The notes under the pieces: generated by a model
The model's input: only the letters and a program-made list of their open reading frames with translations
Database searches by the model: none
Told to the model about the DNA's origin: nothing
Part shown: piece by piece, positions 1-64,000 of the stretch
Layout of the letters: every line of letters begins with the position of its first letter
Position numbering within the stretch: position 1 is the first letter of the stretch
Source: Sporomusa termitida
GTDB lineage: Bacteria; Bacillota; Negativicutes; Sporomusales; Sporomusaceae
Reading direction: 5' to 3'
DNA: 64,000 nt
Assembly (NCBI RefSeq): GCF_007641255.1
Contig: NZ_CP036259.1
Location: forward strand, 3,908,501 to 3,972,500
Translations under genes and position numbers: made by a program

Positions 1-40
1 CCCCCAGCGGTATAATGAGTAGTTTGTCGTTCTTTTTCAA
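1..40 (-). CDS. 5' end of an unidentified gene, cut by the window edge
   Basis: On the minus strand a GGAGG site (44-48 region) is followed six bases later by TTG and an open frame reading MKKNDKLLIIPLG to the window edge. Only 13 codons are visible, so the product cannot be named. A promoter and a hairpin leader lie just upstream, which supports a real start here. Confidence 0.5.
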   Translation of the reverse strand, partial: MKKNDKLLIIPLG

Positions 41-89
41 CTGAAACCTCCAATAATTAATTTATTCTTTTTATTCTTTGACAAAATTA

Positions 90-121
90 GAAACTAGGAC
101 CCCGACAGGCCCTAGTTTTAC
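90..121 (-). terminator. hairpin in the leader of the edge gene
   Basis: AAACTAGG pairs with CCTAGTTT around a 12-16 base loop. It lies between the promoter at 188-216 and the TTG start at 40, so it may be an attenuator of that gene. Without a clean U-tract the termination role is uncertain. Confidence 0.4.
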
Positions 122-187
122 GCAACGTTACATTGTCATCCGCACCATCTGAGCAAAATTAACGCCGGTCACTAACTAGTATCTTTT

Positions 188-216
188 ATTATATACAACC
201 AGCCCGCGTTTTGCAA
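188..216 (-). promoter_or_regulatory. sigma-70 type promoter for the edge gene
   Basis: Minus strand TTGCAA, 17-base spacer, then TATAAT. It sits just after the LysR gene and reads towards the gene starting at 40, giving a leader of about 140 nt. Confidence 0.5.
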
Positions 217-223
217 ATAGTCG

Positions 224-1102
224 TTATTCCTGTTTTATAAAAGCAATCAGCTCCCGGGCGGCATGCGACAAATACCGGCCTTTTTTCCAGGCCATGGCCA
301 GCTGCAGATAGAGCTGGGGATCAGCCATCGGCAGCGTAGTAAAGCTATCGGGGTTAAGTTCCCGGCAAACCTTGCCCGGGAGTAATGCCACCCCCAGGCG
401 GGCGGCAACAATCTGAGTCATAAGTTCCTGCTGCGATGTCTCAAAAATAATATGGGGTATAAAACCGGCTGCTTTACAGCGCTCAATAATTTTGTCATGC
501 AGGATATAGTCATTGCTGTATAACACAAACTGCTCATCCTTCAGGTCCTGATAGGCAATCACGCTCCTGCCGGCCAGGGGATGCTGCGGATGCATAACAA
601 TATTAAGCCTGTCCCGGACAAAAGAGAGCTTTTCATACAGTTCTTCCTCTTCACAGGGTACATAGATGATCCCCATATCCAGGGTGCCGTCCTGAATTCC
701 CAGCTCAATCTTCTTGGAACCGTATTCATAAAGCTTTATCTGGATATTGGGATATTCATTCTTAAATTGCCCCAGTGACTGGGCAAAGTCACTGACGCCG
801 GTAATCGGTGGCAAGCCGATATGAATTTTGCCTGTTTGCAGCTTCGTTATGCCCTTCAGCTGTACATTGATGTTGAGAAAAGAGGACACAATCTGCTGCG
901 CTTGCTCCAGGATTGCTTCACCGGCATCGGTGAGTTCAACAATCTTAGTATTGCGGTAGAATAATGTCGAACCAAGCTGCGTTTCCAGATCTTTAATCGT
1001 CTTGCTGATGGAAGGCTGGGAAACATGCAGGGTTTCGGCCGCTTTGCTGAAGCTTCTCTGCCGGGCAACCTCAATAAAATATTCCAATTGTCTTATATCC
1101 AC
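224..1102 (-). CDS. LysR-family transcriptional regulator
   Basis: A DNA-binding regulator of about 292 residues. Residues 1-60 form the winged helix-turn-helix (DIRQLEYFIEVAR, then SFSKAAETLHVSQPSISK), and the rest is the periplasmic-binding-like effector domain with the usual GKIHIGLPP entry. An ATG at 1117 is in frame, but GGAGAG lies 7 bases before the GTG at 1102, and a protein opening M-D-I-R-Q-L is typical of the family, so GTG is preferred. The effector is not evident. It is divergent from the small peptide gene at 1344 and followed by the edge gene at 1-40, either of which could be its target. Confidence 0.9.
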   Translation of the reverse strand: MDIRQLEYFIEVARQRSFSKAAETLHVSQPSISKTIKDLETQLGSTLFYRNTKIVELTDAGEAILEQAQQIVSSFLNINVQLKGITKLQTGKIHIGLPPITGVSDFAQSLGQFKNEYPNIQIKLYEYGSKKIELGIQDGTLDMGIIYVPCEEEELYEKLSFVRDRLNIVMHPQHPLAGRSVIAYQDLKDEQFVLYSNDYILHDKIIERCKAAGFIPHIIFETSQQELMTQIVAARLGVALLPGKVCRELNPDSFTTLPMADPQLYLQLAMAWKKGRYLSHAARELIAFIKQE

Positions 1103-1230
1103 GTAATTTCTCTCCATTTTCCTTCACTATTAAAAATTCCTTGCGTTAATAATGATGCATATTTTCCGGCCTGTAAGTATAGACTGTTCCATAAATCACA
1201 TATTTTTTATTTACGAAATCTAAAAAGCAA

Positions 1231-1259
1231 TTGACGTTTACAGCTATATTGACTATTAT
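1231..1259 (+). promoter_or_regulatory. promoter upstream of the 22-residue peptide
   Basis: TTGACG, 17-base spacer, TATTAT. It points at the small open frame at 1344, leaving an AT-rich leader of about 75 nt. Confidence 0.5.
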
Positions 1260-1343
1260 ACTATTATTATCAAAGTTTGTGGATAATAATACTTTATTGT
1301 CGAATAATGCAATAGTTTAATTATAAATGAAGGGAGAATACCT

Positions 1344-1412
1344 TTGAAAGAGTTATTGCAATGTATAGCTATTATATCTTTAATGTTGTTAATGCCGCTG
1401 ATATTTAACTAA
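1344..1412 (+). CDS. possible 22-residue hydrophobic peptide
   Basis: A TTG start 7 bases after AAGGGAG opens a 22-codon frame closed by two consecutive TAA codons. After the first lysine and glutamate the product is almost wholly apolar (CIAIISLMLLMPLIF), enough for one membrane helix. A promoter at 1231-1259 supports transcription. No family is recognised. It could be a small membrane protein, a leader peptide or chance; strong Shine-Dalgarno, promoter and double stop argue against chance. Confidence 0.4.
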   Translation: MKELLQCIAIISLMLLMPLIFN

Positions 1413-1496
1413 TAACTAGGTGCCTGTTTCTATTTATTAAAAGGGTTACATTCTCACCTTGCCTTATTTATGGCTTGGTGTCTATTTTTTTATGCA

Positions 1497-1539
1497 GAAA
1501 AAGCCCAGGCAGCAGAATTTTTGCTGCCACCTGAGCTTG
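1497..1539 (-). terminator. terminator of the arsA/arsB-like operon
   Basis: Minus strand stem GCTCAGG(T)GGCAGCA with TGCTGCCTGGGC, followed by TTTTT. It lies about 100 bases past the stop of the second CobT-like gene. Confidence 0.7.
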
Positions 1540-1639
1540 TTAGGGGTTACCAGGGCTTCCGCCCGGTAGCTTTTATCTGCTTGACAAAACCCGCGGCCTT
1601 CGGTTAAGCCTGGGCTTTACCTGGCGGGAAGCCAGCCTG

Positions 1640-2680
1640 CTAATCCTTAACCTCCTTGTTCTGCTTTAACGCCCCCGGACCGTCCTGAGCAACAGCAACC
1701 TCGGCTTCGCCGAAGGTCTTCATATCATTGATCACATGCTCGGAAGCCTTGACAAGGGACAGGCCGAGAGCGGCGCCGACGCCTTCGCCCAAAGCGATAT
1801 CCAGCTTAAGATAGGCCGGTATCCCGATCAGCGCCAGGGCGGTCTGATGGGCAGGCTCCACAGCAAAGTGCGAGCCTAGCAAATAATGCTTCACGGCCGG
1901 CGCCAGCCTGGTGGCAATGAGTGCGGCCGCACTTGTGGCCAGGCCGTCCAGGACAACGGCGGTCCGGTGAGCAGCTGCCCCCAGGATGACACCGGTCAGG
2001 CCGGCAATGGCCAGACTGCCGGTTTTGCTGACAACATCCAGGGGATCTGCCGGCTCAGGCTGATTGACAGCTAAGGCTCTCTGCACAATCTCGCTCAGCA
2101 GACTGCCTGCTTCAGTCCAGGCCTTGTCACTATAACAGGCAATCACGGCCGTACCCGGCGCAGTGCCGCCCAGCCCCATTTCGCCCAGGCCCAGCACCCT
2201 GGCCCCTTGTGCGGCTTCCGCGCGGGCCAGGGCGATGCCGGTCTCCAGGGCCTGAATCGCCTGCTGCCGCGTCATTGCCGGCCCCCGCGTAATATCACCG
2301 GTACCGTAAGCTATTTTTTTATGGCAGATCTGCGGCCAGTGCGTCAGTTCGGCCGCAACCCCGATATCCACGACAACCGTCCGGGCCTGAACATGCCCGG
2401 CAAACGTCGTCAGCGGCGACCGGCCGCGGCAGAAATTCTCAATCCTGCCGGCAGTTGGCTGGCCGGCGGCGGCAACACCATTATCAGCCGCCATGACAAT
2501 AATACTTTTCCCCAGGCTCCGGGGCCGGGGGTTGCCGGTAATGCCTGCCAGCTGACAGGCTATATGCTCAAAGGAATATAGACTGTTGAGAGGCTTGGTC
2601 AGGTTATCCAGCCGCAGCTGACACTTCTCCATCGCCGCGGCATCAAGGGGTTTGATTTGGCTAATCGTATTCTCAAGCAT
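1640..2680 (-). CDS. arsB: CobT-family phosphoribosyltransferase, second of a tandem pair (ArsB-like)
   Basis: A 346-residue nicotinate mononucleotide:base phosphoribosyltransferase, which activates the lower ligand of cobamides. CobT hallmarks are the N-terminal LTKPLNSL segment, the GMSL/GMGL-like glycine stretches (LGLGEMGLGGTAPGTA) and the C-terminal LGEGVGAAL with the conserved glutamate. Its start overlaps the stop of the preceding paralogue by 8 bases and has GGGAGG upstream, so the two are probably translationally coupled. In Sporomusa ovata such a tandem pair, ArsA and ArsB, acts as a heterodimer attaching phenol or p-cresol. Assignment as ArsB rests on gene order and duplication, not on a specificity residue seen here. 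Confidence 0.85.
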   Translation of the reverse strand: MLENTISQIKPLDAAAMEKCQLRLDNLTKPLNSLYSFEHIACQLAGITGNPRPRSLGKSIIVMAADNGVAAAGQPTAGRIENFCRGRSPLTTFAGHVQARTVVVDIGVAAELTHWPQICHKKIAYGTGDITRGPAMTRQQAIQALETGIALARAEAAQGARVLGLGEMGLGGTAPGTAVIACYSDKAWTEAGSLLSEIVQRALAVNQPEPADPLDVVSKTGSLAIAGLTGVILGAAAHRTAVVLDGLATSAAALIATRLAPAVKHYLLGSHFAVEPAHQTALALIGIPAYLKLDIALGEGVGAALGLSLVKASEHVINDMKTFGEAEVAVAQDGPGALKQNKEVKD

Positions 2681-3713
2681 TCGACTGACCTCCCAGGTTA
2701 TTCAGCATATTAACTGTCGCCGTCAGCATATCCACCACGACCGAAGCCCCAATCGCTTCGCCCAGGCGAACCCCCATATCCAGGCAGGCTTCCAGATTAA
2801 GATGCCCCAAAGCAATGATATGGGCCGGTTCCCCGGACAGATGGGAAGCAAACATATATTCCTTGCTCAGGGGATGGATCGCATTGGCGATCAACGCCGC
2901 CGCCGTGGTATTGAGACCGTCAATCACAACCGCACAGCGGTTGGCGGCACAGCCCAGAACAATACCGGCCAGCGCCCCGATCTCAAAGCCCCCCACCTTG
3001 GATAAAACATCGATGCCGTCGCCGGCGTCAGGCTGGTTCAGGGCCAGCGCCCGGCGGACAATATCCATCTTAACCTGCAAACGGCTGTCCGATATCCCGG
3101 TGCCCCGGCCGGTCACCTGCTCCGGCGACAGACCGGTAAAGGCCCCGACAATCGCAGCGCTGGCGGTTGTGTTGCCAATGCCCATCTCCCCCAGGCTAAA
3201 GCAGTTATAGCCCTGCCGGACCCGGTCATTGACGATGTCGATGCCTGTTTCGATTGCCTGTACAGCCTGCTGCCGGGTCATAGCCGGCCCCTGGGTAAAA
3301 TCCTGCGTCCCATAGGCTATTTTCCGGTGCCACAACCCCGGCACATGCGACATATCGCCGGCCACGCCCATATCGACAACAACCATGTCGGCGCCGCAAA
3401 AATTAGCAAAGGCATTGGCGCTGCCGCCCTTGGAAATCAGATAATTGGCCGTCATATGAATGGTGGTTTCCACCGGATATGCACTAATCCCCTGTCTGGC
3501 TACCCCATGATCGGCCGAGGCCACCACCATGCAGGCCCGGGGAATGTCAGGCTGCAGCCGGCCGGTTATCGCCGCATACTGCCGTACCATTTGCTCCAGA
3601 CGGCCCAGACTGCCGGCCGGCCGCAGCAGCCTGTCCAGTTTTTCCTGTACCTGCTGCCCAATCACAGGTTCCGGTGCCGTAATGCGCAATAACGTCTCGT
3701 GTAGTAAACTCAT
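2673..3713 (-). CDS. arsA: CobT-family phosphoribosyltransferase, first of a tandem pair (ArsA-like)
   Basis: A 346-residue paralogue of the following gene. It carries the CobT pattern LDRLLRPAGSLGRLE near the start, ASADHGVARQGISAYP, the glycine-rich FSLGEMGIGNTTASAA, and VRLGEAIGAS with the presumed catalytic glutamate. The start at 3713 is chosen because a G-rich site precedes it and CobT alignments start here; an in-frame ATG at 3794 would place translation inside the terminator. It is the first gene behind a cobalamin riboswitch, so expression should fall when cobamide is plentiful. A plain tandem of two DMB-specific CobT enzymes is possible, but the heterodimeric ArsAB reading fits better. 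Confidence 0.87.
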   Translation of the reverse strand: MSLLHETLLRITAPEPVIGQQVQEKLDRLLRPAGSLGRLEQMVRQYAAITGRLQPDIPRACMVVASADHGVARQGISAYPVETTIHMTANYLISKGGSANAFANFCGADMVVVDMGVAGDMSHVPGLWHRKIAYGTQDFTQGPAMTRQQAVQAIETGIDIVNDRVRQGYNCFSLGEMGIGNTTASAAIVGAFTGLSPEQVTGRGTGISDSRLQVKMDIVRRALALNQPDAGDGIDVLSKVGGFEIGALAGIVLGCAANRCAVVIDGLNTTAAALIANAIHPLSKEYMFASHLSGEPAHIIALGHLNLEACLDMGVRLGEAIGASVVVDMLTATVNMLNNLGGQSNA

Positions 3714-3738
3714 AATAACCCCCCATTTTAGTACAACA

Positions 3739-3790
3739 ATCAGGCAAAAACAAAGGGCTTTTCTGGGTAATCCCAAAAAAGCCCTCTTTT
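3739..3790 (-). terminator. riboswitch-controlled intrinsic terminator
   Basis: Minus strand AGGGCTTTTTTGGG and CCCAGAAAAGCCCT form a long stem followed by TTGTTTTT. It lies between the B12 aptamer and the arsA-like start, as expected for transcriptional control. Confidence 0.8.
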
Positions 3791-3810
3791 CCATGAAGGT
3801 GGTATAACGG

Positions 3811-3990
3811 TATTAAGGCAGGTCTCCTGGCTCCCGGTTCATCAACACTTACGCCTTCCCCTTGCGAGTGGCATCGGTAAGGTCTTCCCGGTACAGTGGC
3901 GGGCCCGCGCCTACATACGGAATCATTCCGTACTCGGACTTCCCTATTCTCCCCCGGCACGCGGGGGCACCTCAACCGTGAATATATATA
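3811..3990 (-). promoter_or_regulatory. cobalamin (B12) riboswitch
   Basis: Read on the minus strand, the region has the hallmarks of the B12 aptamer: GAGGTGCC early, GGGAAG, GCCACTG in the core, and the B12 box AGCCAGGAGACCTGCC at 3816-3832. It is followed by a terminator and then the two CobT-like genes. Established for the class: cobamide binding favours termination. Confidence 0.95.
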
Positions 3991-4002
3991 ATGTTCACCG
4001 TC

Positions 4003-4032
4003 ATTATAGCAGACGGTCCGGAAAGCCGTCAA
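4003..4032 (-). promoter_or_regulatory. promoter of the riboswitch-arsA/arsB transcript
   Basis: Minus strand TTGACG (4027-4032), 18-base spacer, TATAAT (4003-4008), directly upstream of the aptamer. It begins about 20 bases past the uxaA stop, so the cobamide genes have their own promoter. Confidence 0.75.
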
Positions 4033-4053
4033 TGGCTAAAAACCTAAAACCGG

Positions 4054-5538
4054 CTACAGAGTGACCCCGTTTTTAAAGATCGCAATCTCCCGGAACCCCA
4101 TTTTTTCCGCCTGCGTCTGCCGGCCGGAAGCCACCGCCAGCACATAGTCGACAAACAGATCGGCCAGCGGCTCCAGCTTCATGCCGGTCAGCAGCCGGCC
4201 GGCATCAAAATCCATCCAGTTGCGTTTTTTACTAAACAATTCACTGTTTGTCGCCACCTTGACGGTCGGCACAACGGTTCCCAGCGGCGTACCGCGTCCG
4301 GTGGTAAACAGGATCATATGACAGCCGGCAGCAGCCAGCACCGTTGTCGCCACCCCGTCATTGCCGGGACCGCTTAACAGGTTTAACCCCCGGGTTTTAA
4401 CCTGCTCTCCATAGTTCAGGACATCAGTCACGCTGCTGGTGCCGCCTTTTTGCGTACAGCCCAGCGATTTGTCCTCAAGGCTGGAGATGCCGCCCTGCTT
4501 GTTGCCCGGGGACGGGTTCTCATAAATAGCTTGGTTATGGGCGGCAAAGTATTCTTTGAAACCATTAATCAGCCGCACGGTTTTTTCAAAAACCTCCCGA
4601 TTCGCGGCCCTGTTCATTAGAATCGTCTCGGCCCCGAACATTTCCGGCACTTCGCTTAATACGGTAGTGCCGCCCATGGCGGTCAGCCGGTCGGAAAAAG
4701 CCCCGACCAGCGGGTTGGCGGTAATGCCGGAAAAGCCGTCTGAGCCGCCGCATTTAAGACCGATGATCAGTTCCGAGGCCGGGCAGTCCTGCCGGGAAAA
4801 CTGCCGGGCGTAGCCGGCGAGTTCGCCGATAAGCCGCACCCCTTCGGCGATTTCATCCTCAACCGCCTGGGCTTCCAGAAACTTTACCCGGTCCGGGTTG
4901 TAGCTGCCCAACACCTTTTTAAACTCCCCGATATTGTTGTTTTCGCAGCCCAGCCCCAGCACCAGCACGGCCCCGGCATTGGGATGCGCAACCAGATCGG
5001 CCAGAATCCGCTGGGTCGTCAGCTGATCCTCGCCCATTTGCGAACAGCCATAAGGATGCTTAAGTTCAAAGATACCGTCAATATGTTCCATACCGCCATA
5101 TTCCCGGGCCGCCTGCCGGGCAATCAGCTCGGCATTCTTGTTGACACAGCCGACGGTCGGCACAATCCAGATCTCGTTGCGGATGCCGACTTTGCCGTCC
5201 GGACGGCAGTAGCCCTGAAACATTTTGGCGGCCGCCGGCCTTAGTTCCGTAAGTTCGGGCTTATATTCATAGGCCAGAATCTCCCCCAGGCCGGTGGTCA
5301 GGTTATGGGTATGGACCCAGTCGCCGGCCTTGATATCGGCGGCGGCAATACCGATAGGAAAACCATATTTAATAATTTTCTGGCCGGCGGCAATATAGCC
5401 GAGCGCAATCTTATGGCCTTTGTCAACCGCCACCGCCGCCCGCAGGCACTGGCCGTTGATTGCCAATTCCTCACCGGCCGCAACCGGCGCCAGGGTGACG
5501 GCCACATTGTCATTGGCCTGAATTTGTAACAACGCCAT
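4054..5538 (-). CDS. uxaA: altronate dehydratase
   Basis: A 494-residue enzyme that converts D-altronate to 2-keto-3-deoxy-D-gluconate. The first 90 or so residues form the SAF domain, and the remainder is the UxaA/GarD domain with GYCRPDGKVGIRN, KHPYGCSQ, GLGCENNN and LKCGGSDGFSGITANP. The start at 5538 follows GGAGGAATAGCA. It is the last gene of the operon read from the sigma-54 promoter near 11130, 23 bases after uxaB. No KDG kinase or aldolase is in the window, so lower steps are encoded elsewhere. Confidence 0.93.
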   Translation of the reverse strand: MALLQIQANDNVAVTLAPVAAGEELAINGQCLRAAVAVDKGHKIALGYIAAGQKIIKYGFPIGIAAADIKAGDWVHTHNLTTGLGEILAYEYKPELTELRPAAAKMFQGYCRPDGKVGIRNEIWIVPTVGCVNKNAELIARQAAREYGGMEHIDGIFELKHPYGCSQMGEDQLTTQRILADLVAHPNAGAVLVLGLGCENNNIGEFKKVLGSYNPDRVKFLEAQAVEDEIAEGVRLIGELAGYARQFSRQDCPASELIIGLKCGGSDGFSGITANPLVGAFSDRLTAMGGTTVLSEVPEMFGAETILMNRAANREVFEKTVRLINGFKEYFAAHNQAIYENPSPGNKQGGISSLEDKSLGCTQKGGTSSVTDVLNYGEQVKTRGLNLLSGPGNDGVATTVLAAAGCHMILFTTGRGTPLGTVVPTVKVATNSELFSKKRNWMDFDAGRLLTGMKLEPLADLFVDYVLAVASGRQTQAEKMGFREIAIFKNGVTL

Positions 5539-5561
5539 TGCTATTCCTCCAACCGCTTCGG

Positions 5562-7079
5562 CTATTCGACTAATTGGGCCACAGTAGCCTGGATACCGTG
5601 CTCGCAAATATCGTAAAGATACGCGGCAATCATCGGCGTGAGACCGGGAACCGCCGTAAGATCAGTACCCCAGATGCCGGTATTGCCCAAAATCGCCTGG
5701 GCTACTTTGGCGGCACTTTGGGCGCTGCCGTCATAGTCCCGCCAGGCGGCAGCACAGAATTCCAGAGTCGGCAAATCGTCTTTCATAATAAACTCGCCGG
5801 CTGCGCGCTGGGCTTTCATGGCCGAGCCGTCAATAACGCCGTCTTTGTAAACGGTAATCAGGGCCGCCAGCGAGAATACCAGCTTCTCAGACAGTACGCC
5901 GTTCTGCTGGTAGTAAGCAAGCAGTGACGGCAGATTCCTGGTTTTGAACTTGGCGGACGAGTTAAGCAGAATACTAAGCAGATAATGCTTAATAAAAGGA
6001 TTCTCAAACCGTTCAATCACACTGCCGGCGAAATCGCTCAGCATCTCCCGGTCCAGGTTAATCGACGGGACAATCTCCTCCCAGATAACCTGGCGGATAA
6101 ACTTCCCCATCACCGGATGATCCATCATCTCTTTGACCGCCTCCAGCCCGTACAGATAAGCCACCGGCACCGACGCGGTGTGCGCGCCGTTCAGGATGCG
6201 GACCTTACGGGTGCGGTACGGCGACATATCGTTGGTCCAGATCACATTCAGGCCGGTTTTGGCAAAAGGCAGGCGCTCAGCTAATGCCGCCGGCCCCTCA
6301 ATAACCCATAAATGGAATAATTCTCCCGTAGTTAACAACCGGTCCTGATACCCCAGATACTGTTCCAGTTCCCCCGCTTCCTCCCTGGGGTAACCGGTGA
6401 CAACCCGGTCCACCAGCGTATTCACAAACGTATTGTGCTCCGACACCCAGGCTGCGAAGGCCGCCGGCAGGCCCCATTCCCGGGCCAGGCGCAGCACAAT
6501 GGCCTGCAGCTGTTCCCCGTTGCGCTCGATCAGCTCGCAAGGCAGAATGACCATGCCCTTGGCCGCCTCACCCTGAAAATGCTGAAAGCGGTGATACAGG
6601 TAGACAGTCAGTTTGCCGGGGAAAGAAACAGGCGGCAGCTTGTCGGGGCGGTCCGCCGGGTCATAGATAATACCGGCTTCCGTTGTATTGGAAACGACAA
6701 ATTCAATGGCCGGGTTCTCCGCACACGCCAGGCAGGCCGCCCAGTCTGTATAGGGATTGATCCCCCGGCTGACAGAGCTTATCAGTTCTTTTTGCTCAAC
6801 AATCCGGCCCGCCTGCAGGCCCCGCAGCAGCAGGGTATATAACCCGTCCTGCTCATTAATGCTGCCGGCCAGCCCGTCGGCAATCGGCTGAACCACTACA
6901 ATCCGGCCGTTGAATAAGCCCTGCTTGTTCAGCCGGTGAATCATCCAGTCCACAAAAGCCCGTAAAAAGTTACCCTCGCCAAACTGAATAACCCGTTCCG
7001 GCAAATGACTGGCGGCAAACACCTCCAGGTCGGCCGGCGGCTGCAGGTTTGCCAAAGTTGCTGCGTTTAATTGGTTCAT
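5562..7079 (-). CDS. uxaB: tagaturonate reductase (altronate oxidoreductase)
   Basis: A 505-residue member of the polyol (mannitol-type) dehydrogenase family. The N-terminal RVIQFGEGNFLRAFVDWMI is the nucleotide-binding signature typical of UxaB, and VRILNGAHTA with the following C-terminal helical domain is also characteristic. It interconverts D-tagaturonate and D-altronate with NAD(H). The start at 7079 (MNQLNAATL) has GGGAGTG upstream. Position between the dehydrogenase and uxaA places it mid-pathway. A fructuronate reductase (UxuB) is less likely beside UxaA. Confidence 0.9.
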   Translation of the reverse strand: MNQLNAATLANLQPPADLEVFAASHLPERVIQFGEGNFLRAFVDWMIHRLNKQGLFNGRIVVVQPIADGLAGSINEQDGLYTLLLRGLQAGRIVEQKELISSVSRGINPYTDWAACLACAENPAIEFVVSNTTEAGIIYDPADRPDKLPPVSFPGKLTVYLYHRFQHFQGEAAKGMVILPCELIERNGEQLQAIVLRLAREWGLPAAFAAWVSEHNTFVNTLVDRVVTGYPREEAGELEQYLGYQDRLLTTGELFHLWVIEGPAALAERLPFAKTGLNVIWTNDMSPYRTRKVRILNGAHTASVPVAYLYGLEAVKEMMDHPVMGKFIRQVIWEEIVPSINLDREMLSDFAGSVIERFENPFIKHYLLSILLNSSAKFKTRNLPSLLAYYQQNGVLSEKLVFSLAALITVYKDGVIDGSAMKAQRAAGEFIMKDDLPTLEFCAAAWRDYDGSAQSAAKVAQAILGNTGIWGTDLTAVPGLTPMIAAYLYDICEHGIQATVAQLVE

Positions 7080-7101
7080 CTTCTTCACTCCCGCTATTGA
7101 A

Positions 7102-8115
7102 TTAGAACAGGCCAATGACCTTAAGGTAACGCTCCGGATGCTCGGAGATATCCTTAACCGTAGCCGGAATCTCCTCTACAGAGACTGTTTTCGTGACAAG
7201 GGCGGCCACATCGACTTTTTTCCCGGCAATCAGGCGCAGGCTTTCCGGGAACATGCCCACACTGTTACGGGAACCGACAATTGTCAGCTCTTTTTTGGTA
7301 AACAGGGCTGTCGGCAGCGGAATTTCATTCTTAGGCCAGCCGACAAAGGAAATCCGTCCGGCATAGGACACATAATCAATCGTACTGCGAATGGCGCGGG
7401 CATCCCCTGAGGCCTCGATGACAACCTCGGCCATACGCTGATTGGTGATTGTCTGAATCTCCTTAACCGCATCACCGGCAACAGGATTAACCGTGTGCCG
7501 GATTCCCAACTGCCGCGCCAGGGCCAGTCTCTCCTCCACCGGATCGACAACAATCGGGATCGCCCCTAAGGTCAGCGCATATTGGGCCGCCAGCAGACCG
7601 ATGGGGCCGCAGCCGGTAATCACCACATGCTCGCCGGCCTGCGTCTTGGGCTGGGTAACCGCATGCATGGAAATAACCAGCGGCTCGGCCATCGGCAGAA
7701 TATCCCAGGGAATATCATCAGGTGCTTTATGCACCAGGTGCCGGGGATGGGAAAAATACTGGGCCATACCGCCGTCAATATGTACCCCCAGCACCGTCAG
7801 ATTCTCACAGCAGTTCGTGTGGCCGATCGAACACGGGTAGCAGTGGCCGCAATACACATAGGGTTCAAGAATAACCCGGTCCCCCACGGCAAAATTGGTT
7901 TCATCCGCCGGGATTTCGATAATTTCACCGGCAATCTCGTGACCAATGATCCGTGGATAGGAAACCAGCGGATTGGTACCGCGATAGGCGCCGATATCGG
8001 AGCCGCAAATACCGGCACTGCGGACCGCAATCAGAAGCTCGTCCCGGCCGCGCTGCGGCTTTTCAATCTCCGCGATTTTAATATCGCCGGGGTTTTGTAA
8101 ATATACAGCTTGCAT
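7102..8115 (-). CDS. zinc-dependent hexonate 5-dehydrogenase, LgoD/RspB-like
   Basis: A 337-residue medium-chain dehydrogenase. The catalytic zinc site is read from GICGSD and GHEIAGE, the structural zinc from CGHCYPCSIGHTNC, and NAD binding from ITGCGPIGLLA. Segments CCENLTVLGVHIDGG and GSRNSVGMFPESLRLI resemble E. coli L-galactonate oxidoreductase, which makes D-tagaturonate, the substrate of the next gene uxaB. L-gulonate 5-dehydrogenase is the main alternative. The start at 8115 follows AAAGGAGTG. Family is clear; the exact sugar acid is inferred from context. Confidence 0.85.
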   Translation of the reverse strand: MQAVYLQNPGDIKIAEIEKPQRGRDELLIAVRSAGICGSDIGAYRGTNPLVSYPRIIGHEIAGEIIEIPADETNFAVGDRVILEPYVYCGHCYPCSIGHTNCCENLTVLGVHIDGGMAQYFSHPRHLVHKAPDDIPWDILPMAEPLVISMHAVTQPKTQAGEHVVITGCGPIGLLAAQYALTLGAIPIVVDPVEERLALARQLGIRHTVNPVAGDAVKEIQTITNQRMAEVVIEASGDARAIRSTIDYVSYAGRISFVGWPKNEIPLPTALFTKKELTIVGSRNSVGMFPESLRLIAGKKVDVAALVTKTVSVEEIPATVKDISEHPERYLKVIGLF

Positions 8116-8128
8116 GTAAAACACTCCT

Positions 8129-9409
8129 TTACTTAACGAGTTCTGCCAGAATCAGGCTTAGCGGCGGATAGTAGGTCGTAACCGCCAGTGTTATCAGCAG
8201 CACTACGTAAAATGGTATGATTTCTTTAAGGAATTCGTCCATCCTTACCCCCGTCAGGTTACAGGTCAAAAACATAGTTGTCCCAAACGGTGGTGTAATG
8301 GCGCCAATCGACAAATTGAAAATCATGGTAATGCCAAAGTGTACCGGATCAATCCCCAGAGCATGCACCGTAGGCATTAATAACGGCGTCAGCACAATAA
8401 TCGCCGCATTGCCGTCCAAAAACATACCGATAACCAGCAGAAACAGGTTAACAAGCAAGAGGAACATGGCCGGGTTATCCGTAAATCCAGTCAGCATGGC
8501 CGTCACATTCGCGGCAACCCCTTCCCAGGACAGTATCCAGGCAAAACCGGCTGAAGCCATTAATATCAGCATAATGGAGCCATTGGACCGGGCCGCTTCG
8601 GCCAGGGCGGTCTTAACATCGGCCCAGGTAGTCTCCCGGTAGATAAAGCCGATAATCAGTGCATAAATAACCGTTACCGCCCCGGCTTCGGTAGGGGTAA
8701 AGATACCATAGCGGATACCGCCCAGGATAATGACCATCAGCATTAGGCCCCAGACAGCATCTTTGGTCGCTATCGCTACTTCTTTAACCGACGGCATCTT
8801 CGTACGGGTTGGCTTGTAGCCGCGTTTTTTGGCAACATAGTCAACAGCCACCATTAACAACAAGGTAAGCAGTATACCTGGTCCCATGCCGCCCAGAAAG
8901 AGCTTGCCAATTGAGGTGTCGGACACAAAACCATAAATAATAAGACCAATACCGGGCGGCAGAATCGGCCCCAGCAGTGCCGACGCTGCCGTCAGGGCGG
9001 CCGCAAAGGGACGGCTGTAGCCATTGCGCACCATTTCCGGCACCAATACCTTGCAGATCATCGCCGCATCGGCCAGACCGGCGCCGGAGGGCCCGCCAAT
9101 CAGCGCGCCCAGTATTACATTGGTCTGAGCCAGACCGCCGCGCATATGGCCGGTAAGCATATCAGCCAGCTTCAGCAGCCGCTGCGTAATCCCCGTATAA
9201 TTTAATATTGACCCCAGCATCATAAAAAACGGAATGGCCAGCAAGGGAACATTATCGGCCCCGCCAATCATCCGCTGGATCACCATCACCGGTGACAGGT
9301 CATTGGCCACAAAAAAATAAACAAACGTTGACAGAGTAACTGCAAACGCCACCGGCACATTAATGCCGAACAGGGCCAGCATGACTAAGAAAGCAATTAA
9401 AACAGACAT
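8129..9409 (-). CDS. dctM: TRAP transporter large permease (DctM)
   Basis: A 426-residue membrane protein of about a dozen hydrophobic segments, the ion-coupled translocation subunit of a TRAP carrier. GGPSGAGLADAAMI, ALLGPILPPGIGLI and GAITPPFGTTMFL are typical DctM loops. It starts 1-2 bases after the dctQ stop, so the two are translationally linked. With dctP it should import an organic acid, here probably the hexonate oxidised by the downstream dehydrogenase. Confidence 0.95.
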   Translation of the reverse strand: MSVLIAFLVMLALFGINVPVAFAVTLSTFVYFFVANDLSPVMVIQRMIGGADNVPLLAIPFFMMLGSILNYTGITQRLLKLADMLTGHMRGGLAQTNVILGALIGGPSGAGLADAAMICKVLVPEMVRNGYSRPFAAALTAASALLGPILPPGIGLIIYGFVSDTSIGKLFLGGMGPGILLTLLLMVAVDYVAKKRGYKPTRTKMPSVKEVAIATKDAVWGLMLMVIILGGIRYGIFTPTEAGAVTVIYALIIGFIYRETTWADVKTALAEAARSNGSIMLILMASAGFAWILSWEGVAANVTAMLTGFTDNPAMFLLLVNLFLLVIGMFLDGNAAIIVLTPLLMPTVHALGIDPVHFGITMIFNLSIGAITPPFGTTMFLTCNLTGVRMDEFLKEIIPFYVVLLITLAVTTYYPPLSLILAELVK

Positions 9410-9410
9410 A

Positions 9411-9908
9411 TTAGTGTAATTCCTCCATCTTGCATTTTTCCTCTTTACCGGTTAAATGCCGCCAGGTGCTCCGGAGGTAATAGCTAAACATAAAGACGCC
9501 GGCAACCGGGAGCGCGGCATCGACCAAAGAATAGGGAATGCCGAGTATTGGCGTCACCTTGCTGGTGGCCAGTATGGACAGCTCGGTTCCATACCAGATG
9601 ACGAGACCAATTGTCACCAGTGTGCACAAATTGCCGAAAATGGTTATAATACGCCCTGGTCCCGGCGGCAGCTTTCTTGTTAACACATCAATGCTACAGT
9701 GACCTTCCGCTTTAATGACGGCGGCAGCGCCAAACATAGTCAGCCAGACAAAAGTAAAGATCGTTACTTCCTCAACCCAGCCCCAGGGGCTGCCGACAAC
9801 ATACCGCATAAATACATTGGCACAAGCCAGTAATATAATAAAAGCCATTAAAACCATGCCGGCAAATTCGTCAAAATTCTTAATAAAATTCCATAGCTGA
9901 CGTCCCAT
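9411..9908 (-). CDS. dctQ: TRAP transporter small permease (DctQ)
   Basis: A 165-residue protein with four predicted membrane helices and the family segment VEEVTIFTFVWLTMFGAA. It pairs with DctM in the inner membrane. It lies between dctP and dctM in the standard P-Q-M order, and a strong hairpin in the dctP-dctQ gap may let dctP be expressed above the permease genes. Confidence 0.93.
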   Translation of the reverse strand: MGRQLWNFIKNFDEFAGMVLMAFIILLACANVFMRYVVGSPWGWVEEVTIFTFVWLTMFGAAAVIKAEGHCSIDVLTRKLPPGPGRIITIFGNLCTLVTIGLVIWYGTELSILATSKVTPILGIPYSLVDAALPVAGVFMFSYYLRSTWRHLTGKEEKCKMEELH

Positions 9909-9946
9909 GTTATCACTTCCTTATGCTTGTTACCCCACTGATTAAT

Positions 9947-9974
9947 CCGGCCCCGGTTGCAAAACCGAGGCCGG
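9947..9974 (-). promoter_or_regulatory. intercistronic hairpin between dctP and dctQ
   Basis: Minus strand CCGGCCTCGGTT, loop TTGC, AACCGGGGCCGG: a 12-bp stem with one G-U wobble and no U-tract. Such hairpins after binding-protein genes commonly stabilise the 3' end of the upstream message. Role is inferred. Confidence 0.6.
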
Positions 9975-9985
9975 GTTATGGTGGT

Positions 9986-11011
9986 TTACTCTTTAATGAT
10001 GGAATACACCTTATCCATTATTTCAGGCGGGAATTCTTTGAATCTCTTGGGGAAATCCTTCATCGCTTCTTTAAAGGCAGCGCGGTCAACCTCGACGATC
10101 TGCACGCCGGCAGCCTTCATTTTTTCTATTGCTTCTTTGTCTGCCTTTTCATTCTCTTTTATCAGGAAACGGCCGGCTTCTTCCCCGGTTTCCTTCAACT
10201 GCTGCACGACCTCAGGCGGCAGCTTGTCAATAAATTTCTTACCGGCAATCCAGGTGGACAGATTTACCTGATGGCGGGTAAGCATCAGGTATTTCGCACC
10301 TTCAAACATTTTGCCGCCATACAATACCGGGATAGGGTTCTCCGCCCCGTTGATTACACCCTGCATCAGGCCCGGATAGGCCTCGGCCAGCGGCATCGGT
10401 GTGGCGACAGCCCCCATTGCATTCATCATTTCGTTGGACAGCTTAATGTTCGGCACCCGGATTTTCAAGCCTTTGAGGTCTTCAGGCTTAGTAACAGGTT
10501 TGGTGGCAAGCAGATGACGGTCACCATAAATCCACTTGCTGTGAACGACATATAAGCCTTTGGTCTCCAGCTTTTGGGCGAGATCTGTAAACAGGTCGCT
10601 ATCCACTAATTTAAACAATTGCTCTTTATTATCAAAAATATAGGGCAGATAGGTTACACCAAACTCAGGCACATAGTCCATCAGGAAACCGCCGTCGGAG
10701 ATCGTAATAACATTGGCTCCGATGATCAACTGTTCGGTTACGTCTTTTTGCGAACCAAGCTGAGAGCTGGGAAAGTACTGGAACTCAACCTTGCCGTTGC
10801 TCTTCTCTTGCATGAGACGGCCCCATTCGCGGACAGCCTTGTCATTGGGCTCACCCACGTTATTGCCATAGGCAATCTTGATAATGATCTTTTCATCAGC
10901 CGCTGCTTTCTGTTCGTCTTTCTTACCGCCACAGCCGGCCAGTACCAGTGTCAGCCCGATCACACATGCTATCAAGGCCAGTACATACCTGTTTTTACCC
11001 ATGTTTTTCAT
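9986..11011 (-). CDS. dctP: TRAP transporter solute-binding lipoprotein (DctP)
   Basis: A 341-residue extracytoplasmic receptor. It starts with a signal peptide ending in a lipobox (LTLVLAGCGG) and then reads KIAYGNNVGEPNDKAV, ending with a conserved DctP core (GLKIRVPN, GVINGAENP). In this family the arginine and asparagine in those segments contact the substrate carboxylate. First gene of the operon, about 110 bases after the sigma-54 promoter; GGGGGAG precedes the start. The substrate is inferred to be a sugar acid. Confidence 0.94.
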   Translation of the reverse strand: MKNMGKNRYVLALIACVIGLTLVLAGCGGKKDEQKAAADEKIIIKIAYGNNVGEPNDKAVREWGRLMQEKSNGKVEFQYFPSSQLGSQKDVTEQLIIGANVITISDGGFLMDYVPEFGVTYLPYIFDNKEQLFKLVDSDLFTDLAQKLETKGLYVVHSKWIYGDRHLLATKPVTKPEDLKGLKIRVPNIKLSNEMMNAMGAVATPMPLAEAYPGLMQGVINGAENPIPVLYGGKMFEGAKYLMLTRHQVNLSTWIAGKKFIDKLPPEVVQQLKETGEEAGRFLIKENEKADKEAIEKMKAAGVQIVEVDRAAFKEAMKDFPKRFKEFPPEIMDKVYSIIKE

Positions 11012-11121
11012 GCTTGTACGTCTCCCCCTTTTTGTTTACAGCCCCTCGGCAAACCCGGTCACTGCATCGCGCCCGCAATCACCCCTGTCATGTTTGGACT
11101 AACAGCTCCGGTATAACTAAT

Positions 11122-11137
11122 AGCAAGAAGTGTGCCA
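11122..11137 (-). promoter_or_regulatory. sigma-54 (-24/-12) promoter of the TRAP-uxa operon
   Basis: Minus strand TGGCACACTTCTTGCT has GG and GC exactly 12 bases apart and matches the -24/-12 consensus (TGGCAC-N5-TTGCW). It reads into dctP and lies about 70 bases after the gene for a sigma-54 activator. Confidence 0.88.
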
Positions 11138-11179
11138 AGCTGAAATCATAGATTTTTTGGCACACCCCGGCAAATTTTG

Positions 11180-11216
11180 TTTCGCATCTGAAATTACATC
11201 TGTTTCATTATTGAAA
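11180..11216 (-). promoter_or_regulatory. twin upstream activator sites
   Basis: Two dyads of the form TTTC-N6-GAAA occur at 11180-11193 and 11203-11216, 23 bases apart centre to centre. The second extends to a perfect TGTTTCA-N4-TGAAACA and overlaps the end of the activator gene. They lie roughly 45-80 bases upstream of the -24 element, a usual place for enhancer-binding proteins. Confidence 0.6.
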
Positions 11217-13049
11217 CAAATCCTTGGTTTTTCGCCACAAAGTAACCCGGCTAACCCCCAGCTGCCGGCACACCTCATCGGTTGAGTGTTTGGCTAACAG
11301 ACATTTTATAATTTCCCCCTCCATCTGCTTCAGCGAACCACCGGCCGGTATGGTAATCGACTTACTCTGTTCGACCCGGGTCTCCTGCTCTCTGAGCACA
11401 TCGTCAATATGTGCAGGTTCAATGACCTCATCCCCGCCATAAGTAATCACCTCGGCAATGTTTCGCAGCTGGCGGATGTTTCCCGGCCAGGAGTAGGCCT
11501 TCAGTATCTTCATAGCCCCGGCGCTAATCCTGACTTTCTTGCCTTCCCTGGCACTCATTCGCCTGACAAAATAGTCAAAGAGCAGCGGGATATCCTCCGC
11601 CCGTTCCCGCAGCGGCGGGATACGCAGCCCCAGCACATGAATCCGGTAATACAGGTCCTGCCGGAAAGCACCGGTTTTTACCTGCTCGAACAAATCCCGG
11701 TTTGTTGCCGAAATAATCCGCACATCCACAGGTATTATCTTATCATCGCCAATGCGCATGATCTCCTTTTCCTGCAAGACCCGCAGCAGCCGGCTCTGGA
11801 TTTCAGGCGTAAGCTCGCCGATCTCATCCAGAAAAATCGTTCCCCCGTGGGCCAGTTCAAACAAGCCCTGCTTGCCGCCTTTGCGTGCCCCCGTAAAGGC
11901 CCCTTCGGCATAGCCGAACAGTTCACTTTCCAGCAGGCTGGGCGGTATTGAAGCCGTATTGACCGACACGAACGGCCCTTTGTGATACCGGCTGTGGTTG
12001 TGCACACTCTGGGCGATTACCTCTTTGCCGGTGCCGGTCTCGCCATAAATCAGCAGGTTCGATTTATAGGTGGCATAGTTTTTCGCCTTGGCAATTAATT
12101 GCTGCATGATTGCCGACCGGGCGATAATATCGTCAAAGGAACGCTTCGCATACAAACCTTTTTGATAAGAAGAAAAGCGGATTTTTCTCTCAAAAGCCTG
12201 GATACTGCTTACCTCGTGGAAGGTAATAACGTCGCCCCGTTTTTTATTATTAAACTCCAGGGGAATAATGCGGGCCAGCACGCTATTGCCATTGATGGAA
12301 ACAATCTTTTCCTGATTGCGGTAGTTCAGCAAATCCACAATATGACTGAAGGTCAGCTTCTTATTGGGCTCTGTACAGATTCGTTTCGCCAGATTATTAT
12401 AGAAACTCACTTTTTTATCACCGGTGACGGCAATGACCCCTTCCTCAATATTGTCGATGATCGCCGTCAGTTGGGCGGCCTGCAGTTTTTCACTTTCTTT
12501 GGCCTTGACAATCCGGACAGCCTCCTCCAGCGCTTTTCTGATCGAAACCGCGCTGGAGTCCAGCAGTTCGGCAACCAGCCCGCACTCCCTGGCTGTTTCG
12601 TATGCCATCCGGCAGCCGATTACCGCCTCAATCTGTTGCTCAGAAAACTGCAGCACCGTCTGGTGAATCTCCTGTTCATCAGTACAGGAGCGAATATACA
12701 CCTCCGTATCGGCAATAGAAAAATCCCCCATTGTGCCGTCAAATAAATTGGCGCGGCTGGCAATGCCAATGCGCCGGATGCCCTGTCCGGTAAGCCGGCT
12801 CAGCACACTGAGCAGATCATTAACCGACATCGTGATCTCCACAACACTCATATTGTCAAAGCCTCTAACCTTCTCCGCCACCCCGCCGCGGCTGACAATA
12901 ACCTCGGTGTCCGGATATTTATTGACAATTGCTTGCGCCTGCGCATCATCAGTCACCTCGACAATGACCTGGATGCCCATCTTTTGGGCGATTGCCGTCG
13001 CCAGATTAGCCATACCGGGAAACGGTGCTAAAAATAATATCGGTATCAT
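11208..13049 (-). CDS. PrpR-type sigma-54-dependent activator
   Basis: A 613-residue enhancer-binding protein. Residues 1-180 match the PrpR N-terminal sensor domain, residues 195-300 look like a PAS segment, then an AAA+ domain with GETGTGKE (Walker A), GAFTGA (the sigma-54 contact loop) and ATNRDL, and a C-terminal Fis-type helix-turn-helix (STDEVCRQLGVSRVTLWRK). The start at 13049 follows GGAGGAATAAGC; an upstream ATG at 13217 lacks this support. Its target is very likely the dctP-uxaA operon, whose sigma-54 promoter begins just past its stop. The sensed ligand is unknown, probably the imported acid or a derivative. Confidence 0.93.
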   Translation of the reverse strand: MIPILFLAPFPGMANLATAIAQKMGIQVIVEVTDDAQAQAIVNKYPDTEVIVSRGGVAEKVRGFDNMSVVEITMSVNDLLSVLSRLTGQGIRRIGIASRANLFDGTMGDFSIADTEVYIRSCTDEQEIHQTVLQFSEQQIEAVIGCRMAYETARECGLVAELLDSSAVSIRKALEEAVRIVKAKESEKLQAAQLTAIIDNIEEGVIAVTGDKKVSFYNNLAKRICTEPNKKLTFSHIVDLLNYRNQEKIVSINGNSVLARIIPLEFNNKKRGDVITFHEVSSIQAFERKIRFSSYQKGLYAKRSFDDIIARSAIMQQLIAKAKNYATYKSNLLIYGETGTGKEVIAQSVHNHSRYHKGPFVSVNTASIPPSLLESELFGYAEGAFTGARKGGKQGLFELAHGGTIFLDEIGELTPEIQSRLLRVLQEKEIMRIGDDKIIPVDVRIISATNRDLFEQVKTGAFRQDLYYRIHVLGLRIPPLRERAEDIPLLFDYFVRRMSAREGKKVRISAGAMKILKAYSWPGNIRQLRNIAEVITYGGDEVIEPAHIDDVLREQETRVEQSKSITIPAGGSLKQMEGEIIKCLLAKHSTDEVCRQLGVSRVTLWRKTKDLFQ

Positions 13050-13229
13050 GCTTATTCCTCCATCTGCCGTCCTGAAGCTGTCTCTAATTTGAATTTCGCC
13101 TAATTTCATTTCTGCAACAGCCGCTAAAATCCTCTTCCCCGGCCCCTCGCAAAATTTGGTATTATTCCCCGCCCAGGCTACAGCGACGGTGGTTCTTTTT
13201 ATTTTCAGCGTTAGCATGGTTAAGCTCCA

Positions 13230-13268
13230 GTAAAAAAAAGAAGCAAAATGAACGTCCCCCTGCTTCTT
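13230..13268 (-). terminator. hairpin with REP-like core and U-tract
   Basis: AAGAAGCA and TGCTTCTT form a perfect 8-bp stem followed on the minus strand by eight T. The loop contains AGGGGGACGTTC, similar to the text at 16908-16932, so this may belong to a dispersed motif family as well as act as a terminator. Confidence 0.55.
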
Positions 13269-13353
13269 AGGTCAGAGTCTTTGTTCCAGCTACTAGGCAG
13301 CCCCAGCAAGCTATGCTTATTAGGTGGCTGACAAGCCGACTGTTGTTACAACT

Positions 13354-13432
13354 AATTTCCTAAACTGTTATATAATGACTTCCGCCTGTAGAGATTATAT
13401 AATGTTAATGGGACGGGTACACGGCCCGTCCC
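13354..13432 (+). promoter_or_regulatory. promoter and leader of the 29-residue peptide gene
   Basis: Two near-identical TTATATAATG boxes (about 13366 and 13396) offer -10 elements. Just after them GGGACGGG (13410-13417) pairs with CCCGTCCC (13425-13432), a hairpin ending a few bases before the ribosome-binding site. The hairpin might control translation. Confidence 0.4.
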
Positions 13433-13457
13433 AAAACTGAATAAGGAGGTGAGACTT

Positions 13458-13547
13458 ATGCGCTTTACGACGAAGTGGTTCACAATCACCGTCTCAAGCG
13501 GCTTTCTCTGGATGATTTATCAGATCATCAGAGAACTGTGGAAGTAG
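13458..13547 (+). CDS. 29-residue amphipathic peptide, unknown function
   Basis: ATG lies 8 bases after AAGGAGGT, an ideal ribosome-binding site, and opens a 29-codon frame (MRFTTKWFTITV..., ending IIRELWK). The product has a basic N-terminus, a central apolar stretch GFLWMIYQII and a charged tail, suitable for one membrane-associated helix. A promoter region precedes it and a terminator hairpin follows at 13566. A decayed copy of frame and hairpin lies at 30891-30989. No family is recognised; small membrane peptide or type I toxin-like peptide are possibilities only. Confidence 0.6.
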   Translation: MRFTTKWFTITVSSGFLWMIYQIIRELWK

Positions 13548-13565
13548 CCTCCCTATTCCTAATGC

Positions 13566-13596
13566 AAAGCGCTCCTGTTCTCAGCAGGGGCGTTTT
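13566..13596 (+). terminator. terminator of the 29-residue peptide gene
   Basis: AAAGCGCTCCTG and CAGGGGCGTTTT pair over 12 bp with two G-U wobbles, with a 7-base loop, ending in TTTT. The equivalent hairpin at 30962-30988 differs in sequence but keeps the pairing. Confidence 0.65.
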
Positions 13597-13833
13597 GCTG
13601 TATTAACCTATGCTTATTATAACCCATTTATACCAATTGTAAAAGGTTTTGTTGCTAAATTACTTGCTAACCTGGTGAACAAACCATTGCTCATTTTGAA
13701 TTATTCTCCCGGTAATTGTCATCTATTGCATTTTTTTCACTAGCGTTGCTGTCACCAAAATCTTTCAGCAAACATTAGCGGGCTGCCCCTATGCTAGCAG
13801 CAGCCCCTGAACTTGCACTTAATTATCAAACCC

Positions 13834-15000
13834 CTACGGCTTAACAGTTGCTTTATAGACCTGTTTGCCTTCCTTCATTTCAATAATGACCGCGTTTTTC
13901 ACCGCGTCGTGGCTGGCGTTTAAGGTGGTCGATCCCGTTACGGTCGGGTAATCCTTAGTCGCCGCCAGGGCCTCGCGAATTTTGCCGGGTTCCAGGCTGC
14001 TGGCCCGTTTAATGGCATCAATCAGTACATTGGCGGCATCATAGCCAAGTACTGCCATAGCGTCAGGCGCCAGGCCGTACTCTTTTTTATATGCTTGCAC
14101 AAAGGACTGGGAGGCGGCACTGGTATCATCCACCGAATAATGATTGGTAAAATAGGTATTATTCAAAGCCGCTGCCGTACCAATCTCCACCAGTTTCGGC
14201 GAATCCCAGCCATCGCCGCCGATGATCGGGGCTGTGATCCCTAATTCGCGGGCCTGCTTAACAATTTTGCCCACTTCCTCATAATAGCCGGGTACGTACA
14301 GGACTTCAGGATTCAGGGCTTTAACCTTAGTCAGGATTGTTTTAAAATCCTGGTCTTTTTGCAGATAGGCCTCTTCCGTTAAAATACTGCCGCCGCCTTT
14401 AGTGAACGACTCCTTGAAAAAAGCCGACAGGCCCTTGCTGTAGTCGCTGCTGTTGTCGACCAGGATAACCGCTTTGTTAAGCTTTAATGTATTAAGAACA
14501 AAATTGGCCCCCACCGTGCCCTGGAACGGGTCAATAAAGCAGACCCGGAACGTATATTCTTTTACCTTACCGCTTTTCTCATCAATAGTGACCTTGGGAT
14601 TTGTCGCCCCTACCGCCAGAAACGGCACCTTGACCGATTCGGCCACACTGGAGGCGGCAATCGCATTGGAGCTGGCAAACATGCCGGTCACAGCCACAAC
14701 TTTATCCTGAGTCGCCAGTTTGGTCATAGCATTGGCAGCCTCCGAGGGTTCACTTTTATTATCGGCAATCACGGCCTGAATCTGTTTGCCCAGCAGGCCG
14801 CCTTTCGCATTAGCCTCTTTGATTGCCATCTTTGCCCCATTGGCGGACGAGGTGCCCATTGTCGCATTGCCACCTGTCATTTCATTGAGAACACCAATTT
14901 TAACCTCATTTGCGGACGTGCCGCCACAACCGGCCAGCACAGCGGCTGCTAGCAAAGTGGCGAATACGGTAGCGGCAAACCTGAAACCAATCTTGCGCAT
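13834..15000 (-). CDS. LivK-type ABC substrate-binding lipoprotein
   Basis: A 388-residue type I periplasmic binding protein for branched-chain amino acids or related compounds. The N-terminus is a signal peptide with lipobox VLAGCGG; the family opening KIGVLNEMTGGNATMGTSSANGA follows, and FRVCFIDPFQGTVGANF is a typical hinge segment. The start at 15000 has GGGGAG upstream. No permease or ATPase genes are adjacent, so it must work with subunits encoded elsewhere. It follows the D-amino-acid deacylase gene on the same strand, which hints at an acylated amino acid as ligand. Confidence 0.9.
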   Translation of the reverse strand: MRKIGFRFAATVFATLLAAAVLAGCGGTSANEVKIGVLNEMTGGNATMGTSSANGAKMAIKEANAKGGLLGKQIQAVIADNKSEPSEAANAMTKLATQDKVVAVTGMFASSNAIAASSVAESVKVPFLAVGATNPKVTIDEKSGKVKEYTFRVCFIDPFQGTVGANFVLNTLKLNKAVILVDNSSDYSKGLSAFFKESFTKGGGSILTEEAYLQKDQDFKTILTKVKALNPEVLYVPGYYEEVGKIVKQARELGITAPIIGGDGWDSPKLVEIGTAAALNNTYFTNHYSVDDTSAASQSFVQAYKKEYGLAPDAMAVLGYDAANVLIDAIKRASSLEPGKIREALAATKDYPTVTGSTTLNASHDAVKNAVIIEMKEGKQVYKATVKP

Positions 15001-15082
15001 ATAAATGTCTCCCCTTCTTTTTTGGCCATCAGAATAATATTGCTGCAACAGGTTAAATCCCATTAGCTAATCCGGCCATTTT

Positions 15083-15142
15083 GCATGAAAAGTACAATAT
15101 AAAAGTATACTGACTACATACTTTTATAGTATTTTTTCATGC
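15083..15142. promoter_or_regulatory. 60-bp imperfect palindrome upstream of the LivK-type gene
   Basis: Outer arms GCATGAAAA/TTTTTCATGC and inner arms ATAAAAGTAT/ATACTTTTAT are separated by a 6-7 base internal loop. It lies 80-140 bases before the binding-protein start. It could be an operator or a cruciform; the AT-rich arms also contain promoter-like hexamers. Confidence 0.45.
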
Positions 15143-15286
15143 TTCACACTACAATTCTAGATTATATTACATTATGGCAAGTTTTTCAAGATGTTTCGCG
15201 ACAGTTATCACTAATAATTCCAATATTTTTTACCTTTTGTGCGCCGCACGTAAACACGCCCTCCTTTAGTCTGCACAGGAGGTATT

Positions 15287-15329
15287 ATAAAAAAAATAAA
15301 ACACCCCGGCAACGGTGGCTGGCGGGGTG
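15287..15329 (-). terminator. terminator of the D-aminoacylase gene
   Basis: Minus strand CACCCCG pairs with CGGGGTG and is followed by TTTTATTTTTTTT. It lies 30 bases past the stop of the amidohydrolase gene. Confidence 0.8.
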
Positions 15330-15359
15330 ACAGGCAAAATATTTTCCGGGCTGACTGCT

Positions 15360-16727
15360 TTAAATAGTATAGTCATACACAGGGGCGGTGCAGCGGACAG
15401 CCTGGCCGGCCCGGGTATGCAAAAGCTGCCCTTTGTTCAGTACCAGCTTGCCGCCGATAAGCACATAGTCAATCCCCTCAGGGACAGCATCAGGCAAGCC
15501 AAAATCAGCCTTATCCATAATGCCCTTAATATCGAACACGACCAGATCCGCATCCATGCCGGCCCGCAAACGGCCCTTGGTATGGAAACCAAGCGTCTCC
15601 GCCGGCAGCAAAGTGGCTTTCCGGATTGCTTCCATAATCGTTAATTCATAGCGTTCACCCACCATTTGCCGGAAATAGCGGGGGAAACTGCCGGCAATCT
15701 GGGGATGGCCCTCACCCGGTGCATACTCGCCGGTGTCGGTAGAGGGCATGGCATAAGGATGGCTTAAAGCCATATAAATCTCTTCCTCGATCCCGGTAAA
15801 CACAACGACCGAGGCCTGGGGGTCATTAGCGCGCAAATCCCGGTACATGTCCATATCCAGCCGCCGGCCGTTATACTTGCCGGTCACAGCCAGGATATCC
15901 TCCAGTTTCCAGCCATTGGCCACCATCGACTCCTCGCTGAACAGAACCGCGCCGATATGGCTGGCCCATTGGGTATACATGCCGCTGTCAAAACGGATGT
16001 CCAGACCGTCCGCCCGGGCTTTGTCGATCACGGCCAGCGCCTCATCCATCATTCCGGTGCCATACTGATAAACCAAATGGGAGATCTGGACCCTGGCGCC
16101 GGTTTGCCTGGCAATATCGATCGCTTCCACCAGGGAATACATATCAATACTGGTGCGCATCCGCGTATCTACCGATACCACCCGCCCATAACGGGCGGCC
16201 AGCCGGCTGAGCCTGTATATCTCATCATTGGAGCTGCCGGGGGCGTAGGCCAGCCCCAGGGATAAGCCGCAGGCCCCCTCGTTCAGGGCCTTCTCGACCT
16301 GATATTCCATCCGGGCCAATTGCTCCGCCGTCGCCGGCTGGAGCGGATCGCAGGCGCCCACCGCCTCCCGCAGGCTCATCGAATGCCCGAACATTTCCGC
16401 CTGATTGATAATAAAGCCCTCTTGTTCCTGGGCGGCAAAAAAGGCCTCAATATCCAGCGGGCTCAAACCGCAATTGCCGCCCACGGTTGTGGTTATCCCC
16501 TGCCGCAGCGACAGCTCGCCGCAGTAGGCGCGCCAGTCCACATGGCCATGGATGTCGATAAAGCCGGGACAAACAATCCTGCCGTTCGCATCAATCACTT
16601 CCCGGCCGTGAATTTCCTGCTGCGTAACCGCAGTGATCTTGCCGGCCTCGATGCCGATATTGCCTTGCCGCCGGGTCAGCTGTTCCGGATCAACTACAAT
16701 GCCATTTATAATTACGATATCAAACAT
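15360..16727 (-). CDS. N-acyl-D-amino-acid deacylase family amidohydrolase
   Basis: A 455-residue metal-dependent amidohydrolase. GFIDIHGHVDW carries the HxH metal ligands after a short beta domain opening IVIINGIVVDP, and GLSLGLAYAPGS is typical of D-aminoacylases. The C-terminal LRAGMDADLVVFD closes the composite beta domain. The start at 16727 follows AGGTGG. It should hydrolyse N-acyl-D-amino acids or a related acylated imide in the cytosol. Exact substrate cannot be read from sequence. Confidence 0.85.
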   Translation of the reverse strand: MFDIVIINGIVVDPEQLTRRQGNIGIEAGKITAVTQQEIHGREVIDANGRIVCPGFIDIHGHVDWRAYCGELSLRQGITTTVGGNCGLSPLDIEAFFAAQEQEGFIINQAEMFGHSMSLREAVGACDPLQPATAEQLARMEYQVEKALNEGACGLSLGLAYAPGSSNDEIYRLSRLAARYGRVVSVDTRMRTSIDMYSLVEAIDIARQTGARVQISHLVYQYGTGMMDEALAVIDKARADGLDIRFDSGMYTQWASHIGAVLFSEESMVANGWKLEDILAVTGKYNGRRLDMDMYRDLRANDPQASVVVFTGIEEEIYMALSHPYAMPSTDTGEYAPGEGHPQIAGSFPRYFRQMVGERYELTIMEAIRKATLLPAETLGFHTKGRLRAGMDADLVVFDIKGIMDKADFGLPDAVPEGIDYVLIGGKLVLNKGQLLHTRAGQAVRCTAPVYDYTI

Positions 16728-16853
16728 CTTATCGCCACCTATACGATTTATTAGGGGGTGACCCGCGGCCACGGCTCAAGATTATCATATCATTTCCTCC
16801 CGCTCCACACAACAAAAAAAGCAGGTGCAAAACGGCTGCGCCTGTTGATGCTC

Positions 16854-16917
16854 TGGCCCATTGCGATTGCACGAAACAAGGAACCTGGCCCATTGCGATT
16901 GCACGAAACAAGGAACC
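16854..16917 (+). repeat. perfect tandem duplication of a 32-bp unit
   Basis: Units at 16854-16885 and 16886-16917 both begin TGGCCCATTGCG and end AAGGAACC. The text running on (GTCCCCCTGCTTC) resembles the motif at 13250-13266. It lies directly before the hicB remnant, so it may mark the site where that gene was broken. Confidence 0.85.
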
Positions 16918-16937
16918 TGTCCCCCTGCTTCTACCAG

Positions 16938-17114
16938 GCTGGAAGCGATATCCCCGAACCTGAGGTGGAAGAATACAGCGGCAAATTTAATCTAAGGATA
17001 CCAAAGTCATTGCACAAGGATTTAGTAATAAAAGCCAAGGCTGAAAATATTAGTCTAAATCAAATGGCAACCTATTTGCTGGCCAAAGGACTAAATGCAA
17101 AAGTGAAGCTATGA
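16938..17114 (+). pseudogene. remnant of a HicB-type antitoxin (C-terminal part)
   Basis: The last 58 codons before TGA at 17112 read IPEPEVEEYSGKFNLRIPKS and continue with the helix pair typical of the ribbon-helix-helix C-terminus of HicB antitoxins (SLNQMATYLLAKGL). The N-terminal HicB fold and a HicA toxin gene are absent; upstream sequence is a tandem repeat and unrelated text. A longer open frame reaching back to 16758 exists, but its first 60 residues do not look like protein. Best read as a gene fragment. Confidence 0.7.
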
Positions 17115-17116
17115 CG

Positions 17117-17346
17117 GCAACCCCGGTAACCCCCGGCCCTTTGCCGGAAAAAGCGTTCCGCAGGAGAAAAGCCGGGCGGTATGCCGTTAAGAAATCCGTA
17201 CTGTTTGAGCGCAGCGAGTTGCGGATTTTAGGAATACCGCCCGGCTTTTCAGCTTTTGGAGGCTCCGGGCCTAGACCTTTTGGTTACTTTGGGGCAATGC
17301 CAAAAGTAAACCCATCCCCTTGTAGGTCCAGAATTATCTGCTATGC
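17117..17346 (+). repeat. 230-bp hairpin repeat, copy 1
   Basis: Nearly identical to 17467-17696. The core is a 20-bp inverted repeat (GAAAAGCCGGGCGGTAT... with ...ATACCGCCCGGCTTTTC) enclosing a second stem, AAATCCG with CGGATTT, around GTTTGAGCGCAGCGAGTT. This copy has one arm mismatch. Open frames across it translate to FERSEL-type strings often found in misannotated small proteins; it is better treated as non-coding. It starts within 3 bases of the hicB remnant stop. Confidence 0.85.
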
Positions 17347-17466
17347 GCGACCGCGCCCAGCGGTTTTCTTGTACTGTCGATTTATAAGTTTTAAGAGGCT
17401 AAAAGTCCTGATAAAACCAGGGGCGCCAAGGTCAATGCCCGGCTTGGGCAAGGAGCCGGCAACCCA

Positions 17467-17696
17467 GCAACCCCGGTAACCCCCGGCCCTTTGCCGGAAA
17501 AAGCGTTCCGCAGGAGAAAAGCCGGGCGGTATTCCGTTAAGAAATCCGTACTGTTTGAGCGCAGCGAGTTGCGGATTTTAGGAATACCGCCCGGCTTTTC
17601 AGCTTTTGGAGGCTCCGGGCCTAGACCTTTTGTTACTTTTGGGGCAATGCCAAAAGTAATCCCATCCCCTTATAGGTCCAGAATTAGCTGCTATGC
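17467..17696 (+). repeat. 230-bp hairpin repeat, copy 2
   Basis: Direct repeat of copy 1 at an offset of exactly 350 bases, with few substitutions; here the 20-bp arms pair perfectly. The sequence after the core (CAAGACGGCGCCAACGG) is also loosely shared with what follows the other copies, so the true unit may exceed 230 bp. Confidence 0.85.
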
Positions 17697-17857
17697 ATAA
17701 AGCCCCAAGACGGCGCCAACGGTTTTTCCTGGCTGGGAGCCGGTAAAAATGAAGCCCTTGTTCCAGCATAAGCCCCCGTACCGGCCGGAAAAATCGCGGC
17801 CGCCCTGCATCTCTACTTGCAAATTGCCGGAAACAGGCTATAATTAGAAATAGGTGG

Positions 17858-17959
17858 AAATAAAAAGTCGCCGTGACCCGAAAGTGTTCGAGCACTTCCG
17901 GGCCCGCGCAAGGTGTACGCAGCACACCTACACGTAACAGCAAGCTGTCCACGACGACA
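17858..17959 (-). ncRNA. candidate structured small RNA of about 100 nt
   Basis: A minus-strand promoter at 17965-17994 predicts a start near 17959. The transcript opens with GTCGTCGTG (17950-17958), which pairs with CACGGCGAC (17867-17875), followed at once by TTTTTATTT. Inside are three hairpins: ACAG-CUUG-CUGU, AGGUGU...ACACCU and CCCGGAAGUG...CACUUUCGGG. Mismatches on the plus strand become G-U pairs on the minus strand, which fixes the strand. No known RNA family is recognised. A closed terminal stem with promoter and U-tract is a good free-standing small RNA design. Confidence 0.5.
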
Positions 17960-17964
17960 TTTCT

Positions 17965-17994
17965 ATTATACACCGGGCTTTCGCCCCAGCACAA
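17965..17994 (-). promoter_or_regulatory. promoter of the candidate small RNA
   Basis: Minus strand TTGTGC (17989-17994), 18-base spacer, TATAAT (17965-17970). Confidence 0.5.
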
Positions 17995-18090
17995 GCGGGG
18001 GAGGAAAGCACGGGGTTTAAGAGATGTTGACGTCGGCTCCGGGCTGTAAGTGCGACAGACGCAGCAGACCATGCACTCTTCCCTCAATCT

Positions 18091-18162
18091 GCCAATGTCA
18101 GCAGCGGGGCCAGACAGAACTGACCGGCCCGACTGCCTTGCTGACCGGTCCGGCTTATTGGC
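18091..18162. other. long imperfect stem of unknown role
   Basis: GCCAAT...ATTGGC and GTCAGCA...TGCTGAC form nested arms around an inner GGGCC/GGCCC pair, with an 11-base bulge on one side. It lies between the small-RNA promoter and the terminator at 18190. No family recognised. Confidence 0.35.
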
Positions 18163-18189
18163 ATTGGGGCTTTAGCAGTTGACAAAGCC

Positions 18190-18236
18190 AAACGCATGTG
18201 TAGGGTACAAGCCTTCGCATGCGTTTTTTATTTCCC
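18190..18236 (+). terminator. plus-strand terminator in a gene-free stretch
   Basis: AAACGCATG and CATGCGTTT pair over a 19-base loop, followed by TTTATTT. No plus-strand gene precedes it except the repeats, so it may end an unannotated transcript. A plus-strand promoter candidate (TTGCAA-N16-TATAAT) lies at 17817-17844. Confidence 0.6.
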
Positions 18237-18302
18237 CCTGTAAAAACCCGGGGCAGCGGCCTGCGGGCTGCTGCCCCGGCTTAAGTATAGGGGGTATACA
18301 TT

Positions 18303-18707
18303 GTGTCTGACGAAAACAGAACCCGGCTCCGGCCAGCCGCCGGCCCCAGGCGCCGGCGGCCCAGTGCCGGCCAGGCAGACCGGGATGGACTACAACGGCT
18401 GTTAAACCAGGTTTTTGATCAGTATATTGCTGCCAGGGTGGAACAAATCCTCTTGCGGGCCGGCACGCAGGATGCCGACTACCGGGAAACAGGCGAGAAA
18501 GTCAGCGCCGCCCTCGGCCAGTTGCTGGCACTGTCCCGGCAACTGAAAGGCCTGCAGCCGGAAATGACCGGTCTGGTTATGGATTTCGAGTCCTGGACAA
18601 CGCTGGAATCGGGGCAGGCGGCGGAAATTGCCTACCGTCAGGGTTTGCGGGACAGCAGCGAGGTCTGCCGGGAGCTGATGGCCTGCCTGCAGCGGCAGGG
18701 TGATTGA
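18303..18707 (+). CDS. hypothetical protein, 134 residues
   Basis: GTG start 8 bases after GGGGG. The first 30 residues are arginine- and proline-rich (RLRPAAGPRRRRPSAGQ), the rest is helical with a conserved-looking AAEIAYRQGLRDSSEV and MDFESW. Small Firmicute proteins with a similar FE..YR.G pattern near the C-terminus exist, but no function is known to me. It is followed by a bidirectional terminator. Likely a real soluble protein; function unassigned. Confidence 0.65.
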   Translation: MSDENRTRLRPAAGPRRRRPSAGQADRDGLQRLLNQVFDQYIAARVEQILLRAGTQDADYRETGEKVSAALGQLLALSRQLKGLQPEMTGLVMDFESWTTLESGQAAEIAYRQGLRDSSEVCRELMACLQRQGD

Positions 18708-18736
18708 AAACCGCCAGCCAGTGCCCCAGGACGGAT

Positions 18737-18773
18737 AAAATCCTGCAAACCCTTATGCGGTCTGCAGGATTTT
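18737..18773. terminator. bidirectional terminator
   Basis: AAAATCCTGCA and TGCAGGATTTT pair around a 15-base loop between two convergent genes (134-residue protein and the 3D-domain gene). Confidence 0.8.
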
Positions 18774-18776
18774 AGC

Positions 18777-19526
18777 TTAGGCATCCTTGCCCAAAACATG
18801 GACCTTAACATTCTTAATGCCAAAATCGTAGGCCTTAGCGACCGAGGGCACGGCAACATCAATCCGGTTGCCTTTAATGGCCCCGCCCGTATCCTCGGCC
18901 ACGGCATACTGGCTTGTACCGTCGGGATATTCAATATAGACCCGTGTACCCAGGGGAATCACATTGGGATCAACAGCAACGATCCCGGGGCGGACCGTGG
19001 TGCCTAAAAAGGTTTTATCCCCCCACTGCCCGTTGTCATGTGCGCCCGGGGCATAAGCAGTGGCTTTAACATCAAGCACCTTGGTGGCATTGGCCGGCGC
19101 CTTGTCGGCGGCCGGAGAAGCCTGCACTTTTTTTGTGGTTTGCTTTGTATTTGGTTTTGTATTTTGTTTTGCGGCCTCTTTTGGGCCTGGCTTGGCAGTT
19201 TGTTCCGCAACCGGGGTTTTACTCTGCGCCTGCTGGCTGCGCTGGGCGGCGGCGGCTTTCGCCTGGGCTTTGGCCAGCTTCTTCTGGGGAACCCTGCTTT
19301 CCGACTTAAAATTAAAAGGTCCCTTCGGGGTTTTGGCCATCTGCTGCGTGGCCTGCGCAGGCTGCGGGGCCTGCTCCGGGGCCGCTGAGGCCTGGGCCGT
19401 CGCCGGCACGCCCGGCAGCAAGGCCGAAGTAACCAATGCCGCCCCGGCGACAGCGGCGGCGGCCGCCATCCGTTTGAATCGGCGTTTAAGCGAGCGGGAA
19501 TGTTTGCGCTGCGGTTTATGGTGCAT
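18777..19526 (-). CDS. secreted 3D-domain protein (cell-wall enzyme type)
   Basis: A 249-residue exported protein. A basic N-terminus (HSRSLKRRFKRM) precedes an alanine-rich signal peptide, then about 110 residues rich in Ala, Lys, Gln and Pro form a flexible linker. The C-terminal ~100 residues are a 3D domain named for its aspartates (VKATAYAPG, AVDPNVIPLGTRVYIEYPDG, AEDTGGAIKGNRIDVAVPS), a barrel related to MltA transglycosylases and found in resuscitation and spore cortex factors. The start at 19526 has AAAGGAGG upstream. Probably acts on peptidoglycan. Confidence 0.9.
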   Translation of the reverse strand: MHHKPQRKHSRSLKRRFKRMAAAAAVAGAALVTSALLPGVPATAQASAAPEQAPQPAQATQQMAKTPKGPFNFKSESRVPQKKLAKAQAKAAAAQRSQQAQSKTPVAEQTAKPGPKEAAKQNTKPNTKQTTKKVQASPAADKAPANATKVLDVKATAYAPGAHDNGQWGDKTFLGTTVRPGIVAVDPNVIPLGTRVYIEYPDGTSQYAVAEDTGGAIKGNRIDVAVPSVAKAYDFGIKNVKVHVLGKDA

Positions 19527-19623
19527 CAAATTCGCCTCCTTTCCCAAACTATTATTTATAGTTTCTGTTAAATGCCCTTTTCAATGCACAGCAGTTTTTT
19601 ACAAGCAAAATTCGCAACAGCAG

Positions 19624-20277
19624 CTATAAGCTCAGCAATAATTGCTCCAGCTCCGTCACGGAGGCCACAAGATAATCGGCCCCGGCCTGCCTCAGTTCAG
19701 CCGGGCCGCCGTAGCCGTAACTCACGCCAATCGCAGCAAGCCCATTGCTGCGGGCGCCGCTGATGTCATGTTTTCTGTCACCGATCATAATAACGTCTGC
19801 CGGTTCAACCTGCGGCAACTGTGACAAAATACAGGCAATAACCTCCGCTTTATGGATGCGGCTGCCGTCAAGGTGGCTGCCGACAATGGCCTTAAAAAAA
19901 TGCCCTAAGCCAAAGTGGGCAATAATCTGCTCCGAGAAAACTGTCGGCTTGGAGGTGGCAATGATTAGATCCCGGCCGGTGGCGGCCAACCGGGTCAGCA
20001 TGGTTTCCACACCGGGATACACAGCATTCTCATACATGCCGGCCTGAACGAAATATTCCCGGTAATACCCGACCGCAGCCTGGGCGGCCGCCGGGCTGAG
20101 GGAGTAAAACTCCTGGAAGGATTCGGTCAGCGGCGGACCAATAAACGGGATCAAGCGGTCTAAATCGGGTTCAATAATATTACATTTCCGCAGGGCATAT
20201 TGTACTGATTTTGTGATGCCAATTTTAGGATCGGTCAGTGTCCCGTCCAGATCAAACAATATTACCTGATATTTCAA
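19624..20277 (-). CDS. HAD-superfamily phosphatase, phosphoglycolate phosphatase-like
   Basis: A 217-residue haloacid dehalogenase-type hydrolase. Motif I is FDLDGTLTD, motif II around IIATSKP, motif III lysine near HKAEVI and motif IV IMIGDRKHDISGA. The helical cap lies between motifs I and II as in subclass IA. A GTG at 20286 is in frame, but GAGGTGA sits well for the TTG at 20277, giving M-K-Y-Q-V-I-L-F-D, the usual family opening. Substrate is probably a small phosphate ester. Divergent from xpt. Confidence 0.88.
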   Translation of the reverse strand: MKYQVILFDLDGTLTDPKIGITKSVQYALRKCNIIEPDLDRLIPFIGPPLTESFQEFYSLSPAAAQAAVGYYREYFVQAGMYENAVYPGVETMLTRLAATGRDLIIATSKPTVFSEQIIAHFGLGHFFKAIVGSHLDGSRIHKAEVIACILSQLPQVEPADVIMIGDRKHDISGARSNGLAAIGVSYGYGGPAELRQAGADYLVASVTELEQLLLSL

Positions 20278-20317
20278 TCCAATCACCTCAAAAAACGTCG
20301 AATTTTACTTTGTTTTG

Positions 20318-20347
20318 TTGACAAGCCCGTAAAAAGGCTGTTACAAT
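20318..20347 (+). promoter_or_regulatory. promoter of the xpt leader transcript
   Basis: TTGACA, 18-base spacer, TACAAT. It predicts a start near 20354 and a leader of about 195 nt before xpt. Confidence 0.75.
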
Positions 20348-20353
20348 AAAGCC

Positions 20354-20520
20354 TAAATAATAAAAACTAGCTTGTTGGGGACCGGCCCCGGAAGTCGTTA
20401 GCGGCAACCGCAAATTGCTGTTATGTCCATATACTGCCTTTGACGGGGTAAAGCCCGGACAGGGAAGTTTCGCTCATATACTGCCAAGCGGAGTTTCCCT
20501 GCCAGGGCTTTTTGCATTTC
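20354..20520 (+). promoter_or_regulatory. structured leader of xpt, riboswitch candidate
   Basis: Between promoter and gene lie ACTAG, a GGGGACCGGCCCC hairpin, GACGGGGTAAAGCCCGGACAGG, and two copies of CATATACTGCC (20428-20438, 20475-20485). AAGCCC...CAGGGAAG pairs with TTTCCCTG.CAGGGCTTTTT (20491-20514) to form a terminator, so the GCCC/CAGGG segment is shared by both structures. The usual purine aptamer motifs were not found. ACTAG plus the GGG-TAAA-GCCCGG part loosely recalls the ykkC class, whose subtype 2b senses PRPP, a substrate of Xpt. Confidence 0.5.
20451..20515 (+). terminator. leader terminator of xpt
   Basis: AAGCCC, CAGGGAA and CGCT on the left pair with AGCG, TTTCCCTG and AGGGCTTTTT on the right, giving a long interrupted stem with a U-tract about 30 bases before the xpt start. 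Confidence 0.7.
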
Positions 20521-20547
20521 CCCCACACTAACACAGGAGGCTTGTAC

Positions 20548-21117
20548 ATGGACTTATTAAAACAAAGAATCCAGGCTGACGGTCTGATTTTGAATAATTC
20601 CCTGCTAAAGGTTGACTCTTTTCTCAATCAGCAGATTGACCCCGAACTAATGATGAAAATTGCGGAAGAATTTGTCAGCCGCTTTCAAGGCGAAAAAATC
20701 ACCAAAATATTAACCATTGAAGCTTCCGGTATTGCCGCGTCGGTAATGACCGGGCTCATTCTGCGGGTGCCTGTTATTTTCGCGCGCAAGCGCAAGCCAA
20801 AGGTAACCGGTGATGATGTGTATACGGCTAACGTCTATTCTTATACCAAGGGTGAAAGCAATAACATCATTATCTCCAGACAGTTTTTACAGGCCGATGA
20901 CCGGGTGCTGATTATTGATGATTTCTTGGCCAATGGCGAGGCCGCCGCCGGCCTGGCCAATATTGTCGAGCAGGCTAAGGCCAAAGTCGTCGGGATAGGC
21001 ATTGTCATTGAAAAGTCTTTCCAGCCCGGGGCCCAGAAATTAGCCGCCGCCGGCTACCGGGTTGAATCACTCGCCCGGATAAAATCGTTTGCCAACGGCC
21101 AGGTCAACTTCCTCTAA
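20548..21117 (+). CDS. xpt: xanthine phosphoribosyltransferase
   Basis: A 189-residue type I phosphoribosyltransferase salvaging xanthine to XMP with [16 protein letters not shown]...[16 protein letters not shown] is the family N-terminus; [10 protein letters not shown] and the PRPP loop [14 protein letters not shown] are present, with KFARKRKP-like substrate text (FARKRKPKV). GGAGG precedes the ATG at 20548. It stands alone behind a regulated leader, with no adjacent permease. Confidence 0.95.
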
Positions 21118-21174
21118 GCCTTATCAGGCAGCAGAACCGGCCCTGCTGCCGGCGATATAGCCGCTGCTGCAGAC

Positions 21175-21531
21175 TTACAGGCCGGCGTTAGTTGCTTCAA
21201 TATGAATAACCTCTACATCAGTAGTAGCTATCAGCCGGTAGCTGCTCTTATTTTCTCCTGCCAGCCGTTTCAGAAACCACCGCCGGCCCAGGTCCTTTCT
21301 CGTCGGCAGGGATAGTGCAACCACCAGCCGGTTTGTGCCGGCAGTCAGGCACGCCGGAAACAACGCCTGGCTGCTCTTGCTGACAACCGGATGCGGCACG
21401 GCGGCATTAACCTGGCAGAAAATGATTTCCGGCCCGTCTTTTTCAATCTGCCCGCTAATCTCCTGCATTATATCGGCTGCGGCGCAACCGGCTTTAGGCT
21501 CAATTAAAATAGCGAGATTATATATTTTCAA
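21175..21531 (-). CDS. hypothetical protein, 118 residues
   Basis: An open frame with GGGAG upstream of a TTG at 21531, giving MKIYNLAILIEPKAG. The sequence alternates apolar and polar stretches like a small alpha/beta domain (EIIFCQVNAAVPHPVV, RLVVALSLPTR, IATTDVEVIHIEA). No family is recognised. Weak GTG start also possible at 21540. It precedes xpt tail-to-tail and follows the acetyltransferase on the same strand by 58 bases. Confidence 0.65.
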   Translation of the reverse strand: MKIYNLAILIEPKAGCAAADIMQEISGQIEKDGPEIIFCQVNAAVPHPVVSKSSQALFPACLTAGTNRLVVALSLPTRKDLGRRWFLKRLAGENKSSYRLIATTDVEVIHIEATNAGL

Positions 21532-21589
21532 AGCAATCACTCCCGTACAGGCTGGGCCTGATATTGTACCGCTTTCCTGCTGTCAGCCC

Positions 21590-22069
21590 TTAAAGCGCTG
21601 CAAAATGTGCCAGCAGCAGACACTTTTCGTTACTGTCTTCCGCCCGGCGGCCCGGGGCCGGCAGGGAGGCAAAACCAGCCTGCTTATACATGGGGTTATC
21701 CCAGGTGCAAACAATGACCTCAAACTTGCCCGCGCCATGGTGAAGCCTGATCCTGCGGATACGTTCCTGCAGCATCAGCGCATTAATACCCTGATGCCGC
21801 CATTCAGGCACAACCGTAGCCCACGACAATTCATAAACGGAAAAACCGCACATGGACTGAGCCCAGGCAGCCACGCCGATTACCTTGTCCCGGGCCAGGG
21901 CGAGAATGAATCTGGCCCGGATATAGCCTTCGATGTCACCATTGAGAAAAGCTCTCATTTCAGCCTTTACATACAGCAGGCTTTCTTCTTCCCAGCCGCC
22001 GCTGATAAATACGTTCAGCGCTTCCTCAAATCGGTCTGCTGTTAAATCAACGAATTTAACATTGAACAT
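21590..22069 (-). CDS. GNAT-family N-acetyltransferase
   Basis: A 159-residue acetyl-CoA-dependent transferase. The core reads RFILALARDKVIGVAAW (beta 2-4), YELSWATVVPEWRHQGINALMLQERI, where the R/Q-x-x-G-x-x motif binds the acetyl-CoA pyrophosphate, and ICTWDNPMYKQAGF near the C-terminus. AAGGAGGAG precedes the ATG at 22069. Acceptor substrate is not evident. Confidence 0.87.
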   Translation of the reverse strand: MFNVKFVDLTADRFEEALNVFISGGWEEESLLYVKAEMRAFLNGDIEGYIRARFILALARDKVIGVAAWAQSMCGFSVYELSWATVVPEWRHQGINALMLQERIRRIRLHHGAGKFEVIVCTWDNPMYKQAGFASLPAPGRRAEDSNEKCLLLAHFAAL

Positions 22070-22292
22070 ACTGCTCCTCCTTATGCTTGTCTGCCAGTCC
22101 GGCCCAGCCAAGCCCCTGTCTCCGGTCAAAAGGGATTATGGCTTCTGATTCGGGATGGCAAATACCTTTTCCTTTATTTCACCAGGCATAAATATCGACA
22201 AATCTGCAACTCTACCTTGTCACCGGCAGGGATATTGTCAGGCCATAACGAAAAAAGCTTAATTCCCAATGCCGGCAAGGAGGGTTACATGC

Positions 22293-23507
22293 TTGAAGTC
22301 CAGCAAATTTATCCTTTTATTATTATTTTGCAGCGTCATCAGCATCATTCTTTATTCGCAGCGTTTTTTTACGGCTGAATTATTAACAATTGAAAGCAAT
22401 ATTGAAGTAGTGCAAAATCGCCATATTAAGCACTCCCGTATGGTTGTTGATATTCAGACCAAAATCAACAAAGTTCCTTTACTGCTGTGGAAATATATGC
22501 TGGCTGACTCAGGGGAGAAGAAAGCTTACTTTTCCAAGCAGCTGACTGAACAGATTGGCGAGATTGAAACCGAGCAGCTAGTCACTTTTAACAAGGATTC
22601 GGAAGAAATGATCCTGTATAGTTATGTACAGAAAAACTGGCTTGATTATAAAAATTTCGTTATCAAAACAATGGCCGCCGACAAAAACAATGAACCGCTG
22701 CTTGCCCTGGAAGCATTGACAGCAAGCCTGATTTACCTGGAGCGGGTCAATGACAGTATGAAAATGATTGTGGATTTCCATCAAAATGATGTCTCGCAAA
22801 AAACGGCAAATGTGGCCGCCATTGCCACAAGCTCCAAACACAATGCATTTGTATTCTCTTTTATTGCTGTTGCCGTCTTCCTGTTCGTTGTCTTCATTGC
22901 CTTCGGGAAAATTATCTTAACCGAAAAACAGCTGCGCAAACAAGTACTGGCCCTGGCGGAAAAAAATGCCCTGCTGGCCGAAAAAAACCTGAGAATCAGG
23001 CAATTGGCTTATGAGGATAATCTTACTGGGTTAGCCAACAGGTATGCCTTTCAATCCGCCCTGGCCAAAGAATTAAGTGCGGCCTGGCTGAACAACAGCG
23101 CCGGCGCTGTCGTTTTTTTGGACATTGATGACTTTAAGCAGGTCAACGACCGCTATGGCCATGCGGTCGGCGATGAACTTCTGGCCACGATCGGTACCCG
23201 TATTAAATCCCTGCTGGACCCGGAAATTTCTTTCGGTGCCCGTTTCGGCGGCGATGAATTTGCCCTGTTCTTCCGCAACATTACTGCGGCCGGGATTGTC
23301 CCGGTACTTGATACATTCCTTAACGTGGTTTTTATACCGGCGGAAATTCAGGGTATAACCCTTCATCCCAAGGCCAGTATTGGTGTGGCTTTTTACCCCC
23401 GGCAGGATACCGATACGGCCGGCCTGCTAAAAAAAGCGGATATTGCGATGTACCAGGCCAAGGGTAAAAAGAATGCCTATGTGCTGTATGATGACAGTAT
23501 GCAATAA
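22293..23507 (+). CDS. membrane diguanylate cyclase (GGDEF)
   Basis: A 404-residue signalling enzyme making c-di-GMP. A first membrane helix (residues 4-23), a roughly 165-residue extracytoplasmic helical sensor, a second helix (around 190-212), a coiled linker with repeated AEKNALLAEKNLRIRQ, then a GGDEF domain opening DNLTGLANRYAFQ with VFLDIDDFKQVNDRYGHAVGDE and intact GGDEF. The inhibitory RxxD site before GGDEF is not visible. The ATG at 22269 lies before the AAGGAGG site; TTG at 22293 is the better start. Confidence 0.92.
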   Translation: MKSSKFILLLLFCSVISIILYSQRFFTAELLTIESNIEVVQNRHIKHSRMVVDIQTKINKVPLLLWKYMLADSGEKKAYFSKQLTEQIGEIETEQLVTFNKDSEEMILYSYVQKNWLDYKNFVIKTMAADKNNEPLLALEALTASLIYLERVNDSMKMIVDFHQNDVSQKTANVAAIATSSKHNAFVFSFIAVAVFLFVVFIAFGKIILTEKQLRKQVLALAEKNALLAEKNLRIRQLAYEDNLTGLANRYAFQSALAKELSAAWLNNSAGAVVFLDIDDFKQVNDRYGHAVGDELLATIGTRIKSLLDPEISFGARFGGDEFALFFRNITAAGIVPVLDTFLNVVFIPAEIQGITLHPKASIGVAFYPRQDTDTAGLLKKADIAMYQAKGKKNAYVLYDDSMQ

Positions 23508-23539
23508 GCAGCCGGCCTTAACACACCGCAAAGTAAATT

Positions 23540-23580
23540 AAACCCCCGTAGCGCTGACGCCTGGCGCTAACGGGGGTTTT
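23540..23580. terminator. bidirectional terminator
   Basis: AAACCCCCGT-AGCGC pairs with GCGCT-AACGGGGGTTT between the convergent cyclase and methyltransferase genes. Confidence 0.85.
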
Positions 23581-24088
23581 CCATATGGTTGAGGGCTCTT
23601 TCTTCGGCCGGAATCCGGATAAAAAGCAGCAGGGCCGCATTACAGAGGGTAGCCGCCGCCGCTGTCCAGACTGCGCCGAAGAGCAGCGGTACCGCCGCCA
23701 GTTCTATGGCTACTGCCAGATAGTTCGGATGCCGGAAATAGCGGTAAGGACCGCGCCGGCTATAGGGCTGGCCGGGAATAACCAGAATCCGGGTATTCCA
23801 GCAGCGCCCCAGGCTGATGATGCACCAGTACCGCAGCAATTGGGCCCCGGCAAACAGACTCAGCCACACCGGCCATACGGCTGATAACGCACCGGCCGCC
23901 TGCCCTTCCAGCACCCAGCCGGCCAGCCAGCTGCCGTGGAGGATGAAAAATAACCGGTAATGGTTAGCCCCATATTCCCGCGCGCCACAGGCCAGCGCCC
24001 GGCGGCGGTTGCTCTGGGCCAGCAGTAATTCGCCCAGCCGCTGCCCGGCAATGATCGCCGCCATGCTCGCAATGGCCCCGGCTACCAC
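23567..24088 (-). CDS. ICMT-like membrane methyltransferase (BpsB/YpbQ type)
   Basis: A 173-residue membrane protein with about four helices. The C-terminal signature GPYRYFRHPNYLAVAIEL is the S-adenosylmethionine-binding motif of isoprenylcysteine carboxyl methyltransferases. It overlaps the 3' end of the type III polyketide synthase gene by 7 bases. In Bacillus subtilis the same pair, BpsA and BpsB, makes alkylpyrones and methylates them; the same role is inferred here. Confidence 0.88.
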   Translation of the reverse strand: MVAGAIASMAAIIAGQRLGELLLAQSNRRRALACGAREYGANHYRLFFILHGSWLAGWVLEGQAAGALSAVWPVWLSLFAGAQLLRYWCIISLGRCWNTRILVIPGQPYSRRGPYRYFRHPNYLAVAIELAAVPLLFGAVWTAAAATLCNAALLLFIRIPAEERALNHMENPR

Positions 24089-25128
24089 CGGAACAACACC
24101 TGCTCAGCGCTGAATCCCGGTCCCAAAGCCAGCATCAGTCCATACCGGTCAACCGGCTTGACGGTTGCCATAAACCGTTCCAGGACAAACAGCACCGACG
24201 CGCTTGACATATTGCCATAGCCTGCCAGTACAGTATAAGCGTTCCTGAGCTTATCGGCCGATAAAGCAAGGCTTTCCGCATAAGCGCCCAGTACTTTTGC
24301 GCCGCCGGGATGTACCACATAATGGACCACGTCGTCGGCGGCAATCCCGTTGCTGCCGCACATGGTGCCTGCCAGCTCCGGCAAATACCGGCGAATAATA
24401 CTGGGTATATCCCGCGAGAACCGTACCTGCAGCCCGCCGTCGACAACATCCCAGCCCATAATATCCTCCGTATCAGGGAACAAGGTGCTATAGCTGTCGA
24501 TAATGGCCGGGCCGTAGCCGCCCGGGGCAATGACGGCAGCGGCGGCGCCATCGGCAAACAGACTTGTCCCCACCAGGTTAGCCTTCGAATAATCGCCGCG
24601 CTGGAAGGTTAAACTGCATAATTCAACAGTCACGAGTAACACGGCCTTGCCTTTAAGAGAATAGCAAAACTGAGCGGCCCTGGCAATGCCGGTCACGCCC
24701 CCGGCACAGCCCAGCCCCCAGACCGGCAGCCGGCAGGTATTGGGCGGCAAGCCTAAGCTTTGGATCAGCCGGGCATCCAGGGTGGGGGTGGCAATACCGG
24801 TTGAGGAAACAAAAATAATCATACCGATATCAGCCGCCCCTACACCGGCCCGCTCAATCGCCTGGCTCGCTGCCTGTTCTGCCAGTTCCAGGGCCGCCTG
24901 CTCATAGATCCGGTTGGCTTCGGCAAAGGTATGTGGCTGCGCGTACCATTCCAGGGGCTGGGATAAATGCCTGACAGCAATCAGACTGTTCTCAAACACC
25001 GGCAGCAGCCGGTCCAGATTGTGCAGGCTGTCGCGAAACAGGGTGGCCACAAAACCTTTAATATCCTCTTGCCGCAGACAATAAGGCGGTACTGCTGTTC
25101 CCACCGCTAACACTTGCGGAACTCCCAC
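24082..25128 (-). CDS. type III polyketide synthase (chalcone/stilbene synthase family)
   Basis: A 348-residue thiolase-fold synthase. The Cys-His-Asn triad is read from VWGLGCAGGVTG, YVVHPGGAKV and AGYGNMSSASV, and the C-terminal LALGPGFSAEQVLF is typical. The start is set to GTG at 25128, 7 bases after GGAGG; ATG at 25134 is too close to that site. With the following methyltransferase it resembles the BpsAB pair, which extends fatty acyl-CoA with malonyl-CoA to alkylpyrones or resorcinols. Product is not determinable. Confidence 0.93.
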   Translation of the reverse strand: MGVPQVLAVGTAVPPYCLRQEDIKGFVATLFRDSLHNLDRLLPVFENSLIAVRHLSQPLEWYAQPHTFAEANRIYEQAALELAEQAASQAIERAGVGAADIGMIIFVSSTGIATPTLDARLIQSLGLPPNTCRLPVWGLGCAGGVTGIARAAQFCYSLKGKAVLLVTVELCSLTFQRGDYSKANLVGTSLFADGAAAAVIAPGGYGPAIIDSYSTLFPDTEDIMGWDVVDGGLQVRFSRDIPSIIRRYLPELAGTMCGSNGIAADDVVHYVVHPGGAKVLGAYAESLALSADKLRNAYTVLAGYGNMSSASVLFVLERFMATVKPVDRYGLMLALGPGFSAEQVLFRW

Positions 25129-25257
25129 ATGCATCCCTCCTGCTCACTTTAAAGCAACTACTATAAAGCTATTGCAGCAGTGATAAAAAATGCCTGTCAG
25201 ATAAATATATTCCTGGAAAATTTATAAAATGGCAGCACCGGCCGGCCACGCCCCCGT

Positions 25258-26652
25258 TCAATGCAACGGCAGTTCCTCCGGCTGATAATACTTGCCCGGC
25301 TGCGTTGCCGCCCCCGGCACCTGCCGGTGGCTGGCAGCATAGCGGATACCGGCAAACTCGGCCAGGTCCCGCTCCACAGTCACCAGATCAGTGCGTTCCA
25401 GGTCTTTTAACGCCTGCTTGCCGACAGCCTGCGCGGCCAGCTGCATTTCCACAGTACAGGAGTTGAGAAAATTCGCCAAATGCCTGGCAGCCTTATCAAC
25501 ATCAAGCTTATCGGTAATCCTGCCGCTATACAGTGCCAGCTGGGAAGGCGGGGTCTGGGGCAGGGCTTTAACCACCTGGGCCTGCATCGCCGCCATCAAA
25601 GCAATTGTGCCGATATAGACGGCGTCAGCCCCCAGTGCCAGGGCCTTCAGAAAATGGCCGGGCGTTGTCAGGCCGCCGGCAGCAATCACACTGAAGCGGT
25701 CCCGCAGGTGATTATCCTCCAGCCAGTCTACTGTGCGCACCAGGGTATGGAAAGTCGGCAGGCCGACATTATCCTGCAGGGTCGGGTTGGAGGCCGAGGT
25801 TCCCCCTTCCGAGCCGTCAACTACAATATAGTCGGCCTGGGTTTGGGCAATCACGGCCAGTTCATATTCTATATAGTCAGTGCCGGCAATTTTTACCCCC
25901 ACCGGTACCTCATACTGCTCTTTCATTGCATTAACCATATTTATATAATCCTGCGGTGTTTGTTTGCCGGGCATTCTGGCATAGACCGTGTGGCTTTGCC
26001 CGGCCTCCAGCTGCCAGGCTTTGCGCAGGTGCCGCCCGATCTGCTCAGCCGGCATCGGCTCATCGACAGCCCCGCCCCAGGCCCCCTGTCCCAGCTGAAT
26101 TTCAATCGCATCCAGCTGTTCTAGCTGTTCCCGGCCGCTTAACTGGCCGCCCCGGTGATACTGGCCTACCAGATATCTGGCCGCGTCCCGCTCTTCTTTA
26201 ACAACCGCCGATTCACCGGTATTGGTTGAGGTTCCCGCCATCGCCGCCCCTTGGGCCAGAGCGGTTTTCATCAGCAGGCTCAGCGAACCGCCGTAAGACA
26301 TGCCGGTAATCATAATCGGGATGTCTAGCCGTAACGGGCGTTTAGCGTAGGGGCCAATAACCGTTTGGGTAGCCACCTGGGTATAATCAGGATAAGGCAA
26401 CTGAAAGAGCTGTTTGGGATTAAGCAGTATTTTATCCCAGGGTGACAGTACCACCGGGCTCCCCAGCGGTCTGACCAGTTCCTTGCCGGCCTCGGCCCGC
26501 ATAGCCGCCTCCATGATGGCCCGCGGTGATAATTTCTCGGCTACAGTGACCATTAAAAACGGGTTATCCGGGTAATCTTCGGTAAGCGTTTTCGCCATCG
26601 CCTCATCAGCCATGGGGTCCATCATTTTCATCATCATCCAGCTTAATAGCAT
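25258..26652 (-). CDS. FMN-binding glutamate synthase-like protein
   Basis: A 464-residue protein of the glutamate synthase central/FMN domain family, standing alone without an amidotransferase domain. GMSYGGSLSL and AAMAGTSTNTGES, YIVVDGSEGGTSASNP and IAAGGLTTPGHFLKALALGADAVYIGT are the barrel's FMN-binding segments. GGAGGTGG precedes the ATG at 26652. Similar stand-alone proteins are common in anaerobes and may be oxidoreductases of other substrates. No partner subunit is adjacent. Confidence 0.87.
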   Translation of the reverse strand: MLLSWMMMKMMDPMADEAMAKTLTEDYPDNPFLMVTVAEKLSPRAIMEAAMRAEAGKELVRPLGSPVVLSPWDKILLNPKQLFQLPYPDYTQVATQTVIGPYAKRPLRLDIPIMITGMSYGGSLSLLMKTALAQGAAMAGTSTNTGESAVVKEERDAARYLVGQYHRGGQLSGREQLEQLDAIEIQLGQGAWGGAVDEPMPAEQIGRHLRKAWQLEAGQSHTVYARMPGKQTPQDYINMVNAMKEQYEVPVGVKIAGTDYIEYELAVIAQTQADYIVVDGSEGGTSASNPTLQDNVGLPTFHTLVRTVDWLEDNHLRDRFSVIAAGGLTTPGHFLKALALGADAVYIGTIALMAAMQAQVVKALPQTPPSQLALYSGRITDKLDVDKAARHLANFLNSCTVEMQLAAQAVGKQALKDLERTDLVTVERDLAEFAGIRYAASHRQVPGAATQPGKYYQPEELPLH

Positions 26653-26808
26653 AGCTACCACCTCCGTATTTTGCTTACTAGTCTGCCCAATTTGCCGCAA
26701 ATACTTGTAAAAGTCGCTAAAACTATGTTTATCTACAGGCAAGGCCGGATAAATACCGCTGGATTTCTCATAATAATAATAACTAAAAATTTACCAACAG
26801 GAGGTACC

Positions 26809-27261
26809 ATGAAACTTATATTGCGTACGAAAATCATACACGCTGTTGTCTGCCTCGTGTTAGTAGGACTGCTGGCCGCCGGCTGCAGCAACAACATGAC
26901 ACCGGTTGATCCGAACGGATCGGCGCCGCCGGCTGCCCCGTCCCCGGCGACGCCGGTTCCGCAGGAACACAAAGTCACTTATAATTATGGTGATACCGGC
27001 CCCATTCAGCTCTCAGCCAACAATCTGGTGTTAACCGTAGGCCAAAAGCTAATCCTGGCCCCGGCCCCCGGCCTTACCAAAAATACCCGCTTTATCTCCA
27101 GCGGCGAGAATTTCTTTGGTGATATCATGCAGCAGGAGGGTGACACCGGCACCGGCCAGGTAGTATTTGTCGCTAAGAAAGCCGGCAAAGGCAAACTCCA
27201 GATTATCCCCAACACCAATGAGACCAGCAGAGCCACCGATCTGTGGGTTACAGTACAATAA
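26809..27261 (+). CDS. lipoprotein of unknown function
   Basis: A 150-residue exported protein. Signal peptide with lipobox LLAAGCSNN, a short proline-alanine linker, then a beta-rich domain of about 90 residues (QLSANNLVLTVGQKLILAPAPG ... VVFVAKKAGKGKLQIIPN) resembling bacterial immunoglobulin-like or inhibitor-type folds. GGAGG precedes the ATG. A strong bidirectional terminator follows. Divergent from the glutamate synthase-like gene. Function unknown. Confidence 0.8.
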   Translation: MKLILRTKIIHAVVCLVLVGLLAAGCSNNMTPVDPNGSAPPAAPSPATPVPQEHKVTYNYGDTGPIQLSANNLVLTVGQKLILAPAPGLTKNTRFISSGENFFGDIMQQEGDTGTGQVVFVAKKAGKGKLQIIPNTNETSRATDLWVTVQ

Positions 27262-27315
27262 ATAAACAGCGCCCACTCGCTGCAGCAGCAGCGAAGCGGG
27301 CGCTGTTTATTTCAT
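27259..27315. terminator. bidirectional terminator
   Basis: AATAAACAGCGCCC and GGGCGCTGTTTATT pair around a GC-rich inner hairpin, between the convergent lipoprotein and ECF genes. Confidence 0.9.
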
Positions 27316-27340
27316 TTGACCGGCCCGTAAACCGGCAGGG

Positions 27341-27943
27341 TTAATTTTTGTACCGTTTCTTAATCGCCGTCACAATCGGCACCGTGATCGCGGTGGCAAT
27401 AATCGCCTCCGGCACCCCGTTCACCAAAGCAATACCGTAAATGACCTTGGCGGTGGTGGCCAGGTCAATTCCCCTCACCTCGGCAAACTGAGCGGCATAT
27501 AAAACATAAATCATCGTCAGCACACCAAACGTATTGGTCAGAGAACCGATCAGGGCTCCGGTCCCGATCCGCACCCCTTCATGCTTGCTTCTGGTCCATT
27601 TGTATGCATAATAGGCGGTAATACCGATAAGCACCCTTGGCAATACGGACACCAGGGGATTAATAAAGGCAAACGACAGAATGTTCGGGGCCATCAGGCT
27701 TTGGACAATGCTGAACAGCCCGAACAGCAGCCCGATCATCGCCCCGACCGCCGGCCCTTCCAATATGGCCCCGATAATAACCGGGATCTGCATTATTGTC
27801 GCCTTGGCTGTCGGCAGCGGAATAAACCCATACCCGGAAAGCCCCAAGATAATCGATATTGCCGACAACATGCCGACAACGGCAATCTGCCGCACCCCAA
27901 ATCTGCCAGTAGTACGTAACGCTTCTGATTTTCCCAATCCCAT
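27341..27943 (-). CDS. ECF transporter S component
   Basis: A 200-residue integral membrane protein with five or six helices, the substrate-binding subunit of an energy-coupling factor vitamin transporter. IAVVGMLSAISIILG near the start carries the small-residue helix that docks to EcfT, followed by the polar loop after YGFIPLPTAKATIMQIPVIIG. The PanT/FolT-like pattern suggests a vitamin or precursor, but the ligand cannot be named. EcfA and EcfT genes are not in the window. GGAGG precedes the ATG; an 85-base structured leader lies upstream. Confidence 0.9.
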   Translation of the reverse strand: MGLGKSEALRTTGRFGVRQIAVVGMLSAISIILGLSGYGFIPLPTAKATIMQIPVIIGAILEGPAVGAMIGLLFGLFSIVQSLMAPNILSFAFINPLVSVLPRVLIGITAYYAYKWTRSKHEGVRIGTGALIGSLTNTFGVLTMIYVLYAAQFAEVRGIDLATTAKVIYGIALVNGVPEAIIATAITVPIVTAIKKRYKN

Positions 27944-27949
27944 TTCCTC

Positions 27950-28040
27950 TACCTCCGTTCTTATTCCCGCAGGATATAAGTCGATTTCTTTGCTTCTCCC
28001 AATTTCACCAGTCTGGTTAATAAAATACCAGCTATCTTGG
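27950..28040 (-). promoter_or_regulatory. structured leader of the ECF S component
   Basis: Minus strand CACCA-(AGATAG)-CTGGT...ACCAG-(AC)-TGGTG forms a two-part stem with an asymmetric internal loop. It lies about 60-90 bases before the start codon. It could be a small riboswitch, but no class is recognised. Confidence 0.3.
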
Positions 28041-28152
28041 TGCTCCGCCTAACATATTACCACACTTCAAATAAATTTTGTATAGTTTTTTTTACTATTT
28101 TTCCGGCCGGACATTGTCCGTCCCCGTAAGGCTTAAGGCCGCCGGCCGGGTG

Positions 28153-29064
28153 CTACCGCCCGGGTATCAGCAAACAGATTAACTTAGCGAACTGATTGAA
28201 TACCGGTAATATCATCAGGGAGGAAATAATATTAAACAGGGTGTGAATAACAGCAACCTGGCCGCTGAAATCATCTGTAAACAGGCCGGCGGCGCTGATA
28301 AGCCAATGGGTCAGCGGGAAAAAAACAATAACACCCAGTACATTCAGGAGAATATGCGACATGGCAACCCGCCTGGCCGCCACAGGGGCAGCCGCGCTAA
28401 ACACAACCGAGGATACGCAGGAGCCGATATTATTGCCATAGATTACATAGGCGGCAGTACTGATATCAACAAGCCCCATATCGGCCAGCAGCATTAGCAG
28501 CACGGTAGCGGCACTGCTGGATTGAAACATCAGGGTTGCCAGAATGCCGCCCCAAATCCCATACAGGGGCTGGGAATTAGCCAAAACCAGATATTCGGTC
28601 ATTTCACTCATTTGCGCCAGACCGGAAATCCCGGTTACCAGCAGCTCCAGCCCGGCAAACATGCTTAATAAGCCGGTGAGAGCCAGCCCCAGGTTGCGCT
28701 GTTTGGCCCAGATGCACAGCAGGAGCGACAGCGACAGCAGCGGCAGGATATATTCTATCGGCACCGACAGGCTTACCAGCTGAACGGTGGAGCAGGTGCC
28801 GATATTGGCGCCCAGGATGATCCCCAGCGCCTGGCGGAAAGACATATAGTCGGCGCTCACCAGGCCGATGGTAATCAGGCACACGGTGGTGCTGCTCTGG
28901 AATAAAGCGGCCGTAATCGTCCCCAGCACCAGGCCCCGGCCCGGCGTCTTGGTCAGCTTTCCCAGCACCCCCTGCAGCCGGTGCCATAAGGCCTTTTTCA
29001 ACCCGTAGCGCATGACAGAAATACCGCCCAGCAGCAGGGCCAGCCCCAGCAGGATATTCAGCAT
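28153..29064 (-). CDS. Na+/phosphate cotransporter family protein
   Basis: A 303-residue membrane protein of the NptA/PNaS family. The two inverted-repeat signatures are present: LFQSSTTVCLITIG in the first half and MFQSSSAATVLLML in the second, each followed by the GANIGT or GNNIGS motif. It lacks the C-terminal PhoU-like domain found in longer bacterial members. GGGAGGGG precedes the ATG at 29064. Role: sodium-driven anion (phosphate) transport, inferred from family. Confidence 0.9.
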   Translation of the reverse strand: MLNILLGLALLLGGISVMRYGLKKALWHRLQGVLGKLTKTPGRGLVLGTITAALFQSSTTVCLITIGLVSADYMSFRQALGIILGANIGTCSTVQLVSLSVPIEYILPLLSLSLLLCIWAKQRNLGLALTGLLSMFAGLELLVTGISGLAQMSEMTEYLVLANSQPLYGIWGGILATLMFQSSSAATVLLMLLADMGLVDISTAAYVIYGNNIGSCVSSVVFSAAAPVAARRVAMSHILLNVLGVIVFFPLTHWLISAAGLFTDDFSGQVAVIHTLFNIISSLMILPVFNQFAKLICLLIPGR

Positions 29065-29151
29065 CGCCAACCCCTCCCGGTTCCAAATTCCCTGTTATTA
29101 CAATATGACGGCAGCGGCCGGCATATGTTTGTTGAGCAGGCTCATTAAAAT

Positions 29152-29183
29152 AAGCACTTGCCCTGGCAAGTGCTTATTTATAT
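29152..29183. terminator. terminator of the MFS gene
   Basis: AATAAGCACTTGCC and GGCAAGTGCTTATT are perfectly complementary around two bases, just past the MFS stop. Confidence 0.85.
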
Positions 29184-29186
29184 CTG

Positions 29187-30383
29187 TTAACCCCGGGACT
29201 GCAACCTGGCGGGGGCCGTTTTCCCGGCCAGAAACACAATACCGCCCAGTACCAGCAGCATACCGCCGGTAACAAGAAATACCGGTCTGATGCCCAGCCA
29301 GGAGCTGATGCCTCCGCCCAGCAGCGGCCCGACCATGCTGCCCAGTTGATTGGCTGTCGTTGTCAGGCCGAAGATCCGCCCCTGCGAATTGGCATCACTG
29401 CAGGACACGGCAATCGTATTAATCGCCGGAAACACACCGACGATAAATAACCCATAGAGAAATTGCAGGCCGGCGAACTGATAAATATCACCGGCAAAAA
29501 ACTGGCTGAGATTAAAAAGGCCGGCGCCCGCAAAAGCAACTACCAGTATTCTGAGGAAACCGGCCCGCTGCCCCAGCCGCCCCCACAGCGGGGCGGAGAT
29601 CGCGCCGGCCACCCCGGCCAGACTATAGACAATACCGGCGGTAAATACAACCCCCGCAGCATTCCCCTGCAATTGGACAACATACAACGTGATCAGCGGC
29701 TGCAGGATCATACTTACCGCCTGCACTGCAAACAGCAGCAGCAGCACAGCCATCAGCCGCCGGTTGCGGAAAGCAGCCCGCAGATCGTCCCTGATACTGC
29801 TTTCCGGCTGGACCTGACAGTGTTTCGGCTCAGCCACCAGGGCCCCTACCATCAGGGTCCCCAGAAAAATGATAACGGCTGCCGCCACAAAGGACAGCCG
29901 CATCCCAAACAAATGGGTCAGGGTGCCGCCGATGACCGGCCCTAATATTCCGCCGGTCAGCAGGGTGGTTTGCATGATCCCCAGGCTGAAGCCCATTTTA
30001 GCGGGCGGGGTGGAGGCCGCCACAATCGCCATTGAAGCTGGAACAAAACCACTGGCTACCCCCTGCAGGACCCTGACAGCAAGCAGGTCGGCCGGGTTTC
30101 TGACAAAGGCCCCCAGCAGATAAACAGCGGCCAGGCTAAACCCGGCCCGCAGGATCATCCGCCGCCGGCCGCTTTGGTCGGCACGGCGCCCCCAGTAGGG
30201 GGCCATGACGGCGGCAATGAAAAAAGTAACGGAAAATATAAAGCCGGACCAGAGATTCACCCGGTCGGGGCTTACCCCGATCTCCAGCAGATAGAGGGGC
30301 AAAAAAGGAATAACCATCGTATAACTTGAGCCTGACAGCATGACTGCAAAGGCTAATGTCCAAAGATTCCTGCGCCAATTCAA
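29187..30383 (-). CDS. MFS efflux transporter
   Basis: A 398-residue major facilitator with 12 predicted helices. The N-terminal half has FAVMLSGSSYTMVIPFLPLYLLEIG and the loop WGRRADQSGRRRMILRAG (motif A), and VLQGVASGFVPASMA, LGIMQTTLLTGGILGPVIGG match drug-exporter motifs B and C. Likely a drug or metabolite exporter with proton exchange. Substrate unknown. Confidence 0.9.
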   Translation of the reverse strand: MNWRRNLWTLAFAVMLSGSSYTMVIPFLPLYLLEIGVSPDRVNLWSGFIFSVTFFIAAVMAPYWGRRADQSGRRRMILRAGFSLAAVYLLGAFVRNPADLLAVRVLQGVASGFVPASMAIVAASTPPAKMGFSLGIMQTTLLTGGILGPVIGGTLTHLFGMRLSFVAAAVIIFLGTLMVGALVAEPKHCQVQPESSIRDDLRAAFRNRRLMAVLLLLFAVQAVSMILQPLITLYVVQLQGNAAGVVFTAGIVYSLAGVAGAISAPLWGRLGQRAGFLRILVVAFAGAGLFNLSQFFAGDIYQFAGLQFLYGLFIVGVFPAINTIAVSCSDANSQGRIFGLTTTANQLGSMVGPLLGGGISSWLGIRPVFLVTGGMLLVLGGIVFLAGKTAPARLQSRG

Positions 30384-30578
30384 TACTAAGACTCCTCAAA
30401 ATCAATTCCCCGGCAAAGGCTTATAAATATTCTACCACCGGCACCGGCTCAACAGCAACGACTCGCCACCGGCACACCGCCCAGAATCTGCCAGCGCCGG
30501 CCTGACAGGATATTGCGGCCGAACAACGAATCATAGTATACAATTGCAAAATTAGAGAGCAAACAAGAAGGTGATACC

Positions 30579-30782
30579 ATGCTCCGGGTCATTATCAGGA
30601 GTTTTCTTTGGGCTGCCGCCTGCGGCAAAAGCCTGCGCGCCCCGCAGGGCGGCTTAGCCGGCAGGAGCCTGGTTATCCTGCGGCCCCGGTACTGCTGCCA
30701 GGCTGCACTCCTGCTGTTCCTGACTTTATATTCACCCTTTCACAGGCTGCTGCTTAAAGCAACCTATGCCCAGGACTGCTGA
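30579..30782 (+). CDS. possible small protein, 67 residues
   Basis: ATG follows AAGGTGATACC, a fair ribosome-binding site. The translation has a basic central part and one apolar stretch (AALLLFLTLYS). A perfect 11-bp hairpin (AAGACGACCCC/GGGGTCGTCTT, 30803-30839) follows but lacks a U-tract. No family recognised. Could be spurious; strand differs from both neighbours. Confidence 0.35.
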   Translation: MLRVIIRSFLWAAACGKSLRAPQGGLAGRSLVILRPRYCCQAALLLFLTLYSPFHRLLLKATYAQDC

Positions 30783-30884
30783 AGAGCTTATATCAGCAGC
30801 AGAAGACGACCCCTGGTCCCAGCTGCGGGGGGTCGTCTTGTGCTGTCCGGCCAGTATGTTGTCCTTGGGCAGGGTCAGTTCTAG

Positions 30885-30961
30885 AGCTTATCCGAAAAAG
30901 GTCTAACCGTTGCCAGCGGCTTTCTCCGGCTGATCTATAGGATCATCATATGCTTAAGGCC
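30885..30961 (+). pseudogene. decayed copy of the 29-residue peptide gene
   Basis: The stretch ACCGTTGCCAGCGGCTTTCT onward resembles the 3' half of the peptide gene at 13458 (same TV.SGFL..IY.II reading) and is followed by the same hairpin-type terminator and flanking text (CAACCTATG..TATTGTAACTCATTTAT). The start codon, ribosome site and stop position are lost, so it appears inactive. Confidence 0.6.
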
Positions 30962-30988
30962 AAACGCTCTGTTATCAGCAGAGCGTTT
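30962..30988 (+). terminator. hairpin paralogous to 13566-13596
   Basis: AAACGCTCTG and CAGAGCGTTT pair perfectly around TTATCAG, then TTG. Bases differ from the first copy but pairing is kept. Confidence 0.55.
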
Positions 30989-31022
30989 TGACTGTTGTCA
31001 ACCTATGTTTATTGTAACTCAT

Positions 31023-32402
31023 TTATTCCGTTTTTAAAAGGATTTGTTGGCCCACATCACCAGAGAGCTGACGGCTGTCCAAAAAACCGGTATTAAAATC
31101 CCCGCTTACAAACACTTCGTCGGCCAGCAGCTGTTGGTGAAACGGGATGGTTGTCTCGATCCCCGCTATGACAAACTCAGCTAAAGCCCGCTGCATCCGC
31201 GCCAGGGCTTCCGGCCGGGTCCGGCCCCAGACAATGACCTTGGCGATCATGGAATCATAATAGGGAGTAATTTCCCAGCCGGCATAGGCAGCACTGTCAA
31301 TCCGGACGCCAAACCCGCCTGGCGGCAGATATTGGTCAATAACCCCCGGTGACGGCCGAAAATTTTCAGCGGGATTCTCGGCATTAATCCGGCACTCCAG
31401 CGCCCAGCCGCGGCTCTGCACCCCGTCCTGGGCGACGGAGAGGGGCTTGCCGGCGGCTACGGCAATTTGCTCTTTGATTAAATCCAGCCCGGTCACCAGC
31501 TCAGTGACAGGATGCTCAACCTGGATGCGGGTATTCATCTCCATAAAATAAAACCGGCCATGCTTATCAAGGAGAAATTCCACCGTACCCGCCCCCTGAT
31601 AGTTAACAGCCCGGGCGGCCGCTACCGCCGCCTGCCCCATTTGCTGCCTGAGCGCCGGACTAAGCGCCGGCGACGGCGATTCTTCGACCAGCTTTTGGTG
31701 GCGGCGCTGAATGGAGCAATCCCGTTCCCCCAACTGGATTATCTGGCCGTATTGGTCGGCCATCACCTGAAACTCGATATGCCGGGGCTCTTCCAGAAAC
31801 TTTTCCAGATAAACATCGGCGTTGCCGAAGGCCAGCTCCGCTTCTTTCTGCGCCTGGCGGACCGCCTTGCGCAAGGCCGCTTCATCGCCGGCAACCCGCA
31901 TGCCTTTACCGCCGCCGCCGGCCGTCGCCTTGACAATAACGGGGTAACCAATGGCAGCGGCTACGGTTACGGCTGTCTCAACGTCGGCAATCACGCCTTC
32001 TGTGCCGGGGACAACCGGCACACCGGCCTGCTGCATAGTCTGTCTGGCCACCGCCTTATCGCCCATAGACCGGATAGCGGCAGCGGCCGGGCCGATAAAC
32101 ACCAGGCCGCCGGCCGCGCAGATGTCGGCAAAATCCGCGTTTTCCGCCAGAAAACCATAGCCGGGATGAATGGCGTCGGCCTGGGTCGCCGCGGCCACAC
32201 TCATCAGGGCGGCGATATTGAGATAACTGTCTTTGGCCGCGGCCGGGCCAATGCAATAGGCTTCATCGGCCTGCTGCACATGCAGGGCCTGACGGTCTGC
32301 GGCTGAATAAACAGCAACCGTGGCAATTCCCAGCTCCCGGCAGGCCCTGATAATTCTGACGGCAATCTCGCCCCGGTTGGCTATCAGTATTTTTTTAAAC
32401 AT
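31023..32402 (-). CDS. accC: biotin carboxylase subunit
   Basis: A 459-residue biotin carboxylase, which uses ATP and bicarbonate to carboxylate biotin on the carrier protein. N-terminal [21 protein letters not shown]-grasp glycine loop [12 protein letters not shown], the [19 protein letters not shown] and [13 protein letters not shown] segments are intact. Full length for AccC. It is the last gene of the pxp operon and probably serves a split carboxylase with the AccB-like carrier and PxpB/PxpC rather than acetyl-CoA carboxylase. Confidence 0.95.
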
Positions 32403-32414
32403 GACACCACTCCA

Positions 32415-33368
32415 TCAAAAGACTAGGAAGTACATTAAAAATATGTTGACGGTCAGCAGGATCAGGGCTGTTGGCACCTGGGCCTTGATTACACCGTTCT
32501 TGTCAGGCAAATCCAGCAGGGCGGCAGGCACAATGTTGAAATTAGCCGCCATCGGCGTCATTAACGTGCCGCAATAACCGGACAGCATGCCAATGGAGGC
32601 CACAATCGCCGCATTGCCGCCATGCATCTGGACAATCAGCGGCAACCCGATGCCGGCTGCCATCACCGGAAAGGCGGCAAAGGCATTCCCCATAACCATG
32701 GTAAACAGGGCCATGCCCACCCCGTAAGCCAGGACAACCATAAACCTGTTATCAACCGGAATGGCCGAACTGACCAGGCCGGCTACAACCTCCCCGACAC
32801 CGGCAGCGGCAAACAGGGCCCCCAGGGTGGCCAGCATCTGCGGCAATACCGCCGCCCAGCCGATAGCATCAAACAGGCGGCGCGATTCTCGCACAGGCTG
32901 CAGGCCTTTATCCCGGGTGAGGAGCATGGCGAACACCAGCGCCAGCACACAGGCAATGCCCAGGCTGACCAGGGTAAGATTAGCTTTTTCGAGAAGTTGC
33001 AGGCCGCCCAGCTTGAAATCCTTCAAGCCCAGGGTGCCAAACACAGTAACAGCCGGGATTAACAGCGCCGGCATAAGCAGCCAGTTGCCCAATTTCCTGG
33101 CCTTGGCCGTACGCTGCTCCAGGGTTGCTTCCTCATGCCGGCCGGTGCCGACACCGCCAAAGCCGGCAATCACGGCCATAGCAATCACCAGGACCCCCAT
33201 ATATACAGGACTGATCATAGTGCCAAACAGAAATACGATCGAATACAAGCCCCAAAAAGTCCCGGTCAGCAAACGCTTGGGATTATTTTTATCCAGAAAG
33301 GAAAGCAGGGCTACAACCGCAATCAGCGCCCCCAGTACATAATAAATATGATCAAGACTAATTAGCAT
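32415..33368 (-). CDS. DUF979-family permease subunit (5-oxoproline transporter type)
   Basis: A 317-residue membrane protein with about nine helices. It has the DUF979 look: an N-terminal LDHIYYVLGALIAVVALLSFLDKNNPKR and late YGVGMALFTMVMGNAFAAFPVMAAGIGLP. Its start lies inside the end of the DUF969 gene (11-base overlap). Proteins of these two families occur as pairs beside pxpABC and are named as 5-oxoproline transporter subunits on that basis. The transport role here is inferred. Confidence 0.87.
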   Translation of the reverse strand: MLISLDHIYYVLGALIAVVALLSFLDKNNPKRLLTGTFWGLYSIVFLFGTMISPVYMGVLVIAMAVIAGFGGVGTGRHEEATLEQRTAKARKLGNWLLMPALLIPAVTVFGTLGLKDFKLGGLQLLEKANLTLVSLGIACVLALVFAMLLTRDKGLQPVRESRRLFDAIGWAAVLPQMLATLGALFAAAGVGEVVAGLVSSAIPVDNRFMVVLAYGVGMALFTMVMGNAFAAFPVMAAGIGLPLIVQMHGGNAAIVASIGMLSGYCGTLMTPMAANFNIVPAALLDLPDKNGVIKAQVPTALILLTVNIFLMYFLVF

Positions 33369-34071
33369 GGTTGTTCAACTCCTTTGCACCGGGGCTGCCG
33401 GTAAGCGCCTGCTGTACTTCCCGCTGAATAGCGCGGTCCAGCAAAAACAGGCGGGTACCATGAATAATAAAAGCGGCAATCGCCGTGGGAATCCCCCACA
33501 GGGCTATTTGTAAAGGCTCCAGGAAGATGCCGTGCTGCTCATAAAACCCTTTCATCAATAAAACCGCACCAAAGGCAATAAAGATGTCTTCACCAAAAAA
33601 GAGACCCACATTGTCGGCCGAGGCCGAAAACGCTTTAATTTTGTTCCGGGTATTTTCCGGCAGCGGCCCGAATTTATTTTCCGCCGCCGCCTCGGCCATG
33701 GGGGCAATGAGCGGCCGCACCAGCTGGGCATGGCCGCCTAAAGCCGTCAGGCCGACGGCAGCAGCAACCTCCCGGATAAACAGATACAGAATCAGGAGGC
33801 GCCCGGTAGTGGCAGCCTTAATTTTACCGATTATAGACAAGGCCTGCTCTTTTAAACCGTTGCGCTCCAACAGGCCGATAACCGGTAACGTAAGCAGGAA
33901 TAAGGGCAGATAGCGGTTTTTCACAAAGGCTTCGCCAAAGATAGTGAGAATCCTTTCCATGGACAATCCCCCGGCCAGGCCGGTGACAATACCGGCGGCG
34001 ACAACTACCAGCAGCGGGTTAAACCTCAGGGCAAACCCAATAATAACGACAACAATCCCCAGAAGAGTCAT
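33358..34071 (-). CDS. DUF969-family permease subunit (5-oxoproline transporter type)
   Basis: A 237-residue membrane protein, first member of the DUF969/DUF979 pair. GLAGGLSMERILTIFGEAFVKNRYLPLFLLTLPVIGLLERNGL and VGLTALGGHAQLVRPLIAPMAEAAAE are characteristic. It overlaps its partner and sits between the biotin carrier and biotin carboxylase genes, so transport and enzyme are made together. Confidence 0.87.
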   Translation of the reverse strand: MTLLGIVVVIIGFALRFNPLLVVVAAGIVTGLAGGLSMERILTIFGEAFVKNRYLPLFLLTLPVIGLLERNGLKEQALSIIGKIKAATTGRLLILYLFIREVAAAVGLTALGGHAQLVRPLIAPMAEAAAENKFGPLPENTRNKIKAFSASADNVGLFFGEDIFIAFGAVLLMKGFYEQHGIFLEPLQIALWGIPTAIAAFIIHGTRLFLLDRAIQREVQQALTGSPGAKELNNHAN

Positions 34072-34116
34072 ATCTCTCGCTCCTTCATTTTTTCTTTATC
34101 GTCTAAAAACCGGCGC

Positions 34117-34566
34117 TCAGCTGCGTTGCTCCTCCCTGACTACAAACAGGGGCTGTCCGTATTCCACAAGCTCGCCGTCCCTGACCAGCACCTCAACGAT
34201 CTCCCCCTCGACGCCGGCCTCAACCTCATTAAACAGCTTCATAACCTCAAGGACACAGACCACCGTATCGGCACTGACTTTCTGTCCGGGTTCGGCAAAG
34301 GGCCGGGCCCCCGGCTCCGGCGCGGCGTAAAAGGTCCCGATCATCGGCGCCGTAATCTTATGGCAGCCGGCCCCGCCGTCCGGGTCCGGCCGCTCCTCCG
34401 GCCGGGCTGCGGCCGGGCCGGCCGTAGCGATGGTGGTGGTTACCGGGGCACCCCCGCCGTCTTTGGCAATCGCCAGCCGGGTTCCCCCCTGCTCCAGTTC
34501 AAAGCGGGTAATGGCCGATTCGTTTATCGCTTTAATAATCTCCATGATTTCAGCAAGTGTAAGCAT
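34117..34566 (-). CDS. accB: biotin carboxyl carrier protein
   Basis: A 149-residue AccB-like protein: a helical N-terminus (LAEIMEIIKAINESAI), a short alanine/proline linker, and a biotinyl domain with ITAPMIGTFYAAPEPGARPF and VCVLEVMKLFNEVEAG. The lysine of EVMK is the biotinylation site; most carriers have EAMK, so Val replaces Ala. GGGGGGAA precedes the ATG at 34566, which overlaps the pxpC stop region. It should shuttle carboxybiotin from AccC to the PxpB/PxpC carboxyltransferase-like unit. Confidence 0.9.
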   Translation of the reverse strand: MLTLAEIMEIIKAINESAITRFELEQGGTRLAIAKDGGGAPVTTTIATAGPAAARPEERPDPDGGAGCHKITAPMIGTFYAAPEPGARPFAEPGQKVSADTVVCVLEVMKLFNEVEAGVEGEIVEVLVRDGELVEYGQPLFVVREEQRS

Positions 34567-34580
34567 TTCTTCCCCCCTGA

Positions 34581-35588
34581 TCAAACTTTCATTTTCAGGC
34601 CAATCGCCGTCCGCAGGGCGGCAATGGCTTGTTCCCGTTCCCGGTACAGCCGGGCAGCCTCATGCACGGTAATTTCTCTAAACCTTATTTGGCCGCCCGG
34701 CTTTATCTGAGCGATCCTGGCAATATCGACCTGGGCAACCTGGCCGATTTTCGGATAACCGCCGGTTGTCTGCCGGTCAGCCAGCAATATGATCGGCTTG
34801 CCGTCCGGCGGTACCTGGATAGTCCCCAGGGCTACCGCTTCCGATACCATCTCCAGCGGCTCTTTAAGCAGCAGCGGCGGACCGGCTAACCGGTAGCCCA
34901 TCCGGTCCGACTGGGGGGTAACGGTAAATACGCTGTCCCGTAATTCAGCCTTACTCTCAGCCGTAAACTCCTCAAACTGGCTGCCGCGCATGACCCGCAC
35001 CGTCACCGGCTCGGCATCGGGCCCCTGCCGTTCCCCGCCGGCATACCAGGGCGGATAACCTACCGGCCCGGGGGCTGCCCGGCAGGACAGCTGCCGGCTG
35101 ATAGGGAGCGCAAGCGGCGGCGGCGGATTAACCGCCAGCACATCGCCGGTCTGCAGCGCCCGGCCCTGATAGCCGCCGATGCCGGCCCGCAGGTAGGTGC
35201 TCTTGCTGCCCATTACGCCGGCAACCTGATAACCGCCGGCCACGGCCAGATAAGCCCGGCAGCCTGACCGGCAGCGGCCAAATTTTAAAACACTGCCTTG
35301 TTTAATATATACGGGCCGCCCCAGCGGCACGGGTGTGTCGCCGATGGTGGGCGACAAGTCCCCGCCGGTGACGGCCGCCAGCATATCGCCTTCAAACCGG
35401 AGGACCGGCCCCAGCAGGGTTATTTCCAACCCTGCTTCGGTCTCGTCATTGCCGACTAACAGATTAGCCACCCGCAGCGAGCAGGCATCCATGGCGCCAC
35501 TGACAATGACCCCATAGCGCTGATAGCCGTATCGCCCCAAATCCTGCACAGTGGTAAGCAGCCCGGGGCGCAGAACAGTAATGCTCAT
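34581..35588 (-). CDS. pxpC: 5-oxoprolinase subunit PxpC / KipA-type carboxyltransferase domain protein, copy 1
   Basis: A 335-residue AHS2-family protein. VLRPGLLTTVQDLGRYGYQ at the start, GAMDACSLRVANLLVGN and VTPQSDRMGYRLAGPP are family signatures. The ATG at 35588 overlaps the pxpB stop as ATGA. In urea carboxylase the equivalent domains form the carboxyltransferase; with PxpA and PxpB the family opens 5-oxoproline to glutamate using ATP. Confidence 0.93.
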   Translation of the reverse strand: MSITVLRPGLLTTVQDLGRYGYQRYGVIVSGAMDACSLRVANLLVGNDETEAGLEITLLGPVLRFEGDMLAAVTGGDLSPTIGDTPVPLGRPVYIKQGSVLKFGRCRSGCRAYLAVAGGYQVAGVMGSKSTYLRAGIGGYQGRALQTGDVLAVNPPPPLALPISRQLSCRAAPGPVGYPPWYAGGERQGPDAEPVTVRVMRGSQFEEFTAESKAELRDSVFTVTPQSDRMGYRLAGPPLLLKEPLEMVSEAVALGTIQVPPDGKPIILLADRQTTGGYPKIGQVAQVDIARIAQIKPGGQIRFREITVHEAARLYREREQAIAALRTAIGLKMKV

Positions 35589-36298
35589 TGGCCTGCCCCC
35601 TTTAATTGCCGGTATTCCTGCGGACAAATTGGCCGGAACCGGATCAGGTCACCGGCGCAGAGCAGGGTCGGCGGGTCGGCGGCGGGACAAAACAGGTCTA
35701 AGGGGGTGCGGCCAATCAGCTGCCAGCCGCCCGGGGTTGTGATCGGATACACACCGGTCTGCAGCCCGGCTATGCCAACAGATCCGGCCGGAATGGCCGG
35801 ACGGGGCGACTCGCGGCGCGGGGCGGCAATCTGTTCCGGCATGCCGCCCAGATAGGGAAACCCGGGCGCAAACCCCAGCATGTACACAAGATACCGGCCG
35901 CCGCTATGCAGCTCAATAACCGCATCAACCGTGAGGCTGTTGTGTTGGGCCACAAACCCCAGGTCAGGACCGAATTCCCCGCCGTAACAGACAGGTATCT
36001 CTACCACCCGGGGCGTACCGGGCGGTTCCTGCTCCAGCTGACTCACAATCGCCTGCAGGCGGGCGGCAACCGTATCGCCGTCAAGCCGGACGGGATCATA
36101 AAAGACGGTAACACTGGCGAACGCTGCCACATATTCCACCAGCCCCGGAAAAGGATTATTGTCAAGATAGTGGCTTACTGCCTTTACCTGCCGGTGCAGT
36201 TCCGGATGAATCCCCTGGCCGAAGGCCAGCGTAACGGCCGTTTCGCCAAACGGCACGATGCTGACAGACGCCGGGCAGGCACCTATGGTTTGTTGCAA
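35585..36298 (-). CDS. pxpB: 5-oxoprolinase subunit PxpB / KipI-type protein, copy 1
   Basis: A 237-residue AHS1-family protein. IVPFGETAVTLAFG, VEIPVCYGGEFGPDL and YMLGFAPGFPYLGGMPEQ with PRRESPRPAIPAGSVGIAGLQTG are diagnostic. It begins at TTG with GGGGTGA upstream and is coupled to pxpC by an ATGA overlap. Works as a heterodimer with PxpC. Confidence 0.93.
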   Translation of the reverse strand: MQQTIGACPASVSIVPFGETAVTLAFGQGIHPELHRQVKAVSHYLDNNPFPGLVEYVAAFASVTVFYDPVRLDGDTVAARLQAIVSQLEQEPPGTPRVVEIPVCYGGEFGPDLGFVAQHNSLTVDAVIELHSGGRYLVYMLGFAPGFPYLGGMPEQIAAPRRESPRPAIPAGSVGIAGLQTGVYPITTPGGWQLIGRTPLDLFCPAADPPTLLCAGDLIRFRPICPQEYRQLKGAGQ

Positions 36299-36336
36299 AA
36301 CTCATCACCCCGTTATTAAAACTAATTGGACGCCGT

Positions 36337-37104
36337 CTAGAGGAATGTCCCTGCCGGCTGAACACCAATACCGGTGCCGGCCAGCGTTTCCCGGATATGG
36401 CGGGCAAAAGCCAGAGCGGCGCTGCCATCGCCGTGAATACAGACCGTATCGGCCTGCAGCGCCACCTCGGTTCCGCACCGGGCGGTTGCCTGGCCTGACC
36501 GGACCATGCGGACCACCTGGGCGACCGCTTGTTCATGGTCGGTAATCAGGGCATCGGGCTGACTGCGCGGCGTCAGTGAGCCGTCGGCCTGGTACGTGCG
36601 GTCGGCAAACACCTCCTGGGCGGTTCTCAGGCCGGCTTGGGCCCCGGCTTTGACCAGTTCACTGCCGGCCAGACCAAAAAGAATCAATTCAGGGTTAACT
36701 TTGTAGACCGCTTCCGCGATGGCCTCAGCCAGCTGCGGTTGTCTGGCCGCCATATTATACAGCGCCCCGTGGGGCTTAACATGCTGCATCCGGCCGCCTT
36801 CGGCTTGGATAAAGCCGGCCAGCGCCCCGATCTGATAGACCACCATATCGAACACTTCCCGGGGCGAAACGGCCATCTCGCGCCGGCCGAAGCCGATTAA
36901 ATCAGGCAGCCCCGGATGGGCGCCAAGGGCCACCTTATGGGTGAGGGCCAGACTTACGGTTTTGTGCATTACCCCCGGATCACCGGCATGAAAACCACAG
37001 GCAATATTAGCCGAAGTGACATACTTCAGTATTTCCTCATCCGCCCCCAGTGTGTAGGCGCCAAAACTTTCCCCCAAATCACAATTCAAATCAATCCGGT
37101 ACAT
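36337..37104 (-). CDS. pxpA: 5-oxoprolinase subunit PxpA (LamB/YcsF family)
   Basis: A 255-residue protein. [23 protein letters not shown] at the start, [36 protein letters not shown] and [12 protein letters not shown] are the conserved metal-binding and catalytic segments. AAAGGAGTG precedes the ATG. First gene of the operon pxpA-pxpB-pxpC-accB-DUF969-DUF979-accC. Uses 5-oxoproline (pyroglutamate) in the known family pathway. Confidence 0.95.
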
Positions 37105-37143
37105 ATCTGTTCACTCCTTTTTTGTTGCACCTGGCTCGGCATA

Positions 37144-37196
37144 CAAAAAAGGCACATCAAACAAATATAACTCTGTTTGAAGCGCCTTTGCTTCTT
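37144..37196 (-). terminator. attenuator-like hairpin in the pxpA leader
   Basis: Minus strand AAAGGCGCTTCAAACA pairs with TGTTTGATGTGCCTTT (one wobble, one mismatch), followed by TTTTG. It lies 40 bases before pxpA, beyond the terminator of the preceding operon, so it may attenuate pxpA transcription. Confidence 0.5.
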
Positions 37197-37262
37197 ACAA
37201 CATCTCATTATTTTTATGTGTTTTATCATACCACTGTAAACCGGCCAGGTAAAATTGAAAAA

Positions 37263-37294
37263 TTAAATAGGGCAGTTCAATTTTCTTGAACTGC
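37263..37294 (-). terminator. terminator of the second pxpB-pxpC operon
   Basis: GGGCAGTTCAA and TTGAACTGCCC pair around five bases, then TATTTAATTTTT on the minus strand, directly past the pxpC2 stop. Confidence 0.85.
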
Positions 37295-37297
37295 CCG

Positions 37298-38236
37298 TTA
37301 ACGGCCTCTGGCCAGCGCTTGCAACAGGCGCTCTGCATATTGCAGCTCGGCAATGGCCTCAGACTCGGCCACAGCGGTAAACCGGATCTTATCACCGGTC
37401 CTGGCCTGGGCCAGTCTGGCTAAATCCACCTGAATCACATAGGCAATTTTGGCAAAACCCCGGGTAGTTTGATGATCGGCGGTAACAATATAAGGCATAC
37501 CGCTGGACGGTATTTGCACAGCCCCAAGGCCGACGGCATCAGAAACAATATCAGCCTCTTTGCCAATCGGTATAATCTTGGGTCCTGTCAGGGAATAGCC
37601 GGCCCGGTCCGACTGACTGCCGACCACATAGGTACTGGCATAAAAGGTGTCAATCGCCGTACTGGTAAACATCGTGTCCTGCGGCCCCGGGATCACCCGC
37701 AAGGTCAGCTCCGGCCCATACCGCCTGATAAATTGCCCGGGCACCCGCCGGGGAACAGCCGGGCCGGCAGAGCCTGTCCCCACATATAAGACATCGCCCT
37801 GGCGCAAAGGCCGGCCCTCATACCCCCCGATTCCGGCCCGCACATAGGTTGACCGGCTGCCGAGCACAGACGGTACAGCAATGCCCCCGCACACCGCCAG
37901 ATAGGTGCGAAAGCCGCTGGTCACAGCCTCAAACCGGAGCTCCCCCTGGCGGGGAACAATAAAGGACGACCAGTTGGTAATTGGCCTGCCGCCAAGCCTG
38001 CCCTGCATATCGGCCCCGCAAACAGCAACAAACTGCTCCTCATCAAATTTAAACGCTGCCCCCCGGTGCGTCATCTCGATAACGGCGGCATTGTCCGGGT
38101 TGCCTGCCAGCAGATTGGCCAGCCGGTAAGCATATCTGTCCATAGCCCCCGCCACAGGCATTCCGTACGCCTGATACCCCCAGCGTCCGCCATCCTGGAC
38201 TGTGGTAAAGTCCCCCGGCAACAGCGTGGTAATCAT
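37298..38236 (-). CDS. PxpC/KipA-type protein, copy 2
   Basis: A 312-residue paralogue of the PxpC at 34581. LLPGDFTTVQDGGRWGYQAYGMPVAGAMDRYAYRLANLL and VVGSQSDRAGYSLTGPKI are the same signatures; overall sequence is clearly different, so it is an old duplicate or a separate acquisition. It overlaps copy 2 of pxpB as ATGA. No PxpA, BCCP or BC gene accompanies this pair. Confidence 0.92.
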   Translation of the reverse strand: MITTLLPGDFTTVQDGGRWGYQAYGMPVAGAMDRYAYRLANLLAGNPDNAAVIEMTHRGAAFKFDEEQFVAVCGADMQGRLGGRPITNWSSFIVPRQGELRFEAVTSGFRTYLAVCGGIAVPSVLGSRSTYVRAGIGGYEGRPLRQGDVLYVGTGSAGPAVPRRVPGQFIRRYGPELTLRVIPGPQDTMFTSTAIDTFYASTYVVGSQSDRAGYSLTGPKIIPIGKEADIVSDAVGLGAVQIPSSGMPYIVTADHQTTRGFAKIAYVIQVDLARLAQARTGDKIRFTAVAESEAIAELQYAERLLQALARGR

Positions 38237-38994
38237 ATTTGTTCACACCTTTTATCCGCAATAATGGTTTCCAGTTGATAGACACCGGCAGCAACAGCCC
38301 GGCGGATGGCAAAATAGTCATCAATCCCAATGCTGGTAAATTGTACATAGTCGCCGGCAGCAACAAGGAACGGTTTGCTGCGCTGCGGGGCAAAAGCTTT
38401 GAGGGGAGTGCGGCCGATAAGCCACCATTCGCCCGTACTTTCGATCGGGTAAAAACCGGTTTGATTACCGCCAATGCCCACAGAACCAGCCGGTACCTTG
38501 TTGCGCGGTGTTTCCTGCCGCGGTACCTCAAGCTGAGCCGGCAGGCCGCCCAGATAAGGAAAGCCGGGCGTAAACCCCAGCATATACACCAGATAGGGTT
38601 GCCCGGTATGCGCTGTAATCACTTCCCGGACCGACAGACCGGTATACCTGGCGACGAAATCCAGGTCCGGCCCCAGCACACCGCCATAACAAACAGGCAC
38701 ATTGACAATACGGGCTGGTAAGCTCAGCATGGTCACCGGGTTCAGCCGGGCCAGCAGCGTCTCAACAAGTTCAGTTAAATCCTGCCGGCTGAGAATTAAA
38801 GGATCAAAATAAATACTGACAGAACGGTAGGTGGGCACAACCTCCCGGATACCACCCTGGTTTAAGTCCAGCAGCAAGCTTGTCAGCTGCAGGACCAAAG
38901 CATTGATTGCCGGCGAAATAACGGTGCCAAACTCCACGACAAGTCCGTACTCACCGGCCAATTGCAGTTTAACAGCCTCGGGAAACACCTTCAT
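38233..38994 (-). CDS. PxpB/KipI-type protein, copy 2
   Basis: A 253-residue paralogue of PxpB at 35585. VEFGTVISPAINALV at the start, VPVCYGGVLGPDLDFVARYTG and YMLGFTPGFPYLGGLPAQL with PRQETPRNKVPAGSVGIGGNQTG confirm the family. It begins 17 bases after the LysR gene, so regulator and pair form one operon. A partner for the first-copy subunits, or an enzyme for another lactam or urea-like compound, are both possible. Confidence 0.92.
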   Translation of the reverse strand: MKVFPEAVKLQLAGEYGLVVEFGTVISPAINALVLQLTSLLLDLNQGGIREVVPTYRSVSIYFDPLILSRQDLTELVETLLARLNPVTMLSLPARIVNVPVCYGGVLGPDLDFVARYTGLSVREVITAHTGQPYLVYMLGFTPGFPYLGGLPAQLEVPRQETPRNKVPAGSVGIGGNQTGFYPIESTGEWWLIGRTPLKAFAPQRSKPFLVAAGDYVQFTSIGIDDYFAIRRAVAAGVYQLETIIADKRCEQI

Positions 38995-39011
38995 GCCGCC
39001 ATCAACTCACT

Positions 39012-39899
39012 TCACTTAAGTAATCTTTCCTGCACTAATTTTATAAACGCCCGTATGGCATGGGAGTGCCATTTATCTTTATGATACACCAGATAAGCAC
39101 CGGTCTTAAGGTCAGGTCCCTGCCACGGCAAGGCCGCCAGCAGGCCTGTTTCAATCTCTTTTTTGACAGCGATAAGCGGCAGTATGGCTATACCCAGATT
39201 AGCAATGACAAATTGTTTGATGGTTTGAATCTGACCTATTTCCAGCACCGTCCGGGCCTGAACATCGGTTTTAGCCAGGATCTCTTCCAATACCCGCCGG
39301 TAACTGCTGCCGGCATCGGTAAAAACAAAAGTCTGCCCCTGCAAATCTTTTACCCTTACTTTTTTCTGCCTGGCAAGCCGGTGCTGCGGCGCCGCCACCA
39401 TAACTACCGGTTCGGGCCAGAGCAGCTGGCCGACCAAATCGGCGTCTTTGATATTCTTTTCCAGGAAAAAGGCCAGGTCCATCATGTTTTTTCTTAGTAA
39501 CAGCCGAAAATCGCTGGCAATACCCAGTTTCAGCTTCAGGCCGACATCAGGGTATAGTGAAGCATATTCTTTCAATACATCAGTTAAATAATACACACAC
39601 AATGATTCAGGCATACCGATGATAACCGGCCCGCGGGGCACTGCAAAATTATCAAACTCATTTTTGGCGTCATCGGCCAGCTTGGCAATCTGCTCGGCAT
39701 AATCATACAGCCTTTCCCCATCCGTTGTCAGCATCAGCTGATGCCCAAACCGTTCGAACAAAGCGGTAGCCAGTTCTTTTTCCAGTAATTGAATATGGGT
39801 AGTGACTGTGGATTGGGTATAGCCCAAAAACTGGGCGGCCTGTGAGAAACTGCCCAGTTTTACAATCGTGATAAACGTCTTTAATTGCCGGATTTCCAA
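39012..39899 (-). CDS. LysR-family transcriptional regulator
   Basis: A 295-residue regulator: helix-turn-helix at residues 1-60 (EIRQLKTFITIVKLGSFSQAAQFLGYTQSTVTTHIQLLE) and an effector domain opening GPVIIGMPESLCVYYL. An in-frame ATG at 39944 lies inside the terminator hairpin of the upstream XRE gene, whereas TTG at 39899 has AGAGG upstream and yields M-E-I-R-Q-L, so TTG is chosen. Co-transcribed with pxpB2-pxpC2, which it probably controls. Confidence 0.9.
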   Translation of the reverse strand: MEIRQLKTFITIVKLGSFSQAAQFLGYTQSTVTTHIQLLEKELATALFERFGHQLMLTTDGERLYDYAEQIAKLADDAKNEFDNFAVPRGPVIIGMPESLCVYYLTDVLKEYASLYPDVGLKLKLGIASDFRLLLRKNMMDLAFFLEKNIKDADLVGQLLWPEPVVMVAAPQHRLARQKKVRVKDLQGQTFVFTDAGSSYRRVLEEILAKTDVQARTVLEIGQIQTIKQFVIANLGIAILPLIAVKKEIETGLLAALPWQGPDLKTGAYLVYHKDKWHSHAIRAFIKLVQERLLK

Positions 39900-39931
39900 A
39901 AAATCAGCCCTCTTTCTGCCAACAGCTAAGG

Positions 39932-39974
39932 AAAAAGTACCCATATACCTACCGGCTAGTAGGTTATGGGTACT
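39932..39974 (-). terminator. terminator of the XRE gene
   Basis: Minus strand GTACCCATAACCTAC and GTAGGTATATGGGTAC pair with one bulged base around TAGCCG, then TTTTTCCTT. Confidence 0.85.
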
Positions 39975-40010
39975 TTCTATGCAGCGTGGACTATGTCCTG
40001 CTAAAAAAAT

Positions 40011-40289
40011 CTATTTTGTCCGCCCTATGGCGCAAAACCGGCCGCAGCCAAAGTTTTTAATATAAACAGTACTGCCGTCCTCATCCTGCACAGCCAGACA
40101 ATCCCCCACCAGGTCCGGCACTGTAGCCTTCAGCAGTACTGCCATCCTTGTAATAAGCCCCTTCCCCGGGCGCCAGCGGTCAGCTTCATAATGTTCGATC
40201 GCCGCCGCCGACACGCCCATAGCCTCTGCCAGTTCTTCCCGGGTCAGGCCGCAGCGTTCGCGCAACATCCGGATCCTTTCCCCGATCAT
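40011..40289 (-). CDS. XRE-family helix-turn-helix protein, 92 residues
   Basis: Residues 3-60 are a Cro/CI-type helix-turn-helix (IGERIRMLRERCGLTREELAEAMGVSAAAIEHYEADR). The tail CLAVQDEDGSTVYIKNFGCGRFCAIGRTK has three cysteines that could bind a metal or be redox active. AGAGGGGAC precedes the ATG. It has its own terminator. Target unknown. Confidence 0.85.
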   Translation of the reverse strand: MIGERIRMLRERCGLTREELAEAMGVSAAAIEHYEADRWRPGKGLITRMAVLLKATVPDLVGDCLAVQDEDGSTVYIKNFGCGRFCAIGRTK

Positions 40290-40584
40290 ATCGTCCCCTC
40301 TTTATTCTCCGCGCTTTTTTGTAATCCTCTGAGTTTTTTCTCCAGATTATCAGCCACTATATATTTCCACCCGTTTGCGGTTTTAGTACTTATATCACTA
40401 TTATTTAACTATACTCGCAGCGGTAATAAAAAGAAAGTGCTGATTAACGCAACGGCAGTGCAAGGCGCAGGCTGGCCTGGCATTACCGGGCATTGCCCCT
40501 GTGTTTCTCAGATTATCTCGATAATGCTTCTTGTTTCAGCCTGTTGCCCAGGTGCCGGCCATGGTTGACCTGACGGCTTTTACA
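40290..40584. other. intergenic, no gene seen
   Basis: 295 bases between the XRE and EamA genes. AT-rich at the left end, presumably holding the XRE promoter. No convincing open frame or hairpin. Confidence 0.5.
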
Positions 40585-41514
40585 TCATGATTTTTCGGCA
40601 ACCAGCTTTTGGCTGCCGACAGCCGGCTGCTTGCGTGCCGCCCAAATACCGCCGCAGATAATAAACAAACCGCCGATAATGTGGGGGCTGCCGATTGCTT
40701 CGTCTAAAAATAAAGCGCCGAGTAATGCCCCATACAGGGGCAGCGTATTGTAAAAAACCATGGCCCCGCTCGGACCAAGGCGGGCGACGCCGGCATTCCA
40801 GGCGTAAAAGCCGATAGCCGCAGGGACAATACCTAAATAAACCGTAATCAGAAGTAATCCGGCGTCAATACTAACAGGAATCCTTTGCAATTCCACGCCG
40901 GCCAGCAGGCAAAGCACCGGCAAGCCGATAAACATGGAAAAAGCCGTAGCCGATATGGAAGAACGGTAGCGCATAACCCTGCTGCTAATAACAGAATAAA
41001 GGCCCCAGACGGCAACTGCAATCAGGATAATAAGATCGCCCCTGTTAAATTGCGCAGTCTGCCAAAAGGCTAAGGACCCGCCGGAGATCAAAACCAATAC
41101 GCCGATCAAGGCAAGTATGGCCCCGCCAATCTGCCGTTTGGACATCGGCTCTTTAATCAGCCAGGTTGCAAAGAGGCCGGTCAACAGCGGTGCTAAGCCA
41201 TTAATAATAGTACTATTAACGGCGGTGGTGTAGTGTAGTCCCCAATACAGAATCGGTGAAAAAAGCACGATGCCGGTTAAGGCCATCGCCGCCAGCAGCG
41301 GCCAGTCCTTGCCTGCCTGTCGATCTGCCGGCGGCTGTTGCCGGAGTATTACCGCAAATATAAGTGACGCAATAAGAAATCTGGCGCTGGAAATCGTAAT
41401 CGGGCCAATAGAATCTTTCAATAAACGTCCTAAAGCTATATTGGAGGCCCAGAGTAAAGTGGCCAAATTTACACAACTAATCCCGATAATCTGGTTTATC
41501 CTTGCCTGCTTCAT
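40585..41514 (-). CDS. EamA-family (DMT) transporter
   Basis: A 309-residue membrane protein with ten predicted helices in two EamA repeats. NLATLLWASNIALGRLLKDSIGPITISSARFLIASLIF and LALIGVLVLISGG mark the first repeat, and VPAAIGFYAWNAGVARLGPSGAMVFYNTLPLYGALLG the second. Likely exporter or importer of a small metabolite; substrate unknown. Confidence 0.9.
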   Translation of the reverse strand: MKQARINQIIGISCVNLATLLWASNIALGRLLKDSIGPITISSARFLIASLIFAVILRQQPPADRQAGKDWPLLAAMALTGIVLFSPILYWGLHYTTAVNSTIINGLAPLLTGLFATWLIKEPMSKRQIGGAILALIGVLVLISGGSLAFWQTAQFNRGDLIILIAVAVWGLYSVISSRVMRYRSSISATAFSMFIGLPVLCLLAGVELQRIPVSIDAGLLLITVYLGIVPAAIGFYAWNAGVARLGPSGAMVFYNTLPLYGALLGALFLDEAIGSPHIIGGLFIICGGIWAARKQPAVGSQKLVAEKS

Positions 41515-41666
41515 ATACCAACCTGCCTTTGCTGTTCAGTGAGATTACTTGCCGGGCTGCCTGCAGCGCTTACCAAAATTATAGCAAATTCCTGGCGAAT
41601 TCCTATACCTTGGCCGAATTAAACTTTGGTTACCGTATGGATCTTTTCCCGTCTCGACAAAATTAA

Positions 41667-41692
41667 ACAGGACTGCTCTACGGCGGTCCTGT
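41667..41692 (-). terminator. terminator of the arginase gene
   Basis: ACAGGAC and GTCCTGT pair around a GC-rich inner loop, followed on the minus strand by TTTAATTTT; 24 bases past the arginase stop. Confidence 0.7.
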
Positions 41693-41715
41693 TTCTCTCT
41701 GCCTAAATAGCTGTT

Positions 41716-42627
41716 TTACAATACCCGTTCCCCCAGCAGCGACCCCATCAGCGCCACTGCCACCTTAGCGGTTTGATTGCGGTGATCCAGCACGGTATTC
41801 ACCTCTACAAACTCGGCACTTGTCACAATATCAGCCGCCGCAATCAGCTCCATAGCCAGATGGCTTTCCCGGTAGGTCAGCCCGCCGAACACCGGGGTGC
41901 CAACCCCGGGGGCGTGAAGCGGGTCCATAACATCCATATCGAAGCTGACGTGAACGCCGTCCGTATCGGTGGAGACAATCCGGATTGCTGCTTCCATGAC
42001 CTTGGCCATTCCCAGCATGTCAATCTCATGCATCGTGTAGACGGTAACCCCCAGCTCTTTCAGGAGCATTTTCTCGCCCCGGTCCAGGTCGCGCACGCCG
42101 ATCATGACAAATCTCTGCGGATCAAGTTTGGCCTCCCGGCCGCCTACGCCGGTCAGCCGGTCATGGCCCCGGCCGAAGCTTACCGCCACCGGCATGCCAT
42201 GAATATTGCCGGAAGGTGACGTTTCGGCGGTATTAATATCGCCATGGGCATCAAACCATAGAACCCCCGGCTTTTTTTTATGCTGGAGCACCCCGGACAG
42301 GGTGCCGATAGCAATACTGTGATCACCGCCCAGAACTAACGGAAACCGGCCTTTGCCCATTTCCGCCGCCACTTGCCGGCATAACTCCGTATTGACCCGC
42401 TCGATCTCATCCAGATATTTAAGCTTGGTTCCGTCTAGCTGGCATGAGTCCGGCCTGTGAGGAACAATATCGCCTTTGTCGTCAACTTCATAGCCAAGTT
42501 CCTCCAGCTTTTCCCGCACCCGGGCATACCGGATCGCACTGGGTCCCATGTCAACGCCCCGGCGGTCGGCGCCCAAATCCAGTGGTACGCCGATAATGGA
42601 AATCAGGTTGTTAATTGTGGGCTTCAT
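41716..42627 (-). CDS. rocF: arginase
   Basis: A 303-residue ureohydrolase converting arginine to ornithine and urea. Manganese ligands are seen in GGDHSIAIG, WFDAHGDINT and HVSFDMDVMDPLHAPGVGTPV, and the N-terminal GVPLDLGADRRGVDMGPSAIR is typical of RocF rather than agmatinase. The ribosome site lies in a GGGGGATCCCCC palindrome just before the ATG. No ornithine-catabolic genes adjoin. Confidence 0.93.
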   Translation of the reverse strand: MKPTINNLISIIGVPLDLGADRRGVDMGPSAIRYARVREKLEELGYEVDDKGDIVPHRPDSCQLDGTKLKYLDEIERVNTELCRQVAAEMGKGRFPLVLGGDHSIAIGTLSGVLQHKKKPGVLWFDAHGDINTAETSPSGNIHGMPVAVSFGRGHDRLTGVGGREAKLDPQRFVMIGVRDLDRGEKMLLKELGVTVYTMHEIDMLGMAKVMEAAIRIVSTDTDGVHVSFDMDVMDPLHAPGVGTPVFGGLTYRESHLAMELIAAADIVTSAEFVEVNTVLDHRNQTAKVAVALMGSLLGERVL

Positions 42628-42905
42628 GGGGGGATCCCCCTTTCATTTAGGTTTAGTATCCAGCAAGCATCTATTACATCGCTTATGCGAAAAAACGGCC
42701 GGCAGCCATTAGGGCGGCATCGGCAACCTGCTGACAACACTATAATTCATACTCATTATGCTCTGTATTGCCGGCTTTCATGATAAAACTGCCGTTATGT
42801 ATTGGACTGGTAATTTTTATAAAAAAATTATACCATCGGCCTGGTCCTTCTTCAAGACCGGGCCGGGATTACCGGGAACGGCCGGCGCGGTCCTTTGGCT
42901 TTGCC
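42628..42905. other. intergenic between arginase and repeat copy 3
   Basis: About 280 bases with no convincing gene. It presumably holds the arginase promoter (minus strand). The right end grades into text that resembles what flanks the other repeat copies. Confidence 0.4.
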
Positions 42906-43122
42906 CATAGCAGATAATTCTGGACATACAAGGGAGTGGTTTTACTTTTGGCATCGCCCCCAAAGTAACCAAAAGGTCTAGGCCCGCAGCCTCCAAAAGC
43001 TGAAAAGCCGGACAGTATTCCTAAAATCCGAAACTCGCTGCGCTCAAACAGTACGGATTTCTTAACGGAATACCGCCCGGCTTTTCTCCTGCGGAACGCT
43101 TTTTCCGGCAATGGCCGGGGGG
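42906..43122 (-). repeat. hairpin repeat, copy 3 (inverted)
   Basis: Reverse-oriented relative of 17117-17346 and 17467-17696. It keeps TTCCGCAGGAGAAAAGCCGG, GTTTGAGCGCAGCGAGTTTC and CTAGACCTTTTGG, but one arm of the long stem carries two changes (GGACAG for GGGCGG). It ends 43 bases before the DcuC-type gene stop. Confidence 0.85.
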
Positions 43123-43164
43123 TGTTATAGCGCCGGGGCAGGCTGCATTAGCCCGGAACCGGTG

Positions 43165-44526
43165 CTAATAGAATAATACAAAGTTAGCAACAATAATCAC
43201 AATTAGCGCCCCGATCATGGGGATTGCGGTCCGTTTGACAACATCAAACGGCGAGACGCCGCCCATGCTGGAGGCGACGACAATAACGGCAGTAATTGGC
43301 GATATCGCCCGGGCCGCACTGGCCGCAAAGTGCATTGGCAGCAGCATAACCACCGGGGCTACCGACATCTTGGCAGCAACAACAGGGGTTAAGGCGGCAA
43401 AGGCAAAAAACGGCGCATTGCCTGAACCCATAACCACTGAAGCAATGGCGATAATGCCGACCATGACCAGAATCATGCCTGCCGCCCCAAAACCGGAAGA
43501 CTGGGCCGAGGCAATGATGGCATCAATGGTGCCGATCGTCATGAGGCCTTTGGCAAAGGTTTCACCGGCCACAATCAGGGTGATTACATTGGCCATCTGC
43601 AGGCCCAGGCCGTCAAAAAACGACTGGATATCGGCCAAAACTTTTTTACCGTCCCGGCAACGGACATATTCAAAGATCATGCCAATAGCCACACCAATAA
43701 ACATCGCCTTAATAATATCCATCTTAATCCAGGTAATCCACAGACTGCTGAAAGCCAGGATTAAGGCTAACGGCAACGCCGGCAGTATGGCATAGATCAT
43801 CGGCGGCATATTGGCATCGGCCTCGTCCGCCACTAACTCTGTCGCCTGCACTACATGGCCGTCGCGTTTATCAAACCATTTCTGGGTTACATAGTGAAGA
43901 ACGGCAACAATAGGAATGACAGCAATAGCAATGGGAATCTGATAATTGGTCCAGTACAGGACCGGATCGATCCCGGCGGTTGTAGCCGACAGGATCGTGC
44001 CGGTGTCACTGGGACTCCAGTCCAGACAAAGGGTGGTGGCAATAACCGCCGTAGCTGACAGGCGGCTGACCCCTAAGCTGATTAACACCGGGAACACGGT
44101 GACCATCAGCAGCATAGCCAGACCGGAGGCACTGTTAATGCACAAACCCAAAAACATGCCTAATACCCAGGCGCCGGCCATGACCAGATAAGGGGAACGA
44201 AGGGCCAGCAATGGTCTTATTGTCAATTTAACCAAGGCCTTGCTGGCGCCGATATGGTCCATATAACGGGCAAAACCGCCTACAGCCATGATGTTCATGC
44301 CAAGCCCGGCCGCCCGGGAGCTCATTGTCTGCTTAATAAACTCGAAGGCGTCAAACAGCACTGAGCCGGTGCTGTCTTTAACCGGCAGAATCTGGCCAAG
44401 GCCCAGGGCTACCGCTGCGAACATGAGAATGAGGCCGGCCATGAACAGCACCGGCTGGGGTTTATATTTTTTTACGATCAGATAGCCCACCCAAAAGGTC
44501 ACGAGTAAAGAAAGAATAATACCCAC
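43165..44526 (-). CDS. DcuC-family C4-dicarboxylate/anion carrier
   Basis: A 453-residue membrane protein with about 12-13 helices. VMAGAWVLGMFLGLCINSASGLAMLLMVTVFPVLISLG and TTLCLDWSPSDTGTI are DcuC/YfcC-type segments. GGAGGT precedes a GTG at 44526; the upstream ATG overlaps that ribosome site and is unlikely to be the start. Followed by the epimerase gene upstream in the same direction, so it may import the compound the epimerase acts on. Substrate not determined. Confidence 0.87.
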   Translation of the reverse strand: MGIILSLLVTFWVGYLIVKKYKPQPVLFMAGLILMFAAVALGLGQILPVKDSTGSVLFDAFEFIKQTMSSRAAGLGMNIMAVGGFARYMDHIGASKALVKLTIRPLLALRSPYLVMAGAWVLGMFLGLCINSASGLAMLLMVTVFPVLISLGVSRLSATAVIATTLCLDWSPSDTGTILSATTAGIDPVLYWTNYQIPIAIAVIPIVAVLHYVTQKWFDKRDGHVVQATELVADEADANMPPMIYAILPALPLALILAFSSLWITWIKMDIIKAMFIGVAIGMIFEYVRCRDGKKVLADIQSFFDGLGLQMANVITLIVAGETFAKGLMTIGTIDAIIASAQSSGFGAAGMILVMVGIIAIASVVMGSGNAPFFAFAALTPVVAAKMSVAPVVMLLPMHFAASAARAISPITAVIVVASSMGGVSPFDVVKRTAIPMIGALIVIIVANFVLFY

Positions 44527-44608
44527 TTTTTTTACCTCCATTTTTTTGTAATGCTCTGGTACGGTACCAGCTGCCTAAACAGCCCCTTATCAACACCCCC
44601 TTACGCTG

Positions 44609-45700
44609 TTACTGAATCTCCTGCCAGCCTTGCACGTCGGTAATGCCTAAACCGGGTGCGTCAGAAATACTCAGCTGGTTTTTGGAAAAACTTACGCCGC
44701 CGATTACCGGGTCTTCAGCCAGCAGCACGGCCGCGTCCAGATCCGCTGTGCTGATAATCTTCTTACCGGCCGCCAGGCTCGCCGCGGCCGTAATGCCGAC
44801 TTTGCTTTCCAGCATACAGCCCATCATACACTGAATGCCCATAGTTTCGGCCAAATGGGCAATCTTGACGGCATTATGCAGGCCACCGGCTTTCATAAGC
44901 TTAATGTTAATCAGATCACAGGCCCGCATAGCCAGCAGCTGAAACACTTCGTAGGCGCCAAAGGCCGATTCGTCGGCCATAATATCGGTCTCAACCTGGT
45001 CGGTAACATATTTGAGGCCGGCAAAATCATGGGCCGGAACGGGCTGTTCAATCAGTTCAATCCCTAAGCCCATATCTTCAAATTTGCGGATTGTCCGGAC
45101 AGCTTCCTTCGGACTCCACCCCTGATTGGCATCCAGCCTAATTTTCACATCCTGGCCAACAGCGGCCCGGATGGCTTGCACCCGTTGGATATCAAGCGCC
45201 GCCTCGGTGCCTACTTTTAATTTCAGTTCGGTGTACCCTGCCGCCACCGCCGCCAGCGAATCCGCAACCATTTCTTCCGGGGCGTTGATACTAATCGTCA
45301 AATCCGTGGTTATGCCCTGCCGGTAGCCACCCAGTAATTTATAGAGCGGAATGCCATGCCGTTTGCCAAACAGGTCATAAACGGCAATGTCCAGCGCCGC
45401 TTTGGCCGAGCTGTTATGCAGCATCGCGGCATCAATAGTGGTCATGATGCCTTCCAGATTATCAACATCCATCCCGATTAGCTTGGGGCCGATTGTGTCG
45501 CGGATGGCGGCGATGATGGAATCCTGACTGTCACCGGTGATCACAGCCGTGGGCGGGGCATTGCCAAAACCGGTTTCGCCGGTGTCGGCAATCATCTTGA
45601 TGATAATATCCTCGGCTGAATGTACCTGTCGTAAGGCTGTTTTGAAGGGTTTTTTCAGGGGAATACTCACTTTGCCAATTCTAATTGCCGCAATTTTCAT
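44609..45700 (-). CDS. dipeptide epimerase (L-Ala-D/L-Glu epimerase type), enolase superfamily
   Basis: A 363-residue enolase-superfamily enzyme. Catalytic lysines lie in ELKLKVG and NIKLMKAGG, metal ligands in RLDANQGW, ELIEQPV and IMADESAF: the pattern of L-Ala-D/L-Glu epimerases, which help recycle murein peptides. A different dipeptide or acid sugar is possible. First gene of a likely two-gene operon with the DcuC-type carrier; two palindromes just upstream look like operators. Confidence 0.88.
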   Translation of the reverse strand: MKIAAIRIGKVSIPLKKPFKTALRQVHSAEDIIIKMIADTGETGFGNAPPTAVITGDSQDSIIAAIRDTIGPKLIGMDVDNLEGIMTTIDAAMLHNSSAKAALDIAVYDLFGKRHGIPLYKLLGGYRQGITTDLTISINAPEEMVADSLAAVAAGYTELKLKVGTEAALDIQRVQAIRAAVGQDVKIRLDANQGWSPKEAVRTIRKFEDMGLGIELIEQPVPAHDFAGLKYVTDQVETDIMADESAFGAYEVFQLLAMRACDLINIKLMKAGGLHNAVKIAHLAETMGIQCMMGCMLESKVGITAAASLAAGKKIISTADLDAAVLLAEDPVIGGVSFSKNQLSISDAPGLGITDVQGWQEIQ

Positions 45701-45737
45701 TAAATAAATCCGCTCCTCTCACTACTCTCATTAATTA

Positions 45738-45772
45738 TATGTGGCTTAACCACATAAACAGTCCTGACTGTT
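45738..45772. promoter_or_regulatory. two adjacent palindromes upstream of the epimerase
   Basis: TATGTGG-N5-CCACATA (45738-45756) is followed at once by AACAGTC-N2-GACTGTT (45757-45772). Both are perfect and lie 38-72 bases before the start. They look like binding sites for two dimeric regulators, or one site plus a hairpin. Confidence 0.5.
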
Positions 45773-45816
45773 CCTAGAAAAACCCTTGGTACCCTTGAAC
45801 TTTTACAATCTGAGGC

Positions 45817-45876
45817 GATAAAAAAATCCAGCATAATCAACCTTCTACTAACAGAAGGTTGGTTATGCTGGATTTT
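45817..45876 (-). terminator. terminator of the DUF3870 gene
   Basis: A 24-bp stem (AAAATCCAGCATAA... with ...TTATGCTGGATTTT) with a 6-base loop and seven T on the minus strand. One pair is A-C on this strand but T-G on the plus, so it could act both ways. Confidence 0.85.
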
Positions 45877-45941
45877 ATTTACGTCTGCACCTGCGTTCAT
45901 AAACAGGCGTACAATAAACAAAGCAGCGGTCATGGGTGTTT

Positions 45942-46283
45942 TTAGTCGTTCAAATCAAGGGGCATGCCGTTCATAATGCGGAAAAACTTTTTTTGCGCAT
46001 CTTTGTAGGCAACTAAAATAGCTTTTTGCGATGAACCGAAATAACGGGCTTCTACGTGCTGCCGCATAAGTTCAAACTCATCCTGCATACTTTTGCCGGC
46101 AAACAAACTGCCAATAAATTCAGCGGTGGTAGGCACTGTCGCCGAACTGCCGCAGGCTACAATCCTGCCCGTTTCCCGTTCCACCACAAAGCCAATGAAA
46201 AACTGGCCATAGTGGTGAGTAATCGGATTATTCTGCTGAGACTTGGCATTACCCACTATATAGATGGTATTATCTGCAAACAT
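45942..46283 (-). CDS. DUF3870-family protein
   Basis: A 113-residue protein. TIYIVGNAKSQQNNPITHHYGQFFIGFVVERETGRIV and ARYFGSSQKAILVAYKDAQKKFF match the DUF3870 pattern. The start at 46283 follows GGAG; an ATG at 46295 is too close to that site. Function of the family is unknown to me; members often sit near catabolic genes. Confidence 0.82.
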   Translation of the reverse strand: MFADNTIYIVGNAKSQQNNPITHHYGQFFIGFVVERETGRIVACGSSATVPTTAEFIGSLFAGKSMQDEFELMRQHVEARYFGSSQKAILVAYKDAQKKFFRIMNGMPLDLND

Positions 46284-46528
46284 CTCGCTCTCCATCTAGT
46301 TTGTAATGGATTTTATCTCCTCCTATATTCGCGAAAAATGCTTGTTTTCCTTTCGCGGTTGTGCCGATTTTCAATTATTTCAACAATTGGTTCGCCTTAA
46401 TTTTGCAATACTTGGCAAATAATCGCCAGCCAGCCCTCTCAGATCATCCATAATTCGCCAAGCAGGAAATCAGATTCTTTGCAGGGAATATAATGATCCA
46501 CACAACTACTGGAAAGAAAGAGGCTGCT

Positions 46529-47299
46529 ATGAAACTTATTTCCTGGAATGTAAATGGGCTGAGAGCCTGCCTGGGTAAGGGCTTTGGCGATTTTTTCACC
46601 GGTGCCGGAGCCGATATCTTTTGTATCCAAGAGACGAAAATGCAGCAAGACCAGTCAGAACTGGTTTTGCCCGGCTATGAGCAGTACTGGAACAGCGCTG
46701 TGAAAAAGGGCTATTCAGGCACTGCGGTTTTTACCCGGCTTAAACCGCTGGCCGTTACCTGGGGCCTGGGTATAGAAGAACATGATCAGGAAGGCCGGCT
46801 CATTACCCTGGAGTTTGATGAATTTTATCTGGTTAATGTCTATACCCCTAATTCACAGCGCGGGTTGCTGCGGCTGGAATACCGGCTCCGGTGGGAAAGC
46901 GATTTCAGAAACTATCTCCTGCAGCTTGATAGAAACAAGCCTGTCGTTATGTGTGGCGACCTCAATGTAGCCCACGAGGAGATCGATATCAAGAACCCTA
47001 AAGCCAACAGAAAGAATGCCGGCTTTACCGACGAAGAGAGAAATAGCATGACCGTCCTGCTTGCGTCCGGGTTTACCGACTCTTTCCGGGCTCTATACCC
47101 TGAGAAAAGGGATGCCTATACCTGGTGGTCGTATATGATGAATGCCAGAGCCCGTAACATTGGCTGGCGGATTGATTACTTTATCGTTTCCGACAGGCTG
47201 AAAGATGTGATTGCCGCTGCTCATATCTATCCTGACATTATGGGCAGTGACCATTGTCCTGTCGGCCTGGAGCTGCATCCGCCCCTGTCACCGCAATAG
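46529..47299 (+). CDS. xth: exodeoxyribonuclease III
   Basis: A 256-residue AP endonuclease of the ExoIII family for base-excision repair. WNVNGLRACLGKGF, IQETKM (metal glutamate), YTPNSQRG, CGDLNVAHEEIDIKNPK and the C-terminal GSDHCPVGLEL (catalytic Asp-His) are all present. GAAAGAGG precedes the ATG at 46529. Plus-strand, 63 bases before the asparaginase gene. Confidence 0.95.
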   Translation: MKLISWNVNGLRACLGKGFGDFFTGAGADIFCIQETKMQQDQSELVLPGYEQYWNSAVKKGYSGTAVFTRLKPLAVTWGLGIEEHDQEGRLITLEFDEFYLVNVYTPNSQRGLLRLEYRLRWESDFRNYLLQLDRNKPVVMCGDLNVAHEEIDIKNPKANRKNAGFTDEERNSMTVLLASGFTDSFRALYPEKRDAYTWWSYMMNARARNIGWRIDYFIVSDRLKDVIAAAHIYPDIMGSDHCPVGLELHPPLSPQ

Positions 47300-47362
47300 A
47301 AAAAGCACGCGGCTCCGGGCCTGGGCGAAAACGGAAATAAAAATTTAATAAAGGATGAGGGT

Positions 47363-48352
47363 ATGAAAAAAATAACCATCCTTGCTACCGGGGGAACGAT
47401 TGCCGGGGTCGCTCCCTTTCCCGCCGGTACTGTCAGCTATCAGCCGGCAGTAGTGCCCATTCAGGAGCTGCTGGAGCAAATTGGTTCACTGCCGGGTATA
47501 GCCGCGGCCACCAGTGAACAACTGGCGCAAATAGACAGCGCCGATATGAACCACGGCATCTGGCTGCAGCTGGCCAACCGCCTCAATGCCCTGCTGCAGC
47601 AGCCAACTGTGGACGGGGTTGTGGTCACCCACGGCACAGATACGCTGGAAGAAACCGCTTATTTCCTGAATTTAGTTGTAAAAAGTCCCAAACCGGTTGT
47701 CCTGGTCGGCGCTATGCGCCCGTCCACAGCCATAAGCCCTGACGGCCCCATGAATCTGTATAACGCCATCATCCTGGCAGCAAGCCCTTCGGCCTGGGAT
47801 AAGGGGGTGCTTGTCGCCCTCAATGACACGATCAATTGCAGCCGCGATGTAACCAAAACCAACACCTCGCTCCAGGACACCTTTAAAGCGCCTGAGCTTG
47901 GCTATCTGGGCTATATAATCGACAATCAGCCTCACTTCTACCGCCTGCCGACCCGCAGGCATACCTATCTGACCGAATTTGATATTACCGGCCTAAACGA
48001 GCTGCCGCCGGTTGATATCCTTTACGGGCATGTAAATGATTACGGCACCCTGGCTCAGGCGGCGGTGGCCGCCGGCGCCCAGGGCCTTGTCTATGCCGGT
48101 CTGGGTAACGGCAATCTGTCCCAGCATATGCGGCAGGTCCTTGGCAATATTCAACAGCAGGGAGTTGTCGTGGTGCGCGGCACCCGGGTTTGCAACGGGG
48201 CAGTTACCCGCAACGGGGCGCTTGACGATGAGCAGTATAACTTTGTCGTGGCCGATACCCTGAGCCCGCAAAAAGCCCGCATCCTGCTTATGCTCGCCTT
48301 AACGAAGACCAGGAACCCTGCCAAAATTCAAAACATGTTCTGGATTTATTAA
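47363..48352 (+). CDS. L-asparaginase, type II-like without signal peptide
   Basis: A 329-residue amidohydrolase. ILATGGTIAG holds the first nucleophilic threonine and VVVTHGTDTLEETAYFL the TDT triad; SPDGPMNLYNA and VYAGLGNGNLS are type II features. There is no export signal, so it should act in the cytosol, hydrolysing asparagine to aspartate and ammonia. AGGATGAGG precedes the ATG. A terminator follows at 48398. Confidence 0.93.
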   Translation: MKKITILATGGTIAGVAPFPAGTVSYQPAVVPIQELLEQIGSLPGIAAATSEQLAQIDSADMNHGIWLQLANRLNALLQQPTVDGVVVTHGTDTLEETAYFLNLVVKSPKPVVLVGAMRPSTAISPDGPMNLYNAIILAASPSAWDKGVLVALNDTINCSRDVTKTNTSLQDTFKAPELGYLGYIIDNQPHFYRLPTRRHTYLTEFDITGLNELPPVDILYGHVNDYGTLAQAAVAAGAQGLVYAGLGNGNLSQHMRQVLGNIQQQGVVVVRGTRVCNGAVTRNGALDDEQYNFVVADTLSPQKARILLMLALTKTRNPAKIQNMFWIY

Positions 48353-48397
48353 TAGTTAGAAAGCTTGGCAGCCGGGTGTCCCGTTACACAGAAACTG

Positions 48398-48438
48398 AAA
48401 CGCCTACAGCACAATGATCTGCTGTAGGCGTTTCTATT
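48398..48438 (+). terminator. terminator of the asparaginase gene
   Basis: AAACGCCTACAGC and GCTGTAGGCGTTT form a 13-bp stem, followed by TCTATT. It can also end the opposing small gene at 48445. Confidence 0.85.
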
Positions 48439-48444
48439 ATCCGA

Positions 48445-48576
48445 CTATTTACCCCGTCCGGTTTTCCGCATGGGCATTTTATTGTTTGTAGTTTTAGCCT
48501 TACTTGCCTTGGGGAATGGTTTATTATTTTCATTGGCTTTTTTCTTCTTTTCTTGTAGTAAAGCGAGTAAATCCAC
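48445..48576 (-). CDS. 43-residue lysine-rich protein downstream of the RNA helicase
   Basis: AAAGGAGGAG lies 7 bases before a GTG that opens 43 codons: an apolar start (MDLLALLQ), then a basic run EKKKKANENNKPF and a C-terminus MPMRKTGRGK. Composition is like that of RNA-binding tails. It is 95 bases after the DbpA-like helicase gene on the same strand, ended by the 48398 terminator, so co-transcription is likely. No family recognised. Confidence 0.6.
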   Translation of the reverse strand: MDLLALLQEKKKKANENNKPFPKASKAKTTNNKMPMRKTGRGK

Positions 48577-48671
48577 TTAGAACTCCTCCTTTGCCAGCAT
48601 CAACGTACACCTCTATTTTACAACGTCATGTACCCATTAAGCAAGACTTGGTGCCAGCTTACTTAAATAGT

Positions 48672-50111
48672 TTAAATAGTCCGGAAGCCTACTTGTTTTG
48701 TTGTATATAGCCTGCCTTTAATCTTTGTAGCCTGGAGGGCAGCCATCACCAGCGGGCCTTTGCCGTCCAGGATCTCTACATACGAGCAGGTCTCCTGAAC
48801 ATCAATTATCCCAATATCCCCGGCGCTAACCCCGGCAATGGCAGTGACGGCTCCCAGGATATCTCCCGGTCTCATTTTAGTTTTTTTACCGGCATTGATA
48901 CGAATTCTGGTAATCTCACTATTTAGTTTGTCACTGATATCCGGTTTGTACGCCGGCTTAGCCTTATCATGCTCAGAAATCATATTGCCACGCTCAACCG
49001 CTGCCCCTGTGGGCTGTTCCAGCCTGGGTATTTTATATTGCACAAATTCCTCGATTGCCGCTAAGGCCCTTCGTTCAGCCAGGGTGACAAAGGTTAGCGC
49101 CGCGCCTGCATTTCCCGCCCGCCCTGTCCGGCCAATACGGTGAACATAGCCCTCATGATCCAGAGGAAAATCATAATTGATCACCAGCGCGATCTCCGCC
49201 ACATGAATTCCCCGTGCGGCCACATCGGTAGCAATCAGAAAGCGAAACTCGCCTCTTTTAAAGCCTTGAATGGCCGCTAACCGCTCCCTTTGCTCCATTC
49301 CGCCATGGAGGGTTCCACAGAGATAGCCGGCATGTTTTAGTTCCGCCGCCACCAGTTCCGCTTTTTCCCTGGTGTTGCAAAACAAAATGCAGCTATCCGG
49401 CCGTTCAGTAACCGCTATCTTTTTGACAAGCCTGAGTTTGCCGCTTTCTTCAACCTCATAGTAGCCCTGCTGAATTGTTGCTGCAGCCGGGCTTGCCGAC
49501 TCAACCGCCAGCCTCACCGGCGCCAGCATGTATCTACTGCATATCGCCTGGATTTGCTCAGGCATTGTTGCGGAAAACACCAAAGTAACCCTGTTCCCGG
49601 GCAGCTTGGCGATAATTGCTTCAACCTGTTCAATAAAGCCCATATCCAGCATTTTGTCGGCTTCATCAATAATCAGATATTTGATTGCAGCCAGGTTGAT
49701 ACTACCGCTTACCGTATGATCAAACGTTCTGCCCGGCGTACCGACAATAACATGAACCCGCTGGCTTAACTCTCTTCTTTGTATCGCCATCGGTTGCCGG
49801 CCGTAAATAGCAGCACACCTTATTTTCTTAAACCGTCCGATATTAGCAATATCCTGTTTTACCTGTACAGCCAATTCCCGGGTTGGTGTAAGCACTAAGG
49901 CCTGCGGACTCCTTTGCTCTATTGCGATCTTTTCACAAACCGGGATGGCAAAAGCAGCCGTCTTGCCACTGCCGGTCTGTGATTGCACAATAATATCCTG
50001 CTCTGCAAAAACCAGGGGTATCACTTGTGTCTGAACCTCAGTCAGTGTTTCATAGCCTAAGGTTACCAATGCCTTTTTTATTTCTTTACTAAATCCGTCT
50101 ATGATCTTCAA
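48672..50111 (-). CDS. dbpA: DEAD-box RNA helicase, DbpA/YxiN type
   Basis: A 479-residue ATP-dependent RNA helicase. Q-motif region GFSKEIKKALVTLGYETLTEVQ, SQTGSGKTAAFA (Walker A), IIDEADKMLDMGF (DEAD), SATMPEQ and HRIGRTGRAG are present. The last ~75 residues (ITRIRINAGKKTKMRPGDILGAVTAIAGV...) are the DbpA RNA-binding domain, which in studied members binds hairpin 92 of 23S rRNA. Role: assembly of the large ribosomal subunit, inferred from family. Confidence 0.94.
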   Translation of the reverse strand: MKIIDGFSKEIKKALVTLGYETLTEVQTQVIPLVFAEQDIIVQSQTGSGKTAAFAIPVCEKIAIEQRSPQALVLTPTRELAVQVKQDIANIGRFKKIRCAAIYGRQPMAIQRRELSQRVHVIVGTPGRTFDHTVSGSINLAAIKYLIIDEADKMLDMGFIEQVEAIIAKLPGNRVTLVFSATMPEQIQAICSRYMLAPVRLAVESASPAAATIQQGYYEVEESGKLRLVKKIAVTERPDSCILFCNTREKAELVAAELKHAGYLCGTLHGGMEQRERLAAIQGFKRGEFRFLIATDVAARGIHVAEIALVINYDFPLDHEGYVHRIGRTGRAGNAGAALTFVTLAERRALAAIEEFVQYKIPRLEQPTGAAVERGNMISEHDKAKPAYKPDISDKLNSEITRIRINAGKKTKMRPGDILGAVTAIAGVSAGDIGIIDVQETCSYVEILDGKGPLVMAALQATKIKGRLYTTKQVGFRTI

Positions 50112-50178
50112 CCCTCATTCGCACAGATTAAATGCGCTGTATTCTTTATTTTGTGCTTGTCCAGAATATCTTAATCAT

Positions 50179-52557
50179 CTACTGCAGTAACCAAAATTGT
50201 TTTAGGGCCGCGCCAATCCGGCTAACACTATTTGTGCGTACGGCGCCTTGCCATTCCCGGGGAAAGAGCCGCTTATACCGGGCTTGCGAAAACCGTTCAT
50301 CAATAAGCAGAACCAGTCCCCGGTCCTGCTCGGTACGGATTACCCGCCCTGCGGCCTGCAAAACCTTGTTCATCCCCGGATAGACATAGGCGTACTCAAA
50401 CCCCTGGCGGTTATTCTGATTAAACCACTGTCTGATAATCTCCCGCTCCAGGCAGACCTTCGGCAGCCCCACACCAACAATGACAGCGCCAACCAGCCGC
50501 TCACCGGTCAGATCAATGCCCTCACCAAATACGCCGCCAAGAACGGCAAACCCCACCAGGGTTTCGGTACTGTCAGCAGAGAACTGCGCCAGAAAGCCGG
50601 CGCGCTCGGCTTCCGTCATCTCACCGGTCTGTTTGCTAACGCTGATACGTGGGTTTTGCAGGCAAAACCGCCGGCCTACTTCCTCCATATACCGGTAAGA
50701 TGGCAGGAATACCAGATAATTTCCGGTTTTAGCCGTAATTGCGGCGGTAATGCTGTCGACAATTACGTCATAGGTCTGGGCTCTGGTTTTGTAGGTTGTA
50801 CTGATATGATCGGCGACCAGAAGCCTTAGATTGCCGGCGGCAAACGGCGACGGCACCGCAATTCTGCCATCACCCTCCCCGCCCCCTAAGATCTCAAAAA
50901 AGTAATCGACCGGGGTAAGGGTAGCGGAAAAGAAGACGGTCGCCCGCCCCCGCAGCCCCGCCTGCCGCAGCAGCTCCGCCGGATTAACGCAAAACAGTTT
51001 AAGTTTTACATCTTTATCGATTTTTTCGGCATAGGTCACATACCGTTCATCATAGGTCTCGGCCGTACGCAAGAAAGCATTCGCCATAAAATAGCTATCC
51101 AAAAGCTCCTCCCGGAACTCGGCCTGCTCATTTTTGGCCAGCCACTTTTCGGCTAAATCCATAAATTTTCGCAATAAGGGCAAGACCTCGCTGCAGGCCT
51201 GTTCGCGCACAAAATAGTCTGTTTCCCCGGCTGCTGTCTTGTCTATGCATAGCTTCCCCAGCTTCAGCAAAAATGTATTGATCTTGCCGGCGGCCTTAGC
51301 CAGGGCAGGAAGCTTATTGTTAACGGTTTTTTTTATTCCCAGAAAGCTTTGCTTGGTTATCGCCGCGGAAAACATCTCCCGGGCCCGGTCAACAAGATTA
51401 TGGGCCTCATCAACCAGAAAGCAATATTGCCCGCTGTTTTCAGAAAAGAACCGTTTCAGATAGACCCTGGGATCGAACACATAATTATAGTCACAGATAA
51501 CGGCATCTGCCCAAAACGCCAGCTCCAGCGATAATTCAAAGGGACAAACCCGGTATTCCCGGGCGTACTGTTCAATAACTTCCCGGGTAAAAGCCGCCTC
51601 TGGCCAACAATGATGCAAGGCCGGCTTAATCCGGTCATAATAACCCGCGGCATAGGGACATTCCTCCGGTGTACAAGCCGAATCAGGCCTAAAACATATT
51701 TTATCCTTGGCAGTCAGGGTCAGGGTTTTACACTGCAAACCGGCCTGTCGCAGACGGTCAAAGGCAGCCTCGGCTAACTGCCGGGTTACCGTTTTCGCGG
51801 TGAGGAAAAATATTTTTTCCACATGCCCCAGTCCCAGGGCCTTAATGGCGGGAAATATAACGGCCATTGTCTTCCCTGTGCCGGTAGGCGCCTGGGCAAA
51901 TAACTTAACCCCCCCGCAGATCGTCTTATATACGGCAACAGATAACTGCCGCTGGCCCGGGCGAAATCCAGAAAACGGGAACCGCACCAGGCCGGCGGAG
52001 GCATCACGGCTTGCCGCCCAGTCGCCAAGCCGCTGGGCCCACATAGCATAGTCACTGATCAGCGCCTCAAAAAAAGCAGCCAGTTCCTGCACCGGATAGA
52101 TTTGCTTGAACAGCTTGGTTTCCAGGGTAGCGGCCTGGCAGTAGGTGAGCTGGACGCCAATCCGCTCCAGTTCATGCTGGACGGCATAGATGTAGGCGTA
52201 ACACTTCGCCTGGGCCCAGTGCAGTTGGTTATACCCGGCCTCAATCGTTTCCAGCTCCTGGGTAACAGACTTAATCTCATCAATGGTAATCTCCGCCAGG
52301 CCTGTTTCCGCTATTGTCGTAATTACGCCGTCTGCCCGCCCGCTAATCTGCAGGACAAGATCAGCCCACGTGACTGTTATTGCCAGGCTGACCTCCGGCT
52401 GATACTCGGAAGTCTGGGCCTGCTGGAGCTTACGGTGGATTTTAGCCCCGTCAGCCAGGCGTGAGCTGCCGGTAAAGGCTGCCACCAGGTCACCTGCTCT
52501 AAGTACAAACTCAACTAAATTGCGGACCGAGGTCTTAATTACTTTATTCTCAGACAT
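50179..52557 (-). CDS. PD-(D/E)XK nuclease-like plus XPD/DinG-type iron-sulfur helicase
   Basis: A 792-residue fusion. Residues 1-180 have a PD-(D/E)XK pattern (GRADGVI, then EITIDEIKSV and QAKCYAYIYA). Residues 200-790 are a superfamily 2 helicase of the XPD group: FRPGQRQLS, APTGTGKTMA, FLVDEAHNLVDRA (DEAH), SATLTPVDYFFEIL, GEGIDLTGERL and QAAGRVIRTEQDRG. Cysteines in CFRPDSACTPEECPY and RVCPFELSLE likely bind a 4Fe-4S cluster. It resembles bacterial DNA-repair helicases; the substrate is unknown. Minus strand, 68 bases before dbpA. Confidence 0.9.
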   Translation of the reverse strand: MSENKVIKTSVRNLVEFVLRAGDLVAAFTGSSRLADGAKIHRKLQQAQTSEYQPEVSLAITVTWADLVLQISGRADGVITTIAETGLAEITIDEIKSVTQELETIEAGYNQLHWAQAKCYAYIYAVQHELERIGVQLTYCQAATLETKLFKQIYPVQELAAFFEALISDYAMWAQRLGDWAASRDASAGLVRFPFSGFRPGQRQLSVAVYKTICGGVKLFAQAPTGTGKTMAVIFPAIKALGLGHVEKIFFLTAKTVTRQLAEAAFDRLRQAGLQCKTLTLTAKDKICFRPDSACTPEECPYAAGYYDRIKPALHHCWPEAAFTREVIEQYAREYRVCPFELSLELAFWADAVICDYNYVFDPRVYLKRFFSENSGQYCFLVDEAHNLVDRAREMFSAAITKQSFLGIKKTVNNKLPALAKAAGKINTFLLKLGKLCIDKTAAGETDYFVREQACSEVLPLLRKFMDLAEKWLAKNEQAEFREELLDSYFMANAFLRTAETYDERYVTYAEKIDKDVKLKLFCVNPAELLRQAGLRGRATVFFSATLTPVDYFFEILGGGEGDGRIAVPSPFAAGNLRLLVADHISTTYKTRAQTYDVIVDSITAAITAKTGNYLVFLPSYRYMEEVGRRFCLQNPRISVSKQTGEMTEAERAGFLAQFSADSTETLVGFAVLGGVFGEGIDLTGERLVGAVIVGVGLPKVCLEREIIRQWFNQNNRQGFEYAYVYPGMNKVLQAAGRVIRTEQDRGLVLLIDERFSQARYKRLFPREWQGAVRTNSVSRIGAALKQFWLLQ

Positions 52558-52594
52558 AAACGCTTGCCCTCTTGCTTTTGTGTTTTAGCGCTGT

Positions 52595-52657
52595 CAGTAG
52601 CAGCTTTACCGGCAGACAAGCTCCTGGCTGCAGCGTTTGTCTGCGTAAAAGCTACTG
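52595..52657. other. long imperfect hairpin upstream of the helicase gene
   Basis: CAGTAGC, TTTAC and GCAGACAA on the left pair with TTGTCTGC, GTAAA and GCTACTG on the right with small bulges. It lies 40-100 bases before the helicase start, with no U-tract. Confidence 0.45.
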
Positions 52658-52726
52658 GTTGTGAAGCAGCCCTTTCCTACCCCCACTGTATAGCCAGTCT
52701 CGGAAATTGTCAATGAGGGCACACAC

Positions 52727-52771
52727 TAAAACGCCCTTAACGCAGCGGCATAAGCAGCTTTAGTTAAGGGC
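52727..52771 (-). terminator. terminator of the 82-residue protein gene
   Basis: CGCCCTTAAC and GTTAAGGGCG pair around a 21-base loop, followed by TTTTAG on the minus strand. Confidence 0.75.
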
Positions 52772-52779
52772 GCTCCAAT

Positions 52780-53028
52780 TTACAGCTTTTCGTTGGAAGT
52801 TATCTGTACTGCCAGCTCACCTTTGGCTGACCGCTTGATTACGCCTTTCTTGCCGGCGCCGTCATCCACAGTTATGGCCTGCAGGTTATGGGCCATCAGG
52901 AAGTTAAGCACATCCTGTTTAATAAAGGCTTCCCAGTTAAGTTTCTGCGTATTGGCGTCATTTTGATTGAGAATGTCTTGATTCACTACAATATCCTCCC
53001 CGAATTCAACATTGAGCAAAATATGCAT
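52780..53028 (-). CDS. hypothetical protein, 82 residues
   Basis: Open frame reading MHILLNVEFGEDIVVNQDIL, then a helical part (KLNWEAFIKQDVLNFLMAHNLQAITVDD) and a basic strand region ending IKRSAKGELAVQITSNEKL. Another ATG five codons upstream (53043) is possible; neither has a strong ribosome site. It has its own terminator. No family recognised. Confidence 0.6.
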   Translation of the reverse strand: MHILLNVEFGEDIVVNQDILNQNDANTQKLNWEAFIKQDVLNFLMAHNLQAITVDDGAGKKGVIKRSAKGELAVQITSNEKL

Positions 53029-53143
53029 TGTAAAAGCACGCATACTTTGCTCTTTGCATTATACTCAACATTGGCGCGCTTGCCTAGAGGGTAAATGGGG
53101 CGCCAGTGCCGCATTCGGGCTTATTATTCGGGTTACTCATTGG

Positions 53144-55171
53144 TCATAACTTAAATTTCTCTACAGCTTCCTGCAAATCAGCCGCCAATTTCGCCAGATT
53201 ATTGCTGGAGGAAGCGATTTCCTCCATGGATGCCGACTGTTCCTCAGTCGCTGCCGATACCGTCTGGACCTCGCCGTTATTTTTTTTGTTCACCTGGTCG
53301 ATTTCCTGGATAGAGGTTACCAAGGTCCGGCTGCCCTCGGCCATTTGGTTTATGGCTTCCGATATTTCCTTGATTTGCGCGGAAAGCTGCATGATCGCCC
53401 CGACAATTTTTTGGAAGGTTTCTCCGGCTGTGTCTACAACAGCAATCCCTTCTTTGATCCCTGACGCTCCGGCCTGGGTTGCAGCTACGGCCTGATCCAT
53501 GTTGACCTGATTCTTTTGAATCAGCTCCCCGATCTGGTGCGCCGCCTGGTTCGATTCTTCCGCCAGTTTCCGGACTTCTTCCGCCACCACGGCAAAACCC
53601 CGTCCATACTCGCCCGCTCTGGCGGCTTCAATGGCGGCGTTTAACGCCAGCAGGTTGGTTTGGCCGGCAATATTGGAGATAAGACTGACAATCTCCCTGA
53701 TGGCTTGCGACCCTTGCGCCAGTTCGGTTATGGCCGCCTGAACGGCTTCAGATCCCTGACCAATCTTGTTCATTTGTCCCACAGCCTGTTCCACCGCCTG
53801 GCGTCCCTGCTCCGCCTCCTGGGCGGTGTTGCCGGCAATTTCAGCTGCTTCCTGCATAGTGGCGGAAATTTCTTCAGCCCGCACTGATATTTGACTGGAA
53901 ACAACACTGATCTGACTGGACAAACCGGCCTGTTGCTCTGCCCCCTGGGCCATCTCGGTAATCGAGACGGCCATCTGGTTGGCAGCCTCAGCCGACTGCT
54001 GGGCGCTGGCTGTCAGTTCCTCACTGGAAGCCGCTACTTGTTCGGCCTGCAACTGTACTTTGGTAACCAAATTCCGCAAATTGTTCCTCATCGTGCGAAA
54101 TCCCTGCGCCAATTGCCCAATCTCATCCGCCGATTGAACTGATGCCTGCAGTTCCCGGAAATCGCCCCCGGCTAACAGCAGGCACTCATCCCTGATAAGT
54201 TGAATCGGTCCGGCAAACCGTTTGCTGAGAACAACAACAAAGATTACGGCAACAATGGTAAATACCAATGATACCAAGAGAACCGTTCTTGCCAGGCCGG
54301 ATGCCGCTTTAGTCAGTTCAGCCGCCGGAGCCGCAACAACAGTAATCCAACGCTGACCGCCCGGCAAATTTACCGGCGTGAAAACACCTGTCTGCTTAAT
54401 GTTGCCAAAGCGATATTCTCCCACCGCCGGCTGGTCCAAACTGGCCTGAAACAGATGCAGCAGCTTATCATCCAGTTCCGTTTCTTTTAACTTGAGTTCG
54501 GGATCAACTTGTTTTTTGCTAAGATCGAGTTTATTGACAATTTCCGGCATTGTCGGGTGAGCAATGAGCAAGCCGCTGTCATCGCAAACAAACCCATATC
54601 CGCTGTCGGCAAATTTCACCCCTTGCATCAACTTCGATAATCCTTCTAACGAATAATTTCCAACTAACACTCCCGTCAATTTGCCCCCATTGAATACGGG
54701 AACAGCCAAATTAACAGCTGCTTTCCCTGTTGCCCGTGCAATTAACGGTTCAGATGCATAAGCCTTTTGCGTATCGACTACTTTTCTAAAATATTCACGA
54801 TCGCCAAGCTTGGCAGTACTACCGTCGAGTCTGACAGCCAATCCATCCAAATAGATAAACGCGACATTGTCAAATACCCCGACCCGCTGCTTGGTTTCAG
54901 CCATCATGGCAATCATTTGCGCTCTATCGTTTGCATTTTGCATTACCGGAACACTAGCCAGATCTTCCAAATGTGTCATAAGCTTCATAACATTGGCCTG
55001 TAGACGGTTAGCATAATCATTACCGACGGCAACAGCGGTTGCCTCGGTGCTAATTGCCAAAGATTGCTTCGATAAATAGTAACTAACTGTTGACAGTATG
55101 CCAAATGACAGAATAAAGAATGGCAGCAACATCATCAGGAGTTTTTTTCGTATACTGTTGTTAATTTGCAA
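53144..55171 (-). CDS. methyl-accepting chemotaxis protein with double Cache sensor
   Basis: A 675-residue receptor. First membrane helix at residues 11-31, a ~250-residue extracytoplasmic dCache_1 sensor ([64 protein letters not shown]), a second helix near 290-312, a HAMP region, and a signalling domain whose tip contains [32 protein letters not shown]. Start is TTG with GAGG upstream. The ligand is unknown; dCache receptors often bind amino acids or organic acids. Confidence 0.95.
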
Positions 55172-55657
55172 TTTACTGTCCTCATTTCCGTTTATATTTT
55201 TGTATTTATGCCTACAGCATGGCAGACAAGCTTACTCTTCACATCCCTTCTGTTTTGTACGTTCAGTTCCCCTTTTATATAAAGCCTCTCCCGAGGCCAC
55301 CTGTTAAGGTTGCCGTAATTGCAATTAGTCTTAGATATAAAGATACGATAAAATTCGACAATTTCCTTTGTTTTAGGACCATCCTGGTAAAAAAATATAT
55401 AATATTATTAATTTAAATATGTTTTCTTAGAATATAGGATTTTTTGCCCCTTTATTAGTGAACTCAGATGCAACCACTTCTCATTCCTCAGGCATCAAAT
55501 CGCAAACGACAGGCAGGCTGCCATGCGGCCTTCCTGTTCGTTTGCGATTTAGTTACGCATCTATTCATTGCCAAGCCCCATCAAGCCGCCTTCGGCTTAT
55601 TATGCGGCCTGATACAAAAAGAACTGCGCCGGCTGTAGGGCACAGAACAACGACAAC
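55172..55657. other. gene-free stretch with a large palindrome
   Basis: About 485 bases. The left part is AT-rich and presumably holds the chemotaxis receptor promoter. A long palindrome lies at 55497-55551 (listed separately). No convincing coding frame. Confidence 0.5.
55497..55551. repeat. large palindrome
   Basis: AAATCGCAAACGA, CAGG and AGG on the left pair with CCT, CCTG and TCGTTTGCGATTT on the right around an 11-base loop with small internal loops. No U-tract on either side, so it is not a plain terminator. Confidence 0.7.
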
Positions 55658-55912
55658 TTAAGACTCCAATTTTTGAATTCGCCTGATTAACTCCTGTATC
55701 TGTTCACTCTCAGGTGGCGTTTGCTTTTCCGCCTGGTGCTGCTGCAATAGCTGCTTCTGGGCGGCGATAGCAAGCATGACACTGCCCAGGGCCTCAAAAA
55801 AGTTTCCCAGGGAATTGAGTTCATCCAGATCAAGGTCCTCGGCCCACAGGATTGCCAGAATTGCGGTAAGCGCACCAAGCTGATTAGGTCCAAGTTGAAA
55901 TAGTAATGCCAT
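55658..55912 (-). CDS. hypothetical membrane-associated protein, 84 residues
   Basis: The ATG at 55912 follows GGGGGGAGG by four bases. The first half is apolar (MALLFQLGPNQLGALTAILAIL), followed by an acidic turn WAEDLDLDELNSLGNFFEALGSVMLAIAAQ and a polar, glutamine-rich tail ending IRRIQKLES. An in-frame TTG at 55969 sits against its ribosome site and is less likely. No function known. Confidence 0.6.
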   Translation of the reverse strand: MALLFQLGPNQLGALTAILAILWAEDLDLDELNSLGNFFEALGSVMLAIAAQKQLLQQHQAEKQTPPESEQIQELIRRIQKLES

Positions 55913-56044
55913 GCAGCCTCCCCCCATTATCCAGGTTAGCCCGGTTATCTGCTGCAGATAATACTTCAACCTCTATATAGACTTACGCCAAAACAATGGC
56001 AGATATACCTGAATACTAGCGAATCAAAAAGAACGTCGTCCTTG

Positions 56045-56589
56045 CTTTCTCTACATCCATGTTACGGTCAAAGGGATGAGGACAAGACCTTCACCCGCCT
56101 GGCCGTGGGGTTTCAATACATCCATGTTACGGTCAAAGATGGAAAAACTTAAAACTTGCTCCGCAGATTATTTGTTTCAATACATCCATGTTACGGTCAA
56201 AGTGGCTAACAATACCATAGGGTAATGTCGGTGGTCCTGTTTCAATACATCCATGTTACGGTCAAAGCAAGATTAATATACTCAGTGGTCAGGTAGATTG
56301 CTTGTTTCAATACATCCATGTTACGGTCAAAGATACCGTAAGGTTCCAGTGGCGGCGCTGCTGGTTGAGTTTCAATACATCCATGTTACGGTCAAAGGGC
56401 GGCGCTTTTTGTGCCTTCTCCGACCGCATCAAGTTTCAATACATCCATGTTACGGTCAAAGGTATTCAATTACTTCAGAATCTCCAGATACACTTGTTTC
56501 AATACATCCATGTTACGGTCAAAGCAGGCTCGATTTGTACTGCAAGAATCAAATGTTATTGTTTCAATACATCCATGTTACGGTCAAAG
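56045..56589 (-). CRISPR. CRISPR array, 9 repeats and 8 spacers
   Basis: 29-base repeats beginning GTTTCAATACATCC and ending TTACGGTCAAAG (plus strand) start at 56045, 56110, 56174, 56239, 56304, 56369, 56433, 56496 and 56561. Spacers are 34-36 bases. The repeat at 56045 is degenerate in its first seven bases. The reverse complement ends ATTGAAAC, the usual type I 5' handle, so the array is read on the minus strand with the leader at its right end beside cas2 and the degenerate repeat at the distal end. Confidence 0.97.
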
Positions 56590-56768
56590 GCTAGTAAAAT
56601 CAAGCTTTGCCAAAACACCTATAGCTATACAATACAATGTTTACAAGGGCTTAGCAATATTTTCCCAACCGGAGAGCAACATTTAATCAATTGCCTCAAA
56701 TTGCGCTTCATCCCTTATAGCTCTTGGACGCAAGCCTTGCCTAGAGATTAGGCCGGTTGGGAAAATTA
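56590..56768 (-). promoter_or_regulatory. CRISPR leader region with a 14-bp inverted repeat
   Basis: The 179 bases between array and cas2 are AT-rich near the array. ATTTTCCCAACCGG (56659-56672) and CCGGTTGGGAAAAT (56753-56766) are perfectly complementary, 80 bases apart; the right arm ends 2 bases from the cas2 stop. The array promoter probably lies here. Confidence 0.7.
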
Positions 56769-57050
56769 TTACAGTAGCATTGCTTCTTGATTATGGAGCC
56801 GAACGCCAATAACTTCTTCATCAAATACGTAATCGCCGGTCATTTTAAAAAGAGCTACAAAATCTACTTTTTTATCAATGACTTTTTGAAGTTCACTGCG
56901 AAGTTTAATTAAGTTTGCAGGAGTAATTTCGCCGCGAAAAACCGATTTTTGGAAAGGAACTAAATACTTTTTACATATCTTGAACACTTTTCCTACCCGC
57001 TTCTCACCAATATCATAGACAAGAATAACATAATTATAATTTTTTTCCAT
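56769..57050 (-). CDS. cas2: CRISPR-associated Cas2
   Basis: A 93-residue ferredoxin-fold protein. VILVYDIGEKRVGKVFKICKKYL holds the conserved aspartate, and SVFRGEITPANLIKLRSEL follows as in typical Cas2. It bridges two Cas1 dimers in the spacer-integration complex. GGAGG lies before the ATG and 8 bases separate it from cas1. Confidence 0.96.
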   Translation of the reverse strand: MEKNYNYVILVYDIGEKRVGKVFKICKKYLVPFQKSVFRGEITPANLIKLRSELQKVIDKKVDFVALFKMTGDYVFDEEVIGVRLHNQEAMLL

Positions 57051-57058
57051 AATATTGT

Positions 57059-58069
57059 TTACCTCCGGTCTTTTTCCAAAAAAGGGGTAAATGGCGTTCC
57101 CTCAACAACGTGCTTTTTCAGCTTGTAAGCATCATATTTGATCGCAGTCAGATAGCTTATCTTTCGCTTCATCGTGCCATGATCAAAGACCTGTTGTAAG
57201 CGTTCTTCCATGGCGGTAATGAATACATCACGTCCCGGTTCATTTAATAGGCAGTAATTATATTTCTTATCAAAGTGCTTACTGACCTGAATTCTTCGAT
57301 TGTTAACAACTTCAAAAATAGTACGAAAAACAATCAATGGTTTGAATGCTTCAGACAAGTCCAGGCTTAACGAAAAGCGGCGATCACTGGGCTCGTGCAA
57401 GAAGCTGATCGTCTGGTCCAGATGCGTATGATAGATTTGCGATATCGTTTTTGTATACAGGATTGTGTTACCGAAACTGACCAGTGCATTGATAGGATTG
57501 TCAGGAGGCCGTTTCACTCTGTGATTCATCACAAAATCCTCCGGCAAAATCAATTGAAACGTTTCATAAAAGCGCCGCCAAATCTCTCCCTCCAGACTTA
57601 ACAGAGTAGGAACCTTTTTAATTTTAGGCAATAAATCAGGTACTTCTTTTTTGAGCCAATCCAAATAGGGTTTGATTTCTTTATTGCCATGCTTAAAGTA
57701 ATGGTACAGTACCTCATGAATATTCGCCGCAATCGCGCCAACAAAAGCAACTGCAATCGGCAGGCGATTTTCCAAGCAGGCCTTCGCCTGCAAGAGCATC
57801 ACCTTACCACTCACCCGAGCCTCTTTGGGATAGAAAGTGCCGCGAAATTGTCCATAATAATCGAAAAAGTGAACTGTAATATTTGCCATTGATAAAAAGG
57901 TGAACAGCTTGCTATTCAAGGATATTTCATTTAGTAAATAAAGTTCTTTCAGACTATTTATCGGAATGTGCGTAATACCTTTTTCATTGCGAAATGTTAG
58001 TGAATTGTCTTCACGCCCTAAGGTGCCCGGCGTGCGAATATAGCGCGTAGTCGGAGCTGACTTTGCCAA
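57059..58069 (-). CDS. cas1: CRISPR-associated integrase Cas1
   Basis: A 336-residue Cas1 of the type I-B form. The metal site is seen as Glu in LEGEIWRRFYE, His in ISFLHEPSDRRFSLSLDLSE and the Asp that follows. Start is TTG, 8 bases after GGAGG; an ATG nearer that site is in another frame. Works with Cas2 and Cas4 to add spacers. Confidence 0.96.
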   Translation of the reverse strand: MAKSAPTTRYIRTPGTLGREDNSLTFRNEKGITHIPINSLKELYLLNEISLNSKLFTFLSMANITVHFFDYYGQFRGTFYPKEARVSGKVMLLQAKACLENRLPIAVAFVGAIAANIHEVLYHYFKHGNKEIKPYLDWLKKEVPDLLPKIKKVPTLLSLEGEIWRRFYETFQLILPEDFVMNHRVKRPPDNPINALVSFGNTILYTKTISQIYHTHLDQTISFLHEPSDRRFSLSLDLSEAFKPLIVFRTIFEVVNNRRIQVSKHFDKKYNYCLLNEPGRDVFITAMEERLQQVFDHGTMKRKISYLTAIKYDAYKLKKHVVEGTPFTPFLEKDRR

Positions 58070-58082
58070 CCTTCATCCCTCC

Positions 58083-58577
58083 TTAAATATAGCAATAAGC
58101 ATAGTACGCGCAGCGCTCACATTTCTTAGCGTAAATCGCCGGCACCGGCTTATCTTGTTGTAAGTACACTTCGATGTCGTCCAGCAGCCTAATTAATTCT
58201 GGTTCTGTACGCTTGTCTAACTCCAGTTCAACAGTTCTGTGATTTTGCTTGTTGCGCTCAATAAACTCCAATCTCCCTTTACGGTCCAAGCCCTTCTGCT
58301 TGAGTATGTACAGATAATACAGTGTCTGCCATTTTGTAGCCTCCACATCAGCATCCGATTTCTTCAGCTCCACAACATACTCTTCAGTCATTTTATCAAC
58401 TTTAATACCTTCAATTTGAATCTCCGTATTATTGCGTCCCTCGCTGCGAATTTCATGTAATATACGACCGGTACGCACATCTTCACTATCATCTTCAAAA
58501 TTCATCTTATGGGCAAACAGCCAGCACTGGCGTTTGCAATGGATATAATAATTAACAATGGTGCCTGTTATTCTCAT
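58083..58577 (-). CDS. cas4: CRISPR-associated nuclease Cas4
   Basis: A 164-residue RecB-like nuclease. The first cysteines are in YIHCKRQCWLF, the nuclease core in EYVVELKKSD with YYLYILKQKG, and the last cysteines in CERCAYYAYC, together binding an iron-sulfur cluster. The start overlaps the cas3 stop as ATGA. Trims prespacers before integration. Confidence 0.94.
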   Translation of the reverse strand: MRITGTIVNYYIHCKRQCWLFAHKMNFEDDSEDVRTGRILHEIRSEGRNNTEIQIEGIKVDKMTEEYVVELKKSDADVEATKWQTLYYLYILKQKGLDRKGRLEFIERNKQNHRTVELELDKRTEPELIRLLDDIEVYLQQDKPVPAIYAKKCERCAYYAYCYI

Positions 58578-61234
58578 AAGAGCGGCGACACCCCCGCATC
58601 TATATAAGCTTGACGGTTAAACTTCTTCGCCCCTGTATTTTCATCCAATTCCATAAAACGTTCACCATTGGGTATGTAATATAGCGTGCCAGCTACTTCA
58701 GTATAAATTTGAGGCGGTGTTTGTTTGCAACTATGCTGAATCCCATAATTAAAAGTAAAATAGGCCATTTTCTCTTTAATTTGGGAAAGTTTCACGATTC
58801 GCTCAGCATATTCCGTTTCCCGATCTGCCAAAAGAATCTTAAATTCTTCCCAAACTTGCGCCCCATCCAGTCGCTCTTCTTTGCCATCCGTATTTTTATA
58901 AGCCGCCTCATGAGCGATAAATAAGGTATATTGCTTTTCGGTAATTAGCCGCATTGCCGCTTCTACTTCTTTAAACTGTAATTGTTGCACGCTGGCGGTA
59001 AAATAAGACCAGTTTTTCAAATTAGCTTTTTGTCGCTCCGCATTAATTCTTGCCGTTACCAAGCGATAAAAGCCGCTAAAGTCCTTGTCCTGCAACATTT
59101 TCTGACAGCTCTCGGTTTGCAGATCATAGGCCGTACGCTGGTCGTCGCGATAGATCAGTGTTGTTTTTACCATATTAAAAAAGTAAGCGTGGCAATCCGG
59201 ACGCAGGCAGGAACGGTTGATCCGCCCCAAAAACTGCTCTTCACTGTCAAGCATGGAACTATCCTTGAAGCCAATATCCATATCGATATCAACACCCGCT
59301 TCAATCACCTGCGTGGCCACAACTATGACATCTGGCAAATGAAAAATGCCTTTTTCATCCTTGCCAAGCTGTTTTAAAACCTCTTTTCGCAATAAATTGC
59401 TGTCATCACCTGTCAGCTCAAATAAAGGGCTGTCCAGCTTCGCTGACTGCAGGCAGCGATAAAAACTTCTTGCAGCAGCCTTCGTAATAAATTCAATTAG
59501 TAAACGGGTAGATTTTCCCTGATCGCGCCGTTCTTTGAGTCTTTGCAGTACTTCTGCCAGCAATTCCTCTTCCGTTATTACTTTTTTCTGGAGAAGTTCA
59601 AAATGCAGCTGCACCCGCTTGCAAAATAACGGGTGTTGAAAGTACAACTCCCGCTTAGCAACCAAAGAGCAGGTGTCGCTTTCTCCTTCTACCAGCGAAT
59701 CCCAATTGGGCAAAGTGGCTGACATGATGATGACTTTCATATTTAACAGTTTAGCAAAGGATTGCAAAAAATGAATGATTTCCTTCCAGATTGCATTTTT
59801 ATAGCTTTGGATCTCATCTAAAATAACAACACTGTTGCACAAATGCGTAAACGCCAAATTTGACTCTCTTCCCAGCCCGAACAAATAATTAAAAAAGTTG
59901 ACATGAGAAGTCAGCATCACCGGATATTGCAGCATTTGCCGCTGCAGCAATACCGACTTATAGTCAAAGTCCGGCTCCGTTTCTCCATTGCCAGTTTCAG
60001 CAGTCTCTTCCTTTTTGCTTATAATCGGGGTTATTGAATTGATTACAGGCATGGGATATTGGTTGCGCAGCTCATCAGGAAAAATCTTATCTAAGATCAG
60101 CTTAGTCTGCTCAATCAATGCATTAAAGGGAAACACATAAATTAACTTATTAAGCCCTAATTCGCTGTTCAGCAATTTTAATCCTAAATTAATCGACATA
60201 TACGTCTTGCCCGAGCCTGTAGGTGCCTCCAGATAATATAACTGCTTATCCAGATTGCGCAGCAGCTCTGTTTCTGTATCTAAAAACAAAGCTGACCGCA
60301 ATCGATTAATAGAACTAAGCGTTGTAGTTTGCGGATTATTGCGCAATGCTTGTACACCGCGATAGATTGCGGTATTATAAAAGGTCTCAAGTACAGGCCG
60401 AAGTTCCTGCTTCTTGCTAAAATACTGAAACTCCAGACTTTTTTCTGCATCATAGGCATAGGTTGCATAAAAATCACAGGCGGCCATTGTGGAATATAAC
60501 AATTTCGTTAACACATAAAAAGGGAAAGGCGAATGTGTATCAGTGAACCGTTGATATCTGTTCTTTAATAGCTCTCCAGTGATATCTCTGCGCCCGGCCG
60601 AATCGCGGGAACAGACTCTCTCTTTATACCGGTAGTAATGCACATAGCCAGGATAGCGCTGAATTTTTTTCTGCAACAACTGCAGTTGTTTTTCAAAACT
60701 GGTTTCCTCACCATCCGCATCTTCTGCATTCGCCAGATATGTATGGTGTCGCGAAATAACATAGGCAAATACGTATAGCACGTGCTTCATAAAACTGCCT
60801 ATCAGCGCATTGTCTCCGGGAAACTCAATTTCATCAAGCTCGGCAAGATAAATATCCAGGTACAGCAACGCCGATAGGAGTGCGTGATTAGAATCACCTG
60901 GCAGAGATAGCTTTTCTATTTGCTGATTGCCCATTTTTTTCTTTTGAAAGACGGGATTGATTTTACCCAAATCATGTAAATATATGGCTTGCCGAAAACA
61001 TTTGACAATCCAATACTGGGCCGCAAGAGGCAGCGGTTCGTCCTGCACGGTCAGGTTTGCTACAGTTCTCTGAATGGCCGATGATAATCCGTTGTGCTCA
61101 GAAAGCTCATCCACATAGTGGAGCACTAAATCGGAATGCTCCACCAGTGATTCCGCTTGTTTTCCCGTTCCCTTCTTCGCCGTATGCGCCAATAATATCT
61201 CAGCGCCGTCAATCAGATAGTCTCCAATTCCCAT
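58574..61234 (-). CDS. cas3: CRISPR-associated Cas3 (HD nuclease plus helicase)
   Basis: An 886-residue single-chain Cas3. The HD part (residues 1-250) includes LVEHSDLVLHYVDELSEHN, YLHDLGKINPVF and ISRHHTYL. The helicase part has APTGSGKTYMSINL (Walker A), VVILDEIQSYKN, IMSATLPNWD and ATQVIEAGVDIDMDIGFKD, with INRSCL. AAAGGAG precedes the ATG. It is recruited by Cascade to unwind and degrade the target strand. Confidence 0.96.
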   Translation of the reverse strand: MGIGDYLIDGAEILLAHTAKKGTGKQAESLVEHSDLVLHYVDELSEHNGLSSAIQRTVANLTVQDEPLPLAAQYWIVKCFRQAIYLHDLGKINPVFQKKKMGNQQIEKLSLPGDSNHALLSALLYLDIYLAELDEIEFPGDNALIGSFMKHVLYVFAYVISRHHTYLANAEDADGEETSFEKQLQLLQKKIQRYPGYVHYYRYKERVCSRDSAGRRDITGELLKNRYQRFTDTHSPFPFYVLTKLLYSTMAACDFYATYAYDAEKSLEFQYFSKKQELRPVLETFYNTAIYRGVQALRNNPQTTTLSSINRLRSALFLDTETELLRNLDKQLYYLEAPTGSGKTYMSINLGLKLLNSELGLNKLIYVFPFNALIEQTKLILDKIFPDELRNQYPMPVINSITPIISKKEETAETGNGETEPDFDYKSVLLQRQMLQYPVMLTSHVNFFNYLFGLGRESNLAFTHLCNSVVILDEIQSYKNAIWKEIIHFLQSFAKLLNMKVIIMSATLPNWDSLVEGESDTCSLVAKRELYFQHPLFCKRVQLHFELLQKKVITEEELLAEVLQRLKERRDQGKSTRLLIEFITKAAARSFYRCLQSAKLDSPLFELTGDDSNLLRKEVLKQLGKDEKGIFHLPDVIVVATQVIEAGVDIDMDIGFKDSSMLDSEEQFLGRINRSCLRPDCHAYFFNMVKTTLIYRDDQRTAYDLQTESCQKMLQDKDFSGFYRLVTARINAERQKANLKNWSYFTASVQQLQFKEVEAAMRLITEKQYTLFIAHEAAYKNTDGKEERLDGAQVWEEFKILLADRETEYAERIVKLSQIKEKMAYFTFNYGIQHSCKQTPPQIYTEVAGTLYYIPNGERFMELDENTGAKKFNRQAYIDAGVSPLL

Positions 61235-61292
61235 AGAGGAAACTCCTTTCTAAAGTAATATCCGGGATGCCGCATTACATCCCGGATAACCG

Positions 61293-62090
61293 TTATATAA
61301 AATATAACACACGCTCCCCGTCACAATACAAATTACGATAATCGTCTTCACTAATGGAAGCTTGATCAATCTCATGATTGGTTACTACCAGGGAATGGAA
61401 AACATACCCGTTGTTTTCTGCATTTAGGGCAACTGGCATAAGTTCTTTGAAAAAGCTTTTGCCTTGACCAGGCTTTATTTCTCCCCTCACTTTATAAGCA
61501 AGAGCATCACTGCGGTGCAGTGAGTCAATAAACTTCACCTGTCCGGCCTGACTAAGCTCCACCAGCGCCGGCTCTGTTATCGCTGCCGGATGATCGTTTT
61601 TTCCCAGATACGGCATATATACACTTTGCGACTGCAGTAAGGATTCGGCCAGCTTCTTAAAAATACCGGCTGCCAGCCCAGCATCATCGGCTACATAAAT
61701 TGTCCAATGCGGTTTTTCCAGCCATTGTTCCCGCACATTTAAGACTTTGCCTTCTTCCTGACTGGCATAACCGACCGTATTATTGAAGATCTGAAGCTTT
61801 TTAGCAAAATAGCCGCGATCGCCATGAGGTACGATACTGATCCTGGCCTGCTGAAATACTTCGTAAAATTCGGGAAACACTTGAACTTCTTTTGCCTGTT
61901 TGCGATTAGTAGTTAACGGATAATTAGCATCATACTGCTGCATATAGCCACCATGACCGAGTATTGCCCCCAGCAGCCCGAACAAGGCTATTTTATGGAT
62001 ATGGCTATACGTAAAATAGGCATAACTATTGACGTCTGGTTTCTTAAAAAATGCCGTTTCGCCTTTTAATTCAAACCGAAGTGCCCGCAT
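61293..62090 (-). CDS. cas5: type I-B Cas5
   Basis: A 265-residue Cascade subunit of the Cas5b/Csh form. It begins MRALRFELKGETAFFKKPDVNSYAYFTYSHIHKIALFGLLGAILG, typical for the family, where a conserved N-terminal fold binds the crRNA 5' handle. It starts 2 bases after the cas7 stop. Confidence 0.92.
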   Translation of the reverse strand: MRALRFELKGETAFFKKPDVNSYAYFTYSHIHKIALFGLLGAILGHGGYMQQYDANYPLTTNRKQAKEVQVFPEFYEVFQQARISIVPHGDRGYFAKKLQIFNNTVGYASQEEGKVLNVREQWLEKPHWTIYVADDAGLAAGIFKKLAESLLQSQSVYMPYLGKNDHPAAITEPALVELSQAGQVKFIDSLHRSDALAYKVRGEIKPGQGKSFFKELMPVALNAENNGYVFHSLVVTNHEIDQASISEDDYRNLYCDGERVLYFI

Positions 62091-62092
62091 GG

Positions 62093-63043
62093 TTACAGCG
62101 CCGCCCTCGTAATAATATTGTAACGCTTGAGGCCGTCAAGCTCTAAAAGAACTTCTGCTGCATAAGGATTGATGTAGAGTTCAATTTGCTCAACCTGCTC
62201 CTGAATGCCTGCCACTATCGGGGCGATTGCCGACAGATCATACATTGTTTTATCCTCTTTTTTACATACCGTAACGTAAGGGTCCAGATTAGGCAGATAG
62301 GCTAGCGCATTCTCCTTTAATACAATAAACAGGCTAAAAGCATTTTCGCTGCCGGACTTACTGTTTGTCTGCAGGGCAGTGGCCCCCAGCAAAGCGCCCT
62401 CTTTGAAGGCGGCGTAAGCCTCCTGGGTATAGCCCTGAAATTCATCTAACCCTGGCAACCCAATATAACTTTCATAATGGTTCGGACTTACTGTAAAAGG
62501 ATAAATATAATGCGCTTCATCGACCATGATTTTTTTGCCAATCGAAGTGGCATCCTTGTCCAGACTCTTCTCATTGGAGTTGCGAAAGGGTGATAAGATA
62601 TCCTGTACTTCCACATTGGTCTCCTCATACTTATTAAAACCTTGTCCAATTTGCACGGCACCGGTTAAGCCAATATTCTGTCCTTCCACCGCAAACGTAG
62701 CGCCGAAATTCATAACGTCAACGCATGCGAATAATCGTTTCAATACAATCGTCGAATCCTTGGCCACACTTTCACCAAATAATTGCTGATATCGCTCCTG
62801 CAAATCCCGGGGCTGCAGTTTTTCGCCTTCTTTGCCCTTCCCTAATTTGTAGGAACGAATATACAGCACCTTTTCTCCGTTTAATTCCCACAAACGCTTT
62901 ATACTATATTTCAAGGCTTTATCGCTGCCGAAAATATTTCCGTCACTCGTTGTCTTCGGTAATCCCGTAAAATCAGCATTCCAATTGGCCATTCTGCTGA
63001 CAATACCGATTAAGCCAATAACGCGCTGCTTCATTTTTATCAT
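62093..63043 (-). CDS. cas7: type I-B Cas7 (Csh2-like) backbone subunit
   Basis: A 316-residue RAMP protein. MKQRVIGLIGIVSRMANWNADFTGLPKTT, DVMNFGATFAVEGQNIGLTGAVQIGQG and MVDEAHYIYPFTVSPNHYESY are typical of Csh2/Cas7b. The ATG at 63043 is preceded by GGGAGTGG and lies beside the cas8 stop; upstream in-frame ATG codons run inside cas8 and are rejected. Multiple copies coat the crRNA spacer. Confidence 0.94.
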   Translation of the reverse strand: MIKMKQRVIGLIGIVSRMANWNADFTGLPKTTSDGNIFGSDKALKYSIKRLWELNGEKVLYIRSYKLGKGKEGEKLQPRDLQERYQQLFGESVAKDSTIVLKRLFACVDVMNFGATFAVEGQNIGLTGAVQIGQGFNKYEETNVEVQDILSPFRNSNEKSLDKDATSIGKKIMVDEAHYIYPFTVSPNHYESYIGLPGLDEFQGYTQEAYAAFKEGALLGATALQTNSKSGSENAFSLFIVLKENALAYLPNLDPYVTVCKKEDKTMYDLSAIAPIVAGIQEQVEQIELYINPYAAEVLLELDGLKRYNIITRAAL

Positions 63044-63044
63044 C

Positions 63045-64000
63045 TCATTCCACTCCCTTAACTGTTTTTTCAAACAACAAATTATATGCAAAAATCCCTG
63101 CCAATAACAGTTCCCGGGCACTGCCTTGATTATCGGTTTCCGGCACATAACCCAGCACTAGGGAAAAGGCCTGATTGAACCGGTGATAACCGGAAAAAAT
63201 CTCATGCTTATAAAGCATATACGCTTCTTCCAGGCGTTTCTTCAACTGGTGCCCATTTTTTGCCCGCAAGAAAGGCTCATACATCTCGCCGGTTATTTTT
63301 TGCGCCCTGGACTGACTAATTAAATAGTGAGCCAATTGGCCGGCCATAAAATAAAACTCTTCATCATTTGCGCATACAGCAAGCTCCTCACTTACCAGCT
63401 TGTTACGCAACGCCTCCATTGTGCCTTTAATGCGGTCTGCCATTACTTTTCCTCCCTTATCATCGATTGCCATTTGGATAGATAAACGCAGATTGAAAGC
63501 ATCGCCAAGCTCTGCCATACGTGATGTTTCCACATGGACCAATTGCTCGACCAGCAACCGCAACGTCACTTTGGCAAAAATCCCCTGTAATGAAATAGTT
63601 GTCCCCTTATAAAACCAATCATGAAACGCCTGTCTGCTTTGCAAATACAAAGCGGCCATAAGAGCGGTAAACTCCCCGGCCTTTACATCCGGCTCGTTGA
63701 ATATAAACGAATTATTCATGCGGCCACGAAAGAATCTACTGCTAATCGTTTTTTGCAAGGCTTCCGCATCTTGAATGGTTCCGTAATATTTTTCATCACC
63801 AGCAGGATCTTTTAGCTGCAAAATATTAAGCCACTCTACTTGTACCGTTGTCGTTGGCGGAAAAGGAACATTCTCAAAACCGTAGAGTTCATTATACTTT
63901 CCATCCATATAGACATGAAAGGTACCTTCCGGTGGTACATAACCGGTTGGCGGAATAAACCCTGACTCATAGCCGATTTTATTGGTGGCATAGGGGGGCT
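63045..64000 (-). CDS. cas8b: type I-B Cas8 (Csh1-like), 3' part, cut by the window edge
   Basis: The frame is open to the window end, so the start lies outside. The visible ~317 residues include SGFIPPTGYVPPEGTFHVYMD, YNELYGFENVPFPP, RGRMNNSFIFNEPDVKAG, a long helical middle part (MADRIKGTMEALRNKLVSEE) and a late HEIFSGYHRFNQAFSLVLGYVPE. Position before cas7-cas5 and helical C-terminus fit the large Cascade subunit Cas8b. Zinc-finger and PAM-reading parts would be in the missing half. Confidence 0.85.
   Translation of the reverse strand, partial: PPYATNKIGYESGFIPPTGYVPPEGTFHVYMDGKYNELYGFENVPFPPTTTVQVEWLNILQLKDPAGDEKYYGTIQDAEALQKTISSRFFRGRMNNSFIFNEPDVKAGEFTALMAALYLQSRQAFHDWFYKGTTISLQGIFAKVTLRLLVEQLVHVETSRMAELGDAFNLRLSIQMAIDDKGGKVMADRIKGTMEALRNKLVSEELAVCANDEEFYFMAGQLAHYLISQSRAQKITGEMYEPFLRAKNGHQLKKRLEEAYMLYKHEIFSGYHRFNQAFSLVLGYVPETDNQGSARELLLAGIFAYNLLFEKTVKGVE

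Follow-up and report, generated by a model that had tools for sequence, protein, structure and literature searches.

The xpt leader of Sporomusa termitida as a probable decayed descendant of a tandem guanine–PRPP riboswitch

The stretch of DNA analysed here (the window: 64,000 nucleotides of Sporomusa termitida contig NZ_CP036259.1, positions 3,908,501 to 3,972,500) carries xpt, which encodes a xanthine phosphoribosyltransferase of 189 amino acids (20548..21117, forward strand, as are all other features of this locus). The gene, 84-90% identical to xpt of other Sporomusa and of G011, a genome from a sister genus in the family, is preceded by the Shine-Dalgarno sequence AGGAGG (20536..20541) and, further upstream, by a near-perfect sigma-70 promoter, TTGACA-18-TACAAT (20318..20347), common to leaderless Sporomusa and to Pelosinus and G011. 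Between this strong promoter and xpt lies a structured leader of about 190 nt: the preliminary description of this DNA was correct in supposing that a real leader is present.

Two adjacent hairpins occupy the 5′ part. The upstream one (20370..20395), GCUU(G)UUGGGG-ACCGG-CCCCGGAAGU, is identified by folding, by a guanine-aptamer model and by alignment to S. malonica (L005) as the P2 hairpin of a former guanine aptamer. The second (20399..20423), on the same three kinds of evidence, is the P3 hairpin, with 9 bp and a loop, CCGCAAA, one base away from the conserved L3; C74 is either deleted or U. The bases between them (20396..20398) are, in the predicted fold, a remnant of J2/3, other J2/3 bases being paired into the longer P3. 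There follows a linker in the place of a deleted PRPP-aptamer core, and in it the first copy (20428..20438) of an 11-nt direct repeat, CATATACTGCC; the second lies within the terminator loop (20475..20485). An exact repeat of equal length occurred in 14 of 2000 order-1 Markov sequences, and the duplication perhaps arose by a template switch. Beyond the linker, alignment and a PRPP-aptamer model identify a relic of the 3′ end of a ykkC/PRPP aptamer (GACGGGGUAAAGCCCGGACA, 20442..20461). It overlaps an intrinsic terminator (20453..20513, about -31 kcal/mol, U5) homologous to those of tandem guanine–PRPP leaders. The text GACGGGGTAAAGCCCGGACAGG on which the preliminary description drew is present at 20442-20463, and the GCCC...CAGGG segment is, as it stated, common to the leader text and the strong terminator (20452-20513, -31.4 kcal/mol). 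Compared with dinucleotide-shuffled sequences, the leader forms a more stable fold (z -3.2), a difference due mainly to the terminator; P2/P3 on its own has z -0.8. Elsewhere in the window a cobalamin riboswitch (3800-3989, minus strand) scores 88 bits in Rfam.

No Rfam family matches the xpt leader, whether the window is searched at gathering scores or the isolated leader at E<=10; a snoRNA match at E 8.6 is attributable to chance. The check that had been proposed, cmsearch with RF00442 and RF00167, returned neither family even at E<=10: RF00167 gives no match to the leader at its gathering score (37 bits) nor up to E 10, RF00442 none, and guanidine-I, T-box and the other Rfam classes none.

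Homology to the leaders of relatives is more informative. Nine Sporomusa genomes were searched. Across the order, a search with the leader found a single close homologue, before S. malonica xpt (76% identity over positions 16-183 of the query, E 6e-24). Other matches are shorter and limited to the terminator end; they fall in tandem guanine–PRPP leaders, one of which is in the window genome itself. The purine aptamer recognised by Rfam is intact before S. malonica xpt (66.5 bits) and before G011 xpt (81 bits). The earlier statement that guanine-riboswitch motifs are absent from the window leader does not survive this comparison, for a degenerate guanine aptamer is recognisable through its homology to the intact one of S. 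malonica. Its motifs can be followed through the leader: L3 is CCGCAAA, one base off CCGUAAA, GGCAA...UUGC forms P3, and GAAGUC...UUA corresponds to J2/3. The ACTAG that had been taken as a sign of ykkC is a remnant of P1/J1-2 of the guanine aptamer and not the CTAGGG box of ykkC RNAs. The 5′ half of the leader descends from a guanine aptamer, a relationship that had been missed.

The relatives also reveal a second aptamer. RF00442 ykkC-type aptamers lie directly downstream of the purine aptamer in G011 (34 bits) and in permease-type leaders (46-58 bits), scores that fall short of the gathering score (63), as a subtype might be expected to do. Both aptamers are intact and 5-7 nt apart in G011 and in a leader of the window genome itself (L032) that precedes an NCS2-type purine permease (named from its open reading frame), but not in the window leader. 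This order and spacing identify the relatives' leaders as the tandem guanine–PRPP riboswitch, in which aptamers about 5-7 nt apart form an IMPLY gate (Sherlock et al. 2018, PMC5912903); the tandem arrangement suggests that their ykkC-type aptamers bind PRPP and not another ykkC ligand. Tandem leaders precede xpt in G011 and in Pelosinus (L009, 1194-1450; L042, L043, L047, L050 and L085, about 1698-1970). The words "xpt" and "xanthine" are absent from the main text of the 2018 paper, and the main text of PMC12456013, a Term-seq study of S. sphaeroides, makes no mention of xpt. In Propionispira xpt leaders (L052, L054) Rfam recognises no purine aptamer.

Two covariance models trained on sequences of the family itself, one (R1) on 20 guanine aptamers and the other (R2) on 13 PRPP aptamers, put figures on these differences. 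R1 gives 78-91 bits for all intact xpt and own-genome members tested, scores that are high by construction since most of these members were used to build it; the window and L085 (88.7 bits) were outside its training set. The window scores 10.1 bits with filters off (E 0.008 for 602 bases searched), the match extending over P2-P3 with no P1. R2 gives 84 bits for G011, which was in its training set, and, for sequences outside it, 29-46 bits for the Pelosinus xpt leaders, 13.6 for S. malonica and 4.2 (E 0.1) for the window, where the match is limited to the last ~22 positions, the GGG-uaaa-CCC hairpin. The Pelosinus leaders are thus the same tandem with a weakened PRPP part; that part is eroding (the CTAGGG box is changed) and the guanine part is intact. 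As to the ykkC likeness noted previously, the homology is true, since GGGGTAAAGCCC with the terminator segment corresponds to the 3′ end of a PRPP (ykkC-type) aptamer, but with 4.2 bits and the rest deleted the window RNA is no such switch. Likewise PRPP, the ligand suggested earlier, is a plausible input in the sister genus and in Pelosinus, but not for a leader that keeps only those last ~22 model positions. The hunch was correct as to ancestry but mistaken as to function.

Within Sporomusa the losses can be ordered, at least tentatively. S. malonica, the closest relative by rpoB (the tree pairs it with the window genome, 97/96), keeps the guanine aptamer and terminator and has lost the PRPP core. 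The xpt gene tree, with moderate support, does not pair the two and so gives no independent confirmation. Seven other Sporomusa xpt genes have no riboswitch, yet the same TTGACA-TACAAT promoter as the tandem leaders of Pelosinus and G011; the shared promoter argues that it is ancestral and that the leader was lost, not gained. Two Sporomusa genomes show insertions at this place: in S. silvacetica (L037) two long palindromic hairpins stand between promoter and xpt, and in S. malonica (L038) about 195 nt of hairpin-rich sequence stand between promoter and aptamer; the palindromic insertions are possibly a mobile hairpin element. At three other genes the window genome retains intact guanine aptamers, each of about 85 bits, from which it follows that the host still senses guanine and that the loss is specific to xpt. 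Two of its guanine aptamers, L033 and L035 (C1:3152289 and C1:3768512, minus strand), are intact with no adjacent match to the PRPP model; from their open reading frames, the genes that follow are a BMP-family lipoprotein and a second NCS2 permease beside xanthine-dehydrogenase-like genes.

A critical issue is what the guanine aptamer of the window has lost. In the gapped alignment to S. malonica, the two strands of P1, each of 8 positions, carry 4 and 3 changes respectively and no longer pair; by inspection 2 bp at most are available. P1 is likewise missing when prefixes of 72-100 nt are folded, and from the R1 match. The same alignment shows changes at 3/3 positions of J1/2, 4/7 of L2 (AUAUGG becoming ACCGG) and 3/8 of J2/3; J2/3 aligns without insertion, J3/1 is shorter and L3 is nearly intact. 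The pocket bases, numbered as in the B. subtilis xpt aptamer, are partly retained: U47 and U51 are kept, as is A52, U22 has become G, and C74 is deleted (gapped) or U (ungapped). Columns invariant in 20 relatives are preserved by the window at 16 of 27; when each relative is left out in turn, it keeps at least 27 of 27-31, that is, at least 87%. P3 has 9 bp in the window's predicted fold, in which former J2/3 and J3/1 bases pair, against 5 bp in the fold of S. malonica, and a putative kissing contact between L2 and L3 (CGG/CCG) is possible. The terminator is as strong as ever (-31.4 kcal/mol against -31.9 in S. malonica), and its segment UUUCGCUC is identical in all 8 terminators compared.

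The changes are unevenly placed. Relative to S. malonica they affect 20 of 50 conserved columns and 2 of 20 variable ones (p 0.02; p 0.06 in the ungapped alignment), and 12 of 27 loop and junction positions as against 3 of 27 in the P2/P3 stems (p 0.01; p 0.08 ungapped). This is not what uniform neutral drift gives. In this one sequence the pattern could stem from selection for both hairpins, from a few linked events (loss of P1, deletion in J3/1) or from a change of ligand. A 32-nt pattern allowing 3 mismatches brought up no second copy of the window core among 380 genomes of the class (one genome per species); a DNA-similarity search of the same genomes also gave no further copy, which is weak evidence because the S. 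malonica homologue was likewise missed at that length.

The explanation we favour, with a probability of roughly 0.6, is that the leader descends, in decayed form, from the tandem guanine–PRPP riboswitch and is most likely a ligand-independent attenuator; it is probably a relic midway through losing regulation and not a new switch. In the ancestral xpt leader a guanine aptamer (OFF) would have stood upstream of a PRPP aptamer (ON), with one terminator shared between them. Next, in the line that led to S. malonica and the window species, the core of the PRPP aptamer would have been deleted, its 3′ hairpin becoming fused to the terminator; afterwards, in the window species, the guanine aptamer would have lost its closing helix P1 and ligand pocket. 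What remains would be a pair of hairpins side by side, then a linker and a strong terminator, and several other Sporomusa would have gone one step further, losing the whole riboswitch. We infer that an RNA without a pocket is blind to ligand and that the terminator passes a fixed fraction of RNA polymerase into xpt. Prefix folding suggests how: at 125 nt the 5′ arms of P2 and of the terminator are paired with each other (-39.4 kcal/mol), and the terminator fold wins at 155 nt, so that a competing long-range fold formed before the terminator is complete is predicted, for this one sequence, to allow partial read-through. There are arguments against decay. The same alternative fold, if the model is right, makes some switching conceivable; changes that gather in the core and spare the stems could mean rebuilding; and a strong unregulated terminator ahead of a gene that is used carries a cost, unless much of the polymerase reads through.

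With the changes concentrated in the binding core and the stems persisting, a re-specified guanine aptamer is a candidate: P2/P3 and L3 would have been kept and the junction altered for another ligand, as in the 2′-dG, xanthine-II and guanine-II variants. The affected columns are those of the conserved junction and pocket, variant classes arise repeatedly in Firmicutes (PMC9295807), and the gene is a purine phosphoribosyltransferase. We nonetheless think it unlikely: all known variants have a three-way junction closed by P1, which cannot form here, the J2/3 and J3/1 bases pair together in the predicted fold, J2/3 has no insertion like those of xanthine-II and guanine-II, and the example is single, with none conserved in the 380 genomes of the class. 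A xanthine-II or guanine-II variant as such was rejected on J2/3 (no insertion), J3/1 (shorter) and P1 (missing). An adaptive origin of the core changes might alternatively have made of P2/P3 and L3 a new P1-less ligand sensor, or a kissing-hairpin attenuator, that arose from the guanine aptamer and controls xpt in one Sporomusa lineage, a speculative proposal that we consider improbable.

The strength of the terminator, and the pairing of the P2 5′ arm with the terminator 5′ arm in prefix folds (-39 kcal/mol at 125 nt), would also fit an attenuator under non-ligand control, whereby an RNA-binding protein, ribosome traffic or polymerase speed decides between the long-range fold and the terminator. 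This too seems unlikely, given that neither a conserved protein site nor a leader peptide with a ribosome-binding site is seen, that the alternative fold is predicted for one sequence and that the terminator wins at full length. That the leader still acts as a guanine OFF-switch through a pocket that works though highly divergent, we consider very unlikely. Its homology to the intact S. malonica aptamer is recognisable, U47, U51 and A52 are kept, and UGUCC/GGACA could serve as antiterminator, but the guanine-pairing base C74 is deleted or U, U22 has been replaced, there is no P1 and 11 of 27 invariant columns are altered. Least credible by far is the ykkC-class on-switch for PRPP or ppGpp put forward in the preliminary description: a 3′ hairpin and shared terminator segment homologous to the PRPP-aptamer end speak for it, but the CTAGGGTTCC...GACC core of the PRPP aptamer and its upstream helices are absent (4.2 against 84 bits) and RF00442 finds no match. 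A ykkC aptamer of known kind is refuted by the absence of that core and those helices.

Riboswitches are usually studied in their working form. If the leader is the relic that we favour, xpt in one bacterial family offers a series of losses in a two-input RNA logic gate – from full tandem, through an eroding PRPP aptamer, a deleted PRPP core and a lost guanine pocket, to a leader that is gone – with the promoter retained in nearly all states. The case invites questions about the dismantling of a regulatory RNA: in what way it proceeds, whether the terminator goes last and whether a broken switch is reusable. It also advises caution: an unassigned leader upstream of a riboswitch-type gene can be a relic and not a new class.

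Four known systems are the closest to the leader. With the xanthine-II, guanine-II and 2′-dG variants (PMC9295807) it shares altered core positions and persistent P2/P3; those classes, however, are described as retaining a three-stem junction and as occurring in several species, and xanthine-II and guanine-II have insertions in J2/3 and J3/1 with P1 intact (PMC9295807), whereas in the window P1 is gone, J2/3 has no insertion and there is one example. The GGGG-UAAAG-CCC hairpin that overlaps the terminator is a feature of the ykkC/PRPP aptamer (subtype 2b; RF00442), unlike which the window leader has no upstream helices, CTAGGG box or GACC box. The xpt-type guanine riboswitch (RF00167) has a P1-closed three-stem junction and U22/C74, all lost in the window (10 against 78-91 bits), but P2, P3, L3, parts of J2/3 and the gene itself are the same, and the alignment to S. 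malonica shows common descent (76%, E 6e-24). Finally, although the PRPP aptamer of the window is deleted save for its 3′ hairpin and the guanine part is without P1 and pocket, its parts (promoter, region of the guanine aptamer, 3′ end of ykkC type, shared terminator) come in the order of the tandem guanine–PRPP riboswitch (PMC5912903), to which the leader is joined by direct homology through the xpt leaders of G011, Pelosinus and S. malonica.
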